Shown here one piece after another: positions 1-64,000 of a DNA stretch of 64,000 nucleotides. The DNA is from Pseudoalteromonas rubra. Its GTDB lineage: Bacteria > Pseudomonadota > Gammaproteobacteria > Enterobacterales > Alteromonadaceae. The stretch's first letter is position 1. The number at the start of each line of letters is the position of its first letter. The translations under genes were made by a program, and so were the position numbers. The notes beneath the pieces were generated by a model. It ran no database searches, was not told the DNA's origin, and worked only from the letters and a program-made list of their open reading frames with translations. The stretch spans positions 3,479,501-3,543,500 of the forward strand of contig NZ_CP013611.1 of assembly GCF_001482385.1 (NCBI RefSeq), given 5' to 3'.

Positions 1-701
1 ACTTTGATATTTCTCTGGCTGAAGCCCGTGTACCAATGGGTATGGGCAAATGGGACCACATAAAGACACTCGGTCAGTTGCCTTCGGTTGATGCTCGCTG
101 GCAGGCACAGTTTGGCGAGGCCATGAGCGATGACACGGTCGATACTATTTACAACACTTTTATGCCGTTGCAAAAAGCCAAGGTGGCGCAACATGCAACG
201 CCGATTGCCGGTGCACTTGATACCATCGGCTGGTTACAGGCGCAGCAGATCAAAGTGGGTTCCTGCTCAGGCTATCCACGCGAAGTGATGGAGATCCTGG
301 TACCCGAAGCGGCAAAGCAAGGGTATAGCCCGGACTGCTGGGTCGCCAGTGACGACACCATAGGGTCAAGACCGGGTCCCTGGATGGCATTAGAAAATGT
401 ACAGAAGTTGGGGATCAATGACGTGGCCAACTGCATCAAATTTGACGACTCAGCGCCGGGTATTACAGAAGGGCTACGTGCAGGTATGTGGACTGTGGGT
501 CTGGCGGTCACTGGCAATGCCATCGGTTTAACCGAAGCTGAGTGGCGGGACCTGACGGCTGAGCAGCAAAGTGTGCTGAAAGAAAAAGCTTATTCTGAGC
601 TGTATCAGGCTGGCGCCCATTTTGTGGTCGACTCTTTGGCGGATGCCATTCCCGTGATCCAGCAGATCATGGCGAAACGAGCCAGACACCAGCGCCCATG
701 A
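1..701 (+). CDS. phnX: Phosphonoacetaldehyde hydrolase (phosphonatase), 5' end outside the window
   Basis: HAD-superfamily enzyme that cleaves the C-P bond of phosphonoacetaldehyde to acetaldehyde and phosphate, the second step of AEP degradation in the cytoplasm. The frame is open from base 3, and the residues read there ([11 protein letters not shown], then [10 protein letters not shown]) match the interior of PhnX. The lysine of GMGKWDHI corresponds to the Schiff-base lysine of the family. About 45 N-terminal residues, including the nucleophilic Asp motif, must lie left of the window, so the methionine at 36 is internal. The C-terminal half has the HAD core segment [20 protein letters not shown]. 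The stop overlaps the next start (ATGA), indicating translational coupling. Together with phnW this makes the complete PhnWX route. Identification is firm; the start is not visible. Confidence 0.93.
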
Positions 702-2092
702 GCCACTGTCAGCCATTTTGGTTCAGGCAGGCGCAGGCGTTGACGGACGACAAAACAACCAAGCCATTAACTGCCCATATTCACAGTGATGTGTGTATTG
801 TCGGTGGCGGTTATACCGGGCTCTGGAGTGCCATTAAAATAAAGCAACAGTCGCCCAACACCGATGTCACCCTGGTTGAGAAAGGCCGCTGTGGCGAAGG
901 GGCATCCGGGCGCAACGGCGGTTGTATGCTGACCTTTGCGACTAAGCTGAATACCTTGCTCAGGCTGTTTGGTGTTGAAGAAGCCATTCGTCTGGTACAG
1001 GCATCCGAGCAGGCGGTGTTTGATATTCAGCGATTTTTTCATCGCTACAATATTGACGCTGAGGTGCGCGCTGAAGGCGCGCTTTACACTGCCACCAATG
1101 CGGCACAGGCGCAATCTTTGTCACATCCAGTGTCTTTGCTTGAACAGCATGGTATCAATCGCTGGCAGGCGTTAGCGCAGGCTGACGCCATCAGGCTTTC
1201 AGGCAGCACACAAACCCGTGCAGCGATTGCCACTGATGCCGCAGGCAGCGTGCATCCGGGCAAGCTGGTGCTGGGCCTCAAAAAAGTGGCCCAGTCGCTG
1301 GGCGTGAAGGTTTATGAGCAGTCACCCATGACGGGGTTGCAGGGCAGTACTAATCCGACGGTTGAAACACGCCTCGGTAGCGTGAAAGCAAAGAAAGTGG
1401 TTATCGCCATTAATGGCTGGATGGGGCAATGTTTCCCGCGCTTTAATCGCCACTATGTACTGGTGTCTTCCGATATGATGATCACCCGGCCGATGGGGCA
1501 AGCCCTGGCCGACATAGGCCTGTCCCACGGTAAAGCGGTGGCTGATTCACGTATTTTTGTACACTATTACAGAACCAGTGCGGATGGTCGCCTGATGCTG
1601 GGTAAGGGCGGTAATCTGTTTGCTTATGGCAATAAAATGCTCAGCGCATTCGACAAACCCAGTGGTTTTGAAGCTATGCTTAAAGCCAGCTTTCGGCATT
1701 TGTTTCCTGCACTGGATGGCGCGTTTGAAACGAGCTGGACAGGGGCGTCAGACAGGTCTGCTACCGGCCTGCCATTTTTTGGCCGATTGAATGGTAACCC
1801 CAATGTATTTTATGGGCTGGGTTATTCGGGCAATGGTGTTGTACAAAGCTATCTGGGTGGTGAGATCTTGTCGTCGCTGGTATTGGGGTTAGACAATGCC
1901 TGGGCACGCAGTGGTCTGGCACAAGGACCACTGGGCACATTCCCGCCTGAGCCAATACGTTATTTAGGGGCGCAACTGGTAAAGCAGTCGGTGCAGCGTA
2001 AAGAGCGGTGTGAAGATGCCGGTCACTCCCCCTGGTGGCTTGATAAGCAGTTATCAAAGCTGGCGGCCGCCGCCGGTAAGGCTGATAAATGA
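698..2092 (+). CDS. FAD-dependent amine oxidoreductase of the phosphonate cluster
   Basis: DAO-type FAD oxidoreductase of 464 residues, probably cytosolic. The dinucleotide-binding motif GGGYTG is at residues 36-41, followed by a Glu (VEKG) that ends the second strand of the Rossmann fold, and by [10 protein letters not shown], typical of glycine-oxidase-like enzymes. The C-terminal segment [11 protein letters not shown] is a second FAD contact seen in this family. Known family members encoded in AEP operons oxidise AEP or N-alkylated AEP to phosphonoacetaldehyde, which would feed PhnX. Substrate here is inferred from context only. It overlaps phnX by 4 bp and the following HD gene by 4 bp (both ATGA), so the three are one translationally coupled unit. 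It could alternatively act on another small amine. Confidence 0.85.
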
Positions 2093-2637
2093 CAGACACC
2101 ATAGATGAAATTGCCTGTTTGTTTAGACAGTTCGGTGACAATACTTACGGCGAAGCATGCACACAGATCAGCCATGCAGTCAGCAGCGCCTGGCATGCAC
2201 AACAGCATCAGGCAGCGCCTGACATGGTGTGCGCAGCATTTTTGCATGACATTGGCCACTTTATCGCGGACAAAGCTCAGTTAGACGGGCTGGACCAATG
2301 GGGGCACAGTGAGCATGCTGACATTGCCAGTCACTGGCTCGCACAAAGGGGGTTTCCCGCTAGCGTTTATTTGCCAATTCGCTATCATGTGCAGGCAAAA
2401 CGCTATGCTGCCAATATAGCTGGAACCCGGTGCTTATCTGACGCAAGCTGGCAGACCTTGCAACAGCAGGGCGGAGCAATGACTGACAGCGAAGCGCGTG
2501 CGTTTGAAGCGCTCGGCTGTTTTGCTCAGGCGATGGAACTGCGCCGATATGACGACTCAGGCAAACCCAGCCACATCATCGACACAGACATTGCACCCTG
2601 GCTGGCGCTGACCACTCAGGTGTTAACAGGACAATAG
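2089..2637 (+). CDS. HD-domain protein of phosphonate degradation operons (PhnZ-like)
   Basis: A 182-residue HD-fold protein. Visible metal-binding residues are H29, the H53-D54 pair in FLHDIGHF, H57, a later H73/E75/H76 cluster and H100 in the segment RYHVQAKRY. This is the pattern of the phosphonate-operon HDIG family, whose characterised member PhnZ is a mixed-valence diiron oxygenase that cleaves 2-amino-1-hydroxyethylphosphonate to glycine and phosphate. The N-terminal segment reads Y20-G21-E22, not the spaced Tyr and Glu of authentic PhnZ as I recall it, so PhnZ activity is not assured, and no PhnY hydroxylase gene is seen here. The start overlaps the FAD enzyme's stop; only 6 bp separate it from the regulator gene. 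Role in AEP metabolism is inferred from context. Confidence 0.8.
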   Translation: MTDTIDEIACLFRQFGDNTYGEACTQISHAVSSAWHAQQHQAAPDMVCAAFLHDIGHFIADKAQLDGLDQWGHSEHADIASHWLAQRGFPASVYLPIRYHVQAKRYAANIAGTRCLSDASWQTLQQQGGAMTDSEARAFEALGCFAQAMELRRYDDSGKPSHIIDTDIAPWLALTTQVLTGQ

Positions 2638-2643
2638 GGACTT

Positions 2644-3336
2644 ATGCTGCTTTATAAAGAAATCAGGCAATATTTATTTGCGTTGATCGCCGATCATCCC
2701 GAGCTGAAAAAGCTGCCTTCCGAGCGCGAGCTACAAGATATGTTCCGCTCCACCCGGATCACCGTAAGAGAAGCGCTTATCAGGCTGGAAGCCGAAGGCG
2801 TGATTTATCGTCAGAACCGAAAGGGCTGGTTTATCTCTCCACCCCGGCTGAAGTGGGATCCGGTTAAAAAGGTGAACTTTTACCAGCTTGCACAGGAGCA
2901 GCAGTTTACGCCATTAACCCAGGTGGTGTCCTTTGAGACAACCCTGGCTTCGAATGTCGTCAATCAGGCATTTGCAGTACAAAGCCCGGCAACGTTCCAT
3001 GCCATTTGCCGGGTACGCTCTTTGGATGAACGTCCTGTGATGGTCGAAGAGATTTACTGTCTGGCCGCCCAGTTTGATGATCTGGCGTCTAAGTCCTTAG
3101 AAGGCTCGGTGACCACCATTTTTGAACGAGATTACGGGATTAACGTGACCCATGAACGCAGCAGCCTGGTTGTCACAGCCATTCCCGATGACAAAGCCGA
3201 TCTGCTTAACGTGAACAGTGGCGCGTTATGCCTGAAGATAATTCGCCAGCGCTTTAATCAGGCCGACAAGTTGGTCGATTACAACATAGAATACTGGGTA
3301 CACAGTGCGATAGAAATTGAAGTGGACAGTCAGTAG
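2644..3336 (+). CDS. phnR: GntR-family (HutC/UTRA) phosphonate regulator
   Basis: A 230-residue transcription factor. Residues about 1-65 form the GntR winged helix (PSERELQDMFRSTRITVREAL is the recognition region). Residues about 85-228 form a UTRA effector domain that ends with the typical NIEYWVHSAIEIEVD segment. Regulators of this type in AEP clusters (PhnR) bind AEP or a phosphonate intermediate and control the operon. The gene is last of the plus-strand unit, 6 bp after the HD gene, and convergent with phnW. A GT-N-TA-N-AC palindrome of the HutC class lies just upstream of phnW at 4512-4523 and is the probable operator. The direction of regulation (repressor or activator) cannot be read from sequence. 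Confidence 0.85.
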   Translation: MLLYKEIRQYLFALIADHPELKKLPSERELQDMFRSTRITVREALIRLEAEGVIYRQNRKGWFISPPRLKWDPVKKVNFYQLAQEQQFTPLTQVVSFETTLASNVVNQAFAVQSPATFHAICRVRSLDERPVMVEEIYCLAAQFDDLASKSLEGSVTTIFERDYGINVTHERSSLVVTAIPDDKADLLNVNSGALCLKIIRQRFNQADKLVDYNIEYWVHSAIEIEVDSQ

Positions 3337-3358
3337 GTTGACTCGCTGTTTGACCCAT

Positions 3359-3383
3359 AAAAGGCCGCACATTACGGCCTTTT
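3359..3383. terminator. Bidirectional intrinsic terminator between phnR and phnW
   Basis: A 9-bp stem (AAAAGGCCG / CGGCCTTTT) with a 7-nt loop, with T-runs on both strands. It lies between the convergent phnR and phnW stops and can end both transcripts. Confidence 0.85.
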
Positions 3384-3402
3384 TAGTGTTCTCTGGTGGC
3401 GT

Positions 3403-4494
3403 TTATTCCCAGTATTTGACCTCAGCAATCGCGCTGATAAGTCGTGCTATATCTTCGGGGTATACGGCGCCAATATTACCAATTCGAAAGCAGTCGGCGT
3501 CGGATACTTTGCCGGGGTAAATCACAAAGCCCCGGGCCTTCAGTGCGTCATAAAAGCGATTAAAGTGGTAGTCCGGTGCTGTGGGGGAGTAGAAAGAAGT
3601 GATAATGGGTGAGTGCATATCGACCGGTAACAAAGGTTTAAACCCTAATTCCTGCATGCCCTGACATAACAGCTGCTGATTTTGCGTATAGCGTGCCTGT
3701 CTGGCTGCGATGCCGCCTTCATCGGTCAGCTCAGTGAGTGCCTGAGCAAAGGCCCTGACCACATGGGTTGGTGACGTAAAGCGCCACTTACCATTCGATA
3801 CTTCCATGGTATGCCACTGATCATACAGATCCAGGCTGAGCGACTTTGCATTGCCTTTACAGCGCTCAATGGCTGTTTGCTTGCCGATCACAAAACCAAA
3901 GCCTGGGACGCCCTGAATACACTTATTGGCGGAGCTGATTAAAAATTCGATATTCAGCTTTGCCACATCCATAGTGATGCCGCCAAAACTCGACATCGCG
4001 TCAAGGATAAAACGCACCTCATACTCGCTACATAGCTGTGCTACGGGCGCCAGAGGGTTGAGCATACCTGTGGTGGTTTCGCAGTGCACCATTGCCAGGT
4101 GACTAAACCCGCCAGTAGCCAGCTTTGCAGCAATCTGCTCTAAATCTGGCAGCTGGGTTTCTTTAAAGCTCAGCACTTCATGCGCCAGGCCCAGTACCTG
4201 ACAGATCTCTGCCATGCGTTTGCCATATGCGCCATTGTTGATCACCAGCAATTTGTCTTCGGGTAACAGGGCACTGCCAAGCACAGATTCAACAGAGGCG
4301 GTGCCGCTGCCTTGCATCAGTACGCTGGTGTAACCGGCTGAGGGGGTTGCCAGCTTAATTAATGTACGGCGGATTGTTTGGACTATGTCCAGGTTATAGT
4401 CATCATCCCAGGTGCACCAGTCTTTCAGCATTGCTTGTTTCACGGTATCTGAGGTGGTTAACGGGCCAGGTGTTAAGAGTAAGTAGTGAGTCAT
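3403..4494 (-). CDS. phnW: 2-aminoethylphosphonate--pyruvate transaminase
   Basis: PLP-dependent class V aminotransferase that moves the amino group of AEP to pyruvate, giving phosphonoacetaldehyde and alanine, the substrate for PhnX. Length 363 residues is normal. The N-terminus [11 protein letters not shown], the cofactor Asp165 in [11 protein letters not shown] and the PLP lysine K191 in [14 protein letters not shown] are visible. It is transcribed toward the phnX operon, not within it, and is preceded 17 bp upstream by a perfect palindrome that probably places it under the GntR regulator. ATG start at 4494; a clear upstream Shine-Dalgarno is weak (GGTAT). Confidence 0.95.
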
Positions 4495-4511
4495 AATGGG
4501 TATACCTCTTT

Positions 4512-4523
4512 TGGTCTAGACCA
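4512..4523. promoter_or_regulatory. Probable GntR/PhnR operator
   Basis: Perfect 12-bp palindrome TGGTCTAGACCA located 17 bp upstream of the phnW start. Its core GTCTAGAC fits the GT-N-TA-N-AC consensus of HutC-subfamily GntR regulators, and such a regulator is encoded in the neighbouring operon. Position close to the start codon would suit repression. Binding is inferred. Confidence 0.7.
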
Positions 4524-4925
4524 GATTGTATGGAGCCTGAGATAGTTAAACAATATGGCACCGTCACCTTTCACAGAAATGTCATTTTAAAAGGGGCAAG
4601 TACGCGCTCTGTGCGAGGTCGCTTAAAGCAGGATAATTATCTGTATTTATAATTGGTTACATTTATTTCAGCGCACAGGTATTACCCTAACTGAAGTGTT
4701 ATGTTGCTTTATTATTAAATCCCTAAAAAAGGTAAAAGTAACGCGCTGTTAGTCACTTAGGGCTTACTGGGCCATTAACGGTCTCACTTCAGTCAGAAGC
4801 AGGTATGCGCTTTTGTCAGCACAGGCTCATTGAGATTATCTTGGTCTGTAAAATAGATTGTTGAAATATCATCAAAAATGAGACAAGTTTGGGCCTGATG
4901 TATTGGAAGAAAAAGGAAGGAACGG
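4524..4925. other. Intergenic region upstream of the FG-GAP gene
   Basis: About 400 bp, AT-rich, with no supportable reading frame. It must hold the divergent promoters of phnW and the FG-GAP gene. An AAGGAAGG Shine-Dalgarno at 4913-4920 belongs to the latter. No other structure was recognised. Confidence 0.5.
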
Positions 4926-6182
4926 GTGAAAATACAATCAACTATGAAATATACCCTGTGTGTCATGCTAACAGCACTGGCTGGTCATAGCTTTGCGGTG
5001 CCAGACAGATTACTTGCCAATGATGGCAAGGCGGAAGACTATTTTGGCTATGGTGCAGCGATTGACGGCAACACGGTTGTGGTGGGCGCGCACAAAGCGG
5101 ATATCAATGGGATTAATGACGGCGGCGTGGGCTATGTCTACGTATTAGGGGAGAAGGGCTGGCAGCAACAAGCTAAGCTGGTTGCAAAGCCTCTGTCTGC
5201 TGATGACACCCTGGGTGGTAAGGTGGTCTTAAAGAATGACATTGCCATGCTTGGCGGTATGAGGCGAGATGACAAAGGCAAAGACGCCGGTGCGGTGGTG
5301 GCCTTTGCGCGTAAAGCGGACACATGGACACAAACTGAGATTTTTACCGCGCCAGATGCCAAACCGGGCGATGCCTTTGGCCAGAGTGTGGCATTTACCG
5401 ACAAAGTGCTGGTGATCGGTGCCCCACGTAATGATGCAAAGGCGAATGATGCCGGTGCTGCGTATATTTATATTCGCTCTGGTGATACCTGGCGCTATCA
5501 GAGCAAAATCATGGCCAGTGATGGCGCGGCTGGCGATCTGTTTGGCATCGACGTTGCGGTTGATGGCAATACCATAGTCGTTGGCGCTGACTTGCATGAC
5601 AAAACGGCAGAAAACGCCGGAACCGTATACATTTACGTGCAAGACGGGGAGCAATGGCATCAGCAGGCCAAGTTGATGGCGTCCGATGGTGGAAACACCG
5701 ATATCTTTGGCGTCAGGGTCGCAATTTCAGGAGATACGGCACTCATCTCGGCACGACGCGATGACGTAGAGGGTCTGGGTGTGGATGCCGGCTCTGCCTA
5801 TATTTTTGAGCGCAACGGCACACGCTGGACCGAGGCGCAAAAACTCACTTCTCCCGATGGCGCAGCCGATGACCGCTTTGGCCGCGGTGTGGCACTCAGT
5901 GGTGATACGGCGATTATCAGCGCGATGAATCATGACGCACAAGGCAAAGACACCGGCGCATTATATGTCTACAAAAAGCGTGCCGATGGCTGGCACTACT
6001 CATCCAAAGTGGTTGCTAAACATGCGCAGCCAGGCGATCAACTCGGCTGGAATGTCGGCCTCTCAGATGGCAAGGCTGTGATAGCCACCCCACATCATGA
6101 CGCCAATGGTAAAGAGTCCGGAGCGGTCTACGTACAGGACCTGAACGAGTACAGCGCGTTTCATGTTAAAAGTCCTAAATGA
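4926..6182 (+). CDS. Secreted FG-GAP (integrin-like) beta-propeller protein
   Basis: A 418-residue protein with a Sec signal peptide (residues 1 to about 25, ending HSFA before VPD) followed by seven tandem repeats of roughly 55 residues. Each has the FG-GAP pattern DxFGxxVAxxGDTxxIxA and a downstream AGAAYIY strand, enough for one seven-bladed propeller. Acidic loops (for example DGNT, GDTA) may bind calcium. Start: GTG at 4926 is 5 nt after an AAGGAAGG ribosome site, whereas the in-frame ATG at 4944 is too far, so GTG is preferred. No anchor or C-terminal sorting signal was seen. Such proteins are extracellular or periplasmic, often adhesive; the specific ligand is unknown. It has no operon partner. 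Confidence 0.85.
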   Translation: MKIQSTMKYTLCVMLTALAGHSFAVPDRLLANDGKAEDYFGYGAAIDGNTVVVGAHKADINGINDGGVGYVYVLGEKGWQQQAKLVAKPLSADDTLGGKVVLKNDIAMLGGMRRDDKGKDAGAVVAFARKADTWTQTEIFTAPDAKPGDAFGQSVAFTDKVLVIGAPRNDAKANDAGAAYIYIRSGDTWRYQSKIMASDGAAGDLFGIDVAVDGNTIVVGADLHDKTAENAGTVYIYVQDGEQWHQQAKLMASDGGNTDIFGVRVAISGDTALISARRDDVEGLGVDAGSAYIFERNGTRWTEAQKLTSPDGAADDRFGRGVALSGDTAIISAMNHDAQGKDTGALYVYKKRADGWHYSSKVVAKHAQPGDQLGWNVGLSDGKAVIATPHHDANGKESGAVYVQDLNEYSAFHVKSPK

Positions 6183-6374
6183 TGTGGTGAGATAAGTGAT
6201 TTCTTTTGCCTCTATAGCTGGCAGTACTTTGAATGCTACATGCCGCATTTTTGGGTTTATGACAGCTATAGAGCGAAGCAGGCTCGCCTGTTTATCACAA
6301 ATATGGGCATTCATATATCAGATGTGAGCGAAAGTTCAGCGTGAATTTGCGTAGGTTTTTAATGGCAGTAATGT

Positions 6375-6554
6375 ATGTACAAATTCCATCTTAATTTAAA
6401 GCTTTCTGACGTCTTTATTCCTATTCTGCTCTGGCAGTTGTTGGTGGTGATGACTTTTGGTATTGCACTTCCTTTTTTTCTGCTTTATCTGAGTAAGGTT
6501 GTTTTGAATAATCTGACAGTTAAGAAATACTCGATATCAGACAGATTAAACTAG
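6375..6554 (+). CDS. Small predicted membrane protein, 59 residues
   Basis: Short open frame starting ATG at 6375 and ending TAG at 6552-6554. The translation has an N-terminal amphipathic stretch (MYKFHLNLKLSDVF), one long hydrophobic segment (about residues 14-46, with a central WQLLVVMTFGIALPFF that could form one or two membrane passes) and a polar tail ending SISDRLN. It is followed 11 bp later by a strong hairpin terminator, which supports a real gene. It resembles the very short membrane proteins sometimes annotated as DUF6693-like, but I cannot confirm the family. The ribosome site is weak. Function unknown. Confidence 0.5.
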   Translation: MYKFHLNLKLSDVFIPILLWQLLVVMTFGIALPFFLLYLSKVVLNNLTVKKYSISDRLN

Positions 6555-6565
6555 AAGACACAATG

Positions 6566-6600
6566 AAAAGCGCGAGCTGCTGTAGCAGACCTGCGCTTTT
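6566..6600 (+). terminator. Intrinsic terminator after the 59-residue gene
   Basis: Stem AAAAGCGC (6566-6573) / GCGCTTTT (6593-6600) with a second inner stem CTGCT/AGCAG, ending in a T-run. Confidence 0.7.
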
Positions 6601-6685
6601 ACTTTATTAATAACGTTGAGTATTATCTCATAGTAACAGCATACTGCTACAGGTTAGTTCTGTAGTAAATCTGGAAAGGTAGAAA

Positions 6686-6709
6686 GGAAAAGGCACTTAA
6701 GCCTTTTCC
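6686..6709. terminator. Hairpin at the left side of the accessory island
   Basis: Perfect 9-bp stem GGAAAAGGC / GCCTTTTCC with the loop ACTTAA. On the minus strand it is followed by pyrimidine-rich sequence and may terminate leftward transcription out of the IS element. It could equally mark the island edge. Confidence 0.45.
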
Positions 6710-6787
6710 AGAAAAATTAGTTTTGTGGCCATTTTTCCTGAAAAGGGTAGGGTTTGCAGCTAATTTCCAGAAATTTTACTCTGGTTG

Positions 6788-7791
6788 GGCCTTGTTGATC
6801 AAATCCAGATAACTTAGGTAACACCGAGATTTCAACTGCTTCCCTGATATTCAGGCATACCTAGCCTAGTCATTCTATTGAGTACTTTCACTTTGATCAT
6901 CGCTTCAGTGTGTTGCTGATTGAATCCACGACTGACCAGCTTGTCACCCATTAGCTGTTTGTATCGGTACATTGCCGTTTCCGCCAGTGAACGTTGATGG
7001 TAGTTCACACATTTTTTCCACTCACTGCTGCCTATATGCTTTGTTAAAATGACCGCGCTGTTGCGAGCATGTCCATCCTCCCACAACTGTGCGTTACTCC
7101 TTGGTGGGATCACTGCTTCGGCCTTTTTAGCTGCTACTTCGGCATAACAGCCTCTGGTATCATAAGCACCATCTGCTTTAACTGAGCTGATCTTCCTGCG
7201 CAATGGTCTGAGTAGGTCACCCAAAACTTCTGAATCAGCTACAGACACTGTGGACAACTCAGCGCCTACGATTTGGTGTGTATCTGGATCAACTGCCAGG
7301 TGTAGCTTTCGCCATGTTCGGCGCTTGTTTGCACCATGTTTTCTTGCGTGCCACTCACCATTTCCGTACACCTTCAAACCAGTGCTATCAACCACAATAT
7401 CAATGCCTCCGGATGCACTGGAGTGTGGCCTATAGCGAACTGCCAGCTCTGCACTACGCTTGCACAAACAGCTATAAGTTGGCGTATCCAAATCAAGCTT
7501 CATCATTGATATTAATGAGGAAACAAAACCCTGTGCAGCTCGAAGAGACAAGCGAAATACAGCCCGTAAAGTCAGGCAGGTCTCAATCGCCAGCTCTGAG
7601 AAATGATTAGCCCGGCCTTTACCGCCGTGATGTTGCGTGTTGTTCCACTGTTCAATCGCATCCTCGGAAAACCAAAGTTGGATGTTGCCTCTGGCGATAA
7701 GGGCTTTGTTGTATTCGCGCCAGTTGGTGATACGCTTTTCTTTCAAAGTTCAGCCTCTGTGTTTGCTTTCGAGATCTGATCACATAAGGCT
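6788..7791 (-). mobile_element. IS5-family (IS903-like) insertion sequence
   Basis: About 1.0 kb with one intact transposase gene. The imperfect terminal inverted repeats are GGCCTTGTTGATCAAATC at 6788-6805 and, inverted, GATCTGATCACATAAGGCT at 7773-7791. This end sequence is of the IS903 type. No target-site duplication of the expected length is visible at the two flanks, so one end may have been rearranged or the copy is old. It sits 17 bp beyond the stop of the large STAND gene. Confidence 0.75.
6832..7746 (-). CDS. IS5-family (IS903 subgroup) DDE transposase
   Basis: Transposase of 304 residues, full length for the group. N-terminal part TNWREYNKALIARG is the usual IS903/IS5 start. Catalytic DDE residues are D120 (VVDSTGLKVYG), D192 (KADGAYDTRGC) and E256 (SLAETAMYRYKQ, the Y-(2)-R-(3)-E-(6)-K region of IS4-type transposases). 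The frame is uninterrupted, so the protein could be active. It cuts and joins the ends of its own element only. Confidence 0.93.
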   Translation of the reverse strand: MKEKRITNWREYNKALIARGNIQLWFSEDAIEQWNNTQHHGGKGRANHFSELAIETCLTLRAVFRLSLRAAQGFVSSLISMMKLDLDTPTYSCLCKRSAELAVRYRPHSSASGGIDIVVDSTGLKVYGNGEWHARKHGANKRRTWRKLHLAVDPDTHQIVGAELSTVSVADSEVLGDLLRPLRRKISSVKADGAYDTRGCYAEVAAKKAEAVIPPRSNAQLWEDGHARNSAVILTKHIGSSEWKKCVNYHQRSLAETAMYRYKQLMGDKLVSRGFNQQHTEAMIKVKVLNRMTRLGMPEYQGSS

Positions 7792-7807
7792 AAATTAGTT
7801 CAATGAT

Positions 7808-10800
7808 TTAGGAAACAACGCCCTCTGGTTGTTCGCTAGGCTCAAAGCCCTGGTACTCGATATCTTCGCTAATGCATTTTAAAGAGCAATCGCTTGGCGT
7901 GTAAATGTATCTACTAGTGACTTCCATTAATTTTGCATCGTTTGCAAAACCCCGGCTGAACTGTTTTCTACAAAAACGCGAAAATACCAAAGATTTACCA
8001 AGCTTAGATAGGTAACAATCTAAAGTGTCTTTTCTGATAAACAAAGAAGAATTTCTATCAGTGTTATGACTAAACGCAGCCAAGTTTTGGTTTTCATCGA
8101 GCCATCCACTGTCTTGATCCCAGCTAAGGTTCATCTTCTCAATTAAGTCAGGGCAAGGCATATTGATAGAGCTTTGTTCAACATTGCTTGAGTAATCGTA
8201 CTCCCATTCCCCACCTCTCAATAGTTGAATGCTAGAGAATGTTCGCTGGCCATCTGAAATAGTCGTATCTTGTTCAGCAATACATTGTTTGAAAGCTGGG
8301 CTTCTAGGATACTCTGCTAAGTAGACACGGTAGCAGTGGCCATTACTATGATTGTGGAGTTCGAATGCTTCAGTGTTGCTCGGTTCAACAAAATAGCCGT
8401 GATAGCTAGATATACTAATGAAGCTTTCAGCGTCGAACGAGACATCGTCCTCATTTCGTTTTGCGTGAACTTCAGAATAAAAACTTAAGTTAACCCACGT
8501 TGTACCGCTCTCATCATTTAAGACAAGTACATTGCTAGCGGTGAAATAGTCATCATTATGCAACCAGCAGTTTACGTTGCTTTCTGGCAGCTCAAACTCT
8601 TGCATTATCAGGTTTCTTAGAGGGTAGTTTTGCTTTGATGACAAATCTCTTATGTCTGATATGTCAACCTTTCTAAGTTCTAACGACCAGAATCTACCAG
8701 AGTCTAATTGTGGCTCCCAGTGAGATTGAGTCGTTGCTACATTGGCAGCTAACAGACCTATCAATCGATGAAAAGCAACCCAATAACATTTCTTGCCGAT
8801 GGTTTCGGCATAGCCAGGTTTTGCTCTTCCTCTTCCGTATTTATGAAGAGTTGCTAAGTCATGGTGGAGGGCTCCATTACGATATCCGGGATAGCCGATA
8901 TACTCGGCTTCCCTCATAATCCAGCAGGCAACATTCTCAAGAGTTATGTTCTGTGATTTTAGGTCAAAGGCTCTGAGTCTTGGCTCAACTATATAGTGCC
9001 AAAAGTCAGGACCCAATTGCCCGCCCCAGAGGCGCATGTTGGAGGGCAAATTTTCTAGTGTAAGCAAGGTCTGCACATCGCTTAGAATAGGCCATGTTAA
9101 TGGCAGAGAAGAAGTTACATATTGATTTGATATTCTGTCTTCTTCAATCCCTAGCTTCACAAGCTCCAGCCTCAATAGCTGGGAGTGCTCACGAATTAAA
9201 ATGTTATTTGAACCGCTATTTGTACTAATATATCTATTTAATGGCTTTACAAAGTCTTCTGCTGACTCAGGCGAAAGCAAGCAGGATATATACATCGCCT
9301 GAATCAGGCTTTCAAGTATGTAATCGTCGTCACATTCAGTAAACGAGTTTACTGCATGCTGGCATATCGCAGGGGATTGTTTAAAAAGCAAGCCAAGGCA
9401 TCTTGTTGCTTGATCTCTGACTCGTCGATCCGTAGCTGAACAACACCAAAGTAAAATCGAGGATGCTAATTTATAACTTTCTTCGGGCCAATTTGTTACT
9501 TCTATTTTCTCCAAAGCTTCAATTAGAAACCAAATTGCACCCTTCTTATAATATGACTCTGATAAAGCGACAGAAAGGTAGGTATCTCTTGATGGAGAGG
9601 CTTGTTGCCATTGAAAATCTTTGAACCAATTTTCTGCATTGAGATAATGGCTTGGAACTATAGATAATTGAAATAGGCTTTCAAAAACTGTCTGCCACAG
9701 TCCGCCCGTTTTTAATGCCCCAAACATATGTTTTTCAATAGCAGGGGTAACACTTTGCTTTGAACGCCAAGTTAGTGACTTTACAAAAAGGCTATGTGCT
9801 AAATCGTTGTCTAAGCCTAAGCGGTTATCAGTGATTTCTATACCTATCTCTTCAGGAAGAATACTTGCAAGAGCTTCTAAGACGCCACTCTCCATATCTG
9901 TTAATATTTTCAGTTTTCCTGCAAGGATTGATAGATCACTATTGCCAATTTCTTGATAGGATTGAACTATTGAAGATGCGCGCAGCATATCTCCAAATCT
10001 CTGATAACCAAATCTAATAAGAAAATCTTCATCGTCAGTAGCTGATAAAATTAGCAGTTGCTCTTTAACTAGCTCATCAATAAACCTTTCAGGAAATAGC
10101 TCATTTCCTAAAATAGGCTTAATTGTATTTACGGCAATTTCCCAATTTATCGTTTGGGTTTCCGAATGAGCTAGAACATCAGACAATTTGCTCATTACCG
10201 CTCTAACGATATTTTTAGGACTAACATAGTCTAATCGCTCTCTCAATGAGTTATCGATTTGCTTGAGGTGTTTAGAAAAAATGGTTGAGAAGCCACTAGT
10301 CGATACATCAAGAGAATAAGAGTCCTCTGACTTATGAGTTTTGAAGACCAAATGTAGAAGTAGTGGGTTTCGTAGCTCATCTGTAAAAATAGGTGTTATC
10401 TCACTTTCAACATTGTAGCGTTGAGAGAACGAAGAGAGGACATCGTGAAAATTCCTAGTGAATCCAATATGACTATATGCATAGCCAGGGAATCGTTCAT
10501 CAACAACTAAATTGGCATATATATCGCGACTAGACACAACAATCTTGATATGAGGATATTCATTGAGTTGTTGGATTAATTCTGGCAGTTTGTTTTTCCA
10601 CTTTCTTGCCTTTACTCCTTCGTTTAACGCATCGATAGCAATAACAAAACAATAGTTATTGGCTTGAGCACTTGCTTGAAGACAAGAAAGTAATTTGTCT
10701 CGGCCAACATCTGATCCAAAGCCTAGTTTGCTTCTTACTACATCCCAAGGTTCCGCGTTATCAAAATCTTCCCCAAATAGCACTAGAGTATGAGCGCCTT

Positions 10801-11944
10801 TATCGAGTCTTCTCTTCGCAAAACTTACGATAGAATGTGTCTTGCCTGCACCAGCTGGACCGGTTAGTAGGAAAGATTGAGCGTGGCAGGACTGAATCAG
10901 AGGGCTGCTGAGAGAATTTTCAATATCTATTATCGAAGCAAGTAATTCCCTTGAGGCATCTAGGTTCTCAGCAGGGAATACACACATATATTCAGCCTGG
11001 AATTGTCTAAATGAAGGCGTATCACTACCTTCACCGTGTTCTGCAAAAAACTTTTTCTCTTGCTGTCTTATTGCATTTTCACAAAGTGGCTTAAGTGATC
11101 TTATGATATCTAGAGTTGAACAAATAACCGTTTGGTCAATAATATTGTACTTGATAGAAGTTTTCTCTAGAAGTACTTCTAGTAGCTGTTTGGCTTGTAC
11201 TCTCTCGCTTTCAGGTGTCTGAGAGAATATCTTTTCTGAATATTGAGCTTTTGTCCTGAAGCTGATTTTTAATGGTTTCCAAATGTTAACGAGCCACTGT
11301 TTAAAATCAAAAACTTCTCCAAAAGAATCTAAAGCATCATGGGCTTCTGTAATTATATCTAAATCACTGCAATACCTTGGTCCAGCGAAAATTTCTGCTG
11401 AATCAATACAGTTTTTTATCTTCTGGGATGTTAATATGTTTTCGTTAAACCAGTAGGATGAAAAGCCACCACTGTGGTCTATTTCTAATATCTGTTGTCT
11501 AGATATTTCAGCTGTAACCAGTTTTAAGTGAAGGTTTGGATTTTGAGTTTTTATTTCATCGCGCCATTCTTCAAATTTTTCAATTTCACTTTTTCCCCTT
11601 TTTCCTCCTGCGACTTTGCCAGTTAGATCAAATGGTATATAAATCCAATATTCAGATAAAGTTGGATGGTTTTTTAATGCAGTAGCTAGTGATTTCTTTA
11701 GCTGGCCTAATTCACTACTTCCAAGCTTAAAAAAGTATTTCGCTTGAATTCCTAGAATATCGCCTGTTGGGGTTTTGTAATAGGCTTCTACACCACCGTC
11801 ACCACCATCGCCGCGCAAACTAAAGAATGAAGAGTTTTTTGGTGATGTACAATGTGCTTTAAAAAGTTGAATCGCGAGTGATTCAAAGCTGTCATTTTTA
11901 CTCTTAGGTGTAGATCGAATTTGATTGAAATCTAATGTAGCCAA
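7808..11944 (-). CDS. Giant nuclease-STAND NTPase, Avs-like antiphage protein
   Basis: A 1378-residue protein in three parts. Residues about 1-165 are a PD-(D/E)XK (Mrr-like) nuclease: E21, D49-G-G-V-E53 and Q67-A-K69 form the catalytic pattern. Residues about 345-560 are a STAND-type P-loop NTPase: Walker A GPAGAGKTH at 362-370, Walker B FVIAIDALNEG around 433-443, and a sensor arginine in VVSSRD at 470-474. The remaining 800 residues are helical and repetitive in appearance and probably sense a ligand. Known Avs (AVAST) proteins with this order bind a phage protein (large terminase or portal), oligomerise and activate the nuclease, killing or arresting the infected cell. Sensing target here is unknown. 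It is divergent from a second giant STAND gene and AT-rich relative to the flanking core genes. Confidence 0.78.
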   Translation of the reverse strand: MATLDFNQIRSTPKSKNDSFESLAIQLFKAHCTSPKNSSFFSLRGDGGDGGVEAYYKTPTGDILGIQAKYFFKLGSSELGQLKKSLATALKNHPTLSEYWIYIPFDLTGKVAGGKRGKSEIEKFEEWRDEIKTQNPNLHLKLVTAEISRQQILEIDHSGGFSSYWFNENILTSQKIKNCIDSAEIFAGPRYCSDLDIITEAHDALDSFGEVFDFKQWLVNIWKPLKISFRTKAQYSEKIFSQTPESERVQAKQLLEVLLEKTSIKYNIIDQTVICSTLDIIRSLKPLCENAIRQQEKKFFAEHGEGSDTPSFRQFQAEYMCVFPAENLDASRELLASIIDIENSLSSPLIQSCHAQSFLLTGPAGAGKTHSIVSFAKRRLDKGAHTLVLFGEDFDNAEPWDVVRSKLGFGSDVGRDKLLSCLQASAQANNYCFVIAIDALNEGVKARKWKNKLPELIQQLNEYPHIKIVVSSRDIYANLVVDERFPGYAYSHIGFTRNFHDVLSSFSQRYNVESEITPIFTDELRNPLLLHLVFKTHKSEDSYSLDVSTSGFSTIFSKHLKQIDNSLRERLDYVSPKNIVRAVMSKLSDVLAHSETQTINWEIAVNTIKPILGNELFPERFIDELVKEQLLILSATDDEDFLIRFGYQRFGDMLRASSIVQSYQEIGNSDLSILAGKLKILTDMESGVLEALASILPEEIGIEITDNRLGLDNDLAHSLFVKSLTWRSKQSVTPAIEKHMFGALKTGGLWQTVFESLFQLSIVPSHYLNAENWFKDFQWQQASPSRDTYLSVALSESYYKKGAIWFLIEALEKIEVTNWPEESYKLASSILLWCCSATDRRVRDQATRCLGLLFKQSPAICQHAVNSFTECDDDYILESLIQAMYISCLLSPESAEDFVKPLNRYISTNSGSNNILIREHSQLLRLELVKLGIEEDRISNQYVTSSLPLTWPILSDVQTLLTLENLPSNMRLWGGQLGPDFWHYIVEPRLRAFDLKSQNITLENVACWIMREAEYIGYPGYRNGALHHDLATLHKYGRGRAKPGYAETIGKKCYWVAFHRLIGLLAANVATTQSHWEPQLDSGRFWSLELRKVDISDIRDLSSKQNYPLRNLIMQEFELPESNVNCWLHNDDYFTASNVLVLNDESGTTWVNLSFYSEVHAKRNEDDVSFDAESFISISSYHGYFVEPSNTEAFELHNHSNGHCYRVYLAEYPRSPAFKQCIAEQDTTISDGQRTFSSIQLLRGGEWEYDYSSNVEQSSINMPCPDLIEKMNLSWDQDSGWLDENQNLAAFSHNTDRNSSLFIRKDTLDCYLSKLGKSLVFSRFCRKQFSRGFANDAKLMEVTSRYIYTPSDCSLKCISEDIEYQGFEPSEQPEGVVS

Positions 11945-12575
11945 AATAGTTACCTTTGTACTTATATTTTTTGTATTTAAGCCTACTTGTTTCGATAGGC
12001 TTTAAGGTTTCTCATCTTACTGAATTCGTTGCCAAATTCGATTTGAGACCAACCTCTTAACAAAACTCTTTTGCAGTGGTGTTTTGAAGTTCACTAGCAT
12101 ACTTGATCATTTGAAGATGCATCTCTGACATATAATGGTTACATGAAGCACATTCAAGAGTCTTGCGAATCGAGAGAAAAATCAGCTCTTTAATTGCTGT
12201 TGCCCACAATTGGTTTGTAACCGGCCCTTTTAGTGTAGTTAAAGATAAGTTCTATCAGCCAAAAACCGAGACTATATGTTAGGTTTTCTTATGATGGAGC
12301 ATGAGGCATGTAGAAATACCTTGTCTTATCAGTTTTTTAGCTTATAGATAAAGTGGCATTAGTGATACTCTAGGTAAAACATAGTTTTGCGTTTTATGCC
12401 TATAGGCTGAAACCTTAAAAGTTTGGGGTTTTTTGAATAGTTGGCTCGGAGCACTTAGAAACTCTAACTATCTACTTTGAGGTTTAGTAAAAATAATAAG
12501 GTAACTTTCATTCGAGACTACTTCGCTATAGGGTGAGTGCCGCAAGTTTGATGATTGATGAATAAAGGACTTTTG
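11945..12575. other. Divergent control region between the two giant STAND genes
   Basis: About 630 bp, AT-rich, no supportable gene. A 7-bp hairpin AAGCCTA/TAGGCTT with a 10-nt loop lies near 11980-12003, just upstream of the minus-strand gene. Promoters for both genes must lie here. The AAAGGA at 12564-12569 is the ribosome site of the plus-strand gene. Confidence 0.5.
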
Positions 12576-15500
12576 ATGACAAAGACTGATTTAGTAAGGA
12601 CTAGTCGTGATGGGGATCAGTTCCACTATATATGGGCTGCTCGGCAATGTTTAAAATTACTGCCAGGCTCAGGTGACTTAGTTGCCATTACTATTGAGGG
12701 AGCTTCAAAAGAAGAAGCTGAGAGCAACAGAGTCTCAGGAGGTGATGAGATCATTGATGTTGGATTTTACTATGGCTCAGAAGATCTTCAGACGGCTCGA
12801 TGCATTCAGTATGTCCAGCTGAAGCATTCAACGGTAGCTTCCAATGAACCATGGACGGCTAGTGGTCTTAAAAAAACAATTCGAGGCTTTGCTGCTCGTT
12901 ATGTGGAATTACTAGAGCGCTTCTCTTTAGAAAACATTGCTGAAAGATTTCGATTTGAGTTTACGACTAACAGGCCAATCGATCAGAAAGTAATTGAAGC
13001 ATTATCCGATCTTAAAAGCGAAGGGAAAGAGAACAGGCATGCTCAGCAACGGGATACCTTGCTAAGGTATTCAGGGCTCAACCCACTCCAAGCCTCACAA
13101 TTTTTTAAGCTGTTAGATGTCGTTGGAAGTGAGCAAGGACTGTGGGAGCAGAGAAATTTATTAGTACAAGATCTTAGTGCTTACCTAGTCGATGCAGATT
13201 ACGATACCCCAGTTCAGTTGAAGGACCTTGTCACCAGAAAGGCAACCACAGAGTTTGAATCGAATCCATCGATTCGGCGATATGATGTATTACGGGCTTT
13301 AAAGACAAGCGAAGATGTGTTGTTGCCAGCTTTATGTTTAATATCTACACCTGAGAATATTATTCCTCGAGAACAAGAGCATAAAATTAAAGAGATAATT
13401 CGCAAGGAAAGTGCTCCCCTAATCATCCACGCTGATGGTGGGGTTGGCAAGTCTATTGTTGCTGCGAGGGTTGCAGCAACAATACCTTCTGGATCAGCTG
13501 TTGTAGTTTATGATTGTTTTGGAGATGGTCTTTATCGAAATTCATTGCACTTTAGACATAGACATGAAGACGGTTTAGTTCAGATTGTAAATGAGCTTGC
13601 AGCAAGAGGCTTGTGTCACCCCCTGATCCCAACCAAGAATGCAGACTCTAAACAGTATGTACGTGCATTTAAACACCGAGTAACTCAGGCTATTGGTATA
13701 TTGAAGGCGACAGACCGAAATGCATTTCTTTGTATTATAATTGATGCAGCCGATAATGCTGAAATGGCGGCGGAAGAGCAAAGAGAACCTGCTAGCTTTG
13801 TGCGTGATCTCATCAAAATGGAGTGTCCCGAGAGAGTAAAGTTAGTTTTTACTTGCCGCACACACCGAAGACATATGTTAGGTTATAGAAATAATGCTAG
13901 AGAAATAGAACTTCAACCCTTTAGCCTGGGTGAAAGTGCTCTCTACCTAAGGAGTCTATATCCTGAAGCAAGTGATGCAGAGGTCAATGAATTTCATGTT
14001 TTGAGTAGCTCCAATCCAAGGGTGCAGGCTTTAGCACTTGAGCGAAAGCTTCCACTTAGGGAGGTATTGAGAGAGCTTGGTCCGGAACCTACAACAGTTG
14101 CTCAGGCAATTAGTGGTTTATTAGAAAATGCAATTGCAAAACTTAAAGATGATGCTGGAAGCTCCGAAGCAGTTCACATTGATACTATGTGTAAAGGGTT
14201 GGCAGTCTTACGACCACTCATTCCGATTCCTGTGCTTGCACAACTTTCACAGACTTCAGAAAACGCAATCCGTAGTTTTGCTTTAGATTTTGGTCGGCCA
14301 CTACTTTTAAAGGGCAACAGTCTTCACTTTCTTGATGAACCAACAGAAACTTGGTTTCGAGAGCGCTACAAACCATCTCAAACAGAGATAGTAAGCTTTG
14401 TGGAGCGCTTGCAGTCACTTGCCGGTCAAAGCTCATATGTTGCTTCAGCACTTCCCCCGCTTTTGTTGCAGGCTGGAAAGTTGGATGAACTTATTAAGCT
14501 AGCTTTAAGTGGAGAAGGTCTTCCAAATGGAAATCCTTTAGAAAAAAGAGATGTTGAACTTCAGAGGTTAACATTTTCTATAAAAGCTTCGTTACGGCAA
14601 AAGCAATATGTTGCGGCTGCAAAGCTTGCGCTGAAAGCTGGAGGTGAGTTTGCTGGTGAGGAGCGCCAGAATTTACTATTACAAAGTAACACTGATTTAG
14701 CTGGGAAGGTTCTGAGCCCGGATCGAATTGAAGAAATTGTCTCAAGAAGAACGTTTAGTTCGGGTTGGATGGGCTCTCATCATGTATATGACGCAGGGTT
14801 ACTTTCTTGCAGAAATGAGTTTTATGCTGACGCCTCTAGCCGATTGCGCATGGCTATGGAGTGGTTGCACAGTTGGGCCAGCACTGAAAAAGATGAACAT
14901 AATCCAGAAGAAGTTAGTGATAAGGATAGGGTTGAACTTGCTTCTACAATACTACGGCTTCGCGGGGCTGAACAAACAGCTCAATTCTTAAGGCGATGGA
15001 AGCCACGTAACCTAGCTTTTAAAGCGGGTCGGGGTTTGGGTGAAAGGCTTGTAGATCTGGGGCTCTATGAAGATCTAGATGCTCTTATTGAGGCTGCCGG
15101 CAATGATGTTTGGCTGCTTTTAGGGTTAATTAGAGAAGCGAGTGTTGTGGGCCATAAACCACTTGTTGGCCCTTTAAAGCGATTATTGAGGCTCCTGGGT
15201 GATAGGCGAGTTCGATTAACTGAATTGTCGGAATGGAACTGTCGATGGGGGATTTTGGATGCGGTTCGCTGTGCTATCGAGCTTGCATTGCAAGTGCTAC
15301 CAAAGGAACTAGAACTATGGGCTTCTGTTTTACAGCGCTATCTTCCTTCAGAGCCTCCATTAGACTTTACTAACCAGCTTGGTGGAGAAAAAGTATCTTT
15401 ATTAAAAGCTTACGCTCTACACTCTAACCTTCAAGGAAGAGAGCTAGAGCTAGTTGAGGTTGCACCAAAGAAGTTAAAACAGAGAATCGAGTCTAAGAGC

Positions 15501-18500
15501 AGTCTTAGTTACAGTCAAGATTTAGAGCTATTTAAGCGGGAAGTAGGGGGCGTTTTACCTTGGGTTAACCTGTTTTACAGCTTTGTTTGCGGTAGGCCGC
15601 TACAAAACTTGGAAAACTCACTTGAACAAGCACTCAGTCGTTCTAGCTCATCTTTGTCATCTATGTACCAACGTCAATCTTCTCTCATTGAGGTTATTGC
15701 TCTTGAGTGGTTGAGAATACTTATTCTGACAAAGTGTGATAGCGAACACTTTATTAGCCAATTTACAGCTTGGCTAAACAAAAACGAAAAAGATATTTGG
15801 CCTAAAACCCTTACAAGTTTGAGTCGGGTTGCAGCTAGAGCAGATGGATTTGAACGGTTATCATTGGATTTTTCAGTTAGTGCTTTTGAGCTTCTAGAAA
15901 GTTCTAGGGAGCATGCAGAATTGCGCGTTGACTCATATTTGGAGCTTGCTCGCGCAATATATACGGTAAGTGCGGAGGAATCTAGTGTCTATTTTGATCA
16001 AGCTATTGAAATATCAAGCCGTATAGGCGAGGAGAATATTGATAGATGGTCAGCATTTCTTTATTTATCAGCAGCTGCTGGAGAGCGCGATAATCCCCGA
16101 CCCAGAACTGCTTATCTTTTATCTCGAATAGCTGAGCTTACATATGAATATGTTGCTAGGGATAAACACTTTGATTGGGATAGTACAGTTGAGAGATTAA
16201 CTGACCTATGTGCACCTTCAGCTTTTGCAATCTTAAGTCGATGGCGAGATAGGCGTTTTGGTGCTTCTGGTAGACTTCTTCCATTAGTTGTTTATCGTCT
16301 TTGCAATCAGGCTCGACTCCCTATACACAGCCCCATTGTCTTGAGTGGAATTGATGCTCAATGGAATAGAATAGAAGACCTGAAGAAGGTAATAACTGAG
16401 TCTATTTCGAAGTCCGCTCAAGTGGCCTCTCAAATCGGCTATCGTTATGCCCGTTTTAGTACACTTAATGCAGCAGGACTTTTAGAACTCAGAAACCTAG
16501 GGGAATCTATAGGGGTAGAGTTCGCTGACCTTGACCAACTCATCACCAGTTGTAGCCTTAACAGTAAAGATATTAATACAACAGATACTCCAGTAAGCGC
16601 TCAGCGGAATCAGAGTCCAGATTGGGTTGAAGTTTTTAGAGGTGTAAATTTCGGTTGCTCAGATTCATTACGTACCGCTTATGAGACTGGGCGCAAACAA
16701 GGCTTCTCATACTATTTTGACTCTTTTATTAGTGAAGCATTTCAACATGTAAAAGTCGGTGAAGAGCCGGTTCTTTTAAGAGCTATTTGTAGTTGGTCGG
16801 ATTTTGACTTGTTCATGCTAAATCATGTTTTGAATGCACTGTCTTTGAAGTCTCCAATGCAAGTGTCTTTAAAAAGGGCAATTAAAGATGCGGTATTGAT
16901 GGCCTGCCGTCGAAATCCCGAAATGGTTACTAGACATGGTTGGGGAGTACTTATTCCATTTAAGAAGCTATATGATGATGGATTGGTTACAGATGAGGAT
17001 GTTGTTAAGGCAACTTTAGAAGGGTTTGAGTCCCAATTAGGTGGTTTAAACGCCAGTGGCTTTTTTAAATTGATAGATCCAATTACAAGCAATCTTAGCC
17101 CAGATGAAGCCGATGAGGTACTTAACTTCGGTTTTGAGCTGCTTGAGGAACTCCTTAAGCCTGAAGACGGTGATGGTCCATGGAGAGCTGAATTAGAGCC
17201 CAAAGGCTCTATTGAGTCTGCAATTTCAGGCTATATTTGGGCGGGCTTAGGTTCTCCTGTTGCAGCCGTGCGCTGGGAGCATGCACATGTAGTTAGATCA
17301 ATAGTTGAGCTAGGTTGGGTGGAAGTAATTGAAGAGCTGATTCTTAGAGCGGATTCTGGTGAGGCATTTCCTTTTGTTGATCAGAGTTTAGAGTTTTACC
17401 ATTGGCACGCATTGCAGTGGTTGTTAATTGGACTTTCTCGTGGAGGTATAGAGAATTCAGTTGCACTTCAGCCCGCAGCTAAGTTTTTGTGTCGCATGGT
17501 AAGCTTAAACCATGTGCTAATTCGAGATCTTGCTGCTCAGGGGCTTCGGATTTTGATCAACTCTGGTGCTCTTAATAATGATGAGGTACCAAACCTGAAC
17601 AATATCAATAAACCTGTTTATTCCGAGAAAGTTTATTCTGGTTGGTATGAAGATAGTTCAGCTGACCTTGAACAGATAGAAGATCTAAGTGATGACGAGC
17701 GCTACTTTTTCGGGATAGATATTGGACCATATTGGCTTGAACCTTTGGGTCGGGTATTTGGGCTCTCTCAAAACTCTGTAGAGCAGCGAGCTAGGCATGT
17801 GCTGCGTACGAAAATGAAGTGGGGAGGAAATTGTGGTTATAAAATAGACGCTCGATATCATAGGCGGATTTTCAATGATAAAGAAACGTTACATCATCAA
17901 GGTAGTATGCCGAAGACCGACGAGTTGACAGTTTATCAGTCTTTTCACGCAATGATGTTTGTAGCCGCTGAACTGTTAAATGAGTTGCCTGTGTTGCGAG
18001 AATCAGATTCAGAAACTAATGAATTTGAGCAATGGTTTGAGCGATATCAGTTAACGCGTACGGATGGGAAGTGGTTATTTGATAGACGTGACACTTTTTT
18101 AGAAAAGAGTTGGTTGCCTCCAGAAAATAATGGGGACAAGATATGGAGGTGGGCTATCAACTCAGATTATTTGAAGCAAAAACTAGGTACGGTTGACTCG
18201 TGGATCAATTTATGGGGCCATTGGGTTAACTATGCCAGCGGTTTTAGGGAAACCACTACTATACGAAGCGCCCTGGTTTCACGTACTGGAGCAATATCAC
18301 TTGCAGCTGCTTTGCAGACCTCACCTGAACTTGTACCATATGCTCTCCCCAGTTCTGGCATGCGAGGTGGTCAATTGATGGGGGAGCTTAGCTTGCAGGG
18401 CTGGGTTATAGACGAAAGTGTTAGTGCTCGACTAGATGAATATGATTTGTGGGCTAACAATTTGATGTATCCAGGGCCAGCTCCTTCAGAAGAAATCTGT

Positions 18501-18821
18501 TCGAAAGATGAATTAGTTTTATCCAATGATGGACGTTCTTGGTGCTCTGGAGAATTAGGTGTGCTTCTTAGTGAATCTTGGGTTGAGTTGCAAGGCTATG
18601 GTCATGAAGAAGAGAGTACGCCTGGAACGAGGCTATGTGGAAACCCGGAATTTATTAAAGATTTTCTTAGTAAACATCCGGACGAATGTCTGATTATTAG
18701 TGTTTCTGTTAGCAGAACAATTCCAAGATATATGAATGATAGTGAAGATCATATGCCTTATTGTCCGCCATATGTCCAATTTTACTTAATGGAGAAAGAT
18801 TGTGTCGCTAGATCGATCTGA
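12576..18821 (+). CDS. Giant Cap4-type nuclease-STAND NTPase, Avs-like antiphage protein
   Basis: About 2081 residues. Residues about 8-225 form a Cap4/DUF4297-like dsDNA nuclease: E41, D61 (EIIDVGFYYG) and Q81-L-K83 (YVQLKHS) are the candidate active-site residues. A STAND NTPase follows, with Walker A HADGGVGKSI (about 285-294), Walker B LCIIIDAADNAE (about 385-396) and sensor arginine in VFTCRTHRRH. The C-terminal 1600 residues are helical-repeat-like. The order and size fit large Avs proteins, in which the C-terminal repeats recognise a phage structural or packaging protein. Start: ATG at 12576 has AAAGGA six bases upstream; in-frame TTG 12555 and ATG 12558 lie upstream without a site. 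It overlaps the 219-residue gene by 20 bp. Trigger inferred, not known. Confidence 0.78.
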   Translation: MTKTDLVRTSRDGDQFHYIWAARQCLKLLPGSGDLVAITIEGASKEEAESNRVSGGDEIIDVGFYYGSEDLQTARCIQYVQLKHSTVASNEPWTASGLKKTIRGFAARYVELLERFSLENIAERFRFEFTTNRPIDQKVIEALSDLKSEGKENRHAQQRDTLLRYSGLNPLQASQFFKLLDVVGSEQGLWEQRNLLVQDLSAYLVDADYDTPVQLKDLVTRKATTEFESNPSIRRYDVLRALKTSEDVLLPALCLISTPENIIPREQEHKIKEIIRKESAPLIIHADGGVGKSIVAARVAATIPSGSAVVVYDCFGDGLYRNSLHFRHRHEDGLVQIVNELAARGLCHPLIPTKNADSKQYVRAFKHRVTQAIGILKATDRNAFLCIIIDAADNAEMAAEEQREPASFVRDLIKMECPERVKLVFTCRTHRRHMLGYRNNAREIELQPFSLGESALYLRSLYPEASDAEVNEFHVLSSSNPRVQALALERKLPLREVLRELGPEPTTVAQAISGLLENAIAKLKDDAGSSEAVHIDTMCKGLAVLRPLIPIPVLAQLSQTSENAIRSFALDFGRPLLLKGNSLHFLDEPTETWFRERYKPSQTEIVSFVERLQSLAGQSSYVASALPPLLLQAGKLDELIKLALSGEGLPNGNPLEKRDVELQRLTFSIKASLRQKQYVAAAKLALKAGGEFAGEERQNLLLQSNTDLAGKVLSPDRIEEIVSRRTFSSGWMGSHHVYDAGLLSCRNEFYADASSRLRMAMEWLHSWASTEKDEHNPEEVSDKDRVELASTILRLRGAEQTAQFLRRWKPRNLAFKAGRGLGERLVDLGLYEDLDALIEAAGNDVWLLLGLIREASVVGHKPLVGPLKRLLRLLGDRRVRLTELSEWNCRWGILDAVRCAIELALQVLPKELELWASVLQRYLPSEPPLDFTNQLGGEKVSLLKAYALHSNLQGRELELVEVAPKKLKQRIESKSSLSYSQDLELFKREVGGVLPWVNLFYSFVCGRPLQNLENSLEQALSRSSSSLSSMYQRQSSLIEVIALEWLRILILTKCDSEHFISQFTAWLNKNEKDIWPKTLTSLSRVAARADGFERLSLDFSVSAFELLESSREHAELRVDSYLELARAIYTVSAEESSVYFDQAIEISSRIGEENIDRWSAFLYLSAAAGERDNPRPRTAYLLSRIAELTYEYVARDKHFDWDSTVERLTDLCAPSAFAILSRWRDRRFGASGRLLPLVVYRLCNQARLPIHSPIVLSGIDAQWNRIEDLKKVITESISKSAQVASQIGYRYARFSTLNAAGLLELRNLGESIGVEFADLDQLITSCSLNSKDINTTDTPVSAQRNQSPDWVEVFRGVNFGCSDSLRTAYETGRKQGFSYYFDSFISEAFQHVKVGEEPVLLRAICSWSDFDLFMLNHVLNALSLKSPMQVSLKRAIKDAVLMACRRNPEMVTRHGWGVLIPFKKLYDDGLVTDEDVVKATLEGFESQLGGLNASGFFKLIDPITSNLSPDEADEVLNFGFELLEELLKPEDGDGPWRAELEPKGSIESAISGYIWAGLGSPVAAVRWEHAHVVRSIVELGWVEVIEELILRADSGEAFPFVDQSLEFYHWHALQWLLIGLSRGGIENSVALQPAAKFLCRMVSLNHVLIRDLAAQGLRILINSGALNNDEVPNLNNINKPVYSEKVYSGWYEDSSADLEQIEDLSDDERYFFGIDIGPYWLEPLGRVFGLSQNSVEQRARHVLRTKMKWGGNCGYKIDARYHRRIFNDKETLHHQGSMPKTDELTVYQSFHAMMFVAAELLNELPVLRESDSETNEFEQWFERYQLTRTDGKWLFDRRDTFLEKSWLPPENNGDKIWRWAINSDYLKQKLGTVDSWINLWGHWVNYASGFRETTTIRSALVSRTGAISLAAALQTSPELVPYALPSSGMRGGQLMGELSLQGWVIDESVSARLDEYDLWANNLMYPGPAPSEEICSKDELVLSNDGRSWCSGELGVLLSESWVELQGYGHEEESTPGTRLCGNPEFIKDFLSKHPDECLIISVSVSRTIPRYMNDSEDHMPYCPPYVQFYLMEKDCVARSI

Positions 18822-19461
18822 AGCTGTTATTGAACTAGGTAAACGCCTAGTTACTCAATTGAAGATAAGTAACCAAGACATATTGTGTTCCTGGATGGCC
18901 CACTATGTAGCTGAATTGATTAACAATGTAGAAGAGTGTCCTGATAATCAGGAGCATATCGAACTTTGTTCACAGGAAATTTTGAATTTGTGGAAGCATC
19001 GCACAGTGCTTCCCAATGAAACCCGTCCATTCAGTGATCTCGAACCAATACTAAGAACGTTGGTTGCTCTTGATGTTAGCGAGAAAGAGTATCATTATTA
19101 CTATCCAGCCCTCAGAGAGGCTGCAACAGCTGATGTTGATGAAGCAACTAAAGGGTGGATTGATTTAGCAATTGGACTGGACTATTCAGCGCGATTACTT
19201 ATTAGGTACGCTTTAAAGTCTGCTGCAGTAAAATCTGCTTCAGAAGCCGAACCATGGATTAAACTCGCACAAGAAGCTGGTGCAATCGAGGGAGCAGAAG
19301 ACCCCGTGATTAGATTTTTTCTAGATAGCGAAGATGAAGAAAATGAATCGGATAAAAAAGCAGCGCTGGAAGATAAGATAGTCAGGCTGGAAGGGTTTAA
19401 CGCATTATCCATTGAGTTGATCAGTAGCCTAAAGGCTGAATTGGAAACATTGCAGTCCTAA
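18802..19461 (+). CDS. Partner of the giant STAND nuclease, unknown function
   Basis: A 219-residue soluble, acidic protein with no motif I recognise. It looks all-helical, with an Asp/Glu-rich stretch (DSEDEENESDKK, about residues 173-184) and a terminal coiled-coil-like segment (EDKIVRLEGFNALSIELISSLKAELETL). Start GTG at 18802 has GGAG seven bases upstream and lies 20 bp inside the STAND gene, which implies translational coupling and a shared complex or pathway. Some AVAST operons (type 1 and type 3) encode small accessory proteins next to the STAND protein, so an accessory or regulatory role is plausible. Confidence 0.7.
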   Translation: MSLDRSEAVIELGKRLVTQLKISNQDILCSWMAHYVAELINNVEECPDNQEHIELCSQEILNLWKHRTVLPNETRPFSDLEPILRTLVALDVSEKEYHYYYPALREAATADVDEATKGWIDLAIGLDYSARLLIRYALKSAAVKSASEAEPWIKLAQEAGAIEGAEDPVIRFFLDSEDEENESDKKAALEDKIVRLEGFNALSIELISSLKAELETLQS

Positions 19462-19749
19462 GCTGAAAAAGAGCAATCGACGTAGATAATAGTGGTTTCG
19501 AAATCGTTGTCGAGATCACTATTCATTTGAACTAACTCAACTAATTCAACTAACTCTAATTTTCTGCCCTCCAATAGGGCTCAATCTAATCACACAGCCT
19601 CGTACCTGCTGAAAGTGTATTCAGGGAACGCCTAAATTAGTTGGAACACGCTACTAAAATGTCCGCTATAAATAGTAGGCAGGATCTAAACGAAAAAATG
19701 CCAAACGTGGTAATACATCTAAAGTAGGTTGTTGGTTGATTAGTTATAG
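19462..19749. other. Intergenic, possible IS3-type 5' remnant
   Basis: No complete gene. Bases around 19698-19725 read like the beginning of an IS3-type orfA, except that one A is missing: with it, the frame would give MPKRGNTSK; without it, the frame stops quickly. This may be scar sequence of a lost insertion sequence. Weak evidence. Confidence 0.25.
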
Positions 19750-20064
19750 CTAATTTCGTTGTTTACTTTCTAACTTCTTTACTAGTTCAAGCTGGTTTTC
19801 TTCTGACAGCTTTTCGAACAGTAGGACAAGCTTTGCCATGGTATCACTTTCACAAAAAAAATAGTTTAACGGAACACCAAGCTCCTCAGCTATTCTTTTT
19901 AGCGTGTGCAGGTCGGGTATATGTCTGCCTTTTTCGTAATGATTCATCCGCCCACTCGCAGAGCCTGGTTCCAGACCAATCCTAATTCCCAATTCTCTTT
20001 GAGAAATATTTGATCTTGTTCTGGCTTCCTTAAGCCGGATAGGGAGGGGGTTAATAAAATCCAA
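19750..20064 (-). CDS. XRE-family helix-turn-helix repressor
   Basis: A 104-residue protein with an N-terminal lambda-repressor-like HTH (about residues 11-72; RLKEARTRSNISQRELGIRIGL is helix 1 to 3, followed by MNHYEKGRHIPDLHTLKRIAEEL). A C-terminal helix (LLFEKLSEENQLELVKKLESK) probably dimerises. The start is TTG at 20064, for which I see no good ribosome site. It is divergent from a small transposase-like HTH gene, and the 90-bp gap holds two related palindromes, so autoregulation is likely. XRE regulators of this size often control toxins or defence genes on islands. Confidence 0.8.
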   Translation of the reverse strand: MDFINPLPIRLKEARTRSNISQRELGIRIGLEPGSASGRMNHYEKGRHIPDLHTLKRIAEELGVPLNYFFCESDTMAKLVLLFEKLSEENQLELVKKLESKQRN

Positions 20065-20090
20065 ATGTAAATCATAATAAAAAGCTGGTA

Positions 20091-20139
20091 CTTAGATTCT
20101 CTAAGCTTTACTCTATCATGTATACTTAGGAATCCTAAG
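20091..20139. promoter_or_regulatory. Paired palindromic operators in a divergent promoter
   Basis: Two copies of CTTAG-N5-CTAAG: CTTAGATTCTCTAAG at 20091-20105 and the perfect CTTAGGAATCCTAAG at 20125-20139, with centres 34 bp apart (about three helix turns). They lie between the XRE gene and the divergent orfA-like gene and are the obvious binding sites for the XRE dimer. Confidence 0.7.
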
Positions 20140-20160
20140 CTTTGATCGAGGAATGTGAAA

Positions 20161-20421
20161 GTGAGTAAAGCCTACTCAAATGAAGTTAAGCTTTCAGCGA
20201 CGGAAAGAGTACTGGTTGGCAGGGAGCGAGTCGCTGACGTTGCTTATGATTTAAAGATTGGCCAGAGTACTCTTTATGCCTGGCTCAAAGTGGCAAAGCA
20301 GGCTGATAGATCAAACGGTAGCCAGGTTGTCCAATCGTTAAGACAGCGCCTGGAAGAGGTTTCAAAAGAGCGAGATATCCTGATTAAGGCTGCATCAATA
20401 TTTGCCAAAGAGCTGTACTGA
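20161..20421 (+). CDS. Orphan IS3-type orfA (HTH) protein
   Basis: About 86 residues: an HTH_Tnp_1-type helix-turn-helix (residues about 5-45, VADVAYDLKIGQSTLYAWLKVAKQ) and a leucine-zipper-like tail ending ERDILIKAASIFAKELY, the usual end of IS3-family OrfA. No orfB or inverted repeats follow, so this is either a remnant or a domesticated DNA-binding protein. Start: GTG at 20161 lies 9 bases after GAGG; GTG at 20155 is also in frame but only 3 bases from it. Its promoter region carries the XRE operators, which is unusual for a simple IS remnant. Confidence 0.6.
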   Translation: MSKAYSNEVKLSATERVLVGRERVADVAYDLKIGQSTLYAWLKVAKQADRSNGSQVVQSLRQRLEEVSKERDILIKAASIFAKELY

Positions 20422-20580
20422 ATCAAGTTTCTTTCCTTAGCTATCGAATTGAACCCACTGTTTGTCCCATTTTTGGTTCTGTGACTTATGGTCGCTATAA
20501 TTTTGCAAGCAATCCAGCTTTTGGTATTGGTAAAATTTCCACTATTTAGAAAGAAAAATTACTAAACACAGAGCCTCTGC

Positions 20581-21504
20581 TTATTGGTACGTTGCTCTTT
20601 GCTTGAAGCAAAAGTAATTGTATGTAGGTTTAACTAAGTCGAACATGCTACTTGCCACTTCTTTCTCCCACTCAATTTGTGGACTATATCCCCCAGAATA
20701 TCTGCTTGAACCTAACATATATGCAAGAAAATCAGCAGTATTGTTTGAGCACTTTGTGCCAAGGATTACCCCCAAGATAAGAGAATCAAGATTGTTTCCT
20801 TGCGTTTTCCATTCCCAATAGGGGCGGATATCATTGGCTCGGCCCTCGAAGAATAATTCTTCCTTCGGTATAAGCGCAACGGAGCGCATTTCTTGTTCTT
20901 CATTGAACGATTTATCTTTCCACTTTGCTATGTCAAATAAAAACTTAAAAAGTTGCCCCGCTTCTGAAGAAGAGAGGTCCTTTAAATTTCTTTTCCTTTC
21001 ATTGAACTTCTGTAACTGGTTTAGAAAATCTTGATTATTTTTAATGACTTTCTTGCAATATTGCTCTATATCTTCATATTCGCAGCTTTCCAACGGAGTA
21101 AACACCGGCTCTTTAAAAATAGGTATGTCGGGAGTTCCCCATAATGGTACTGTGTTAAATATGTGACCATTGTTTTTACTTGCAGAACTCCAAATATCGG
21201 TCGAAAATACAATTGCAGCTCCTTTACAATCATCGGCATAAAGTCTCATTTGAGCGAGAGAGTTACAGGTCTGTGATACACAAAATAATGCAAGCGAATA
21301 GTTCGCGTTAAGAGTCATGTATAAGTCAGACAACATGGCCTTTATATCAGGATCTACAAGTTTTTTTAGTGTTTCATATGGTCGCACAAATTCACCATAA
21401 TCATTAAGAAAACGATGATCTGTAAACCGCAGAGTTCTATTCTTTACTACGCCTTCAAGGCCTTTCATTGAAGTGTAGTGGTAAACATACTTTTGTTGTG
21501 ACAT
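20581..21504 (-). CDS. DUF2971-type protein, island cargo
   Basis: About 307 residues from ATG 21504 (MSQQKYVYHYTS). An upstream in-frame TTG at 21537 would add 11 residues, but the AGAAGG site at 21517-21522 suits the ATG better. The N-terminal YHYTSMKGLEGVVKNRTLRFTDHRFLND matches the opening of DUF2971 proteins, which have a conserved aromatic-rich N-terminus and an RxxxFxDP-like element. Later features are SLAQMRLYADDCKGAAIVFS and NEEQEMRSVALIP, both usual in the family. Enzymatic role unproven; such genes recur on mobile islands and next to defence genes. Stands alone on the minus strand. Confidence 0.6.
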   Translation of the reverse strand: MSQQKYVYHYTSMKGLEGVVKNRTLRFTDHRFLNDYGEFVRPYETLKKLVDPDIKAMLSDLYMTLNANYSLALFCVSQTCNSLAQMRLYADDCKGAAIVFSTDIWSSASKNNGHIFNTVPLWGTPDIPIFKEPVFTPLESCEYEDIEQYCKKVIKNNQDFLNQLQKFNERKRNLKDLSSSEAGQLFKFLFDIAKWKDKSFNEEQEMRSVALIPKEELFFEGRANDIRPYWEWKTQGNNLDSLILGVILGTKCSNNTADFLAYMLGSSRYSGGYSPQIEWEKEVASSMFDLVKPTYNYFCFKQRATYQ

Positions 21505-21745
21505 CTCTAAAAACATCCTTCTGTTGAGTGTTATCAATTTACTCTGGTTTTTCTTTTTAGGCTATAGGTGTTAGTTTCAGAAAAGCAATTTCATATGCTC
21601 TTGTATCTTTGCTAATAGTGTTGATACGAGTGGCCGCATTCTTTATTCGGATGAGAGCATAGAAAAGCTAGAAAGAAATTCTTATTATGAGGTTAGAATA
21701 TGGACTTTGGGAGTGCCAGGCTAAAGGAAAGTAATATAATCAGGC

Positions 21746-22237
21746 TTATTTTCTATTGAGCTTGATAATGCGTTCTCTTTTTAGTTGTATCAGTTCTTCT
21801 CTAGTGTTTTCAAGTGCAATGACAAGCTCTTTGTTTTCTATCTCTAGTTTTCTTGACTGTGCTTTAAGTTGACGAAGTGATTCATTAAATTGGTGATGCT
21901 CTGCCGCAAGCTGCTGAATTGTCTTTTTTAGCGCGGTATTTTCTGTTCGATATTTTTCTTTTATTCGCTTTTCATTAGCAGCTTTAGACTTTAAAGAATT
22001 AATTGGGTCATGACTTGCTTCCTGTTGTGTATCGGAACCAATTGGTTTATTTTTTAGTGTTCTCACCTTGGAAGAAAATTCAGAGTAGTAGTGACAGCTA
22101 CCATTCCCTAAATTAGCCTCCTCTTCAACTGCCCTTATGCTCAGCTTTCTATGTTTGGGTATGCGTATGGGTTCTCCAGTTAAAATCCGCTCAAGCGCAG
22201 CTTCTAACCTTATGAGTGTGTTTTCACTCTTATTCAT
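21746..22237 (-). CDS. Coiled-coil protein of the recombinase operon (GinD/TnpC-like)
   Basis: A 163-residue protein. N-terminal part about 1-55 is basic (IRIPKHRKLSIRAVEEEANLG, looks like a short HTH or DNA-contact region), and residues about 75-160 form a long coiled coil rich in Leu, Glu, Lys and Gln. It is the fourth gene of a four-gene unit and overlaps the preceding recombinase by 8 bp. In Tn554 a small TnpC and in GInt islands a small fourth gene accompany the tyrosine recombinases and are needed for normal movement. A role as an accessory or directionality factor is inferred from position and shape. Confidence 0.65.
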   Translation of the reverse strand: MNKSENTLIRLEAALERILTGEPIRIPKHRKLSIRAVEEEANLGNGSCHYYSEFSSKVRTLKNKPIGSDTQQEASHDPINSLKSKAANEKRIKEKYRTENTALKKTIQQLAAEHHQFNESLRQLKAQSRKLEIENKELVIALENTREELIQLKRERIIKLNRK

Positions 22238-24278
22238 ACTGAGTTACCTCTATAGGGTGTTTATACTGCTCATAAAAAATGTTGAAATCTTCCATAACAG
22301 ATTCTGCAGCACGAATTTGAGTGATGCAGTGAGCGTAAATAGAAGGGGATATATCACCTTGAGTTTTGAGGTATGAGGTAAGCTGAGAATGCTTTTTTTG
22401 CCAGTTTTTGGCTTGTGCTTCGTCAATAATGCTACCGCCGCTTTTACAGTCAACACAGAAGGCTGGATTTATGACTCCATCCATATCGCAATCATAACCA
22501 TTCTTACAATAGCTATGCATAGTACCATGTAATGTTAGAGTTCCTTTTTTAACAGCGTCATATATCACATCCCAGGAGCTGTATATGTATGGAGTGTCCT
22601 CTCGCATTTGCATGATTGCTTTGCCATGGCTTCCCGATAATGGAGCATCACTATGTATCATATTAAAAAATTTATTAGCGGTTTCTTCTAGCTGTGTCTT
22701 TTCTAGAAGGTGTTGAAAGTCACTATCTATTCGCAAATCATGTAGTCTGCTACTAATGCCACCAACACTGTACCAATTAGTCATTTGCAAATATGTGTGT
22801 TTATACTGTTGTTTAAGAGCGACATTAGTACCTATTCTGTGCCTCGTAGTGTACAGTGCCAATGAGCGCCTAAATTGATGTGGTTTTAGTGGCCAGCTTT
22901 TGCCTACGATACATATTGCTTTGACCTTGTCATGTGCATAAGGATTAGAGCGAAACGCTTCAGCCAGGTCTTCTTTTGTTATTTTTGTCCCATAAGTTTC
23001 TGAAAATAGTTGTAACAGATCTGGCCATGTAGCTATCACTACTGGCGGTTTTGAACGGGCGGTTCTATTCAGCCAAAGGTAGTTACTTTCTTTTTCACTG
23101 TTAGCCTCAATCAGCTCCGCTCTCCAGTGTTTTGTAAAGCAAGTCATGAGTTCGAGCGCTTTTTCTGTAATTGGAGCGGTAACCCAAGTTGTATCCTTTT
23201 CACCCAACTTGAAGGTTCTTGATTGTAATAGATGAAAGATATGGCCATCTATTTCATCACAAAAATAGCTATTTGGTTTCAATACACTGAGTTCCGAGTC
23301 TCGCATACCTGAAAATGCCCCACAACATATATAACACGCAGTTGTTATTCGACCATATAACTTTTTCCAGTTGAAGGCTGTTTTTAGATTCTTAAAAGGA
23401 GTCTCTGATGAGTATCTTGATAATATTTCTGAGCTTTTTTGAGGTGAAGCTTTATTGACCTCTCTGGCTTTGCACTGTGTTGTCGATTCGTTTAGAAAAT
23501 TCCATTTGCCACTTTTGATGTTAAAGTCAACAACGGATTTTCCTTTTAGGTAGTTATCTTGCAGTTCTTTCTCAATGTCTGCTAGTTTGTGCCTATAAGG
23601 GTAATAAGTTTCAACTAAATCTATTGCTTTGGAATATAATTCATCAGCTATTCTTTCTGGGATCGCAAGTGTTTGTTGAGGTGTTTTCTTACTTAACTTT
23701 ACTGCATGTTCATACGGCTTCAGAGTTGAAAGGGTTAATTCAATCTGTAGCCAGTTTTTTAACCTAAAGATACTATTTATACCGGCATAGACATGTTCTA
23801 AAGTACGCTGCGCTAACTTTTTATTAAGAAGAAAAGAGTCAAGAGCTTGTGAAGTTTTTTTATCATTTAAGGCTGAAATTGATTTGTGGTTATTGTTAAG
23901 CAAGAAAATGTAAACCTTTTTAAGCGCGCAAAGTCTATTAACTAGTGTTTGTATTCTTATGTGACGACTTCTCGTACTGTTTTTTTGATAAATCCATCCA
24001 TAAACGATGGTTTTAATTTCTAATGTTAAATCTTCAGAGTCTTTTATAAAGCTAAAGTCAAATTTGCTTTTTTTATTTATTTGAATCTTAGATGTATAAG
24101 CGCTCATGTCCCAGACTTGGCTTTTGAAGTAGCTTTTATTCTCACCTTCAATACTCTTGCTTATTAAAACTTCATTAAGCTTTTCCCAATCCTTCTTGTT
24201 TCGTAGCTCAATTATATCAATGAAATCAATTAATATTTTCTGCGGAGTTCTTTTAGGTAGTTGGATTAGTGGTAACAT
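22230..24278 (-). CDS. Large tyrosine recombinase (third of trio)
   Basis: A 682-residue site-specific recombinase of the phage-integrase superfamily. Catalytic residues are recognisable: R326 (FSGMRDSELSVL), H467-x-x-R470 (KPHQFRRSL), H494 and nucleophile Y503 (QMTNWYSVGG). A cysteine-rich element near the C-terminus (HSYCKNGYDCDMDGVINPAFCVDC) probably binds zinc, as in the larger recombinases of this group. The start codon ATG 24278 is one base after the stop of the middle recombinase. In GInt-type islands all three recombinases and the small fourth protein are needed for excision and integration. Confidence 0.85.
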   Translation of the reverse strand: MLPLIQLPKRTPQKILIDFIDIIELRNKKDWEKLNEVLISKSIEGENKSYFKSQVWDMSAYTSKIQINKKSKFDFSFIKDSEDLTLEIKTIVYGWIYQKNSTRSRHIRIQTLVNRLCALKKVYIFLLNNNHKSISALNDKKTSQALDSFLLNKKLAQRTLEHVYAGINSIFRLKNWLQIELTLSTLKPYEHAVKLSKKTPQQTLAIPERIADELYSKAIDLVETYYPYRHKLADIEKELQDNYLKGKSVVDFNIKSGKWNFLNESTTQCKAREVNKASPQKSSEILSRYSSETPFKNLKTAFNWKKLYGRITTACYICCGAFSGMRDSELSVLKPNSYFCDEIDGHIFHLLQSRTFKLGEKDTTWVTAPITEKALELMTCFTKHWRAELIEANSEKESNYLWLNRTARSKPPVVIATWPDLLQLFSETYGTKITKEDLAEAFRSNPYAHDKVKAICIVGKSWPLKPHQFRRSLALYTTRHRIGTNVALKQQYKHTYLQMTNWYSVGGISSRLHDLRIDSDFQHLLEKTQLEETANKFFNMIHSDAPLSGSHGKAIMQMREDTPYIYSSWDVIYDAVKKGTLTLHGTMHSYCKNGYDCDMDGVINPAFCVDCKSGGSIIDEAQAKNWQKKHSQLTSYLKTQGDISPSIYAHCITQIRAAESVMEDFNIFYEQYKHPIEVTQYE

Positions 24279-24279
24279 G

Positions 24280-26004
24280 TTATTTTACCATTAATATCGA
24301 ATCTGGACTAAGCCAAAGAGGGTGTCGCCCTACTTCCATCAATTTAATCTCTGCGTCATTGAAAATCTTTTTATCTATTTTGGGAATTATTTTTTTATCT
24401 ATGAACTCTAATGCCTGGTTGAAGTTATGATCGAAGTGTCGTGCATTTAAGTGGTAGTAAATTGATTCTTCTATACATTCTTTGAATGATAATAGACACC
24501 ATATATCTTCAACTGATTGGACGATTACTTGATGAGTACAGCCAAAGCAATTTAGTAAATCAGCGCATGCTAGATTTGCTTTATGTAAGTTATGAGAGTT
24601 AATTTTTTTGCTAAATTTTTTTGATTTTTCACCAAAAGGGTCGGCGCAATAAGAGCCATGAGCGGCTTTTTTAATTTGTGGAGAGAGTTTATCTTGCAGC
24701 TCTTCGTATTTAAGTACCTTGATGTGTAGGGTTTCTTTTGCTTTTTCTACTGTCGTAAGGTTTTTCGCTTGCTCCGCTCGGATCAGAGCTGCCTCTTGCA
24801 TCATGATATTATTTTCTAGTTTATTTCCATCCGAGTAGTGCCTTTTTATTGTTTCTGGAGTATTGTTCAGAAGTAAAGCTGCCTCTATTTCATTGTTGTT
24901 AATTTGAGAAATAATACTGCCTGTTGCCCTGAATCTTGAAACGCTAAATCTAAGCTCTCTGCCCATTGAATCATACATAGGGAAGTTTTTCTTTACGAAA
25001 ATGCTGTTGAAATCACGTAGAAATGCATTGTTTAAAGGGGCTTTCTTATTTTCCCAACAAGCTTGAATTAAGAGGGCGTCACTGGAGCTATCAACTAACT
25101 TTGATACCTCTAGTAAAGTGTTAAAGAAATCTATGCAATATTTAGGTATGTCAATATGATGATCGCCTATCTCTATGTTTATTACTTTAAAAGCTCTTCT
25201 TTTAAAAGCGCTCATTACGTACCAGTTTTCTTTTCGATAACCTACAGACTGTGGCCGTCGAAGACTTAGAAGCTGGGTTGTGTTCGAATAAGTATAATAC
25301 GAGAGTAAAAAAGTTGCAGCGATCATCATTTTGTTGACTGCAAGATAAACTTTGTGATTCACTCCTTTCCAGAGGAAGTTCATAGGGGAGTTTTTCTTCG
25401 ACGCTGCCATATACTCTTCAGGAGAAGCTGAAAATTGTTTAGCTGTTTGTTTGAAGAGTGAGCGAAGAAAAGGCAACATCTGTTTCAAATCAGAGTTTGT
25501 ATAAGCTTCGTGTGGTTGATTATCACTATTAGCAATAATGACTATATTATTCATCCATTGTTCTGAAGCATTATTAATCTCTAAGTTTGAAAAAATTACT
25601 TTTAAGGTACTTGTAATAGTTATATATGCGCTACTTCTAAGCTCACCTGCTCTGTATCTTTCATAACAATGCGTACAAAACTTTTGTATCGTTTTTTCCT
25701 CAATTGGTAGCATGTGTTGTGAATCACACCACTTAAGGTAAGCAGTAAATTTGTAGTAGTAGTTAGATATGGTTGCATCAGACTTTTCAAGGCGAAGTAT
25801 TGATAGTGCTTTTTGCAATTCAATAACTAAATCATCACGGTCAGCAAACTCAATACCTTCTAATTCTTTTACCTTTTTGGTCGATGGGATGCCTGTGAAG
25901 CGTATTCTATTGAAATCTAAGTAATGTGTGGTGTTAGCACCACTCCTAATTTTTATGCACAATTTTGCTTGCCACTTATAAGAGTTCATTGGTGTAACCT
26001 TCAT
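24280..26004 (-). CDS. Large tyrosine recombinase-like protein with altered active site (second of trio)
   Basis: A 574-residue recombinase-like protein. The catalytic fold is recognisable through R359 (SRFRATGSIIS) and Y390 (TIKRHYSDG), but box I reads YSNTTQLLSLRR, so the usual SGxR arginine is absent, and the HxxR histidine is Ser356. A cysteine cluster (YCADPFG and ACADLLNCFGC, residues about 440-490) suggests zinc binding. It overlaps the first recombinase by 29 bp. ATG 26004 lacks a clear ribosome site; ATG 25989 is 8 bases after AAGG and is an alternative. It may work only as a partner subunit. The changed residues were read from the frame, so a homolog alignment is decisive. Confidence 0.75.
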   Translation of the reverse strand: MKVTPMNSYKWQAKLCIKIRSGANTTHYLDFNRIRFTGIPSTKKVKELEGIEFADRDDLVIELQKALSILRLEKSDATISNYYYKFTAYLKWCDSQHMLPIEEKTIQKFCTHCYERYRAGELRSSAYITITSTLKVIFSNLEINNASEQWMNNIVIIANSDNQPHEAYTNSDLKQMLPFLRSLFKQTAKQFSASPEEYMAASKKNSPMNFLWKGVNHKVYLAVNKMMIAATFLLSYYTYSNTTQLLSLRRPQSVGYRKENWYVMSAFKRRAFKVINIEIGDHHIDIPKYCIDFFNTLLEVSKLVDSSSDALLIQACWENKKAPLNNAFLRDFNSIFVKKNFPMYDSMGRELRFSVSRFRATGSIISQINNNEIEAALLLNNTPETIKRHYSDGNKLENNIMMQEAALIRAEQAKNLTTVEKAKETLHIKVLKYEELQDKLSPQIKKAAHGSYCADPFGEKSKKFSKKINSHNLHKANLACADLLNCFGCTHQVIVQSVEDIWCLLSFKECIEESIYYHLNARHFDHNFNQALEFIDKKIIPKIDKKIFNDAEIKLMEVGRHPLWLSPDSILMVK

Positions 26005-27202
26005 TTTTGATGGCGTCGTGCATTATTTGATCCAGCAGTCCAAATTTATTTTCTAGTGCAGTTTTTTTCTTTAAATATCTTATATATTTCATTGTAGTGC
26101 TCTCTTGATTATGGCCCATCCAGCTCATCAGGCAATCAAGAGATTGGCCAACGCCAAGCCCTGCATCAAGAAGATCATTAAGACGGTATGTTGCATACGT
26201 ACTTCTCAAGTCATGGAATGAGTAGTTAAAATTGTTAAGTGTGCAATTGATATCTTTTCTAAAGTCAGACCAACGTGCCCCCAGCGTTCCTGGGCTAGTC
26301 TGATTTCCGTATTGACTAATAAATAGAGGCTCATATTGACCTCGAACTTTTAATTTTTGGACTTTTTTTAATCTTCTTTCACTAATTGAGTAATCTCGTA
26401 GCTTACAGATTAGAGTTGCAGAAGCTTCAATTTCTCTATTCTTATTGTATTTTGTATTAACACCTGTCGATGGCCCTACAGTTAGGATATACCTTGTACG
26501 CTCATCGCTTGTTGGGATTGCGCTATCTAAAGCTTCTTGAGTAAACGAGCAGGCCTCAGATTTTCTAAGCCCACTCAAAAGTGCTAGAGCACACATTAGT
26601 TTAAATTCAATTGGCTCTGTCTTGAGTTTATTAGAGAATGTTAACAATGATTCACTTGTTAAAGGGTTTAGACCACTTTCAGGCTTTTTGGGAACACGTA
26701 TTTTCAGATCTGAAGTTTGAACTACAAACTTAGGTTTTAAATGGGCTAATTTATCTGATCTTTTAATGCTAACGAATTGAATTGTAAATGGAGTGGCTTT
26801 CTCATCATTTATTTCAATTTCTGATTCTTCAATAGCCCATATGTAGAATTGTACAACGTGCTTTAAGTAAAGATTAGCTGTCGAAGGAGAAACTCTTCCA
26901 TTGTTTACTTCCGACAATAAGTGGAACTTGAACTGGTATGTGGGCTTTAGCCTTTTTATAGGAGGGAACTCATCCCAACTTAAAGAGTTAGCTTCTAAAT
27001 ATGACCAGTAAGCAAGAAGCGCCCTTGAATAAGAATTTATGTCTTTCAGTCTCTTGCAGGCTACCAGGTCAAAAAACCAAGCATTCACAGGGTGAACGAA
27101 TTTTGCTTCAGACGTGTATAGGGTTGGTAGGGATACTAAACCTTCTGATTCAGTTTCTTGATCTTTTACCTTCACCATAGCTGAGCGAATAAGCTGAGCC
27201 AT
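25976..27202 (-). CDS. Tyrosine recombinase with canonical active site (first of trio)
   Basis: A 408-residue integrase-type recombinase. N-terminal about 30-165 is a core-binding domain; the catalytic domain has R213 (LLSGLRKSEAC), H330-x-x-R333 (FHDLRSTYATYR), H364 (WMGHNQES) and Y373 (TMKYIRY), a complete active site. It opens a four-gene operon that starts about 105 bp from the end of gorA and runs into the island, the order expected for the ginABCD module at one end of a GInt-type island. The adjacent attachment site should lie between 27203 and 27285. Confidence 0.87.
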   Translation of the reverse strand: MAQLIRSAMVKVKDQETESEGLVSLPTLYTSEAKFVHPVNAWFFDLVACKRLKDINSYSRALLAYWSYLEANSLSWDEFPPIKRLKPTYQFKFHLLSEVNNGRVSPSTANLYLKHVVQFYIWAIEESEIEINDEKATPFTIQFVSIKRSDKLAHLKPKFVVQTSDLKIRVPKKPESGLNPLTSESLLTFSNKLKTEPIEFKLMCALALLSGLRKSEACSFTQEALDSAIPTSDERTRYILTVGPSTGVNTKYNKNREIEASATLICKLRDYSISERRLKKVQKLKVRGQYEPLFISQYGNQTSPGTLGARWSDFRKDINCTLNNFNYSFHDLRSTYATYRLNDLLDAGLGVGQSLDCLMSWMGHNQESTTMKYIRYLKKKTALENKFGLLDQIMHDAIKNEGYTNELL

Positions 27203-27223
27203 ATTTGCCTCTGTCTAAAATAA

Positions 27224-27263
27224 AAAAGCCAACTAACTTCAAGCTTAAGTATAGCTGGCTTTT
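27224..27263. other. Hairpin at the presumed right island border
   Basis: Arms AAAAGCCAACTA (27224-27235) and TAGCTGGCTTTT (27252-27263), one mismatch, around an almost self-complementary centre containing AAGCTTAAG. T-rich on the minus-strand 3' side. It may be a second gorA terminator or part of the attachment region; sequence alone does not decide. Confidence 0.45.
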
Positions 27264-27275
27264 GAATTTTTCCAG

Positions 27276-27309
27276 ATTTTTAAAAGTGTAGTGCTAAGTT
27301 TTCTACACT
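27276..27309 (-). terminator. gorA terminator
   Basis: Stem AGTGTAG (27285-27291) / CTACACT (27303-27309), which overlaps the gorA stop codon. On the minus strand it is followed by TTTTAAAAA. Its presence beside the stop suggests the chromosomal side is intact to about 27276. Confidence 0.65.
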
Positions 27310-28669
27310 AACCTGTCATAGTAACAAATTCTTCAGATCCCGTCGGGTGAATAGCCACAACTGAATCAAAGTCGGCTTTGGTTGCGCCCATCTTCATGGC
27401 AACGCCAAAGCCCTGGATCATTTCATCAACCGCGAAGCCGATGCCGTGCAGGCCAACGATTTTTTCGTTCTCACCGGCACACACCAGTTTCATTTTACAA
27501 GGCTGGCGGTGCTGGGTCACAGCTGTGTACATGGCTGCAAAGGTTGAGGTGTAGACCTTGATGTTGTCTTCACCGTACTGTGCAACAGCTTCTGGTTCGG
27601 TCAGGCCGATAGTGCCGATGGGCGGGTGGCTGAAGACCACAGTCGGGACCAGGTTGTAGTCCATTTTAGCGTTGGGCATTTCCGGGTTAAACAGGCGCTC
27701 GGCCAGCATACGACCGGCTTTTACTGCCACCGGCGTCAGCTCAATGCCGCCTTCCATGATGTCACCCAGGGCATAAATGCCAGACACTGAGGTGTTCTGG
27801 TATTCGTCTACTTTTACGTAGCCGCCGTCTGTGATGGCCACATCGGTGGCAGCCAGATTGATTTTATCAGTCACTGGCTCACGACCAATGGCCCAGATCA
27901 CTTGCTCAACTGTGTGTGACTCGCCGTTTGCCAGGTGCAAAGTGACGCTGCCGTCGTCGTTCTTGCTCAGCGACTTAGGCGTGCTGTGGGTGTGCAGGGT
28001 TGGCCCTTCTTTGTCCATTACCTCGGTAAGGGTGTCAATCAGGATAGGATCAAAGTTGCGCAGTGGGGCATGCTTACGCACGAACAGGTGTGTGTCTGTG
28101 CCAAGGCTGTGTAATACGCCCGCCAGCTCAACGGCAATATAGCCTGCGCCAATCACGGCCACGCTCTTAGGCTGTGCCTTAAGCTCAAAGAAGTCATTAG
28201 AATCAATGCCCAGCTCAGCGCCCGGGATATTCGGAATCGACGGGCGACCGCCTACGGCGATACAGATGTGGTCGGCGGTGTAGTGTTCGCCATTGACTTC
28301 AACTGTGTTGTTATCAATGAATTTGGCAAAGCCATTGATCACAGTGACGCCATTGCTGGCCAGATATTTGTTATAACCCTGGTGGATGCGGCCAATGTAG
28401 GCTTCGCGGCTTTCAACCAGTTTGCCCCAGTTGAAGTCTTTAACTTCTACGTCAAAGCCATAATCCGGTGCATACAGTTTAATGGCTTCGGCTACTTGTG
28501 CGCCATGCCACATGACTTTTTTGGGCACGCAGCCCACGTTTACACAGGTGCCACCCATATGTTTGGCTTCGATAAGGGCGACTTTTGCGCCACGCATTGC
28601 TGCCCGGTTGGCCGAGGCAATACCACCGCTTCCGCCACCGATGGCGATATAATCAAAATGTTGTGCCAT
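27308..28669 (-). CDS. gorA: Glutathione-disulfide reductase
   Basis: NADPH-dependent flavoenzyme that regenerates glutathione in the cytosol. Length 453 residues is normal. FAD motif GGGSGG in [15 protein letters not shown], redox-active CVNVGC (residues about 43-48), NADPH-binding [11 protein letters not shown], and the C-terminal catalytic HPTGSEEF are all present. Ends FVTMTG, like E. coli Gor. Divergent from prlC. The end of the gene is the boundary of the accessory island, which appears not to have damaged it. Confidence 0.97.
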
Positions 28670-28922
28670 GCTTTAATCTCTATAAATGCTGATAAATGGC
28701 CCTAGCTTAACACTATATCTGCCGGGGCAAAGTCTGGTGGGATGAATTTTTCCGATGATAGCCATCGCTTTTTCCGATGGCACTGTGATGCCGCACGTGA
28801 CCAGAGAGGGCGATGTCCTGAGGCGGTCCTGTTTAATTTGTCAGGATTGACCGGGGAGCCTTGTTTTTTGTCAGGAAACACCCCAAATATATGAGATAAG
28901 CAAAGATCAACAGAGAGGCGTT

Positions 28923-30968
28923 ATGACTAACCCGTTAATTGGCATGGAAGGCTTGCCACCGTTTTCACAAATCAAACCAGAACATGTTGTAGAAGCACTT
29001 AAACAGGCGATTGCGCACTGCCGTGATACCATAGATACGGTGCTCAAAAACGATGCATATAGCTGGGAAAACCTGGTTTTGCCGCTCGAAGAAGCCGATG
29101 ACAAACTATCTCGTATGTGGTCGCCGGTGTCGCACATGCACTCGGTTGTTAACAACGACGCTTTGCGCCAGGCCTATGATGCCTGTCTGCCGCTGATCTC
29201 AGAATACAGCACCTATGTTGGTCAGCATCAGGGGCTTTATGGAGCCTATAAATCATTGAAAGACTCTGACACCTTTGCAGCGCTAAGCACGGCACAGCAA
29301 AAAACCATCAATAATGCACTGCGCGACTTCCAGTTGTCGGGCATCGCACTGGCCCCTGAGCAGCAACAGCGTTACGGCGAGATCAGCGCGCGTTTATCTG
29401 AGCTGGCAGCGAAGTTTGGTAACAATGTGATGGATGCCACTCAAGCCTGGACTAAGCATGTGACCGATGAAGCAGAATTGTCTGGTTTACCTGAATCCGC
29501 ATTGGCGCTGGCAGCACACACGGCACAGAGTAAAGAGCTGGAAGGCTGGTTATTTACCCTAGATATTCCATCGTATCTGCCAGTGATGACTTATGCGGAC
29601 AACCGCTCGTTGCGTGAAGACATGTATCGTGCTTTTGTAACTCGCGCGTCAGATCAGGGTCCGAATGCCAAAGAATTTGATAACTCAGAGATCATGCGTG
29701 AGGAGCTGGCTCTGCGTTATGAACTGGCGCAGTTGCTGGGCTTTGACAGTTATGCAGATAAATCACTGGCCACTAAAATGGCGCAGTCACCAGAGCAAGT
29801 CTTTGCCTTTTTAAATGACCTGGCGTTGCATGCCAAGCCACAGGCAGAGAAAGAGCTGGCCGAACTGAAAGCATTTGCAGAAAAAGAGCATGGGGCCACT
29901 GAGCTGGCCGCATGGGACTACGGTTACTATGGCGAAAAGCTAAAACAAGCTAAATACGCTATTTCTGATGAGCTATTACGTCCTTACTTCCCGGCAGATA
30001 CCGTATTAAAAGGTTTGTTCGAAACCGTTAACCGTCTGTTTGGTATTAAGGTCACAGAGGTTCAGGATTTCGATACTTATCATCCTGATGTGCGTTTTTT
30101 CGCTATCCATGATGCGCAAGATACATTGCGCGGCCATTTCTATCTGGACCTGTATGCCCGCGAACACAAGCGTGGCGGCGCCTGGATGGACGACTGCATG
30201 GGCCGTAAGGTACGCGCCAGCGGTGAGTTGCAAACACCCGTTGCTTATCTGGTGTGTAACTTCAACAAAGCGGTCGGTGATAAACCGGCGTTGTTTACGC
30301 ACTATGAAGTCACAACATTATTCCATGAGTTTGGTCATGGTATTCATCATATGCTGACTCAGGTCGATGCTGCACCGGTTGCGGGTATCAACGGGGTTGC
30401 CTGGGACGCGGTAGAATTGCCAAGCCAGTTCCTGGAAAACTGGTGCTACGAGGAAGAGGCGCTGGCCTTTATTTCTGGCCACCATGAGACTGGCGAGCCG
30501 TTGCCAAAAGCACTGCTCGACAAACTGCTGGCAGCGAAAAACTTCCAGTCCGCGATGCAGATGCTGCGTCAGCTGGAGTTCTCTTTGTTTGATTTCCATA
30601 TTCACAGCGATTTTGATGCAGATAAACCGTGTCAGATCCAGCAAACACTGAATGCCGTTCGCGAAAAAACAGCGGTTGTAAAAGCGCCGGAATTTAATCG
30701 CTTCCAGCACAGCTTTAGCCATATTTTTGCAGGTGGTTATAGCGCAGGTTATTACTCTTATAAGTGGGCTGAAGTCCTGTCTGCGGATGCATTCTCCCGG
30801 TTTGAAGAAGAAGGGATTTTCAATCGCCAGACAGGTGCGGACTTTATGCTGCATATTCTGGAGAAGGGCGGCTCAGAAGAGCCAATGGCTTTGTTTACCC
30901 GTTTCCGTGGTCGTGAGCCAAGTGTAGACGCACTGCTGCGTCACAGTGGAATCGAAAAAGCAGCATAA
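28923..30968 (+). CDS. prlC: Oligopeptidase A
   Basis: M3-family zinc metallopeptidase, 681 residues, which degrades short cytosolic peptides and cleaved signal peptides. The zinc motif HEFGHGIHH is present, followed by the conserved downstream Glu (WDAVELPSQFLENW). The N-terminus NPLIGMEGLPPFSQIKPEHV is typical of the family. An AGAGAGG site precedes the ATG. A strong terminator follows at 31030-31062. Confidence 0.97.
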   Translation: MTNPLIGMEGLPPFSQIKPEHVVEALKQAIAHCRDTIDTVLKNDAYSWENLVLPLEEADDKLSRMWSPVSHMHSVVNNDALRQAYDACLPLISEYSTYVGQHQGLYGAYKSLKDSDTFAALSTAQQKTINNALRDFQLSGIALAPEQQQRYGEISARLSELAAKFGNNVMDATQAWTKHVTDEAELSGLPESALALAAHTAQSKELEGWLFTLDIPSYLPVMTYADNRSLREDMYRAFVTRASDQGPNAKEFDNSEIMREELALRYELAQLLGFDSYADKSLATKMAQSPEQVFAFLNDLALHAKPQAEKELAELKAFAEKEHGATELAAWDYGYYGEKLKQAKYAISDELLRPYFPADTVLKGLFETVNRLFGIKVTEVQDFDTYHPDVRFFAIHDAQDTLRGHFYLDLYAREHKRGGAWMDDCMGRKVRASGELQTPVAYLVCNFNKAVGDKPALFTHYEVTTLFHEFGHGIHHMLTQVDAAPVAGINGVAWDAVELPSQFLENWCYEEEALAFISGHHETGEPLPKALLDKLLAAKNFQSAMQMLRQLEFSLFDFHIHSDFDADKPCQIQQTLNAVREKTAVVKAPEFNRFQHSFSHIFAGGYSAGYYSYKWAEVLSADAFSRFEEEGIFNRQTGADFMLHILEKGGSEEPMALFTRFRGREPSVDALLRHSGIEKAA

Positions 30969-31029
30969 TCGCCCCTATGCTGGTGGCGTTTTGAACATTT
31001 GTTCCCCGCGTGTCACCAGCGCCGACTCA

Positions 31030-31062
31030 AAAACACCACATAAGTACGTTGTGTGGTGTTTT
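31030..31062 (+). terminator. prlC terminator
   Basis: Perfect 11-bp stem AAAACACCACA / TGTGGTGTTTT with an 11-nt loop, with T-rich 3' end. Confidence 0.85.
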
Positions 31063-31127
31063 CCATTCGCAAATTAGACAGTTCACGCTATGCTGTTCTA
31101 AAGAACAAACCTTGTAGGGAATGCTGC

Positions 31128-32267
31128 ATGAGCAATCTAGTACTGGCCATTGACGACGATAAACTGGTACATCACATTGTTGAACAATCTTTACTGCACA
31201 GCTGCAAAGTCATCCATGCCTACAGTGGCGAAGAAGGGCTGGAAATGGCAGCACAGCAGCGCCCGGATATTATTTTACTCGATATTGAAATGCCAGGCCC
31301 TTCTGGGTTTGAGGTGTGTGAGCGACTCAAAGCCAACCCTCAGTTGTGCGATATCCCGGTGATGTTCTTATCTTCAAAAAGTGCCACCTCTGAGCGCATG
31401 CGTGGCTACAACGCCGGTGGCGCCGACTACATTGTCAAACCCTTCGACAGCGATGAAATGCTGGCCCGTATTAAAGTACTCGATGAGTATCGCCGTCAAT
31501 CACTCAAGTTGAAGCAGGATGTTCAGAAAGCGCAAATCACCGCCGAGATTGCCATGTCGGATTCGGGTGATATGGGCCGCATTATGCGTTACGTAGGCCA
31601 GTCCTATCATGCCCATGACCTGAATACGCTGTCTGAGTATTTCTTTGAGTTTTTTGTGCCTTTGCAACTGCAGGTTGCCGTCGCATTTTGGTATCACGAC
31701 AGTGAAGTTTTTTATTCTCAGGAGGGTGCTATCCAGCCTTTGGAGCAGGAACTGCTTGAGAAACACTGTGGTGGTGACCGGTTTGTCGATTTTGGCCGTC
31801 GCACCATTATTAACTACCCCAAAGTCTCACTGCTGATCAAAAACATGCCAACTGATGATGTGGGTTTGTACGGGCGTTACAAAGATCTGTTGCCACATAT
31901 ACTGGAAGCCACCAATGCAAAAATCAAAGATATGGAGGTCAGTGAAGTCGCGCTCACTAAAGTGGAGCAAATTGGTCTGGCATTTGAAGAGCTGAGCGAT
32001 CAGCTGGGCGAGGTGGCCACAGCATATAATGACAAACTGAGTCAATTTTCTGATTATGTGAGTGACGTACAGGCCAATGGTAAACAAGCTGAAGTAAAGC
32101 AGTTGTATGAGCACTTTTCATTGATCAATGATGACTTTTCGATTATCCGCTACAAGTTAGGAGAGATCACAGAAGTACGCCATGAGCTGATCCAGAGCCT
32201 CAACCAGATGGCCAAACCCTGGAGCGAGGAAGATGTGCCCGCTCAGACCGATATTGAATTGTTTTAA
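31128..32267 (+). CDS. Response regulator with uncharacterised output region
   Basis: A 379-residue protein. Residues 1-120 are a receiver domain: acidic pocket D9-D11, phosphorylated D52 (LLDIEMPG), and the lysine in DYIVKPFD near 102. Residues about 125-379 match no DNA-binding or enzymatic output domain I recognise, and contain helical segments that may be coiled coils (about 275-360). It may act through protein contacts. Start ATG at 31128 has TAGGGA seven bases upstream. The longer in-frame extension to 31053 encodes a non-conserved cysteine-rich leader and was rejected. No kinase gene is adjacent. Confidence 0.85.
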   Translation: MSNLVLAIDDDKLVHHIVEQSLLHSCKVIHAYSGEEGLEMAAQQRPDIILLDIEMPGPSGFEVCERLKANPQLCDIPVMFLSSKSATSERMRGYNAGGADYIVKPFDSDEMLARIKVLDEYRRQSLKLKQDVQKAQITAEIAMSDSGDMGRIMRYVGQSYHAHDLNTLSEYFFEFFVPLQLQVAVAFWYHDSEVFYSQEGAIQPLEQELLEKHCGGDRFVDFGRRTIINYPKVSLLIKNMPTDDVGLYGRYKDLLPHILEATNAKIKDMEVSEVALTKVEQIGLAFEELSDQLGEVATAYNDKLSQFSDYVSDVQANGKQAEVKQLYEHFSLINDDFSIIRYKLGEITEVRHELIQSLNQMAKPWSEEDVPAQTDIELF

Positions 32268-32349
32268 CTTGTTCAGGCACAGACACAAAGATTTCATAAC
32301 CGGGATGATCCAGATATAATCTCCGCGTTACTATTTGCGGAGCCTGCTG

Positions 32350-33105
32350 TTGATCATCCACACCCCTTTTGCCGAAAACCGACCTTATCTTGCGCGTATA
32401 GAGCAGCAGTTTGCACTGCATGACTGGCAACAGGCCAATCCTAATTTTCGTCTGACTTATGATGAAGCGGGTTTGCAGTTGCTAAAACTGGATGAGCCAA
32501 AGCTCGGTGGCATACGGGTAGACTTTGTCACGGGGGCCAGTGCGCACCGTCGTAAGTTTGGCGGTGGTAAAGGGCAGGCTATTGCCAAGGCGGTGGGGCT
32601 CAATAAAGGGGCGACCCCTGTGGTACTCGATGCAACCGCAGGGCTGGGACGCGATGCCTTTGTACTGGCTGCGTTGGGTTGCGAAGTGATATTACACGAA
32701 CGCCACCCGGTGGTGGCCGCCTTGCTGTTTGACGGTCTGGAGCGCGCTTACCAGGATAGTGAAATCGGCAGCTGGATGCAGCAAAATATGCGGATGATCT
32801 TTGGTTCCAGCCATGACTTGTTAGCGCAAAGTGCGTTAAATCCGGACGTTGTTTATCTGGATCCTATGTTTCCGCATCGAGAGAAATCCGCTCAGGTTAA
32901 AAAAGAAATGCGGGTGTTCCAGTCTCTGGTAGGGGGAGATGCCGACGCCGATGCCTTATTGCCATTCGCATATGCACTGGCCACCAAGCGGGTCGTGGTT
33001 AAACGCCCGGATTATGCGCCTTTCCTGAACGAGCAAAAACCCAGTATGCAGATAGAGACCAAAAAGAATCGTTTTGATGTTTATGTTAAAGCTGCGATGA
33101 AATAG
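32350..33105 (+). CDS. rsmJ: 16S rRNA (guanine-1516 N2)-methyltransferase
   Basis: SAM-dependent methyltransferase of small-subunit rRNA, about 251 residues. Signature segments are [21 protein letters not shown] (SAM binding), [12 protein letters not shown] and [10 protein letters not shown] (catalytic motif). C-terminal [11 protein letters not shown] is family-typical. The start is probably TTG at 32350, seven bases after GGAG; a TTG at 32335 lies within the ribosome site and is less likely. Housekeeping gene, monocistronic. Confidence 0.93.
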
Positions 33106-33137
33106 TGCTATGTGCGCTTAACTTTTTGTGTCTTTCA

Positions 33138-33297
33138 GTTATCCCACATTGGATGTGGGGACTACTTAACGGTAACACGGAGAGTCAGTCTTTTACTCAT
33201 TGATTGTACTCGCCTTAGTCATCCCGCACTTGATGTGGGACCTGCTAAAAGGCAACTTGGGAATTAAACCTTTCGCTCATTGATTGCAATCAGCCCT
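33138..33297. repeat. Two tandem copies of an 80-bp intergenic repeat
   Basis: Copies at 33138-33217 and 33218-33297. Each begins with a short hairpin (ATCCCACATTGGATGTGGGG; ATCCCGCACTTGATGTGGGA) and ends near TCATTGATTG(T/C)A. The copies have diverged in their centres. The rest of the 480-bp gap (33106-33588) shows no gene. It looks like an extragenic palindromic element. Confidence 0.6.
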
Positions 33298-33588
33298 TCA
33301 ACCCGGGTTTTATCCGAACAATTTTTTGCTTATGTATGGCTAATAAAAAAGCTGAAAATAGAAAAGCCACCACCCTGTTTTGTGCTAAGAAAGGTTTTTA
33401 TAGCATCGAAAGAGTCTGAAATTGACCATTCTGAGCGGGCTGTCATCTGCATGAAGTAAAGTTCCTGTAAAAGGTAGAGAATTCTCCTACGCCAAAAGTA
33501 TGTTTTTAAAATCAGCTGGCTATTTTCTGAGCAATCTACATCAAACTGTCATAAAACATTAATAGTCTACGCCCGAATTTGAATCAAT

Positions 33589-35529
33589 ATGGCTGTAGTA
33601 TCTATGCGTGTTTCTACCTTTACCCGGCTGCTTGCCGTGTTACTGGCTTTGGCCAGTATCGTGCTGGCTGCCACTTTGTTTTGGGCCAGTCAGGTCTTTA
33701 GTGAATTAGATAAACAAAACAACGCTTATGTTACGCTGAAAAACACCATACTGATCGATTTAGCTGGTACGATCGAAGACTATCTGAGCAGTGGCGATAG
33801 CCAGGAGCTCAGTGAAGCCAGCGGACAAATCGCGCAACTTAAACAGCAGCAATTGACAGCGTTGCCTTCAACCCTTGCCAGCGATATGACCAGCCAGCTT
33901 GATGCACTCGATGCGGACATCAATGGCAAATATCGCGCGCTGGGCAAGCTGTCTGGCAATGAAATGGCATTACTGGACAACGCCATCAGGCAGATGTCAG
34001 GCTCGGCGTCATCACTAATGAGTTACACCGCCAAAGCCCCTGAACATCCGCTGGCACCGCGTTACTATGCACTGGCTTCAGACTATTATGGTGAAGTGAC
34101 CAACCTGAGCATTTACACCTACCAGCTCGTGATCCACTTTGAACAGCAAACACGTCAGAACCTGATGAACAGTGTGCGTCGTCTTCAGGAGCTGGCGCAA
34201 CAAATCGATCGCCTTGGCAATCTGGGCGTCATGAGTGAAATTGATGAAGATGAGCTGTTCCTGGGCGCGGAAGCTGAAGATCTGGCTTTAGAGATTAAGG
34301 CTGAGCTGAACAGCTGGCCCAAACGCTTTAGCCGCGATCTGGAAAACACCCTGGCCCAGGCCGAGCAGCGCCAGCAGGGTATGGCACAATTAAGAGGTGA
34401 TATTAAGGACATTTCAGCACTGGTGCTGAGCGCGGAAGTGGCACTGCAAGCTGAGCAGAATTCACTGAAGAAAAACGTATTTACTATTTTTGGTGTGGCG
34501 ATCGGCTTACTGGTGCTATTGGCCATTGCCGTTTACATCGTCCAGTTTAGCCAAGTACTGACGCCACTGCGCCAATTACGTAATGGCTTTGCGTTCCTGA
34601 TAGAGAGTAATGAGCTGAAAAACATCGACAGCCAGAATGCCAATACCGAAATCGGTGAAATCGCCAGTTACTTTAACCAACTGATTGAACGTCAGCGCGG
34701 TGAAGCCGAGGAGCGAGAGCAAATGCTGGCGGTGATCAATGACTTTATGCAGGATATGAACACCAACCTGGCCAGTATCAGTGAACTTGCTGAGACCACC
34801 TCAACACAGGTAGAGCAAAACCAGGACCAGCTGGATGAGATCAAGGCGTTGGGCCTGGAAGCCAGCGAAATCAACCAACAGGTATCTGATAATGCGGGTG
34901 AAACCTTCTCTGCGATGAAGCAAAGTGTCGGTTACGCTGAGTCGATGTTAAGCGCAAGTTCCAGCACACAACAACGGGTTGAGCAAGGCTTGTCCAGCCT
35001 TAATGAGCTGCTCAATGGCGTTGCCGATGTGGGCAAAGTGATCGAAATGATCCGCACCATTGCAGAACAAACCAATTTGCTGGCACTGAACGCCGCCATT
35101 GAATCTGCGCGTGCGGGTGAGCATGGACGTGGGTTTGCTGTGGTGGCCGATGAGGTACGTAAGCTGGCGCAACAAACGCAGGATTCACTCTCTGACATCA
35201 ATGAACAACTGAATATTCTCAGCGATAACTCAAGCAAAGTGTCTTCACAGATCAGCGCTCTGGCTGATGAAGCGCAGCAACAGACTGAGCATGCTCAGGA
35301 GTTAAAGGGGAACTCTGAAGGCGTCGCAGAGCGCGCACAAAGTGCCAGTCAGGTTGCCGAGCATGCCATGGAGCTGGCGCAGCAGCAAAGTACATTGGTC
35401 GATAACTTCAGCAGCGCAATGGCCACGATGAAGCTGCAGGTGAATGGCTCTAACCAGCAGGTACGTGATATTCAGCACAGCCTGCAGGAACAAATGGCCA
35501 AGATCCGTGAGAGCATCGGAATTCGATAA
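33589..35529 (+). CDS. Methyl-accepting chemotaxis protein
   Basis: A 646-residue receptor. TM1 residues about 12-33, periplasmic sensing region about 34-297 (helical, no domain recognised), TM2 about 298-322, HAMP about 323-375 and a cytoplasmic signalling domain with the conserved hairpin tip [35 protein letters not shown] split across the CheA/CheW contact. Ligand unknown. The start may be ATG 33589 or 33604; neither has a strong ribosome site. A hairpin at 35556-35583 follows. Confidence 0.93.
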
Positions 35530-35555
35530 TCGTTGCGGTCACTGAGTTAACTTAT

Positions 35556-35583
35556 CTGCTCGCCTGACGTGTTAAGCGAGCAG
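35556..35583 (+). terminator. Hairpin downstream of the chemotaxis receptor
   Basis: Perfect 8-bp stem CTGCTCGC / GCGAGCAG, 12-nt loop; the T-run lies only some bases downstream, so efficiency is uncertain. Confidence 0.5.
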
Positions 35584-35668
35584 AAGCTCTGGCTATTCTT
35601 TTCTGGTAAGTCGCCGGATCTTTGTTAATACTTGCCAATGCATGATGGAAAAGTAAGGACAGCACACA

Positions 35669-36676
35669 ATGAATTGGCTAGCCAAAGCGCTGACTGCGGG
35701 CGTGCTCGCCGTGAGCGTCGGGTCAGGCTTGATTGCCTGTACTGACAGTACCCAGCTGGGCGACCCTGATTTCACACCCCAGAATACCGAACGGCGTTTC
35801 TCAGCAGATAACAGCCCATTGGTATTGTTCGATGAGGCACACCATAACTTTCTGACTATGCATGGCCGCTACCGGGCTTTCACTCAGGTATTGCAAAGCG
35901 ATGGTTACACCGTGAAAGGCAGCAGTCAGCCTTTTAGCACAACACACTTAAACCAGGCCGATATCCTTGTCATAGCCAATGCGCTGGACCGTCACCGCAC
36001 AGACTGGAGTCCCCCCTTTGGTAAGGCGTTTACTGCGCAAGAGGTGAGCGCGGTTATCGGCTGGATAGAGCAGGGCGGATCGCTGTTTTTAGTGGCAGAT
36101 CATACGCCGTTTCCCCGCGTGATCGACAATCTGACGGCAGCACTGGGTGTTGAATTCAGTCATGGTCATGTGGGTGAAGCGCAGTTTAATACCGCTGATA
36201 ATACTCTCGCACAACATGCGATTACGCTGGCCGTGGTGCCCGCACTGAGAACTTTGCCCGGTGGGATGTCTATGACCGGGTTTGGCGTAACCAGTGCGGT
36301 TGGTGGGGCAGTATCTGCCGCAGCAGAGCAATCAACAGGTCAAATCGAGCGGGTGCGCTCTTTTGGCGGATCGGCGTTTAAAGTACCACAAAGTGCAGTC
36401 TCATTACTGACGCTTGGCCCAGGTAAGATAGCTGTGACACCAGAGATCCCCTTTCAAATCACAGCCGACATTCCTCGTGTGGATGTTGCTGGCTGGAGCC
36501 AGGGCGCCGTATTCGAGTTTGGGAAAGGCCGCGTTGCGGTATTTGCAGAAGGCATGATGTTCTCCTCTCAGGTTGATAGCAAAAGTGGCAAAAAATATGG
36601 TCTGGCTTCTCCCGGTGCCGAGCACAACGAGGGGTTTTTACTGAATGTGATGCACTGGCTGGCCCGTGCTGAGTAA
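35669..36676 (+). CDS. Lipoprotein with DUF4350-like domain
   Basis: A 335-residue protein. N-terminal signal peptide with lipobox LIAC (cysteine at about residue 24) predicts lipid attachment; the +2 residue is Thr, so an outer-membrane destination is likely. The body has a ThuA/DUF4350-like alpha/beta core, with PLVLFDEAHHN at the first strand, ILVIANAL, and the strand-turn GGSLFLVADHTPF, ending KGRVAVFAEGMMF and GFLLNVMHWL. DUF4350 proteins are non-enzymatic or unknown; no catalytic triad is obvious. Its start has AAGTAAGGA nearby. Single gene. Confidence 0.7.
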   Translation: MNWLAKALTAGVLAVSVGSGLIACTDSTQLGDPDFTPQNTERRFSADNSPLVLFDEAHHNFLTMHGRYRAFTQVLQSDGYTVKGSSQPFSTTHLNQADILVIANALDRHRTDWSPPFGKAFTAQEVSAVIGWIEQGGSLFLVADHTPFPRVIDNLTAALGVEFSHGHVGEAQFNTADNTLAQHAITLAVVPALRTLPGGMSMTGFGVTSAVGGAVSAAAEQSTGQIERVRSFGGSAFKVPQSAVSLLTLGPGKIAVTPEIPFQITADIPRVDVAGWSQGAVFEFGKGRVAVFAEGMMFSSQVDSKSGKKYGLASPGAEHNEGFLLNVMHWLARAE

Positions 36677-36799
36677 ACCAGAACATCCTCATGCTTAACT
36701 TTGCTGCGCCAATTTGTGTGCTTATTTTGCAGCGACTATCTTTAACTAAGGTGGTCGTATAACACCGTAAACAGTGAATATTGCAAAGCAGGAGCCACA

Positions 36800-38359
36800 A
36801 TGAGCGACGGTAACTTAACGGAGAACTTTGAACATAAACTCAATCTGCGTAGCCTGGAGGCAGATGACTATAGAGATCTTAAAGAGGTCATGGCCATTGT
36901 TTATCCCGACTTAGGCGGGGCTCCTTCAGAAAAACAATTTAAGGCTCAGCTCTCTAGTTTTCCCGAAGGCCAGATCTGTATTGAGGACCATGGTAAAGTC
37001 GTCGCTGCCGCATTCTCATTGATTGTGGATTACGACAAGTTTGGCGATCATCACACCTATGACGAGATCACTGGTGATGCTTATCTGACCACCCACGACC
37101 CACTCGGCGACGTGTTGTACGGTGCCGAAGTCTTTGTTCACCCCGATTACCAGGGCATGCGCCTGGGGCGGCGGTTATATGAAGCCAGAAAAGAGCTCTG
37201 CCAGAGTCTCAATCTTAAATCGATTGTGGCGGGCGGGCGTATTCCCAACTATCAGCACCATGCCAGTGAGATGTCGCCACAGAAGTATATTGAACTGGTC
37301 AAAAAGAAAGAAATTTACGACCCCATTTTGAGCTTTCAACTGTCTAATGATTTTGAGGTCAAACGGGTGCTCAACAAATACCTGCCAGAAGACAAAGAAT
37401 CAAAAGGCTACGCTACTTTGCTGGAATGGACCAACCTTTACTACGAACGCAATGAAGTGCCGCTGTTTGGTGCAGTGAAGAAGTCGGCCCGTGTCGGCTG
37501 TGTGCAATGGCAAATGCGGCCATTGCATTCTGTGGAAGAGCTGACGCAGCATGTGGAGTTTTTTATCGATGCGCTGGCTGATTACCAATGTGATCTGGCG
37601 TTGTTACCTGAGCTGTTTAACGCGCCCCTGATGGGTATTGAAGCACATGAAAACTCACTGGATTCAATCAAAGCGTTGGCTGAATTCTCAACTGAAGTGG
37701 TGGAGGCTATTTCGCATCTGGCGGTGAGTTATAACATCAATATTATCGCCGGCTCCATTCCGGTGATTGAAGACAAAGCCCTCTACAATGTATCCTATTT
37801 CTGCCGTCGCGATGGCACCATTGAATCGCAAACCAAGATCCACCCAACCCCCTATGAAAAAAGTGCCTGGATCATGCAAGGCGGCGACAGTCTGAGCGTG
37901 TTTGACACCGATTTTGGCAAAATAGGCATCCTCATCTGTTATGACGTGGAATTCCCTGAACTGGGACGGTTACTCTCAGAGCAGGGCATGCAGATTTTGT
38001 TTGTCCCATTCTGGACAGATACTAAAAATGCTTATTTGCGAGTACGCTGTTGTGCTCAAGCCCGCGCCATAGAAAATGAATGCTATGTAGTGACGGCAGG
38101 CAGTGTGGGTAACTTACCTAAGGTCGATGGCGCGGATATCCAGTACGCCCAGTCTGCGGTGTTCTCGCCCTCAGATTTTGCGTTTCCCCACGATGCTACT
38201 ATGGCTGAAACCACCCCCAACACTGAGATGACCCTGATAGTCGATTTGGATCTTGAGAAGTTACACGAGCTGCGTCACGAGGGCTCCGTCAGAAACTATC
38301 TGGACAGAAGGCGGGACCTGTATCGAATTAACTGGCTGGGCGAGCAAAAAGTTAAGTGA
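36800..38359 (+). CDS. GNAT acetyltransferase-nitrilase fusion
   Basis: A 519-residue, two-domain cytosolic protein. Residues about 13-205 are a GNAT N-acetyltransferase (VFVHPDYQGMRLGRRLYEARK is the acetyl-CoA segment). Residues about 230-515 are a carbon-nitrogen hydrolase with the Glu-Lys-Cys set: LLPELFNAPL, KIHPTPYEKSAW and GILICYDVEFPELGR. The fusion occurs in a number of bacteria and its substrate is unknown; the two domains probably act on the same amide or amine. ATG start at 36800 after AGGAG. Not linked to an obvious pathway here. Confidence 0.9.
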   Translation: MSDGNLTENFEHKLNLRSLEADDYRDLKEVMAIVYPDLGGAPSEKQFKAQLSSFPEGQICIEDHGKVVAAAFSLIVDYDKFGDHHTYDEITGDAYLTTHDPLGDVLYGAEVFVHPDYQGMRLGRRLYEARKELCQSLNLKSIVAGGRIPNYQHHASEMSPQKYIELVKKKEIYDPILSFQLSNDFEVKRVLNKYLPEDKESKGYATLLEWTNLYYERNEVPLFGAVKKSARVGCVQWQMRPLHSVEELTQHVEFFIDALADYQCDLALLPELFNAPLMGIEAHENSLDSIKALAEFSTEVVEAISHLAVSYNINIIAGSIPVIEDKALYNVSYFCRRDGTIESQTKIHPTPYEKSAWIMQGGDSLSVFDTDFGKIGILICYDVEFPELGRLLSEQGMQILFVPFWTDTKNAYLRVRCCAQARAIENECYVVTAGSVGNLPKVDGADIQYAQSAVFSPSDFAFPHDATMAETTPNTEMTLIVDLDLEKLHELRHEGSVRNYLDRRRDLYRINWLGEQKVK

Positions 38360-38415
38360 TTGAAATGGGCGCATGTGATGAACATGCGCTGATACTATGG
38401 CTGATCAGAAGAGCT

Positions 38416-38443
38416 ACCCAGCACCTGAGTACTGGGTTTGTTT
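38416..38443 (+). terminator. Possible terminator after the fusion gene
   Basis: Stem ACCCAG / CTGGGT followed by TTGTTTG. A second perfect 8-bp hairpin (GCGCATGT/ACATGCGC, 38369-38389) lies upstream without a T-run. Confidence 0.45.
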
Positions 38444-38448
38444 GCCCG

Positions 38449-38874
38449 TTACTCTGACTCCAGGCCTTCGATATCAATACCAAATTGGGTGCTGGTCACC
38501 CCTGCCAGGCCCTCGATATGGGCTTTAAAGGCATTGAGCTCTGTGCCAGGTTGTGCTGCGAAGATGGCACGGTTGGCCCGCACATAGACTAGCTCCAGGT
38601 TATGTGCCGTGGCAAATTCCTGTGCATTGATGAGCGGCTCCAGTTCTGCAACCACTTCACCGGTTAAAATGTAGGTGGTACTGGTTTTGGCATCTGTGAT
38701 TGCCACACCGGTTAGTAGGCGCTCACTGGCAGAGAGATAACTTTTGCCATTGAGTGTCACGCTATGGCTGAGTGTTGTACTGAGCGGTTGCGCTTCATAC
38801 ACTTCGTTGCTGGATGCACTGGCAGTGGAAATTCCGCAGGCAAGTAATGCGGTGGTGATTAAGTGTTTTTTCAT
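38449..38874 (-). CDS. Probable chaperone of the adjacent serine protease (Aeromonas ORF2-like)
   Basis: A 141-residue secreted protein with an N-terminal signal peptide (about residues 1-20, ending TASA). The gene begins 11 bp after the protease stop, with AAGGAG before its ATG. In Aeromonas sobria the serine protease ASP lacks a propeptide and is matured by a small external chaperone (ORF2, encoded immediately downstream, about 150 residues). This gene occupies the same place and has the same size class and fold-like C-terminus (LNAFKAHIEGLAGVTSTQFGID, comparable with the interaction segment of intramolecular propeptides). Function by analogy. Confidence 0.7.
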   Translation of the reverse strand: MKKHLITTALLACGISTASASSNEVYEAQPLSTTLSHSVTLNGKSYLSASERLLTGVAITDAKTSTTYILTGEVVAELEPLINAQEFATAHNLELVYVRANRAIFAAQPGTELNAFKAHIEGLAGVTSTQFGIDIEGLESE

Positions 38875-38885
38875 GTCAGTACTCC

Positions 38886-40694
38886 TTATTTACGACCGAT
38901 GAAGCGAATGTCCCACGACTTCAGCAGGCCATTTTCTGAATTGTTTCTGTGCACCATGTTGATGTTGGGCGCACCCGCTGCACGCGGGTCGAAAACATAG
39001 AGTTCGTCCTGAGCTGCCGTATCGATGACACGCAGGGTCCATTCACCTTGTGCCTGCTCACCATAGAAATGGTGGGTCAGCATTTGTGTATTTTCCATGC
39101 CGTTTTGTCCCAGGATGGTGCCTGTGCGTGGTGTCATGATCACACTGCGCGTACCTGACGGAGAAATCAGTTCGATGGCCAAATCTCTTGTACTGGTGTG
39201 GTCGATGTTAACACGTACCTGAATGGCATCGACGGTCATCGCTTCTGTTGACTGATAAGTGCTTGATACTCCGTTGATATCACCGTCTGGAATAGCACTG
39301 TTGGCTGTCACTGTAAAGCGGTCTGTTTGTGTGAACTGACCCAGCTGTTCGTCATAGAAGCGCGCCATGTTTACGGCTGCGTCCACGTCTACCGCACCGA
39401 AGCCATAGAAGTTATGGAAGGCATAGCCTGCGGCGTTGGTTTGCCAGGCGTCAATGGCCTGATAGCTGACCGTGTCACCTTGCGCAGTTTCAAACGACAG
39501 TGTCACACCGGCGTTATCCGGATCGATTTGTCTGGCTGTGCTGGCCAGAATGTGACGTACATCTTGCCAGCTCAATGCCGGGTTGGCAGACATGATCAGG
39601 GCAATGGCACCCGCAGCGCTTGGGGCTGCCGAAGACGTCCCGTTGAAACGCGCGCCGTAATCACAGTTCGGATCCAATGGGTGACCGCCATGCAAGTCAT
39701 TGCGACCATAAGCCGGGTTGTAACCGGCATCACAACCGGTCAGATCGGTTGTGATCATTGCCGGAGTATAGACACCATATTGACCACCTGTGGCTGATAC
39801 GAATACTGCTGAGCCAACGGTGGAGTATGAGGACAACTGGCCATCGGCGTTGTAGGCCGACACAACCATATTCCAAAAAGAGGTATCCATTTGCTCCAGG
39901 TTGACGTTCTGTAAAGGCAGGCCATGGTTGCTGTTTTCAAAGCGCAGATAGCCAGAGCCAAAACGAGGGTCGGTAAAAGTTTGTCTGGCGTAGCCATTAC
40001 CCGCTGACTTGACGAACAGGGCGCCACGTCCACCGTGGGTGGTGCGGGTGATCTCTTCTTGCGCATCTTCATAGGTTTTCAGCCAGGGATCGACCGTGTA
40101 GTCAAAGCTGTCTGGCGCAGACATAGTCCGGCCATAGCTTTGGTTAAAAATTCTCGGGAAATCAAAAGAGTGTTTATTATAGCCATCTGAGTACATGCCG
40201 TGCGACTGTAGCCAGTTCGCGGTGTTGTAGTTGCCTGATGAGATCAGGTTAAAGCCAACAATGCCGGCGCGTGGTGCGATGCCTCGCCCACCAATGCCGT
40301 TAAAGGCACTGGCAGCAATGATCCCGGCAACCGACGTGCCGTGACGGTCAGTGGGGCCACCAGGGACCAGGTCCGGTGTATCAGTCGTAAAGTTCCAAGA
40401 ACCAGGGCGTACGTTGTCACGCAGATCCGGGTGGGTTAGCTCTACGGCGCCATCGATCACCGCCGCTGTTACACCTGTGCCCAGAATGCCCAACGCATGG
40501 GTCAGTGACAAGTTCATGTCTTCACCCGCTTTACCGCCTCTGTCAGAGAATGCCACCTGACCTGTATTTTGTAAATGCCACTGATGAGAGACCAGCGGAT
40601 CGCCCGGCATAAGTGGATAATCGTTAGCCGAGACGGCCACACTGTGAGTAGCAGCAATACAGGCTGCCAGTACTGTGAGCTTAGTTCTTATCAT
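38886..40694 (-). CDS. Kexin-like S8 serine protease (ASP type) with P-domain
   Basis: A 602-residue secreted subtilase. Signal peptide residues 1-23 (SVSA-N); the mature sequence begins almost at once, with no propeptide, as in Aeromonas ASP. Catalytic triad: D81 (AVIDGAVELTHPDL), H118 (TDRHGTSVAG) and S354 (NGTSSAAPS); the oxyanion Asn is N233 (SAGNG). Residues about 455-600 form a proprotein-convertase P-domain (GEWTLRVIDTAAQDE is typical), and a few acidic loops suit calcium. Lack of a propeptide and presence of the downstream chaperone gene suggest that maturation depends on that gene. Outside the cell it should cut proteins after basic residues, inferred from the family. Confidence 0.9.
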   Translation of the reverse strand: MIRTKLTVLAACIAATHSVAVSANDYPLMPGDPLVSHQWHLQNTGQVAFSDRGGKAGEDMNLSLTHALGILGTGVTAAVIDGAVELTHPDLRDNVRPGSWNFTTDTPDLVPGGPTDRHGTSVAGIIAASAFNGIGGRGIAPRAGIVGFNLISSGNYNTANWLQSHGMYSDGYNKHSFDFPRIFNQSYGRTMSAPDSFDYTVDPWLKTYEDAQEEITRTTHGGRGALFVKSAGNGYARQTFTDPRFGSGYLRFENSNHGLPLQNVNLEQMDTSFWNMVVSAYNADGQLSSYSTVGSAVFVSATGGQYGVYTPAMITTDLTGCDAGYNPAYGRNDLHGGHPLDPNCDYGARFNGTSSAAPSAAGAIALIMSANPALSWQDVRHILASTARQIDPDNAGVTLSFETAQGDTVSYQAIDAWQTNAAGYAFHNFYGFGAVDVDAAVNMARFYDEQLGQFTQTDRFTVTANSAIPDGDINGVSSTYQSTEAMTVDAIQVRVNIDHTSTRDLAIELISPSGTRSVIMTPRTGTILGQNGMENTQMLTHHFYGEQAQGEWTLRVIDTAAQDELYVFDPRAAGAPNINMVHRNNSENGLLKSWDIRFIGRK

Positions 40695-40967
40695 AAATTA
40701 GTTTCTTCTTGTTTACATTTGTACCTGCTGTTTCATGTACCCTATATTGTCACATTTGAAAACGCAAGGTTGCACTTTGTTTTCTGTTGGGGTTTTTTAT
40801 TTGTTTTTTTTGTTACTTTTAACTAAATGGTGTGGCTTTTTACTGCAATCGTAAATGAGCCTGCTGGAACTGCACCAGGTTGATCTAGCCAATGCAAAAG
40901 CACCCAGGCTTTATCATCCGTTTTTTTTCGCCTACATTTTTAGCATGAGCACTTCTTTGATTTCAGT

Positions 40968-43376
40968 ATGGCTAAATTACCGGATGTAAATATTTTGGAC
41001 GGAACACCACAATTAGATGGTGAACCCGCGCAGTTTCCGCCCAGTATGAGTGAAACTGAGTTGCTTCAATTTCTGAAGTTGTCAATGGAGTATGCGACCG
41101 ATGAAATCTTATGGATCAGCTCTGACTCTGAAATCCTGTATCTCAACAATGCTGCAAGTAAAAAACTGGGTTATGCAAAAGGTGAACTGATTGGATCGCA
41201 CATTTGGGCGTGTATCCCCAGTTTCACGCCAAAAAGCTGGGCTGAGTTTTGGTTGAGGGTCCAGAGTAACAAGCACATCGATTTCGAAACTCAACATCAG
41301 CATAAAACAGGCGCGCGTTTTCCTGTCAGGGTCCGTGGACATTTGGCTGAACACGGCGCGAAGCAGTCTTTGCTGGCATTTGTCTCTGTTCTTGAAGACC
41401 GTATACATACATTGGGCGGGGCCAGTATGCAGATTGAAACTTTGCTCGAACAAGAAAGGCAGAAGTTTGCAGAGTTTGTGGATCTTGCACCGATTGGTAT
41501 CGCAATTAATTATCTGGAAGATGGTCGATTCGATTATATCAACGCAGAATTTAGTCGTTTTACGGGGTACAGTGTTGATGAACTAAATCAGATGGATTAC
41601 TGGCAACTTACGCCAAAAAAATATGCTGTTCAAGAAGCTAAGCAACTTGCTGACATGGCAGAAACAGGGCGTTATGGGCCATATCAGAAAGAGTATATTC
41701 ATAAGCTAGGGCACACCTACCCTGTATTGTTATCAGGCATTCTGATAACCGATGTCACTGGACAGGATTTTATCTGGTCCGTCGTTCAGGACATTTCAAA
41801 ACAAAAAGAAGTCGAAGAACAAATCCGTGCAGCTAAGGAAAAGGCAGATGTCAGTGCATTTAGAATGCAATTAGCGAATGATTCTGCCGGGATAGGTGTA
41901 TGGGAATGGGATTTGCTGACCAATGCTCTGGTATGGGATGACTGGATGTACAAGTTGTATGGTATCTCGGAAGAGACATTCTCAGGCGCTTATGAAGCCT
42001 GGGAGAGCAGTGTACATCCTGACGATATTACCTCAGCTAAAACATTGCTTGAATCGGCAATCGCAGAAACAGGTTACTACGATACTGAGTTTAGAGTGGT
42101 CCACCCCGATGGGCGGATAAGAACCATGAAAGCGACAGCTGAGGTGATCCGAAATGAGCAAAATCAGGCTGTTAAAGTCATTGGTGTTAACTATGATATC
42201 ACTGAAAAAGTAACTGCCATGAAAACCATGATTAAGGCTAAGCAAGAGGCGGAAAACGCAGCCAAAGCTAAAAGTGATTTTCTTGCCAATATGAGTCATG
42301 AGATCCGGACGCCGATGAACGCCATATTGGGTGGGCTGCAATTGCTTCATCAAGCCAGGTTGGAACCTGATTTAAAAGTTATTTTGGATAATGCGGCCTT
42401 TTCGGCTCAAAGCTTGCTGACTATTATCAATGATATTCTGGATTATTCTAAAATTGAGTCTAATCAGTTAACGCTGGAGCAGGTGCCCTTTTCGCTGATT
42501 GATGTGTTGGATTCAGTGAAGTATGACCTGGATAGTATAGTAAGTAAAAAAGGCATTGAATTGATTGTGACCATTGAGCCGTCATTTACAGACGGCTGGC
42601 TGGGCGATCTCGTCAGAGTCAAACAGATATTGCTCAACCTTATCTCTAATGCGGTGAAATTTACGGATCAGGGTTGTGTTAAAGTGGTTGTGAGCTGCAC
42701 AGAGCAGAATAACCAACAGGCGCTATGTATTGATGTGATTGATTCGGGCATAGGGATGAGCTTAGAAGCTCAGCAGCGGATTTTTGAGCGTTTCTCTCAG
42801 GCGGATAGTTCAACTACACGAAAATATGGTGGAACAGGTTTAGGGATGTCTATTACGCTAAGCCTTGTTAAGTTAATGAATGGCTCGTTGGATTTAATCA
42901 GCAAAGTGGGAGAGGGCACCCAAATTAAGGTTGTATTACCACTGACGAAAACAGCGCTTAAATCGAGTGACCAAAAAAGTGAATCGCTATCGCCACCAGA
43001 TTTAATGGGGAAACACATTTTAGTTGCCGAGGACAATAAGATTAACCAAATGTTGATTAAGGCAATTTTAAAAAGTACACAGGCAACACTGACAATTGTC
43101 GAAAACGGCACTCAGGCTGTTGACGCGGTACTGCATACTCGCTTTGACTTAATACTGATGGATATTCACATGCCAGAAATGGATGGCAACGAAGCGCAGC
43201 GTCAAATTAGCAAGAGTCATGCGGACATTCCTGTTATTGCACTGACTGCGAATGTGATGACAGAAGATGTGAAAGGGTATTTGGCACAGGGATTTGTGGC
43301 GCATGTTGGCAAGCCGATAGATATCAATAATCTATATCAGGTATTAGCGCGTTTTTCGACCTCTTCAGAGCCGTGA
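40968..43376 (+). CDS. Multi-PAS hybrid sensor histidine kinase
   Basis: An 802-residue cytosolic kinase with no membrane segment. PAS1 about 30-145, PAS2 about 165-280 (DYINAEFSRFTGYSVDEL), PAS3 about 300-415 (WDWMYKLYGISEETF..FRVVHPDGRIRTMKATAE is the PAC region), HisKA with His in NMSHEIRTPMNAILGG (about 440-450), HATPase with N box NLISNAVKFT and G boxes DSGIGMS, GTGLGMS, and a C-terminal receiver with LMDIHMPEMDG (Asp about 738) and KPID lysine. Signal unknown; the PAS domains could sense a small cofactor. No Hpt or regulator gene is adjacent. A strong terminator follows. Confidence 0.9.
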   Translation: MAKLPDVNILDGTPQLDGEPAQFPPSMSETELLQFLKLSMEYATDEILWISSDSEILYLNNAASKKLGYAKGELIGSHIWACIPSFTPKSWAEFWLRVQSNKHIDFETQHQHKTGARFPVRVRGHLAEHGAKQSLLAFVSVLEDRIHTLGGASMQIETLLEQERQKFAEFVDLAPIGIAINYLEDGRFDYINAEFSRFTGYSVDELNQMDYWQLTPKKYAVQEAKQLADMAETGRYGPYQKEYIHKLGHTYPVLLSGILITDVTGQDFIWSVVQDISKQKEVEEQIRAAKEKADVSAFRMQLANDSAGIGVWEWDLLTNALVWDDWMYKLYGISEETFSGAYEAWESSVHPDDITSAKTLLESAIAETGYYDTEFRVVHPDGRIRTMKATAEVIRNEQNQAVKVIGVNYDITEKVTAMKTMIKAKQEAENAAKAKSDFLANMSHEIRTPMNAILGGLQLLHQARLEPDLKVILDNAAFSAQSLLTIINDILDYSKIESNQLTLEQVPFSLIDVLDSVKYDLDSIVSKKGIELIVTIEPSFTDGWLGDLVRVKQILLNLISNAVKFTDQGCVKVVVSCTEQNNQQALCIDVIDSGIGMSLEAQQRIFERFSQADSSTTRKYGGTGLGMSITLSLVKLMNGSLDLISKVGEGTQIKVVLPLTKTALKSSDQKSESLSPPDLMGKHILVAEDNKINQMLIKAILKSTQATLTIVENGTQAVDAVLHTRFDLILMDIHMPEMDGNEAQRQISKSHADIPVIALTANVMTEDVKGYLAQGFVAHVGKPIDINNLYQVLARFSTSSEP

Positions 43377-43416
43377 GCCGATATGATTACGTAAGTAGCA
43401 CTCACTATGGATTGTA

Positions 43417-43448
43417 AAAAAAGAAGCCGCTAAGCGGCTTCTTTTTTT
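43417..43448. terminator. Bidirectional terminator between the kinase and valS
   Basis: Very stable stem GAAGCCGC / GCGGCTTC extended by A/T tracts, TAA loop, T-run on either strand. It lies between convergent genes. Confidence 0.9.
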
Positions 43449-43489
43449 ATACTTAACTCTGAGCCAGATAACTGACTCTGGCTAAAAGC

Positions 43490-46336
43490 TTACAGGCTTT
43501 CGATTTTGGCTTTTTGCTCAAGTAGCTTCGCTTTGGCGTCGCTGTACTCGGCCAGTTTGGCCTTTTCTTTATCGAGTACCGCAGCAGGGGCGTTGTTGAC
43601 GAACTTCTCGTTTGCCAGCTTTTTCTCAACTTGTGCCAGGCCTTTTTCCGCTTTTTCCAGCTGTTTGGCGATACGGGCCATTTCGGCTTCGACATCAATC
43701 AGACCCGCCATAGGGATCATGATCTCAAGGTCGCCAATAAAGGCGGTAGCGGATGCCGGGGCATCGTCTTTGCTTGCCAGTACCTTGATGTCTTCCAGTT
43801 TAGCCAGTGAGCTCAGGAACGCCTGGTTGTCGTCAAGACGGCGTTGATCCTGTTCAGACACATTGGCCAACAAAACGCTAAGTGGTTTGCTTGGACTGAT
43901 GTCCATCTCACCGCGAATGTTACGGATAGCCAGAATGAACTGTTTAACCCACTCTAGATCTTCCATTGCTTGTGTATCTACTTGCTCGGCATCAAACTGC
44001 GGGAAGCGCTGCAGCATGATGGTATTTGCTTCGATACCGGCCAGTGGTGCAACACGCTGCCAGATGGTTTCCGTGATGTAAGGCATCAGCGGGTGCATCA
44101 GACGCAGCAGGCCTTCCAGAACTGTGATCAGGGTGTGACGTGTGCCACGTTGCTGGGTTTCGTTGCCCTTGAACAGAATTGGCTTAGTCAACTCCAGGTA
44201 CCAGTCACAGAACTGGTTCCAGGTGAACTCGTAAATGGTGTTCGCGGCCAGGTCAAAGCGGTAGTTGTCCAGGTGCTCAGTGAAGGTTTTCACTGTGTTC
44301 TGAAACTGACCCAAAATCCAGCGATCTGCCAGAGAAACCTGCATCTCGCCACCGTTGAAACCACAATCCTGCTCTTCGGTGTTCATCAGTACGTAACGGC
44401 TGGCGTTCCACAACTTGTTGCAGAAGTTACGATACCCTTCCAGGCGGTTCATATCCCAGTTGATATCACGACCGGTTGAGGCCATCGCAGCCAGGGTAAA
44501 ACGCAGCGCATCGGTGCCGTGTGCTTCAATACCATCAGCAAAAGTCTTACGGGTATTCTTCTCAATCTTTGCGGCCAGCTGTGGCTGCATCATGTTGCCG
44601 GTACGTTTCTGAACCAGGCTTTCCAGATCGATACCATCGATCATGTCCAGCGGATCCAGTACATTACCTTTTGACTTAGACATCTTGTCGCCATTTTCGT
44701 CACGGATCAGACCGGTCACGTAAACGGTTTTAAATGGCACCTGAGGTTTGCCTTGATCGTCTTTCACAAAGTGCAGTGTCATCATGATCATACGGGCAAC
44801 CCAGAAGAAAATGATGTCGAAACCTGTCACCAGCGTGTCTGACGGGTGGAACATCTTCAGATCGTCAGTATTTTCTGGCCAGCCTTGGGTTGAGAAGGTC
44901 CACAGTGCAGAAGAGAACCAGGTATCCAGTACATCATCGTCCTGGCTCAGAACGACGTCGTCTGCGAGGTTGTTGTCGCGGCGTACTTCGGCTTCATCGC
45001 GACCAACGTATACGTTGCCTTCGTTGTCGTACCAGGCCGGGATGCGGTGTCCCCACCATAGCTGACGAGAAATACACCAGTCCTGAATATCGCGCATCCA
45101 GGAGAAGTACATGTTTTCGTACTGTTTAGGCACGAACTGGATATCACCATCTTCTACGGCTTTGATTGCCGGCTCAGCCAGTGGTGCAACGCGTACATAC
45201 CATTGGTCAGTCAAAAGTGGCTCGATGACTACACCAGAGCGGTCACCGTAAGGGACAGTCAGGCTGTGGTCGTCGATTTTTTCCAGCAGGCCAGCTTGTT
45301 CAAACTCATCAACAATCAGTTTGCGGGCATCGAAACGGTCAAGACCATGAAAGCGCTCAGGCAATGGTGCATCCAGCTCCAGTGGCTTGCCATCAAAGGT
45401 GAAGGTTTCGCCTTCACTTAAAATCGCTGCATCTTTGTTGAAGACGTTGATCATGGGCAGCTTATGGCGCTTACCGACTTCGTTATCGTTGAAGTCGTGC
45501 GCAGGTGTGATCTTCACACAGCCAGTGCCTTTTTCCATGTCCGCGTGTTCATCGGCAACGATTGGGATACGACGGTTGACGATTGGCAATAAGATCTCTT
45601 TGCCGATCAGGTCCTGATAACGCTCATCATCCGGGTTGACTGCTACACCTGTGTCGCCCAGCATGGTTTCGGGACGTGTTGTTGCTACTACAATGTAGTC
45701 TTTGCCGTCTTTGGTTTTAACACCATCAGCTAGCGGATAACGCAGGTTCCACATGTGGCCCTGCTTGTCTTTGTTTTCTACTTCCAGATCAGAAATTGCG
45801 GTGTGTAGTTTCGGATCCCAGTTAACCAGGCGCTTACCGCGGTAGATCAGGTCATCTTTATATAAACGAACAAAGACTTCTTTCACCGCTTCAGACAGGC
45901 CGTCGTCCATAGTAAAGCGCTCACGATCCCAGTCTACCGATGCCCCCAGGCGACGAAGCTGCTTGGTGATGGTGCCACCTGACTCGTTTTTCCACTGCCA
46001 GATACGGTTGATAAACTCTTCGCGGCCCAGGTCGTGACGGGTTTTGCTTTCTTCAGCGGCCAGCTTACGCTCAACAACCATTTGGGTTGCGATACCTGCG
46101 TGGTCTGTTCCCACCTGCCATAAAGTATTTTTGCCCTGCATACGCTGGTAGCGGATCAGGGTGTCCATGATGGTGTCCTGGAAGGCGTGGCCCATGTGTA
46201 GGCTACCCGTGACATTCGGTGGTGGGATCATGATCGAATAGGCATCGCCCTGACCTGATGGCTTAAAGTAGCCATTCTCTTCCCAGCCTTGGTACAAAGA
46301 CTGTTCGATATCTTGCGGATTATAGGTTTTATCCAT
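43490..46336 (-). CDS. valS: Valyl-tRNA synthetase
   Basis: Class I aminoacyl-tRNA synthetase that charges tRNA-Val in the cytosol, 948 residues. HIGH-type [14 protein letters not shown] near the N-terminus, KMSKS motif in [13 protein letters not shown], editing (CP1) domain with [16 protein letters not shown], and a C-terminal coiled-coil arm (residues about 880-948) that is characteristic of ValRS. Last gene of the pepA-holC-valS unit; only 23 bp after holC. Essential housekeeping gene. Confidence 0.98.
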
Positions 46337-46359
46337 TACACAGAACCTTAAAAAATACT

Positions 46360-46806
46360 TTAGTTGTCAATTTCTTTGGTTGAAATTTCAGCGCCGAGCT
46401 GACGCAGTTGCATGAACCGCTGGCGTGCCGCGTGTTTGGCATTGCTTTCAACCGGCACAAAATCGTAGATCTTGTCGAATCGGCGCACAAAATCCGGCAG
46501 CTGTTGTGCCAGATTAATCAAAATGGTGCGTCTGCCAACAGGTGGCATCTGGCCGATCTCGACCGGTGCGCCCCCTTTGGGGCCTTCGCCTTGCAGGTTG
46601 TGAGGCACAAAGCTGTCGGCCTCAAAACACCACAAGTGCTCGTCAACCGCATGGGCATCTTCAACGCTGTCTACGTAAATAAAGACACGTTGTCCGGCGC
46701 GGTACAGCTTTGCGGCGCTGCGTGCGGCGAGATCAAAATGAGCCGGCACTGGTTTGCCCGGCTCATTGTCCTGCTTTAATACAAAAAAGCGTGCGTTGAT
46801 GGTCAT
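46360..46806 (-). CDS. holC: DNA polymerase III chi subunit
   Basis: 148-residue clamp-loader-associated subunit that links the polymerase holoenzyme to SSB-coated DNA. The N-terminal [30 protein letters not shown] and a C-terminal FDKIYDFV segment match HolC. It sits upstream of valS, as usual in gammaproteobacteria. Confidence 0.93.
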
Positions 46807-46882
46807 GACATGTGGTTTTCTAGCTAGCGAAACGCCTTGCCATAAAGGGAAAGCCTTTAAATGGCACAGCGTTCAAAATAAA

Positions 46883-46907
46883 GCCGCATTCTGACACAGA
46901 ATACGGC
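46883..46907 (-). terminator. Hairpin after pepA
   Basis: Stem GCCGCATTCTG / CAGAATACGGC with one mismatch. Reading leftward it is followed by TTTATTTT. Placed in the 147-bp gap between pepA and holC, so holC-valS may have its own promoter. Confidence 0.6.
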
Positions 46908-46953
46908 TATCATCAATCAACGTGGTACGTGACATCGGCTGTCACAGCATGAA

Positions 46954-48465
46954 TTAGTCCTGAGGTTGCTCAGTCACGTCTACGCGGTTAAGCAGGTATT
47001 GCATTAACATAGGGACCGGACGACCAGTTGCACCTTTGTTGGCACCACTGCGCCAAGCTGTCCCTGCGATGTCCAGGTGTGCCCAGTTGTACTTCTTGGT
47101 GAATTTAGACAAGAAGCAGGCGGCGGTAATCGTCCCGGCAGGGCGGCCACCCAGGTTGGTGAAGTCGGCAAACGGGCTCTTCAGTTGTTCCTGATAGTCA
47201 TCCCACAAAGGGAGTTGCCATGCGCGGTCACCACTTTGCTCAGACGCTTTAAGTAAGTCATGCGCCAGAGGGTTGTGGTTCGACAACAAACCGGTTGCAT
47301 GATGGCCCAGGGCGATAATACACGCACCCGTCAGGGTTGCCACGTCGACGACTACTTCTGGCTCAAACGCTTCAACATAGGTTAATGCATCACACAGGAC
47401 CAGTCTGCCTTCTGCGTCGGTATTGAGTACTTCAACCGTCTGACCAGACATAGTGGTCAGGATGTCACCCGGGCGATAAGCATTGCTACTTGGCATGTTT
47501 TCACAGCCAGCCAGCACGCCGATGACGTTCAGCGGCAGCTGCATTTGCACGACGGCGCGCATCAGGCCCAGTACGCCGGCGGCGCCACCCATGTCGTATT
47601 TCATCTCGTCCATGCCTTCGCCTGGCTTGATAGAAATACCGCCCGAATCAAATGTCAGACCTTTACCGACGAACACGGTAGGCGCTTGCTTTTGCGGGGC
47701 ACCGTTATAGTGGATCACCGACATCACGGATTCATTGTCACTACCGCGACCAACTGCCAGATATGAGTGCATACCCAGCTCTTCCATTTCTTTCTCGCCA
47801 ACCAGGTTAACCGTGACGTTGTCGAATTCATCGGCTAATGCCTGAGCCTGCTCACCTAAGTAGCGTGGATTGCAGATATTTGGTGGCATGTTTGCCACGT
47901 CTTTACACAAAGTAGCACCGGCTGCGATGGCCAGTCCATGTTCGATGGCGCTCTCGCCAATCGGCAATTCACGGCGTGTTGGTACGTTGAAAACAATTTT
48001 ACGTAGTGGACGACGAGCTTCGCTCTTTTTGCTTTTCAGTTGGTTAAAGGTGTATAGGCTGTCCTGAGTGGTTTCTACTGCCTGGCGAACTTTCCAGTAA
48101 GTATCGCGTCCTTTAACGTGTTGCTCAGTCAGGAAGCAAACGGCTTCCATTGAACCTGTGTCATTTAAGGTGCTGATGGTTTTGGCGATGATCTGTTTGT
48201 ATTGTTTGTCGTCTAGCTCACGCTCTTTACCACAGCCCACAAGTAGCACACGTTCACTCAATACGTTTGGTACATGGTGAAGTAAAAGCACCTGGCCTGG
48301 TTTACCTTCTAGGTCTCCGCGGCGCAGCAGGTTAGAAATATACCCTTCGCTGATTTTATCCAGCTGCTCCCCGACGGGTGAAAGGCGGCGTGGTTCGTAT
48401 ACGCCGACAACAATACACGCACTGCGTTGTTTTTCTGGGCTACCACTTTTTACGCTGAATTCCAT
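46954..48465 (-). CDS. pepA: Leucyl aminopeptidase
   Basis: M17 cytosolic aminopeptidase, 503 residues, which releases N-terminal amino acids. Metal-site segments [27 protein letters not shown] and [14 protein letters not shown] are complete. In enteric bacteria PepA also binds DNA in site-specific recombination and carbamoyl-phosphate synthase control; whether this copy does is unknown. Divergent from lptF, as in many gammaproteobacteria. Confidence 0.97.
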
Positions 48466-48696
48466 TGCGACTCCTGAGTCAATGTGCTGTCTTTTTTGAA
48501 CTTTTTATGCCTCAGCCACTCCATTTCTAGGTGCTGAACTAAAAAACGGCTAATTGACGCGTGCATTTGGCGCTTTAGCCTGTTGCTTTAGTAGGATATT
48601 TGGATCCGATGGCATATAATAAAGTGATTAAAATAACCAGTTTACTCAAAATTTCCTACTATTCCAGTGAAATGAGACGTTTTATAGGGGCGGACA

Positions 48697-49809
48697 TTGC
48701 TTATTTTTCGATATCTGACTGCTGAGATATTAAAATCTCAGGTCGCCGTTTTTATGACCCTTATGACCATCTTCATCTCGCAGAAGTTTGTCCGGATCCT
48801 GGCTGAGGCCTCAGGTGGCAGCATTCCGGGAAAACTTGTTATGTCTTTTCTGGCCCTAAACTTACCTAAACTGGCGGTGTATATCCTGCCATTAAGCTTA
48901 TTTTTGGGCATTATCCTCGCTTATAGTCGGGTCTATGCTGACAGTGAAATGACGGTACTGAAGGCGTGCGGCGTTAGTGAGTGGTATGTCGTGCGCGTGA
49001 CTTTGGTCTCCAGTTTTGTGATTGCTTTGATGGCCGCGGTGCTGAGCTTATATCTGGCGCCCTGGGCAGGTGAAAAAGAAAATCAGCTTCGCGAACAAGC
49101 TAATGCAGAATCCGGGCTCAGCCAGATCCGGGCCGGGCGGTTCCAGCAAACGGGCAATGAAAAGGCGGTGGTGTTTGTCCACAACACCAGTGATCAGGGC
49201 AAAGAGCTAAATCGTGTGTTTGTTGCTCAGTTACCCGATCGCGATTCAAATCAGGCTGCACGTATCGTGTTTGCTCAGAATGGTCGGGTCGTTGAAGAAG
49301 GAACCGGTGAGCAACAGCTGGTGCTCAGTGAGGGGAAACGATTCGAAACTGACGGTTTCAGTCAGGCGCTGAACAAAACTGAGTTTAGCAGCTATCAGGT
49401 GCAGATCCGTGAGCAGGAAATTGAACAGCGACGTCGTAAGCTTGAAGACTTGCCTTCGTCCAGCCTGCTGCAAATGGGCACACCTGAAGCCATTGCCCAG
49501 TTCCAGCTACGTTTATCTGTGCCAATTTCTATTATTTTGCTGACCTTACTGGCAGTTCCACTGAGTGTCGTGAATCCCAGACAGGGTAAGTTTGCCAAAC
49601 TGGTTCCGGCGATTTGTATCTATCTGGGTTACTTTATCATGCTCAATGCGGGTAAATATCTGGTTGCCGAAGGTAAGGTACCGACCTCGGTTGGCTTATG
49701 GTGGATCCACTTGTGTGTGTTATTTATTGGTGCTTACCTGATAGCCAAAGGCCGGCCTTTTGGTGTCTGGGTGCGCGCTATGTTGTTAAAACGGGAGCCA
49801 CAGCAATGA
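48697..49809 (+). CDS. lptF: LPS export ABC permease LptF
   Basis: Inner-membrane permease subunit of the LptB2FG transporter, which extracts LPS from the inner membrane. 370 residues with six membrane helices (three before and three after a periplasmic beta-jellyroll domain about residues 105-265). The frame begins TTG at 48697, 6 bases after AGGGG, with the family start MLIFRYLTAEIL. Overlaps lptG by 4 bp (ATGA). Confidence 0.95.
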   Translation: MLIFRYLTAEILKSQVAVFMTLMTIFISQKFVRILAEASGGSIPGKLVMSFLALNLPKLAVYILPLSLFLGIILAYSRVYADSEMTVLKACGVSEWYVVRVTLVSSFVIALMAAVLSLYLAPWAGEKENQLREQANAESGLSQIRAGRFQQTGNEKAVVFVHNTSDQGKELNRVFVAQLPDRDSNQAARIVFAQNGRVVEEGTGEQQLVLSEGKRFETDGFSQALNKTEFSSYQVQIREQEIEQRRRKLEDLPSSSLLQMGTPEAIAQFQLRLSVPISIILLTLLAVPLSVVNPRQGKFAKLVPAICIYLGYFIMLNAGKYLVAEGKVPTSVGLWWIHLCVLFIGAYLIAKGRPFGVWVRAMLLKREPQQ

Positions 49810-50876
49810 TGAAAACCCTGGATTGGTATCTCGGGCGCAGCATTTTACAAACCACGGGCTTTGCCTTATTGGTGTTTGTGGGCATCAATACCTTAATCAA
49901 ATTTATTGAGCAGTTACGCTCTGTGGGTCGTGGTACCTATGACGTTATGGATGCGTTGTTGTTCACGCTGTACAGCATGCCCAGTGATATTGTGGTGTTC
50001 TTTCCAATGGCGGCGCTGATTGGTGGCCTGACCGGGCTCGGGGCTTTGGCTTCGAGCAGTGAACTGGTGGTGATGCAGGCTGCGGGGATGTCTCGATTAC
50101 AGATCATCGGGTCGGTGATGAAATCGGCAATTGTATTGGCGCTATGCATGATGGCATTGGGCGAGTGGGGCGCGCCACAGGCAGAACAAACGGCCAAACA
50201 ACTGCGTAATCAGGCAATTAATGGTGGTGAGGTGTTTGAGGCGCAGCAGGGCGTGTGGGCCAAAGATGGCAGTAATTTCATTAATATTGCCAACATCGAA
50301 AAGTCCGGCAATCTGCAAAATATCAATATTTATCACTTCGATGATGATCTCAATTTGCTGAAAATCACCCGTGCTAAGTCTGGTACTGCGACTGATGACG
50401 GTTGGCAGCTTAAAGCCATCGAGGAAGTGATCATTGAAGAGCAACAGATCAGTACGCAATACGCTCAGACACTCAATTATGCATCACAGCTGACGCTGGA
50501 CCGACTGGACGTGGCTTCGGTAGAACCAGACGCATTGTCTTTCTCTGGCTTGTGGTCGTATTTACAGTATCTGAAGCAAAATGAGCAGGACACCAGTAAC
50601 TATGAACTGGCGCTGTGGCGTAAAGTGATGCAACCGGTGACGATTGCGGTGATGTTGCTGGTAGCCTTGTCTTTTATCTTTGGGCCACTGCGTTCAGTGA
50701 GTATGGGTGCGCGTATAATTATGGGGGTGATCACCGGGCTTATCTTCCACCTGAGTAACGAGATTTTCGGTCCAATCGTTATGGTGTATCAGATCCCGCC
50801 GGTCGTAGGGGCTGTGATGCCCAGCGTCTTATTTACCGCAACAGCGTTTTATCTTCTTAACCGTCAACGCGGGTAA
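49806..50876 (+). CDS. lptG: LPS export ABC permease LptG
   Basis: Second permease of LptB2FG, 356 residues from ATG 49806 (MMKTLDWYLGRSIL), whose codon overlaps the lptF stop; a GGGAG site precedes it. Six membrane helices around a periplasmic jellyroll, as in LptF. The in-frame extension upstream to 49698 lies in lptF and was rejected. A bidirectional terminator follows. Confidence 0.95.
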   Translation: MMKTLDWYLGRSILQTTGFALLVFVGINTLIKFIEQLRSVGRGTYDVMDALLFTLYSMPSDIVVFFPMAALIGGLTGLGALASSSELVVMQAAGMSRLQIIGSVMKSAIVLALCMMALGEWGAPQAEQTAKQLRNQAINGGEVFEAQQGVWAKDGSNFINIANIEKSGNLQNINIYHFDDDLNLLKITRAKSGTATDDGWQLKAIEEVIIEEQQISTQYAQTLNYASQLTLDRLDVASVEPDALSFSGLWSYLQYLKQNEQDTSNYELALWRKVMQPVTIAVMLLVALSFIFGPLRSVSMGARIIMGVITGLIFHLSNEIFGPIVMVYQIPPVVGAVMPSVLFTATAFYLLNRQRG

Positions 50877-50892
50877 GATAGAAGATGAAAAC

Positions 50893-50921
50893 AAAAAAGC
50901 CTGACGGAGTCAGGCTTTTTT
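50893..50921. terminator. Bidirectional terminator between lptG and the RDD gene
   Basis: Perfect 13-bp stem AAAAAAGCCTGAC / GTCAGGCTTTTTT with a 3-nt loop (GGA), T-run on both strands. Confidence 0.9.
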
Positions 50922-50941
50922 GTTGCAATGCAACGACCTTT

Positions 50942-51439
50942 TTAATCCAGGCTGTCATAAATGCGTTTGTTCTCTTCTTTGCTCAACACCACCACTTCAG
51001 TGCCACAAATCATATCTTGTAGTGCGCGTTTGTGTTTAAAGTCGATAAGTACCAGCAGATTGCCCAGCCCAAGTAACGCACATAAGGCCCGTGCACTGGC
51101 TCTTGGCCAGCTGAGCAACTTGCCATCTGGCGTTTGTACTTTTAGCCGCCAGGCGCGCATGCCGATGGTCTGACCGCTTTTAACCCAAAAGTAAGCAAAA
51201 AACAGCACTGATACGACAATTAATACAAATCCGCGGAAAAATGACAACAGGGGAGTGGCCTGGATCAGCGCTGACACGTCTTCATGGTTTCCTTGAGAGA
51301 TCCAGCCCAAAGAGATAAAGCCTTCAACTATCAATAAAAAAACCACCATAGAAAGCATTGCAAATGCAATCACGACCAGACCATCATAGATCAGAGATGC
51401 AAGACGACGGGTTAAGCCCGCACGGGGAAACGAAGCCAT
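50942..51439 (-). CDS. RDD-family membrane protein
   Basis: 165-residue protein with three predicted membrane helices. RDD signature RLASLIYDGLVV, with the conserved Arg and Asp near the N-terminus, and the later GQTIGMRAWRLKV. RDD proteins are reported to act in ion transport or as accessory membrane proteins; nothing here settles it. Its position beside lptFG is common in gammaproteobacteria. Confidence 0.9.
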   Translation of the reverse strand: MASFPRAGLTRRLASLIYDGLVVIAFAMLSMVVFLLIVEGFISLGWISQGNHEDVSALIQATPLLSFFRGFVLIVVSVLFFAYFWVKSGQTIGMRAWRLKVQTPDGKLLSWPRASARALCALLGLGNLLVLIDFKHKRALQDMICGTEVVVLSKEENKRIYDSLD

Positions 51440-51567
51440 TTAGTTCACTCATTAAAGCTGAAATATGACTTATTCTACCTGATTTTTAATCTAACACTAA
51501 AAAACCCGACTAGTTTTAAGCGACTGTTCATTTACCAAGCACTTAAACGACGTTTTGTAAAAAATGC

Positions 51568-51595
51568 TTGCTACCCTCCCGCCAATTTGTATAAT
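51568..51595 (+). promoter_or_regulatory. Stable-RNA promoter of tRNA-Leu
   Basis: -35 TTGCTA (51568-51573), 16-bp spacer, perfect -10 TATAAT (51590-51595), followed by the G/C-rich discriminator GCTGGGC, as in stringently controlled tRNA promoters. A leader of about 85 bases precedes the tRNA. Confidence 0.75.
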
Positions 51596-51689
51596 GCTGG
51601 GCATAGAGACGAAGGCATATAAAACAAAGCCTAAGCTCAAAGTGGTTTTTCTTTATTTTCTCTTGGTTAGAAGATGAAAGAAAAATTAT

Positions 51690-51774
51690 GCCAGTGTGAT
51701 GGAATTGGTAGACATGACGGATTCAAAATCCGTTGCCTTCGGGCGTGGCGGTTCAAGTCCGCCCACTGGTACCA
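51690..51774 (+). tRNA. tRNA-Leu (anticodon CAA)
   Basis: An 85-nt class II tRNA with encoded CCA. Acceptor GCCAGTG / CACTGGT, anticodon arm ACGGA-TTCAAAA-TCCGT with anticodon CAA at 51724-51726, long variable arm TGCCTTCGGGCG, and T-arm GGCGG-TTCAAGT-CCGCC. It reads UUG codons. Its 3' end is unit 1 of the tandem array that follows. Confidence 0.95.
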
Positions 51775-52870
51775 CTTTTTATAACCCTGACCGAATAGGT
51801 CGGGGTTTTTTTATGCCTGAAATTCAAGGTAACATACGGAAGCAATGTGGTGTCGGACTTGAGCCCCACGCCGGGCGTGGCGCTGATGTAAGTTAAGAGT
51901 CCGCCCACTGGACCCACTTTTTATAACCCAGCTTTTTAGCTGGGTTTTTTTATTCCTAAATTTTAATATTTAATGGTGTGGAGTCGGACTTGAGCCCCAC
52001 GCCGGGCGTGGCACTGATGCAAGGTAAGAGTCCGCCCACTGGTACCACTTTTTATAACCCTGACCGAATAGGTCGGGGTTTTTTTATGCCTGAAATTCAA
52101 GGTAACATACGGAAGCAATGTGGTGTCGGACTTGAGCCCCACGCCGGGCGTGGCGCTGATGTAAGTTAAGAGTCCGCCCACTGGACCCACTTTTTATAAC
52201 CCTGACCGAATAGGTCGGGGTTTTTTTATGCCTGAAATTCAAGGTAACATACGGAAGCAATGTGGTGTCGGACTTGAGCCCCACGCCGGGCGTGGCGCTG
52301 ATGTAAGTTAAGAGTCCGCCCACTGGACCCACTTTTTATAACCCTGACCGAATAGGTCGGGTTTTTTTATGCCTGAAATTCAAGGTAACATACGGAAGCA
52401 ATGTGGTGTCGGACTTGAGCCCCACGCCGGGCGTGGCGCTGATGTAAGTTAAGAGTCCGCCCACTGGACCCACTTTTTATAACCCTGACCGAATAGGTCG
52501 GGGTTTTTTTATGCCTGAAATTCAAGGTAACATACGGAAGCAATGTGGTGTCGGACTTGAGCCCCACGCCGGGCGTGGCGCTGATGTAAGTTAAGAGTCC
52601 GCCCACTGGACCCACTTTTTATAACCCAGCTTTTTAGCTGGGTTTTTTTATTCCTAAATTTTAATATTTAATGGTGTGGAGTCGGACTTGAGCCCCACGC
52701 CGGGCGTGGCACTGATGCAAGGTAAGAGTCCGCCCACTGGACCCACTTTTTATAACCCAGTTTGATAACTTGGTTTTTTATGGCTATTTTCAGTAGAACA
52801 TTTCATTATTAGATTGTGTGGTGTGGAACCGAGTCGCACGCATAGTTTGGTATTGATTTCAATTTTCAGT
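51759..52870 (+). repeat. Tandem array of tRNA-Leu 3'-end-derived units (rtT-like)
   Basis: Seven clear units and one decayed unit, each beginning with the tRNA 3' stretch CCGCCCACTGG. Type A (141-142 bp: 51759-51900, 52032-52173, 52174-52315, 52316-52456, 52457-52598) has the terminator CCTGACCGAATAGGTCGGG followed by T7. Type B (131 bp: 51901-52031, 52599-52729) has CCCAGCTTTTTAGCTGGG. Unit 52730-52870 is degenerate. Each unit then carries a spacer and a potential hairpin (CGGACT pairs with AGTCCG; inside it CCACG pairs with CGTGG). Units 3 to 7 are almost identical. The E. coli tyrT locus has a similar array of 178-bp units that repeat part of the tRNA 3' end and yield rtT RNA. Reading frames on either strand of the array are a by-product of the repetition. 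Copy number probably changes by slippage or recombination. Confidence 0.85.
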
Positions 52871-53026
52871 TCACCCACTGGACTCTCTTTTATTAGTTTA
52901 GATAGTGTTGATTTCTAGTTGAACAATGCTTTAGGTGGGCTTGATATTTTTTATACATTATTTTTGTTCTTTTTATTTGGGGACAGGTTGTAAGGAATCA
53001 ATTATGGCAATGTGGCACAGGTTTAA

Positions 53027-53450
53027 ACCATTACGCCTCGAAGTTGGAGGGAACAGGTTGAAATTATCAAAGACTCTGACTTGATTGCATATTACCCTAA
53101 AGGTAAGCATCTGCTTTTTAAGATCAAGTACTTTACAGGTGATAAAAAATCATTTTTTGGAATTCCTATAAAAGAGAAAATAAAATTGGAAATTACTGTG
53201 CAGTCAAACGAATATGAAGTTGATACACTGGTATAGGGAGATGAGCAAACTAAACAGGTGAAAAACCTGGGAGGTGGTGCATTGTTAGGAGCTGTAATAG
53301 CTGGGCCTGTAGGGGCGGCTGCAGGAGCTTATATTGGATCAAAACGATTCAATAATCGTGATTCCTAGTATAGACGTGAAAGTTGAAGCTCTAGCGCCTA
53401 TAGGCTTTCTAAAAGAGCAAGCAAAGAGTGAATTTTTCAGTAAAGAGTAG
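53027..53450 (+). pseudogene. Decayed glycine-zipper-type gene
   Basis: A frame open from 53027 without a good start reads EQVEIIKDSDLIAYYPKG..., meets an in-frame TAG at 53234, continues in the same frame through a glycine-zipper segment (GGGALLGAVIAGPVGAAAGAYIG), stops at 53366, and its likely C-terminus (SIDVKVEALAPIGFLKEQ) is in another frame up to 53450. One nonsense mutation and one frameshift. The zipper resembles small membrane-associated proteins of that kind. The other parts of 52871-53582 hold no gene, only a 10-bp hairpin at 53542-53567. Confidence 0.5.
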
Positions 53451-53582
53451 GTAATGAGGAAGCGGGTTATATCGTTGAAATTTCATTGGCTATCGATAGA
53501 AAAAACAGGTGAGTAGAAACTGAAGGGCTCACTGAGTGACGAGTCCATCTATTTTGGTAGATGGACTTATAGGGTTGTGAAT

Positions 53583-54182
53583 TTAGGATGTTTTAGATTC
53601 TCGAAATTGAGCGTCTTTTGTTGAGCAGATCATCATTGTGATTAGTGCACCACAACAGAGTGCCCATGAGATATAAATTAACCCTTCAAAGTTGTCATAA
53701 ATAATTGTCCATGACTTCATGTTAAAGTAAGACCAGGCAACATTTTCAATTAAACCAAGTAAATAAATTATAGAAGTGTACATGTATAGCCAATGGAATA
53801 ATCCATCGAAAAGAGTTAGTTCAATGTTTTTTGAGTTAGAGAGTAGTCTTGATATCTGAACTCTGAAGATTAAGACCAGAACTGTTATTATCCCAGATAA
53901 TAATTGGAATCCATAAATGAGAGTTCCTTGCAACAGCTTATTGTCAGAAGGTGTTACGTAATTTATCAACCCAACTTTAAAAATGGCATAAGTAGTACCG
54001 TTTAGAATAAAAATAAACCCGGAAATATGGACCATATTAATGTCTTTTAGATAAACACCGTATAATGAACATAATAGAAGAAGTGATAAGTACAAGGGTG
54101 TTACCAGACTTTCATCCCACAACTGGATGTAGAAAAATGCCATCGAGGCAATACTGAGCAAAACCAAGTTTGAGAGTTTCAT
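53583..54182 (-). CDS. Multi-pass membrane protein of the XRE/GG-peptide operon
   Basis: A 199-residue hydrophobic protein with about six membrane helices (residues about 4-20, 28-45, 50-68, 85-108, 130-150, 165-185). No domain recognised. Its ATG at 54182 overlaps the stop of the peptide gene by one base (TAATG), so production is coupled. Position after a precursor-like peptide suggests immunity, sensing or export, but none is demonstrated. AT-rich. Confidence 0.6.
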   Translation of the reverse strand: MKLSNLVLLSIASMAFFYIQLWDESLVTPLYLSLLLLCSLYGVYLKDINMVHISGFIFILNGTTYAIFKVGLINYVTPSDNKLLQGTLIYGFQLLSGIITVLVLIFRVQISRLLSNSKNIELTLFDGLFHWLYMYTSIIYLLGLIENVAWSYFNMKSWTIIYDNFEGLIYISWALCCGALITMMICSTKDAQFRESKTS

Positions 54183-54406
54183 TATTTTTCCTTTTCAGCT
54201 TTAGCTCTTAAGAATGCAGTTTCCTCGGTCTCAATATTGGTACGTGCGGCTCTGGGGGGTTTAATTGCCGTTCCTCCAAATACGCACTCTAATTGGGTAG
54301 AAGATAACGATTTTATGTTAACATCAAGAGATCCTGCGCTTCGGCCATTCTGAGTGATTGGGGGTGCAGTCTTGCTTAAAAGTTTGGTTAAGAGTACCTT
54401 TTTCAT
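54182..54406 (-). CDS. Small peptide with double-glycine leader
   Basis: A 74-residue protein. Residues about 32-45 read KSLSSTQLECVFGG, the pattern of a double-glycine leader (LS..EL..V.GG-like, cleaved after GG by C39 peptidases), followed by a 29-residue hydrophilic and basic/acidic tail (TAIKPPRAARTN...EKEK) without Cys. The gene overlaps both neighbours by 1-4 bp. It may encode a secreted peptide (bacteriocin, pheromone or other RiPP-type product). No C39 peptidase or modification enzyme is encoded in the window. Could be an unrelated small protein in which GG is coincidence. Confidence 0.55.
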   Translation of the reverse strand: MKKVLLTKLLSKTAPPITQNGRSAGSLDVNIKSLSSTQLECVFGGTAIKPPRAARTNIETEETAFLRAKAEKEK

Positions 54407-54660
54407 TTTTCGTCATCCTGTAACTTTGACTCATTAGTGCTATTCATGTTGCTACTAATCAGTCGGATCTGATTGAGTAAAGTTCTAGTATCTATTTTAC
54501 AGTGCATAAACCACAGAAAAAGTTGCTTTGACTTGATATCGCTTACACCCAGTTCATAGTTACTAATTGTTTTACGATCACACTCTAACTTCCGCGCCAT
54601 TAGCTCTTGAGATATTCCTGCATTTTTCCTCATTGCTTTCAAATCATCGCCATTTATCAC
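54403..54660 (-). CDS. XRE-family regulator of the peptide operon
   Basis: An 85-residue protein with an HTH_3-type domain (about residues 5-40, LKAMRKNAGISQELMARKLECDRKTISNYELG). GTG start at 54660, with AAGGA some 10 bases upstream. Its stop overlaps the peptide start (ATGA). It probably controls its own operon. Confidence 0.75.
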   Translation of the reverse strand: MINGDDLKAMRKNAGISQELMARKLECDRKTISNYELGVSDIKSKQLFLWFMHCKIDTRTLLNQIRLISSNMNSTNESKLQDDEK

Positions 54661-55210
54661 GTCCTTTTTTCCTTTTCAAATTGCAATGCGGAGATTTTTC
54701 CACATTTTATGAGTAAAATCTTAACAAAATTTACGCAGTATTAAAGTGGAATGTGAGCGTGCCAAGCTTACTATTGTTAGAAGGTGTCGTTATCACAGCC
54801 GTGCAGGGCAGTGATATACACGATATTTCTAAATATTTTAAAGGTCAACAGGTTGTTTACATAAAGAGGGCTATTTTATCTTAATTTTAAAAACTGGGAG
54901 TTAGTGAGCGTTATGCTAAGCTTGTCGGTCAGCTAAGTGATGGCAGTTAGGAGCTTCACGAGAGCTTTTGGGCCCAATAATCACGACATCCATCAAATAT
55001 AGCTGTACATAATAAGCACTAGAGCTCGGTTCAGATCATAATTTGGTTATATAGACATGCTATATAACACGTGCAAACTGGTATGCGGGACTGTATGTTC
55101 CATGCTCTCTTTATTGGAGAGTACAGATACCCATTTTGTATGCGAGATGTGACCACTCGCGCTGAACGAACGAGAACATTCGTATTGGCAAGTTAGTAAA
55201 GGACTATTAA
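54661..55210. other. Intergenic region upstream of the XRE operon
   Basis: 550 bp, no supportable gene. Must hold promoters for the XRE operon (leftward) and for the 105-residue gene (rightward). AT-rich near the XRE start; no clear operator was found. Confidence 0.4.
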
Positions 55211-55528
55211 ATGGATCATGAGCCAGGTTATACAGCTTACTCTTTAGAAGAGCTGATTGACGTTTACAATCACATTGACAGGGCGCGCTTTCCGTATCGA
55301 TTTATCAAGATCTTGCGACTGCTAAAGAAAGATCTGAGAGCATACTTTACTGCGGGAGAGATAAATAAGTATGCCCCAGAGAGTTTGCTTCCTGAGCAAG
55401 CCCATGTAAGAAGAGCTGAGCATATCAGCAATTATTTTGAGTCCTTTCATGTCGAGGATTCGGGCTCTGACTCATCTGATGCCGGGAGTTCGGGCTCTGA
55501 TTCATCTGATAGCGGTGCTGGTTTCTGA
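55211..55528 (+). CDS. Small protein with Ser/Asp/Gly-rich repeat tail
   Basis: A 105-residue soluble protein. The N-terminal YTAYSLEELIDVYNHIDRARFPYRFIKIL matches a short conserved element that I have seen in hypothetical proteins of this group. Residues about 82-105 are low complexity: the DNA has two near-identical 30-bp units (GATTCGGGCTCTGACTCATC type) coding for SGSDSSD. Function unknown. A Shine-Dalgarno AAAGGA precedes the start by 5 bases. Confidence 0.6.
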   Translation: MDHEPGYTAYSLEELIDVYNHIDRARFPYRFIKILRLLKKDLRAYFTAGEINKYAPESLLPEQAHVRRAEHISNYFESFHVEDSGSDSSDAGSSGSDSSDSGAGF

Positions 55529-55868
55529 TCGTTACACATTCGTTCAAGTTGAATTTCAGGCACACTGGACTCTTTGAACCGACCTCATCATATGGGTGTG
55601 CGCAATACAGCTAGATCCTCACTGAACATTTTTCTCAGCAAATGATAAATTTTTTCCAGTATTGAACGTCTAGTAAGATCAGAGCAAAGCGGTTTTTGGT
55701 TTGTGATGCTTTAATTATCGCAAAACGCGCTGGCTATCAGGTGCAATCCGACAACTGTTAAAGTGGCTTAGAGGTTGTTAAAATACGCCTCTGGCTGCCG
55801 GTTTTATCAGTACCCAACAATTAAAAACCGCCCTATTGACCCTTATATTTCAACAATAGAGAGATAAA
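55529..55868. other. Intergenic region
   Basis: About 340 bp with no supportable gene or clear terminator. The AGAGAG at its end is the ribosome site of the next gene. Confidence 0.4.
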
Positions 55869-56270
55869 ATGAGAACTTTAATTGTATTACTAATGGCTGC
55901 TGTTCTTTCAACAACGGTACAAGCCAGTGATGAATCAGGCGAAAAATCTATTCAACACCTTAAAGTTGCAGACGTGACTTCCATCGAAGATGCAAGAAAG
56001 ATTTTCATTGAAAAAACCTCAGAAATTAGAAGTAAACGAGATCTGGATGAGGCTGAACTACAGCAGATCCACGTGATCACGTATACGCTTGAGAAAAGCG
56101 TTGAATTTTTCACATTCAACCTCATCGGCGACAACAAAAAGCTCGCAGATGATCTTGCGGTTGTGGTTGAAAACATCCACCTTAATTCAGAAAGAAACCG
56201 TAAAGAGCAGACTAAAAAGCACCTTAATCAATATTTTGTGTTAGCAGACAGACTGATTGCGAGTTTTTAA
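55869..56270 (+). CDS. Small periplasmic protein, DUF6746-like
   Basis: 133 residues with a signal peptide (1-19, ending VQA-S). The mature part is helical (QQIHVITYTLEKSVEFF, then LADDLAVVVENIHLNSERN, then a final helix), resembling small helical periplasmic proteins annotated DUF6746. I recall the family from memory and could not confirm it. No known function, no operon partner. Confidence 0.55.
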   Translation: MRTLIVLLMAAVLSTTVQASDESGEKSIQHLKVADVTSIEDARKIFIEKTSEIRSKRDLDEAELQQIHVITYTLEKSVEFFTFNLIGDNKKLADDLAVVVENIHLNSERNRKEQTKKHLNQYFVLADRLIASF

Positions 56271-56441
56271 TTTAACACGCTGAGCACGCCTTTCTATACT
56301 AACGTGGCCGGGTGAACCTGGCCTCGTTGTCCTCCCAACAGCCTCCACAACGTATTTGCATCAAGCCCAGGCCTTCGGATTGGGCCAACAGCAGTATATG
56401 GCGTAAATTCTATTTCAAGTGGGTGATTAGCCCGTTTTGAG

Positions 56442-58319
56442 TTAAATCTGTGGGCTCGTCATCTGGTCCTTTGCGTACTGCTTAGCGGTTAAGCCAAACT
56501 GCTTTTTAAAACAAGCACTGAAATAGGAAGGTGAATTAAAGCCACATTGTTCTGCTGTTTGTGTCACATTGATGCCGCTGCGTAATAGTACCAGTGCACG
56601 GTATAAGCGATATTGGCGCATGTATTCATTGGCTCCAATAGAAGTGACGGATGTGAGCTTGCGATGTAACTGGCGTTCACTCAGCGCCATTTCTTTCGCT
56701 AATTGGGCCACCGAAAGCGCGGGATCACCGTAATATTTCGACAGCACCGACTCAAGTTTATCGACAAAGGCCGAAGTAGCTGGGTTGTCTGCAAATTGAT
56801 CTTTAGGCGTCAGGGGCTCAAGTGTTTGCGCAAGGTGAGGAGATTTAACACTTTGGTTATGCTGATGAAGCTGTTGTTTGAGCTTTGTCTGGGTTGCTTC
56901 GATGAGAGCAAAGGTGTTGCTGATCTTGAGTTTGAAAGCGGTCAGATTGAACGGTTTGGTCAGGTAGTCATCGGCCTGCAGATTCAGGCCCCTCATGTAT
57001 TTCTCTTCACTCAGGTTCGCTGTAATTAGTATCAGGGGGATGTGTGCAGTGAGCGGATCGCGTTTAAGCTGTTGTGTCAGTTCGAGGCCGTCCATTATTG
57101 GCATCATCACGTCAGATATCACCATATCTGGCAGCTCAGCCCGAGCCAGAGCCAGCCCGGTTTTACCGTTGTTTGCTGTGAGCAACTGATAGTCGGGCGT
57201 CAGTATGTCGTGCAAAAATGCCAGCATATCAGGGGTGTCATCAATCAGCAGAATACTTGGTGCTTTATCCTGGTGTTCCTGCCGAGCTGCTACTGTTGCT
57301 GCCACACTGTTTGAATTCACGGTCTGCTGCGTAAATGGCAGTGACACGGTAAAGCAGGTGCCCTTGTCAGGCAAGGATGTGAGCTGGAGCTGGCCGTTGA
57401 GCTGAGTCACAATTTCTTTGACCCGACTCAGGCCAAGGCCCTGACCTGAAGCAAATTGATGCCCAGTCTCGGTGCGGAACTCAGCGTCGAATATGCGTTC
57501 GTGATGATCTGGAACAATGCCAATCCCCTGATCTGATATGCTCAGTGTGGCGTGCTGAGCAATTCTATCGGTTGTCAGGGCAATATTCATTTCGCCGCCT
57601 TCATAACTGTACTTAATTGCATTGCTAAGCAGATTACTGATGAGCTGCGGCAGTTGATCCGGCTGCGCATTGACCATGACTTCGGCATCAAGGTGTGTGT
57701 GACAGACGATGGATTTGTCATTCATCAGCGGCCCGAACACATCTATTTGTTCATTTAATACGGCCGCCAGGTCATGTGCACCCCACGTATTTGATGAGTG
57801 TGGTGCTATGGCCTCGTTGTTCGATGAGAGCTGCATTAAATGCTCAATCAATACTTTTAACCGTTTGGTGTTACTAATCACCAGGTTGGTCATTTGGGTT
57901 CGCTGTGTTTCACAGCGACTATTGCGTAGCTGCTCTGCGGGTCCCTGGATCAGGGTAACGGGCGTCATTAGCTCATGAGATAGCGTTTTGAGCAGGGCAG
58001 TGCGTTGCTTTTGGGCTGCCTCAAGCTGACTGTTCTGTTCTTGCATTATCTGTGTATGGCTGCGTATGGTTGCCTTAAGTTGTTGCTGTCTGTGCTCCAG
58101 CGTTCTGATCCTGAGCCGATAGGCTAAATACAACACCGCCATGGCTAACAAGATGTAGCTCGTTCTGGCAAACGTGGTGGCATACCAGGGCGTGCGCACG
58201 GTAAAGTGTATTTTTGAAGCTTGCTCAGACCAGTTGCCCTGATTATCTGTGGCTTTCAGCGTCAGTGTGTAATCGCCCCACGGGAGACGCGGGATCATCA
58301 GGGTATGTTCATTACCCAA
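56442..58319 (-). CDS. C-terminal half of a split hybrid sensor: histidine kinase-receiver-AraC
   Basis: A 625-residue reading frame. It starts inside a Y_Y_Y-type beta domain (GNEHTLMIPRLPWGDYTLTLKA), then a membrane helix (about 53-72), HisKA with His in LKTLSHELMTPVTLIQGP, HATPase (NLLSNAIKYSYEGG, DQGIGIVPD, GQGLGLSRV), a receiver (ISDVMMPIMDG, KPFN) and a C-terminal AraC/XylS DNA-binding domain. Bacteroidetes-like one-component layout, also common in Alteromonadales. The frame remains open upstream to about 58400 without a start codon, and the N-terminal half (next feature) is in another frame, so both should be one gene interrupted by an indel at 58404-58410. Its own initiation is doubtful. 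Confidence 0.8.
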   Translation of the reverse strand: MGNEHTLMIPRLPWGDYTLTLKATDNQGNWSEQASKIHFTVRTPWYATTFARTSYILLAMAVLYLAYRLRIRTLEHRQQQLKATIRSHTQIMQEQNSQLEAAQKQRTALLKTLSHELMTPVTLIQGPAEQLRNSRCETQRTQMTNLVISNTKRLKVLIEHLMQLSSNNEAIAPHSSNTWGAHDLAAVLNEQIDVFGPLMNDKSIVCHTHLDAEVMVNAQPDQLPQLISNLLSNAIKYSYEGGEMNIALTTDRIAQHATLSISDQGIGIVPDHHERIFDAEFRTETGHQFASGQGLGLSRVKEIVTQLNGQLQLTSLPDKGTCFTVSLPFTQQTVNSNSVAATVAARQEHQDKAPSILLIDDTPDMLAFLHDILTPDYQLLTANNGKTGLALARAELPDMVISDVMMPIMDGLELTQQLKRDPLTAHIPLILITANLSEEKYMRGLNLQADDYLTKPFNLTAFKLKISNTFALIEATQTKLKQQLHQHNQSVKSPHLAQTLEPLTPKDQFADNPATSAFVDKLESVLSKYYGDPALSVAQLAKEMALSERQLHRKLTSVTSIGANEYMRQYRLYRALVLLRSGINVTQTAEQCGFNSPSYFSACFKKQFGLTAKQYAKDQMTSPQI

Positions 58320-58386
58320 CTCAACCCAGGTATCTGCGACGCCGGATAATTGATAGCGAAACTGTTGCTTGGTGCTATTGAACAGG

Positions 58387-60396
58387 TCACCATTGGCCAG
58401 ACGAAAGCGCAGGCTGGCCCAGGCTGTCTGGCGTCAGTCGTGTCACCCCTTCAGTGGAGGCAAACCAAATGTGCGATTCTGACCGGGTTGCTACATTTTC
58501 AAGATATCCACGTCTGAATAGCCCGTCTCCATAGTTATAGAATGCCACGGCATTGTTATCCGCTTGCCAATGCCATATCCCTTGTCCTGTGGCGATCCAA
58601 ACCGTATTTCTGTGGTCAAATGTCAGACTGGTCGTATTTAGTCGAACCAGTGGCTCGGGTAAATCAAGCCAGCTTTGCCTGGCAGGATCGTAGCAACGCA
58701 AACCCCGATCGGTTTGCACCCATACTTTGCCATCCGGCGCGGGTGTGACTGTGTATACTGCGATGAATGGCCGGTTGCCGGGACTGGGAATGGTTGCAAA
58801 TTGCGCTCGTTCAGGAGAGTAAGTTTGTAGCCCTGCGGAGGTTGCCAGCCAAAGCGTATTCTGAGTTTTCGCCAGGTGATGAACCTGATCACTGAGCAAT
58901 TGGCTGTTTTCACTGGTGAGGTGCGTTATGGCGTGTGTTTTTGGATTAAAACGACTGATGCCGTCAAAGCTGTGGGCCAGCCAGAGTGTGTCGTTTGTGG
59001 TGGGCAGCAGAGTATTGATTGCTGCCGGAATTTGGTAGTCAGCGAGTTTGTATCGTGCTTTTACCTGCGTTGTATCCGGCTCGACCAGGATCAGCTCGTG
59101 ATACATGGCTGCCCACAGGCTGCCGTTAGTTGCTGGTGCTAGTGCCTGTGCTGAGTGACTCTCTGATGATATGCAACGTTCAAACTCGCCATCAGTGGTA
59201 TACCGGCATAAGCCTGAAAGCTGATCTGCGACCCATAGGTGCTCACCTACCCGGGTAAGTTGATTTACTTCATACTTGCCGGTCTCGCTGGGATGAGTAA
59301 AGCGCACATTACTTACTGCGCTGTGATTGCCGGATTCTACAATGACCCCTTCACTGTAAGTACCGTACATGCGCAGGCTGTTATCTCTGAACAGAGACAG
59401 CAATGGGGGGTAGGAGTGTGTGGTTGTCACCGTTCCCGCTGTCAGAGAAAGAAGTCCGGTATTGAGTGAGGCTGCGCGGATTTCATTATTCTCTTTATAT
59501 AAGTCAAATACATAGCCGACAGTATCAAATTCATTGGGATCCTGATAAATGAGCTGAACAGTATCCGTATCGACATCATATACACCCAGCCCGAGCCCAT
59601 GCATGGCAATCCAGATCTGGCCGTCATCCAGTGTCCAAAGTTTATCAGCCATTACCGGTTGTGCGGTATCCAATGAGATTGGACGTGTGTTGTTGCTGGC
59701 AGGATCGAAGACAAACAGGCCACGTGTAGTCGCGAGTAGTAACAGGTTGTCTTGCGTGTGTGTTATCGACAGGATTTTGAAATTAACGGGGGCACCGTCA
59801 AGATGTGTTAAGACGGGCTTCAGTGCCTCTGCACGCTGCCCGGCTGAGGGAGAGTGTGGATTGGGCTCTAATACATATAAGCCATCTGCGGCGCCGACCC
59901 AGAGTTTTTGGTTTGCTGCTTTGAATAGGCTGTAGATATTCAGTGGTGCTGTTCGGCCAGGTACTGCGATGGGCTGAAAGGCTTCTGAATGTGGCCGGAG
60001 CACTTCCAGGCCTTGCTTACCAGCGCTCCAAAGTTGTTGATACTCGTCGAACAGAATGTCTCTTACCCAAAGTGACTGGCTGAGCCCGGGAGTGTGGTAA
60101 CGAGAGAAGGCCTGAATATGCGCGCCATCATAGCGTGCCAGTCCTTTATCTGTGGCAAACCAGGCGAAGCCTCGGTGATCCCGAGCTATGTCAAAGACCC
60201 GGTTACTGGGCAAGCCATCGGCGACGGTCAATGTCCTGTAGGTGCTGGCAACTGTGGCAAAGCTCAATTGCAGCATCAAAATTAAAGCGACCTTAATCAG
60301 GCGCAAAAAAAGGGAGTGTGAATTAGGCTCCATGGGCTCCAAAGTGTTGTTAATGTTAGTTTTATTTTTGTTTTGCGAAGTTTTTGTTGCATTCAA
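58387..60396 (-). CDS. N-terminal half of a split hybrid sensor: Reg_prop beta-propeller
   Basis: A 669-residue frame with an N-terminal membrane anchor (residues about 30-50) and many Reg_prop repeats (GLPSNRVFDIARDHRGFAWFATDKGLARYDG is typical) that make a two-propeller periplasmic sensor, probably of a polysaccharide fragment. It ends VTRLTPDSLGQPALSSGQW, just after an apparent single-base shift; the expected continuation (FRLANGDLFN...) is in the downstream frame. If read together the protein would be about 1300 residues. The start may be the methionine at residue 22 (EPNSHSLFLRLIK), since no ribosome site precedes ATG 60396. The gene may be a recent pseudogene or contain an assembly error. 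Confidence 0.8.
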   Translation of the reverse strand: MNATKTSQNKNKTNINNTLEPMEPNSHSLFLRLIKVALILMLQLSFATVASTYRTLTVADGLPSNRVFDIARDHRGFAWFATDKGLARYDGAHIQAFSRYHTPGLSQSLWVRDILFDEYQQLWSAGKQGLEVLRPHSEAFQPIAVPGRTAPLNIYSLFKAANQKLWVGAADGLYVLEPNPHSPSAGQRAEALKPVLTHLDGAPVNFKILSITHTQDNLLLLATTRGLFVFDPASNNTRPISLDTAQPVMADKLWTLDDGQIWIAMHGLGLGVYDVDTDTVQLIYQDPNEFDTVGYVFDLYKENNEIRAASLNTGLLSLTAGTVTTTHSYPPLLSLFRDNSLRMYGTYSEGVIVESGNHSAVSNVRFTHPSETGKYEVNQLTRVGEHLWVADQLSGLCRYTTDGEFERCISSESHSAQALAPATNGSLWAAMYHELILVEPDTTQVKARYKLADYQIPAAINTLLPTTNDTLWLAHSFDGISRFNPKTHAITHLTSENSQLLSDQVHHLAKTQNTLWLATSAGLQTYSPERAQFATIPSPGNRPFIAVYTVTPAPDGKVWVQTDRGLRCYDPARQSWLDLPEPLVRLNTTSLTFDHRNTVWIATGQGIWHWQADNNAVAFYNYGDGLFRRGYLENVATRSESHIWFASTEGVTRLTPDSLGQPALSSGQW

Positions 60397-60595
60397 GTCA
60401 GCGTATCATAGCCTGTGAGCAAGCAAAAAAAAACCGCATATTTCGCTAAAATGGCCGATCTTTTTAGAAATTTGTCTAATTTCGGATATTGGGTTTGACT
60501 CTGTACAAGGTACACTTTGGGCCACATTAAGTCTGAAGCAGATACTAAAAGTGGTTTTGTGTATTTGTGGCAGGCAGTACAGAGGAAACAAGACT

Positions 60596-62167
60596 ATGAA
60601 CAACAATCAAATCGGTCAGCTCAGTGCACTGGCTATCTGTTTGAGCGCACTCACAGGGTGTGGCGGTGGGTCGGATAACAACCTTAATCAAGCTGTAGCG
60701 GCTAATGCATCAGAAGACTCCGGACAAGTTAAGGCATCAGGCACGGGTAACACAGATGGGGCTCAACAAGGACAAGGAAGCGGATCAGGGAACGAGACAG
60801 AAAGCGATAACAATAATTCAGTGGATGATGAGCAGACGAAGTACAGTCAGCGTGGACGCGTTATCGATGGATATGTATCCGGAGCAACGGTCTGGCTGGA
60901 CTTGAATAACAATGGTCAGCACGATAGCAATGAGCCCAGTGCCCAGTCGTTGGACAAGGGAAGTTATATACTTGAACTTACCGAATCTCAAAGACAGTGT
61001 AGTGTGTATGTACCAACTTACGTCGATGTGCCTGTGGGTGCCATTGACGAAGATCTAGGTGAAGTCACTGAGGCCTATCAGCTCGTATTGCCACCGTCTT
61101 TGACGGCCATCGACGATGACCGAATGGCTGCGCATGTGACACCCTTAACCACGGTGCTATGGCAATCATTGAGTGAATTCGACACATTCAAAGGAAAAAG
61201 CTGTGCCGAACTTCAGCAAAACTCCGGAACGTTGAGTGAACTACTGAGTATTCTGCGCCAGACAACGAATGAAGTGGTTGCTCATTATAATATCTCCGAG
61301 CAACAGTTGTTCAGTGATTACATTGCTAATCAGGACGAGCAGGTAAAGCAGCTTGCTGAGCGCATTGTTTTTGGCCTGAAGGCCAGTCTGAAAAAACGCC
61401 TCGCATTGGCTGAGCAGTATCCTGAAGCGCTTGAAATCCGCGTGGTGCACTATCAGAAAAACACTGAGTCAGAGCTACGTTGGTATCGGGATATCGCAGT
61501 GTTTGGTAAGGGTGACCGCACTTTTTTCAGTGAAACGGCACAAATGGATGATGCCCTGGAAAATGTTGTGTTTGTTGAGTACCTTCGTAACACCTTAAAT
61601 CAGCCCTGGGGCAGCCTGGGTCAGTACAGCGAGGAAGTCGACTTGGTCAAAGAAAATGCCAGTGATATAGGGCGCTGTGTATACAGAGAGGGGATTGCAG
61701 TGACACTGGATGGGATCACCTATACGTTATCAAACACTTTAGAACGCACGCCAGAGAGTGAGTCGCAAAGTTGTGACTGGCTGCAAGATTTTAGTGCGCG
61801 AGATGCGCGTTTGCTCTCCATTACCTATGGTAGTAAGTTGGTTAAAAAGTATACGCATCTGGAACGGCGTGATGGCATGCTTGGCGCGCTGAGTGAGTGG
61901 CATTCTTTGGCTGATAAACACACGGTACTTGATCCAGCTGAGCTGGCAAATTACTTCGATCAAAGTGGTTATGAGTTAGAGCAGATGCTAAATTTGCCTG
62001 CGTTTAGCTGGTATAAGCGCTCAACGGATGACAGTGGTGATAATCGGGTGGAGGTGGAACGTTTTGCAGATCACGAGTGGCGCAAGACGACGTATAACTC
62101 GGATGGCACATACACCAGACTCTGTAGTGAGGATGGGGCATCCTGGCAGTCGTGTCCGGCTAACTAA
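60596..62167 (+). CDS. Lipoprotein with calcium-type loop domain
   Basis: About 523 residues from ATG 60596, 9 bases after AGAGGA. Signal peptide with lipobox LTGC, then a long Ser/Gly/Asn/Asp-rich linker (about 25-80), then GRVIDGYVSGATVWLDLNNNGQHDSNEPSAQS, an opening seen in surface lipoproteins of this group, with a DxNxNGxxD loop that may bind calcium. The rest (about 120-520) is not recognised. The longer frame from 60551 adds a cysteine-containing leader and lacks a ribosome site. Function unknown. Confidence 0.75.
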   Translation: MNNNQIGQLSALAICLSALTGCGGGSDNNLNQAVAANASEDSGQVKASGTGNTDGAQQGQGSGSGNETESDNNNSVDDEQTKYSQRGRVIDGYVSGATVWLDLNNNGQHDSNEPSAQSLDKGSYILELTESQRQCSVYVPTYVDVPVGAIDEDLGEVTEAYQLVLPPSLTAIDDDRMAAHVTPLTTVLWQSLSEFDTFKGKSCAELQQNSGTLSELLSILRQTTNEVVAHYNISEQQLFSDYIANQDEQVKQLAERIVFGLKASLKKRLALAEQYPEALEIRVVHYQKNTESELRWYRDIAVFGKGDRTFFSETAQMDDALENVVFVEYLRNTLNQPWGSLGQYSEEVDLVKENASDIGRCVYREGIAVTLDGITYTLSNTLERTPESESQSCDWLQDFSARDARLLSITYGSKLVKKYTHLERRDGMLGALSEWHSLADKHTVLDPAELANYFDQSGYELEQMLNLPAFSWYKRSTDDSGDNRVEVERFADHEWRKTTYNSDGTYTRLCSEDGASWQSCPAN

Positions 62168-62284
62168 CGTTTATATTATTGATACATATAAGGTGTTCAG
62201 GCCAGCCCTTTTGTTCCATTAATTTGCTTTGCGCAATAACTGCGCTCGACTATGCTTATCTTCAGGGTGAACAAGGGGGTTTCC

Positions 62285-62713
62285 ATGGCCTTGATAGAGC
62301 TTATTTATGTCAGCACTGTAACGGCACCTCTGTCTGATGATCAGTTGATTGACTTAAATCGTTTTTGTAAATCGACTAATCAACTCAATGGCATTTCCGG
62401 CATGTTACTTTATGATGGACATCACTTCATGCAAGTGATTGAAGGTGAAAGAGATCATGTTGAGCGTTTGTATAAGAATATTCAACAAGATCCAAGGCAT
62501 ACCGAAGTGGTCGCGTTGATCATTAACGACCTGTCAAAGCGGAATTTTTCGCGTTGGTCCATGGGCGTAATTGATCTCTCCAAACATCCGAGTTATCGCA
62601 AGGTAAAAACGACACGGCCACATCGACGGCTTCCGCTCAGTTATAAGTTGCTTAAGTCATTTCGCGATCATGAAATGGAGTTTGAAGAGCGAGTCAGAAA
62701 ATCTTTTGGCTGA
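62285..62713 (+). CDS. BLUF-domain blue-light receptor
   Basis: A 142-residue single-domain flavoprotein. BLUF residues present: the photoactive Tyr in LIELIYVSTV, Asn in LNGISGMLLYDG, Gln in HHFMQVIEGE, and a Trp in FSRWSMGVIDL near the end. Binds FAD and senses blue light; no output domain, so it must act on a partner. Start ATG 62285 with AAGGGGG upstream; the frame from 62252 is longer and less likely. Confidence 0.9.
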   Translation: MALIELIYVSTVTAPLSDDQLIDLNRFCKSTNQLNGISGMLLYDGHHFMQVIEGERDHVERLYKNIQQDPRHTEVVALIINDLSKRNFSRWSMGVIDLSKHPSYRKVKTTRPHRRLPLSYKLLKSFRDHEMEFEERVRKSFG

Positions 62714-62716
62714 TCT

Positions 62717-62777
62717 CTTAATTGGTGTGACAACAGAGCGACCATGGGATGGTCGCTCTGTTGTCACACCAATTAAG
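62717..62777. other. Perfect 29-bp inverted repeat between convergent genes
   Basis: Arms 62717-62745 and 62749-62777 are fully complementary, with a GGG loop (centre 62746-62748). No T-run follows on either side. It separates the BLUF gene and the uracil permease, whose stop is at 62780. Could act as a bidirectional terminator, or form a cruciform. Confidence 0.85.
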
Positions 62778-62779
62778 CG

Positions 62780-64000
62780 TTATGCGGCTGGTTTTGGGTG
62801 AGGCAGCACTAGGTTAAGCACAATGCCAAGAATGGCGCAAAGGCTCACCCCTTGCAGGCTAAATTCCGTGCTGCCCAGTTGCATTCCACCAATACCAAAT
62901 ACCAATATCAATGCAATGATACTGAGGTTACGGGGGGTACTGAGGTCGGTTTCTGATTTCACTAAAGTGTTTAAACCGACGACCGCGATTGAGCCAAACA
63001 ACAGGGTCATGATCCCACCCATCACAGGCGTTGGAATGGTTTGCAAGCCAGCGCCCATCTTACCGACAAATGCCAGCACGATGGCAATCACCGCTGTCCA
63101 GGTCATTACCTGAGGGTTGAAGTTACGGGTCAGCATAACGGCGCCGGTTACTTCTGAGTAGGTGGTATTGGGTGGGCCACCAAACAAAGAAGCCGTTGAG
63201 GTAGCCAGGCCATCTCCCAGCAAAGTGCGGTGCAAGCCGGGTTTTTTGAGGTAATCTTTGCCTGTCACGTTACTGATCGCCATCATATCGCCGATATGTT
63301 CAATCGCCGGGGCAATGGCCACAGGTACCATAAACAGAATGGCCGGCCAGTAAAACTCTGGCCAGACAAAGGCTGGGACGGCCAGCCAGTTGGCATTGTG
63401 CACCGCGTCAAATTGAACGATACCAAATGCCAGAGATAAGCCGTAACCTGTGATGATACCCGCAAGAATCGGGATCAGGCGGAAAATCCCTTTGGCTGTG
63501 ACTGCCACGATTAAGGTGACTATCAGTGAGGACAGTGAAATGATCAATGCCTGATCGTAAGCAACCAGCTGAGCACTGCCGTCACCACTTTTACCCATGG
63601 CCATGTTCACCGCAACAGGCGCAAGGGCCAGTCCGATGACCATAATGACCGGGCCAACCACCACGGGGGGCAAGATCTTATGCAGAATATCGGCACCTTT
63701 AAAGCGTACCAGCAAGCTTAGCAGGATATAGGCAAACCCGGCTGCCATAAGCCCACCCATAGTGGCGGGGATCCCCCACACCTGCACGCTGGCAATGATC
63801 GGGGCGATAAACGCAAAGGAAGAAGCCAGAAAGACCGGCACTTGTCCGCGGGTGACAAACTGAAACACCAAAGTACCGAGGCCAGCGGTAAACAATGCGA
63901 CATTGGGGTCCAGGCCGGTCAGCAGAGGCACCAGCACGAGTGCTCCAAAGGCAACAAAGAGCATCTGAGCACCGCTCAGTATGGTTTTGAGCGATGTCAG
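62780..64000 (-). CDS. uraA: Uracil-xanthine permease (UraA type), start outside the window
   Basis: NCS2/UraA nucleobase-proton symporter. The frame is open to the right window edge (LTSLKTILSGAQMLF), so the methionine at 63964 is internal and some N-terminal residues are missing. About 13-14 membrane helices; signature GPVIMVIGLALAPVAV, AIEHIGDMMAISNVTGKD and the strand segment FGGPPNTTYSEVTGAV, typical of UraA. Uracil rather than xanthine or uric acid is inferred from overall similarity. Ends HPKPAA. Confidence 0.9.
   Translation of the reverse strand: MTSLKTILSGAQMLFVAFGALVLVPLLTGLDPNVALFTAGLGTLVFQFVTRGQVPVFLASSFAFIAPIIASVQVWGIPATMGGLMAAGFAYILLSLLVRFKGADILHKILPPVVVGPVIMVIGLALAPVAVNMAMGKSGDGSAQLVAYDQALIISLSSLIVTLIVAVTAKGIFRLIPILAGIITGYGLSLAFGIVQFDAVHNANWLAVPAFVWPEFYWPAILFMVPVAIAPAIEHIGDMMAISNVTGKDYLKKPGLHRTLLGDGLATSTASLFGGPPNTTYSEVTGAVMLTRNFNPQVMTWTAVIAIVLAFVGKMGAGLQTIPTPVMGGIMTLLFGSIAVVGLNTLVKSETDLSTPRNLSIIALILVFGIGGMQLGSTEFSLQGVSLCAILGIVLNLVLPHPKPAA

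Follow-up and report, generated by a model that had tools for sequence, protein, structure and literature searches.

A tandem array of tRNA-Leu(CAA) 3′ ends in Pseudoalteromonas that may supply backup terminators

Introduction

What purpose, if any, is served when a bacterial tRNA gene is followed by several copies of its own 3′ end? Tandem repeats of this kind are, to our knowledge, known chiefly from one operon of Escherichia coli. Bosl and Kersten are said to have described in 1991 the tyrT repeats of that species, in which the 3′ end of the tRNA recurs in a series of units downstream of the operon. A tRNA-Leu(CAA) gene of Pseudoalteromonas rubra, whose genome comprises 5.9 Mb in 3 contigs, is followed by an array that raises the same question, and we have analysed it within a window that is the whole 64,000-nucleotide stretch of DNA in which it lies.

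Organization of the array

The tRNA-Leu(CAA) gene occupies positions 51690-51774 according to ARAGORN and Rfam (the Rfam call stops at 51771) and is followed at 51775-52886 by eight units of 131 or 141-142 bp, a repeat number that is taken from the 3-contig assembly and may be wrong. It is the sole tRNA found by ARAGORN in the window, where tRNA is also the sole Rfam family at gathering score. TRF, applied to the whole window, reports a single array (51756-52758, period 142, 7.2 copies, score 1565) as well as the doubled period. ARAGORN, Rfam, TRF and the eight 3′-end copies together confirm the original prediction of a tRNA-Leu followed by an array of its own 3′ end. The features of the locus are as follows.

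51568..51595, plus strand: sigma-70-like site (TTGCTA, 16, TATAAT), a candidate only, with 10 of 12 matches in a consensus scan
51690..51774, plus strand: tRNA-Leu(CAA) (ARAGORN, Rfam RF00005)
51775..51916, plus strand: unit 1, 142 bp, containing the tRNA's own trailer and a type A terminator (51783-51807)
51847..51872, plus strand: antisense arm of unit 1, a near-complement of the tRNA 3′ half
51873..51916, plus strand: sense arm of unit 1, read from the sequence as a variable-arm copy, the insert CTGATGTAAGTTAAG (51883-51897) and a tRNA 3′-end copy
51917..52047, plus strand: unit 2, 131 bp, type B terminator (51925-51946)
52048..52189, plus strand: unit 3, 142 bp, identical to unit 1, type A terminator (52056-52080)
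52190..52331, plus strand: unit 4, 142 bp, identical to unit 1, type A terminator (52198-52222)
52332..52472, plus strand: unit 5, 141 bp, type A terminator minus one base (52343-52361)
52473..52614, plus strand: unit 6, 142 bp, identical to unit 1, type A terminator (52481-52505)
52615..52745, plus strand: unit 7, 131 bp, 98% identical to unit 2, type B terminator (52623-52644)
52746..52886, plus strand: unit 8, 141 bp, decayed (68% identity to the rest), hairpin lost, degenerate terminator, weak promoter-like site (52762-52790, 9 of 12 matches)
51854, 51985, 52127, 52269, 52410, 52552, 52683 and 52825: starts of the arm core CGGACTTGAGCC in units 1 to 8 (worn in unit 8)

Every unit closes with a copy of the tRNA 3′ end, and successive units are spaced by 131, 142, 142, 141, 142, 131 and 141 bp. 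From 5′ to 3′ a unit consists of the trailer CTTTTTATAACCC with its type A or type B terminator, 27-49 bases of spacer, an arm that reads GTGG-TGT-CGGACTTGAGCCCCACGCC, the variable-arm piece GGGCGTGGCG, an insert, and the tRNA 3′ end AGTCCGCCCACTGG, which carries ACCCA or TACCA. The T-arm and the acceptor 3′ side are both reused, as had been predicted, but the variable-arm piece is retained as well and the insert takes the place of the 5′ part of the T-arm. The potential hairpin proposed for each unit contains a near-perfect inverted repeat of the 3′ half of the tRNA, which the prediction had missed, and the predicted fold of unit 8 does not rise above those of shuffles.

Units 1, 3, 4 and 6 are exactly identical, unit 5 is one base shorter, and this set, rather than copies 3-7 as first reported, makes up the near-identical units (99-100%). 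Units 2 and 7 are of a second type, 98% alike mutually and 79-81% like the A type. The assignment of a type A or B terminator to every unit holds for five A terminators, of which one is a base short, and for two B terminators, but not for unit 8. The view that the array is recent or homogenised agrees with the near identity of units 1 and 3-6, but the locus itself is old, because units recur at the same tRNA across Pseudoalteromonas. The antisense arm and the genome-wide copying of 3′ ends are features absent from the first reading.

Upstream of the tRNA are genes with Pfam domains of valyl-tRNA synthetase, leucyl aminopeptidase (M17), two LptF/LptG proteins and an RDD protein, and the genes downstream of the array are on the opposite strand. 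Three small genes lie at 53583-54660 of the window on the minus strand, one of them for an HTH regulator (Pfam). Within this segment are encoded a 74-residue protein with a VFGG stretch that by eye resembles a double-glycine leader, and a 199-residue protein; neither has a Pfam match.

Intrinsic terminators in series

Between positions 51400 and 53300 there are 14 terminator-like sites, compared with a mean of 2.8 in shuffles. Seven are the terminators of units, six correspond to a short hairpin in the tRNA 3′-end copies, and one lies outside these elements on the other strand. Scan-recognised terminators therefore stand in tandem behind one gene in seven of the eight units. The consensus scan places no promoter-like site between 51596 and 52761, and so none in units 1-7; the region as a whole contains three such sites against 2.4 in shuffles, including the one in unit 8. 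Because nothing promoter-like lies between the site preceding the tRNA and that in unit 8, units 1-7 would be transcribed by readthrough. A motif, TTTTTTATGYCTGAA, is found right after terminators; with at most one mismatch it occurs at 21 places in the genome, 14 of them in four tandem arrays, and a reversed control gives 0.

From these comparisons we tentatively propose, with a probability of about 0.38, that the array consists of backup-terminator modules produced by tandem duplication of highly transcribed 3′ ends. Serial termination is the best-supported role among those proposed. Each module would be a tandem duplicate of the tRNA 3′ end, its trailer and an intrinsic terminator, such that a polymerase running past one terminator would meet the next and the opposite-strand genes downstream would be shielded from readthrough. 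The tRNA remnant in each module would be held non-functional by the T-arm insert and by folding against the inverted arm, and unequal recombination would alter copy number, homogenise units and swap terminator types. The parts of this proposal that are directly supported are the anatomy, the terminators in most units, the absence of promoter-like sites from units 1-7 and the 3′-end copies at other stable-RNA genes; serial action of these terminators in vivo, and its role in the persistence of the array, we infer.

Across 93 loci of the genus examined by script, an intrinsic terminator follows 90 tRNAs and 70 of the 92 units counted, at least three of the 22 remaining units not being true ones. 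The ends of the terminator stems differ (26 kinds at tRNAs, 13 at units), yet they stay stems. Within the clade of the window, the likeness between units of four arrays (L157, L061, L062 and L066) is 0.84-0.86 for trailer plus terminator and 0.84-0.90 for hairpin plus 3′ end, but only 0.60-0.73 for the intervening spacers (0.52-0.55 for shuffled spacers).

The same arrays might instead be a neutral by-product, a graveyard of functionless tRNA pieces that builds up where highly transcribed 3′ ends undergo tandem duplication and template switching. The shared pieces would be homogenised by recombination with the live tRNA, and the inverted arm by hairpin-templated correction. The near-palindrome of the T-arm could initiate template switching, which, if it applies here, would count for this account. 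The retention of terminators, and the greater likeness of terminators and hairpins in the window's clade, speak against neutrality, but spacers are at least as alike as trailer plus terminator in 7 of the 14 arrays measured, so recency can explain much of the terminator conservation. Since terminators are retained despite sequence change, and better than spacers in the window's clade, serial termination is favoured, with the neutral account, which we hold to be somewhat unlikely, close behind.

Copies of 3′ ends at other genes

Genes for tRNA, rRNA and EF-Tu (tuf) are highly transcribed, and comparable pieces stand behind all three kinds in this genome; this, together with the variation in the kind of piece from tRNA to tRNA, is in keeping with a neutral origin. 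A scan of the 1500 bases downstream of each of 114 tRNAs flagged 3′-end copies for Leu(CAA), Val(GAC), Val(TAC), Phe, Ser(GCT) and, provisionally, Gln; the Arg(ACG) and Met arrays lie below the scan threshold and were added by inspection. When sense copies are compared with shuffles, both Val, Ser and Phe stand out, Arg ties and Met does not. The resulting pseudo-tRNA arrays are those of Val(GAC) (L166), Phe (L170), Arg(ACG) (L171), Met (L176), Ser(GCT) (L178) and Val(TAC) (L185), and several of them carry an insert in the T-arm or the anticodon arm. By eye, no obvious intrinsic terminator is seen in the Val(GAC), Val(TAC) and Met arrays, which counts against the backup-terminator reading. Among the matches listed, the Arg array is strong in at least five of 60 genomes of the genus (G000, which is the host, G033, G036, G044 and G059). 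The Ser(GCT) array, as judged by eye, has an inverted arm and then a T-arm split by a long insert, which is the same plan as at Leu(CAA).

Five of the ten rRNA operon ends (L270, L275, L276, L277 and L278) carry one or more additional copies of the final 22 bases of 5S rRNA; a terminator lies within about 120 bases of the copy in only three of the five, a further point against backup termination. A tuf gene (EF-Tu, NCBIfam) is followed by a 350-bp array in which its own 3′ end and terminator are repeated (L020, 1057-1976, minus strand).

Two tandem arrays of other kinds were also noted in this genome. Three copies with a period of 320 lie at G000:C1:2612149-2612808 (L009, 1232-2167), each with a terminator and, by eye, a Fur-box-like GATAATCATTATC; from its sequence the triplet looks like a triplicated iron-regulated small RNA gene. 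A 192-bp array of 3.3 copies with terminator-like hairpins (L026, 1164-1807) lies upstream of a gene that by eye resembles a phage-tail baseplate gene.

An antisense arm that matches the tRNA

The arm in each unit is the reverse complement of the 3′ half of tRNA-Leu(CAA), with CGGACTTGAGCC-CCACGCC facing GGCGTGGCGGTTCAAGTCCG and only one bulge and one G·U pair. The best downstream antisense match exceeds those of all 300 dinucleotide shuffles in each of six Leu arrays tested, the margin being narrow in two of them, that of the window (16 against a shuffle maximum of 15) and that of L139 (13 against 12). When the 36 ends of tRNA transcription units in this genome are compared, the antisense match at Leu(CAA) is the strongest by a wide margin at -44.2 kcal/mol, followed by Ser(GCT) at -32.6 and the rest at -26.7 or weaker.

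This match raises the possibility of an anti-tRNA that is triggered by readthrough, in which the arm of the next unit would pair with the 3′ half of the tRNA, either within one transcript or in a free precursor. The long duplex would disrupt the cloverleaf and might be a substrate of RNase III, so that only correctly terminated transcripts would give tRNA, or else an excess of transcription would feed back on the tRNA. In the lowest-energy fold of the tRNA with unit 1, a prediction that disregards folding order and processing, the arm captures the 3′ half of its tRNA in 12 of the 16 species tested. The predicted duplex of the arm with the tRNA has -20.9 to -45.8 kcal/mol, against -12.9 to -29.7 kcal/mol for that with its own sense arm. 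However, the pairing is absent from the predicted fold in the other four species (L067, L121, L139 and L141), and at Ser(GCT) the predicted fold retains the cloverleaf, the arm not capturing the tRNA. Synthesis of the tRNA also precedes that of the arm, and the tRNA should already have folded and been processed by the time the arm is transcribed.

The arm was compared with its own tRNA in 68 units from 36 loci, these being distinct sequences picked by a pattern that requires the antisense arm and allows T or C at the T-loop base; units whose arm has been lost therefore fall outside the 68. The T-loop base agrees with that of the tRNA in 67 of them, the exception being L095, and the T-stem base agrees in 60 of the 67 units scored. 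Because the sense copy is without the T-loop, the hairpin of the unit itself does not account for the T-loop match, which would be expected if the arm pairs with the tRNA or was copied from it. Among the unit-bearing species on the tree the tRNA base changes three times and the unit base four times, and independent pairs never disagree, although there are only two on supported branches and three on all, too few for significance. These data are consistent with an arm that tracks its host tRNA between species, across few independent events. The disagreement in L095 and a third arm position, which tracks poorly (25 of 68 units), count against an acting anti-tRNA, and on balance we regard this explanation as doubtful. 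Serial termination, the reading that we prefer, leaves the tracking of the host T-loop by the arm unexplained.

Compensatory change within the unit hairpin was sought among 48 units, and RNAalifold did not recover the hairpin (-0.33 kcal/mol). By cell counts, 85.7% are paired against 84.1 in shuffles, cells with two-sided change number 14 against 8.1, and pairs with two-sided change number 3 against 3.2. Nor do 23 arrays reveal a significant decay with distance, the mean mismatches to the tRNA 3′ end being 3.43 in first, 2.85 in middle and 4.17 in last units (p=0.10).

Distribution in Pseudoalteromonas

All 99 Pseudoalteromonas genomes searched match a query of the tRNA and unit 1, with G003, G026 and G092 matching only from about query base 30 onwards, among the matches listed; the exact unit pattern is present in eight Pseudoalteromonas records. 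A covariance model made from 48 units, and hence built from such arrays, has matches in 69 of the 99 genomes at E≤0.01, but those at 28.8 bits are to the tRNA itself. At E≤1e-4 units are found in 41 of the 99 genomes, leaving 58 without. Those of G063, G011 and G086, and one match in G005, are on stretches without the tRNA, and were possibly displaced or cut off at contig ends.

Downstream DNA was sampled at 94 congener places and in three further stretches, some of which end at contig ends; left out were L065_1292 and L132, which have no true unit, L105, which has a mere vestige, L156, which is a second site of G095, and L134, which has another array type. The last of these, in G073, is a different array behind tRNA-Leu(CAA), with 179-bp units in which the anticodon arm is broken and the T-arm is intact in the first copy only. 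Unit length in the genus is mostly 116-143 bases, with a few units of 185-232. By a stricter pattern units are present in 35 of 94 species, which requires at least 18 gains or losses on a tree of the DNA upstream of the tRNA, some branches of which are long and weak. Such changes, together with the 58 genomes without a unit, indicate that the array is dispensable, and frequent gain and loss also suits a neutral origin.

Partial tRNA copies downstream of a tRNA recall the att blocks of integrated islands, and the 3′-end copies might accordingly be scars left by elements that integrate here, or decoy sites that attract them. Insertions are indeed present at this tRNA in L103 and L116, where several kilobases separate the tRNA from a second tRNA block (in L116 three units lie beyond the block), and L082 has an insertion between units 1 and 2 whose right end is a tRNA/unit hybrid. 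However, the right-end block of L103 and L116 begins in the anticodon loop, which is missing from the units, so the units are probably not simple att scars; on this argument scars and decoys were judged unlikely. The units, furthermore, repeat the trailer and terminator that they share with the tRNA, unlike the ends of unrelated elements, and this origin appears highly improbable. A phage source was rejected as well, as the 20 matching phage records cover only positions 1-85 of the query, which are the tRNA. Integron attC sites consist of RYYYAAC and GTTRRRY core sites in an imperfect inverted repeat; they were set aside after inspection by eye.

Arrays behind tRNA-Leu(UAA) outside the genus

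The pattern, which is common to many related species, recurs in another family. When 295 genomes of the order, representing 99 genera, were searched with the covariance model under strict filters that lose weak matches, only the host genome and G388 gave a match. G388 has three units behind a tRNA-Leu(UAA), which match that tRNA, in a Gly-Cys-Leu operon. This operon recalls glyW-cysT-leuZ, and the genome may, as a guess, be Shewanella. Among 30 loci from the family of G388, the 3′ end of tRNA-Leu(UAA) is copied in the next 1200 bases at 12. Three of these (L209, L210 and L233) show, by eye, an inverted arm together with a comparable insert, and several of the others retain part of the anticodon stem instead. 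On the reverse complement of L192 (G388), at about 920-1030, a pseudo-tRNA-Gly with inserts in the D-loop and T-loop lies within the Gly-Cys-Leu operon.

The ATA-YAAG insert before AGTCYG recurs throughout Pseudoalteromonas and, by eye, behind this different tRNA in another family, which is a point against the neutral account. Among L209, L210 and L233, the predicted fold has the arm capturing the tRNA only in L210, which weighs against an anti-tRNA. It seems improbable that the unit is a self-complementary anti-tRNA element, re-tuned to tRNA-Leu(CAA), tRNA-Leu(UAA) or tRNA-Ser(GCT), that inactivates its tRNA or feeds back upon readthrough.

Relation to known systems

The rtT RNA of E. coli is cited as a product of the tyrT operon that is set free from its transcript and is linked to the stringent response (PMC2965389, PMC4986893). 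The parallel with tyrT that had been drawn for this locus stands as an analogy, in that tandem units with a tRNA 3′ end lie downstream of a tRNA in both. The two differ, however, in tRNA and in unit: here the tRNA is Leu(CAA) rather than Tyr, and the units are marked by intrinsic terminators, by an insert in the T-arm and by the inverted 3′ half of the tRNA. The RtT family is not among the 20 Rfam matches listed for 51600-53000 at E≤1.

In the glyW-cysT-leuZ operon of E. coli, one excised trailer, 3′ETS-LeuZ, pairs with RyhB as a sponge (PMC6191717). Like this RNA, the units include a tRNA-Leu trailer with a terminator, but the known RNA is a single trailer, whereas in the present array the trailer recurs and is fused each time to a remnant of the tRNA. 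By analogy with the leuZ trailer and rtT, readthrough RNA might be cut at the trailers, and unit or trailer fragments might act as regulators or sponges. Such a role would fit the repetition of trailers, and also the other-family arrays, which alone lie behind the Leu(UAA) of a Gly-Cys-Leu operon, the window having a lone Leu(CAA). Against it, units 1-7 contain no promoter-like site in the consensus scan, and the small RNA families that Rfam matches are all below threshold (MicX at 28 bits against 75, anti-hemB at 25.7 against 49.5), and we think it quite unlikely. Among the best matches in the open-licence literature, no paper describes such arrays in Pseudoalteromonas or Shewanella, and the main text of PMC11882849 does not contain the word tRNA.

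Copying of 3′ ends is a habit of this genome, which extends to a number of its tRNA operons, to one in two of its rRNA operon ends and to one tuf gene, and at one tRNA the array has been retained in many species of a single genus. Should the antisense arm be active, it would give a tRNA gene a novel means of policing its own termination. If the arm is inert, the arrays would be a record of the duplication of highly transcribed 3′ ends.
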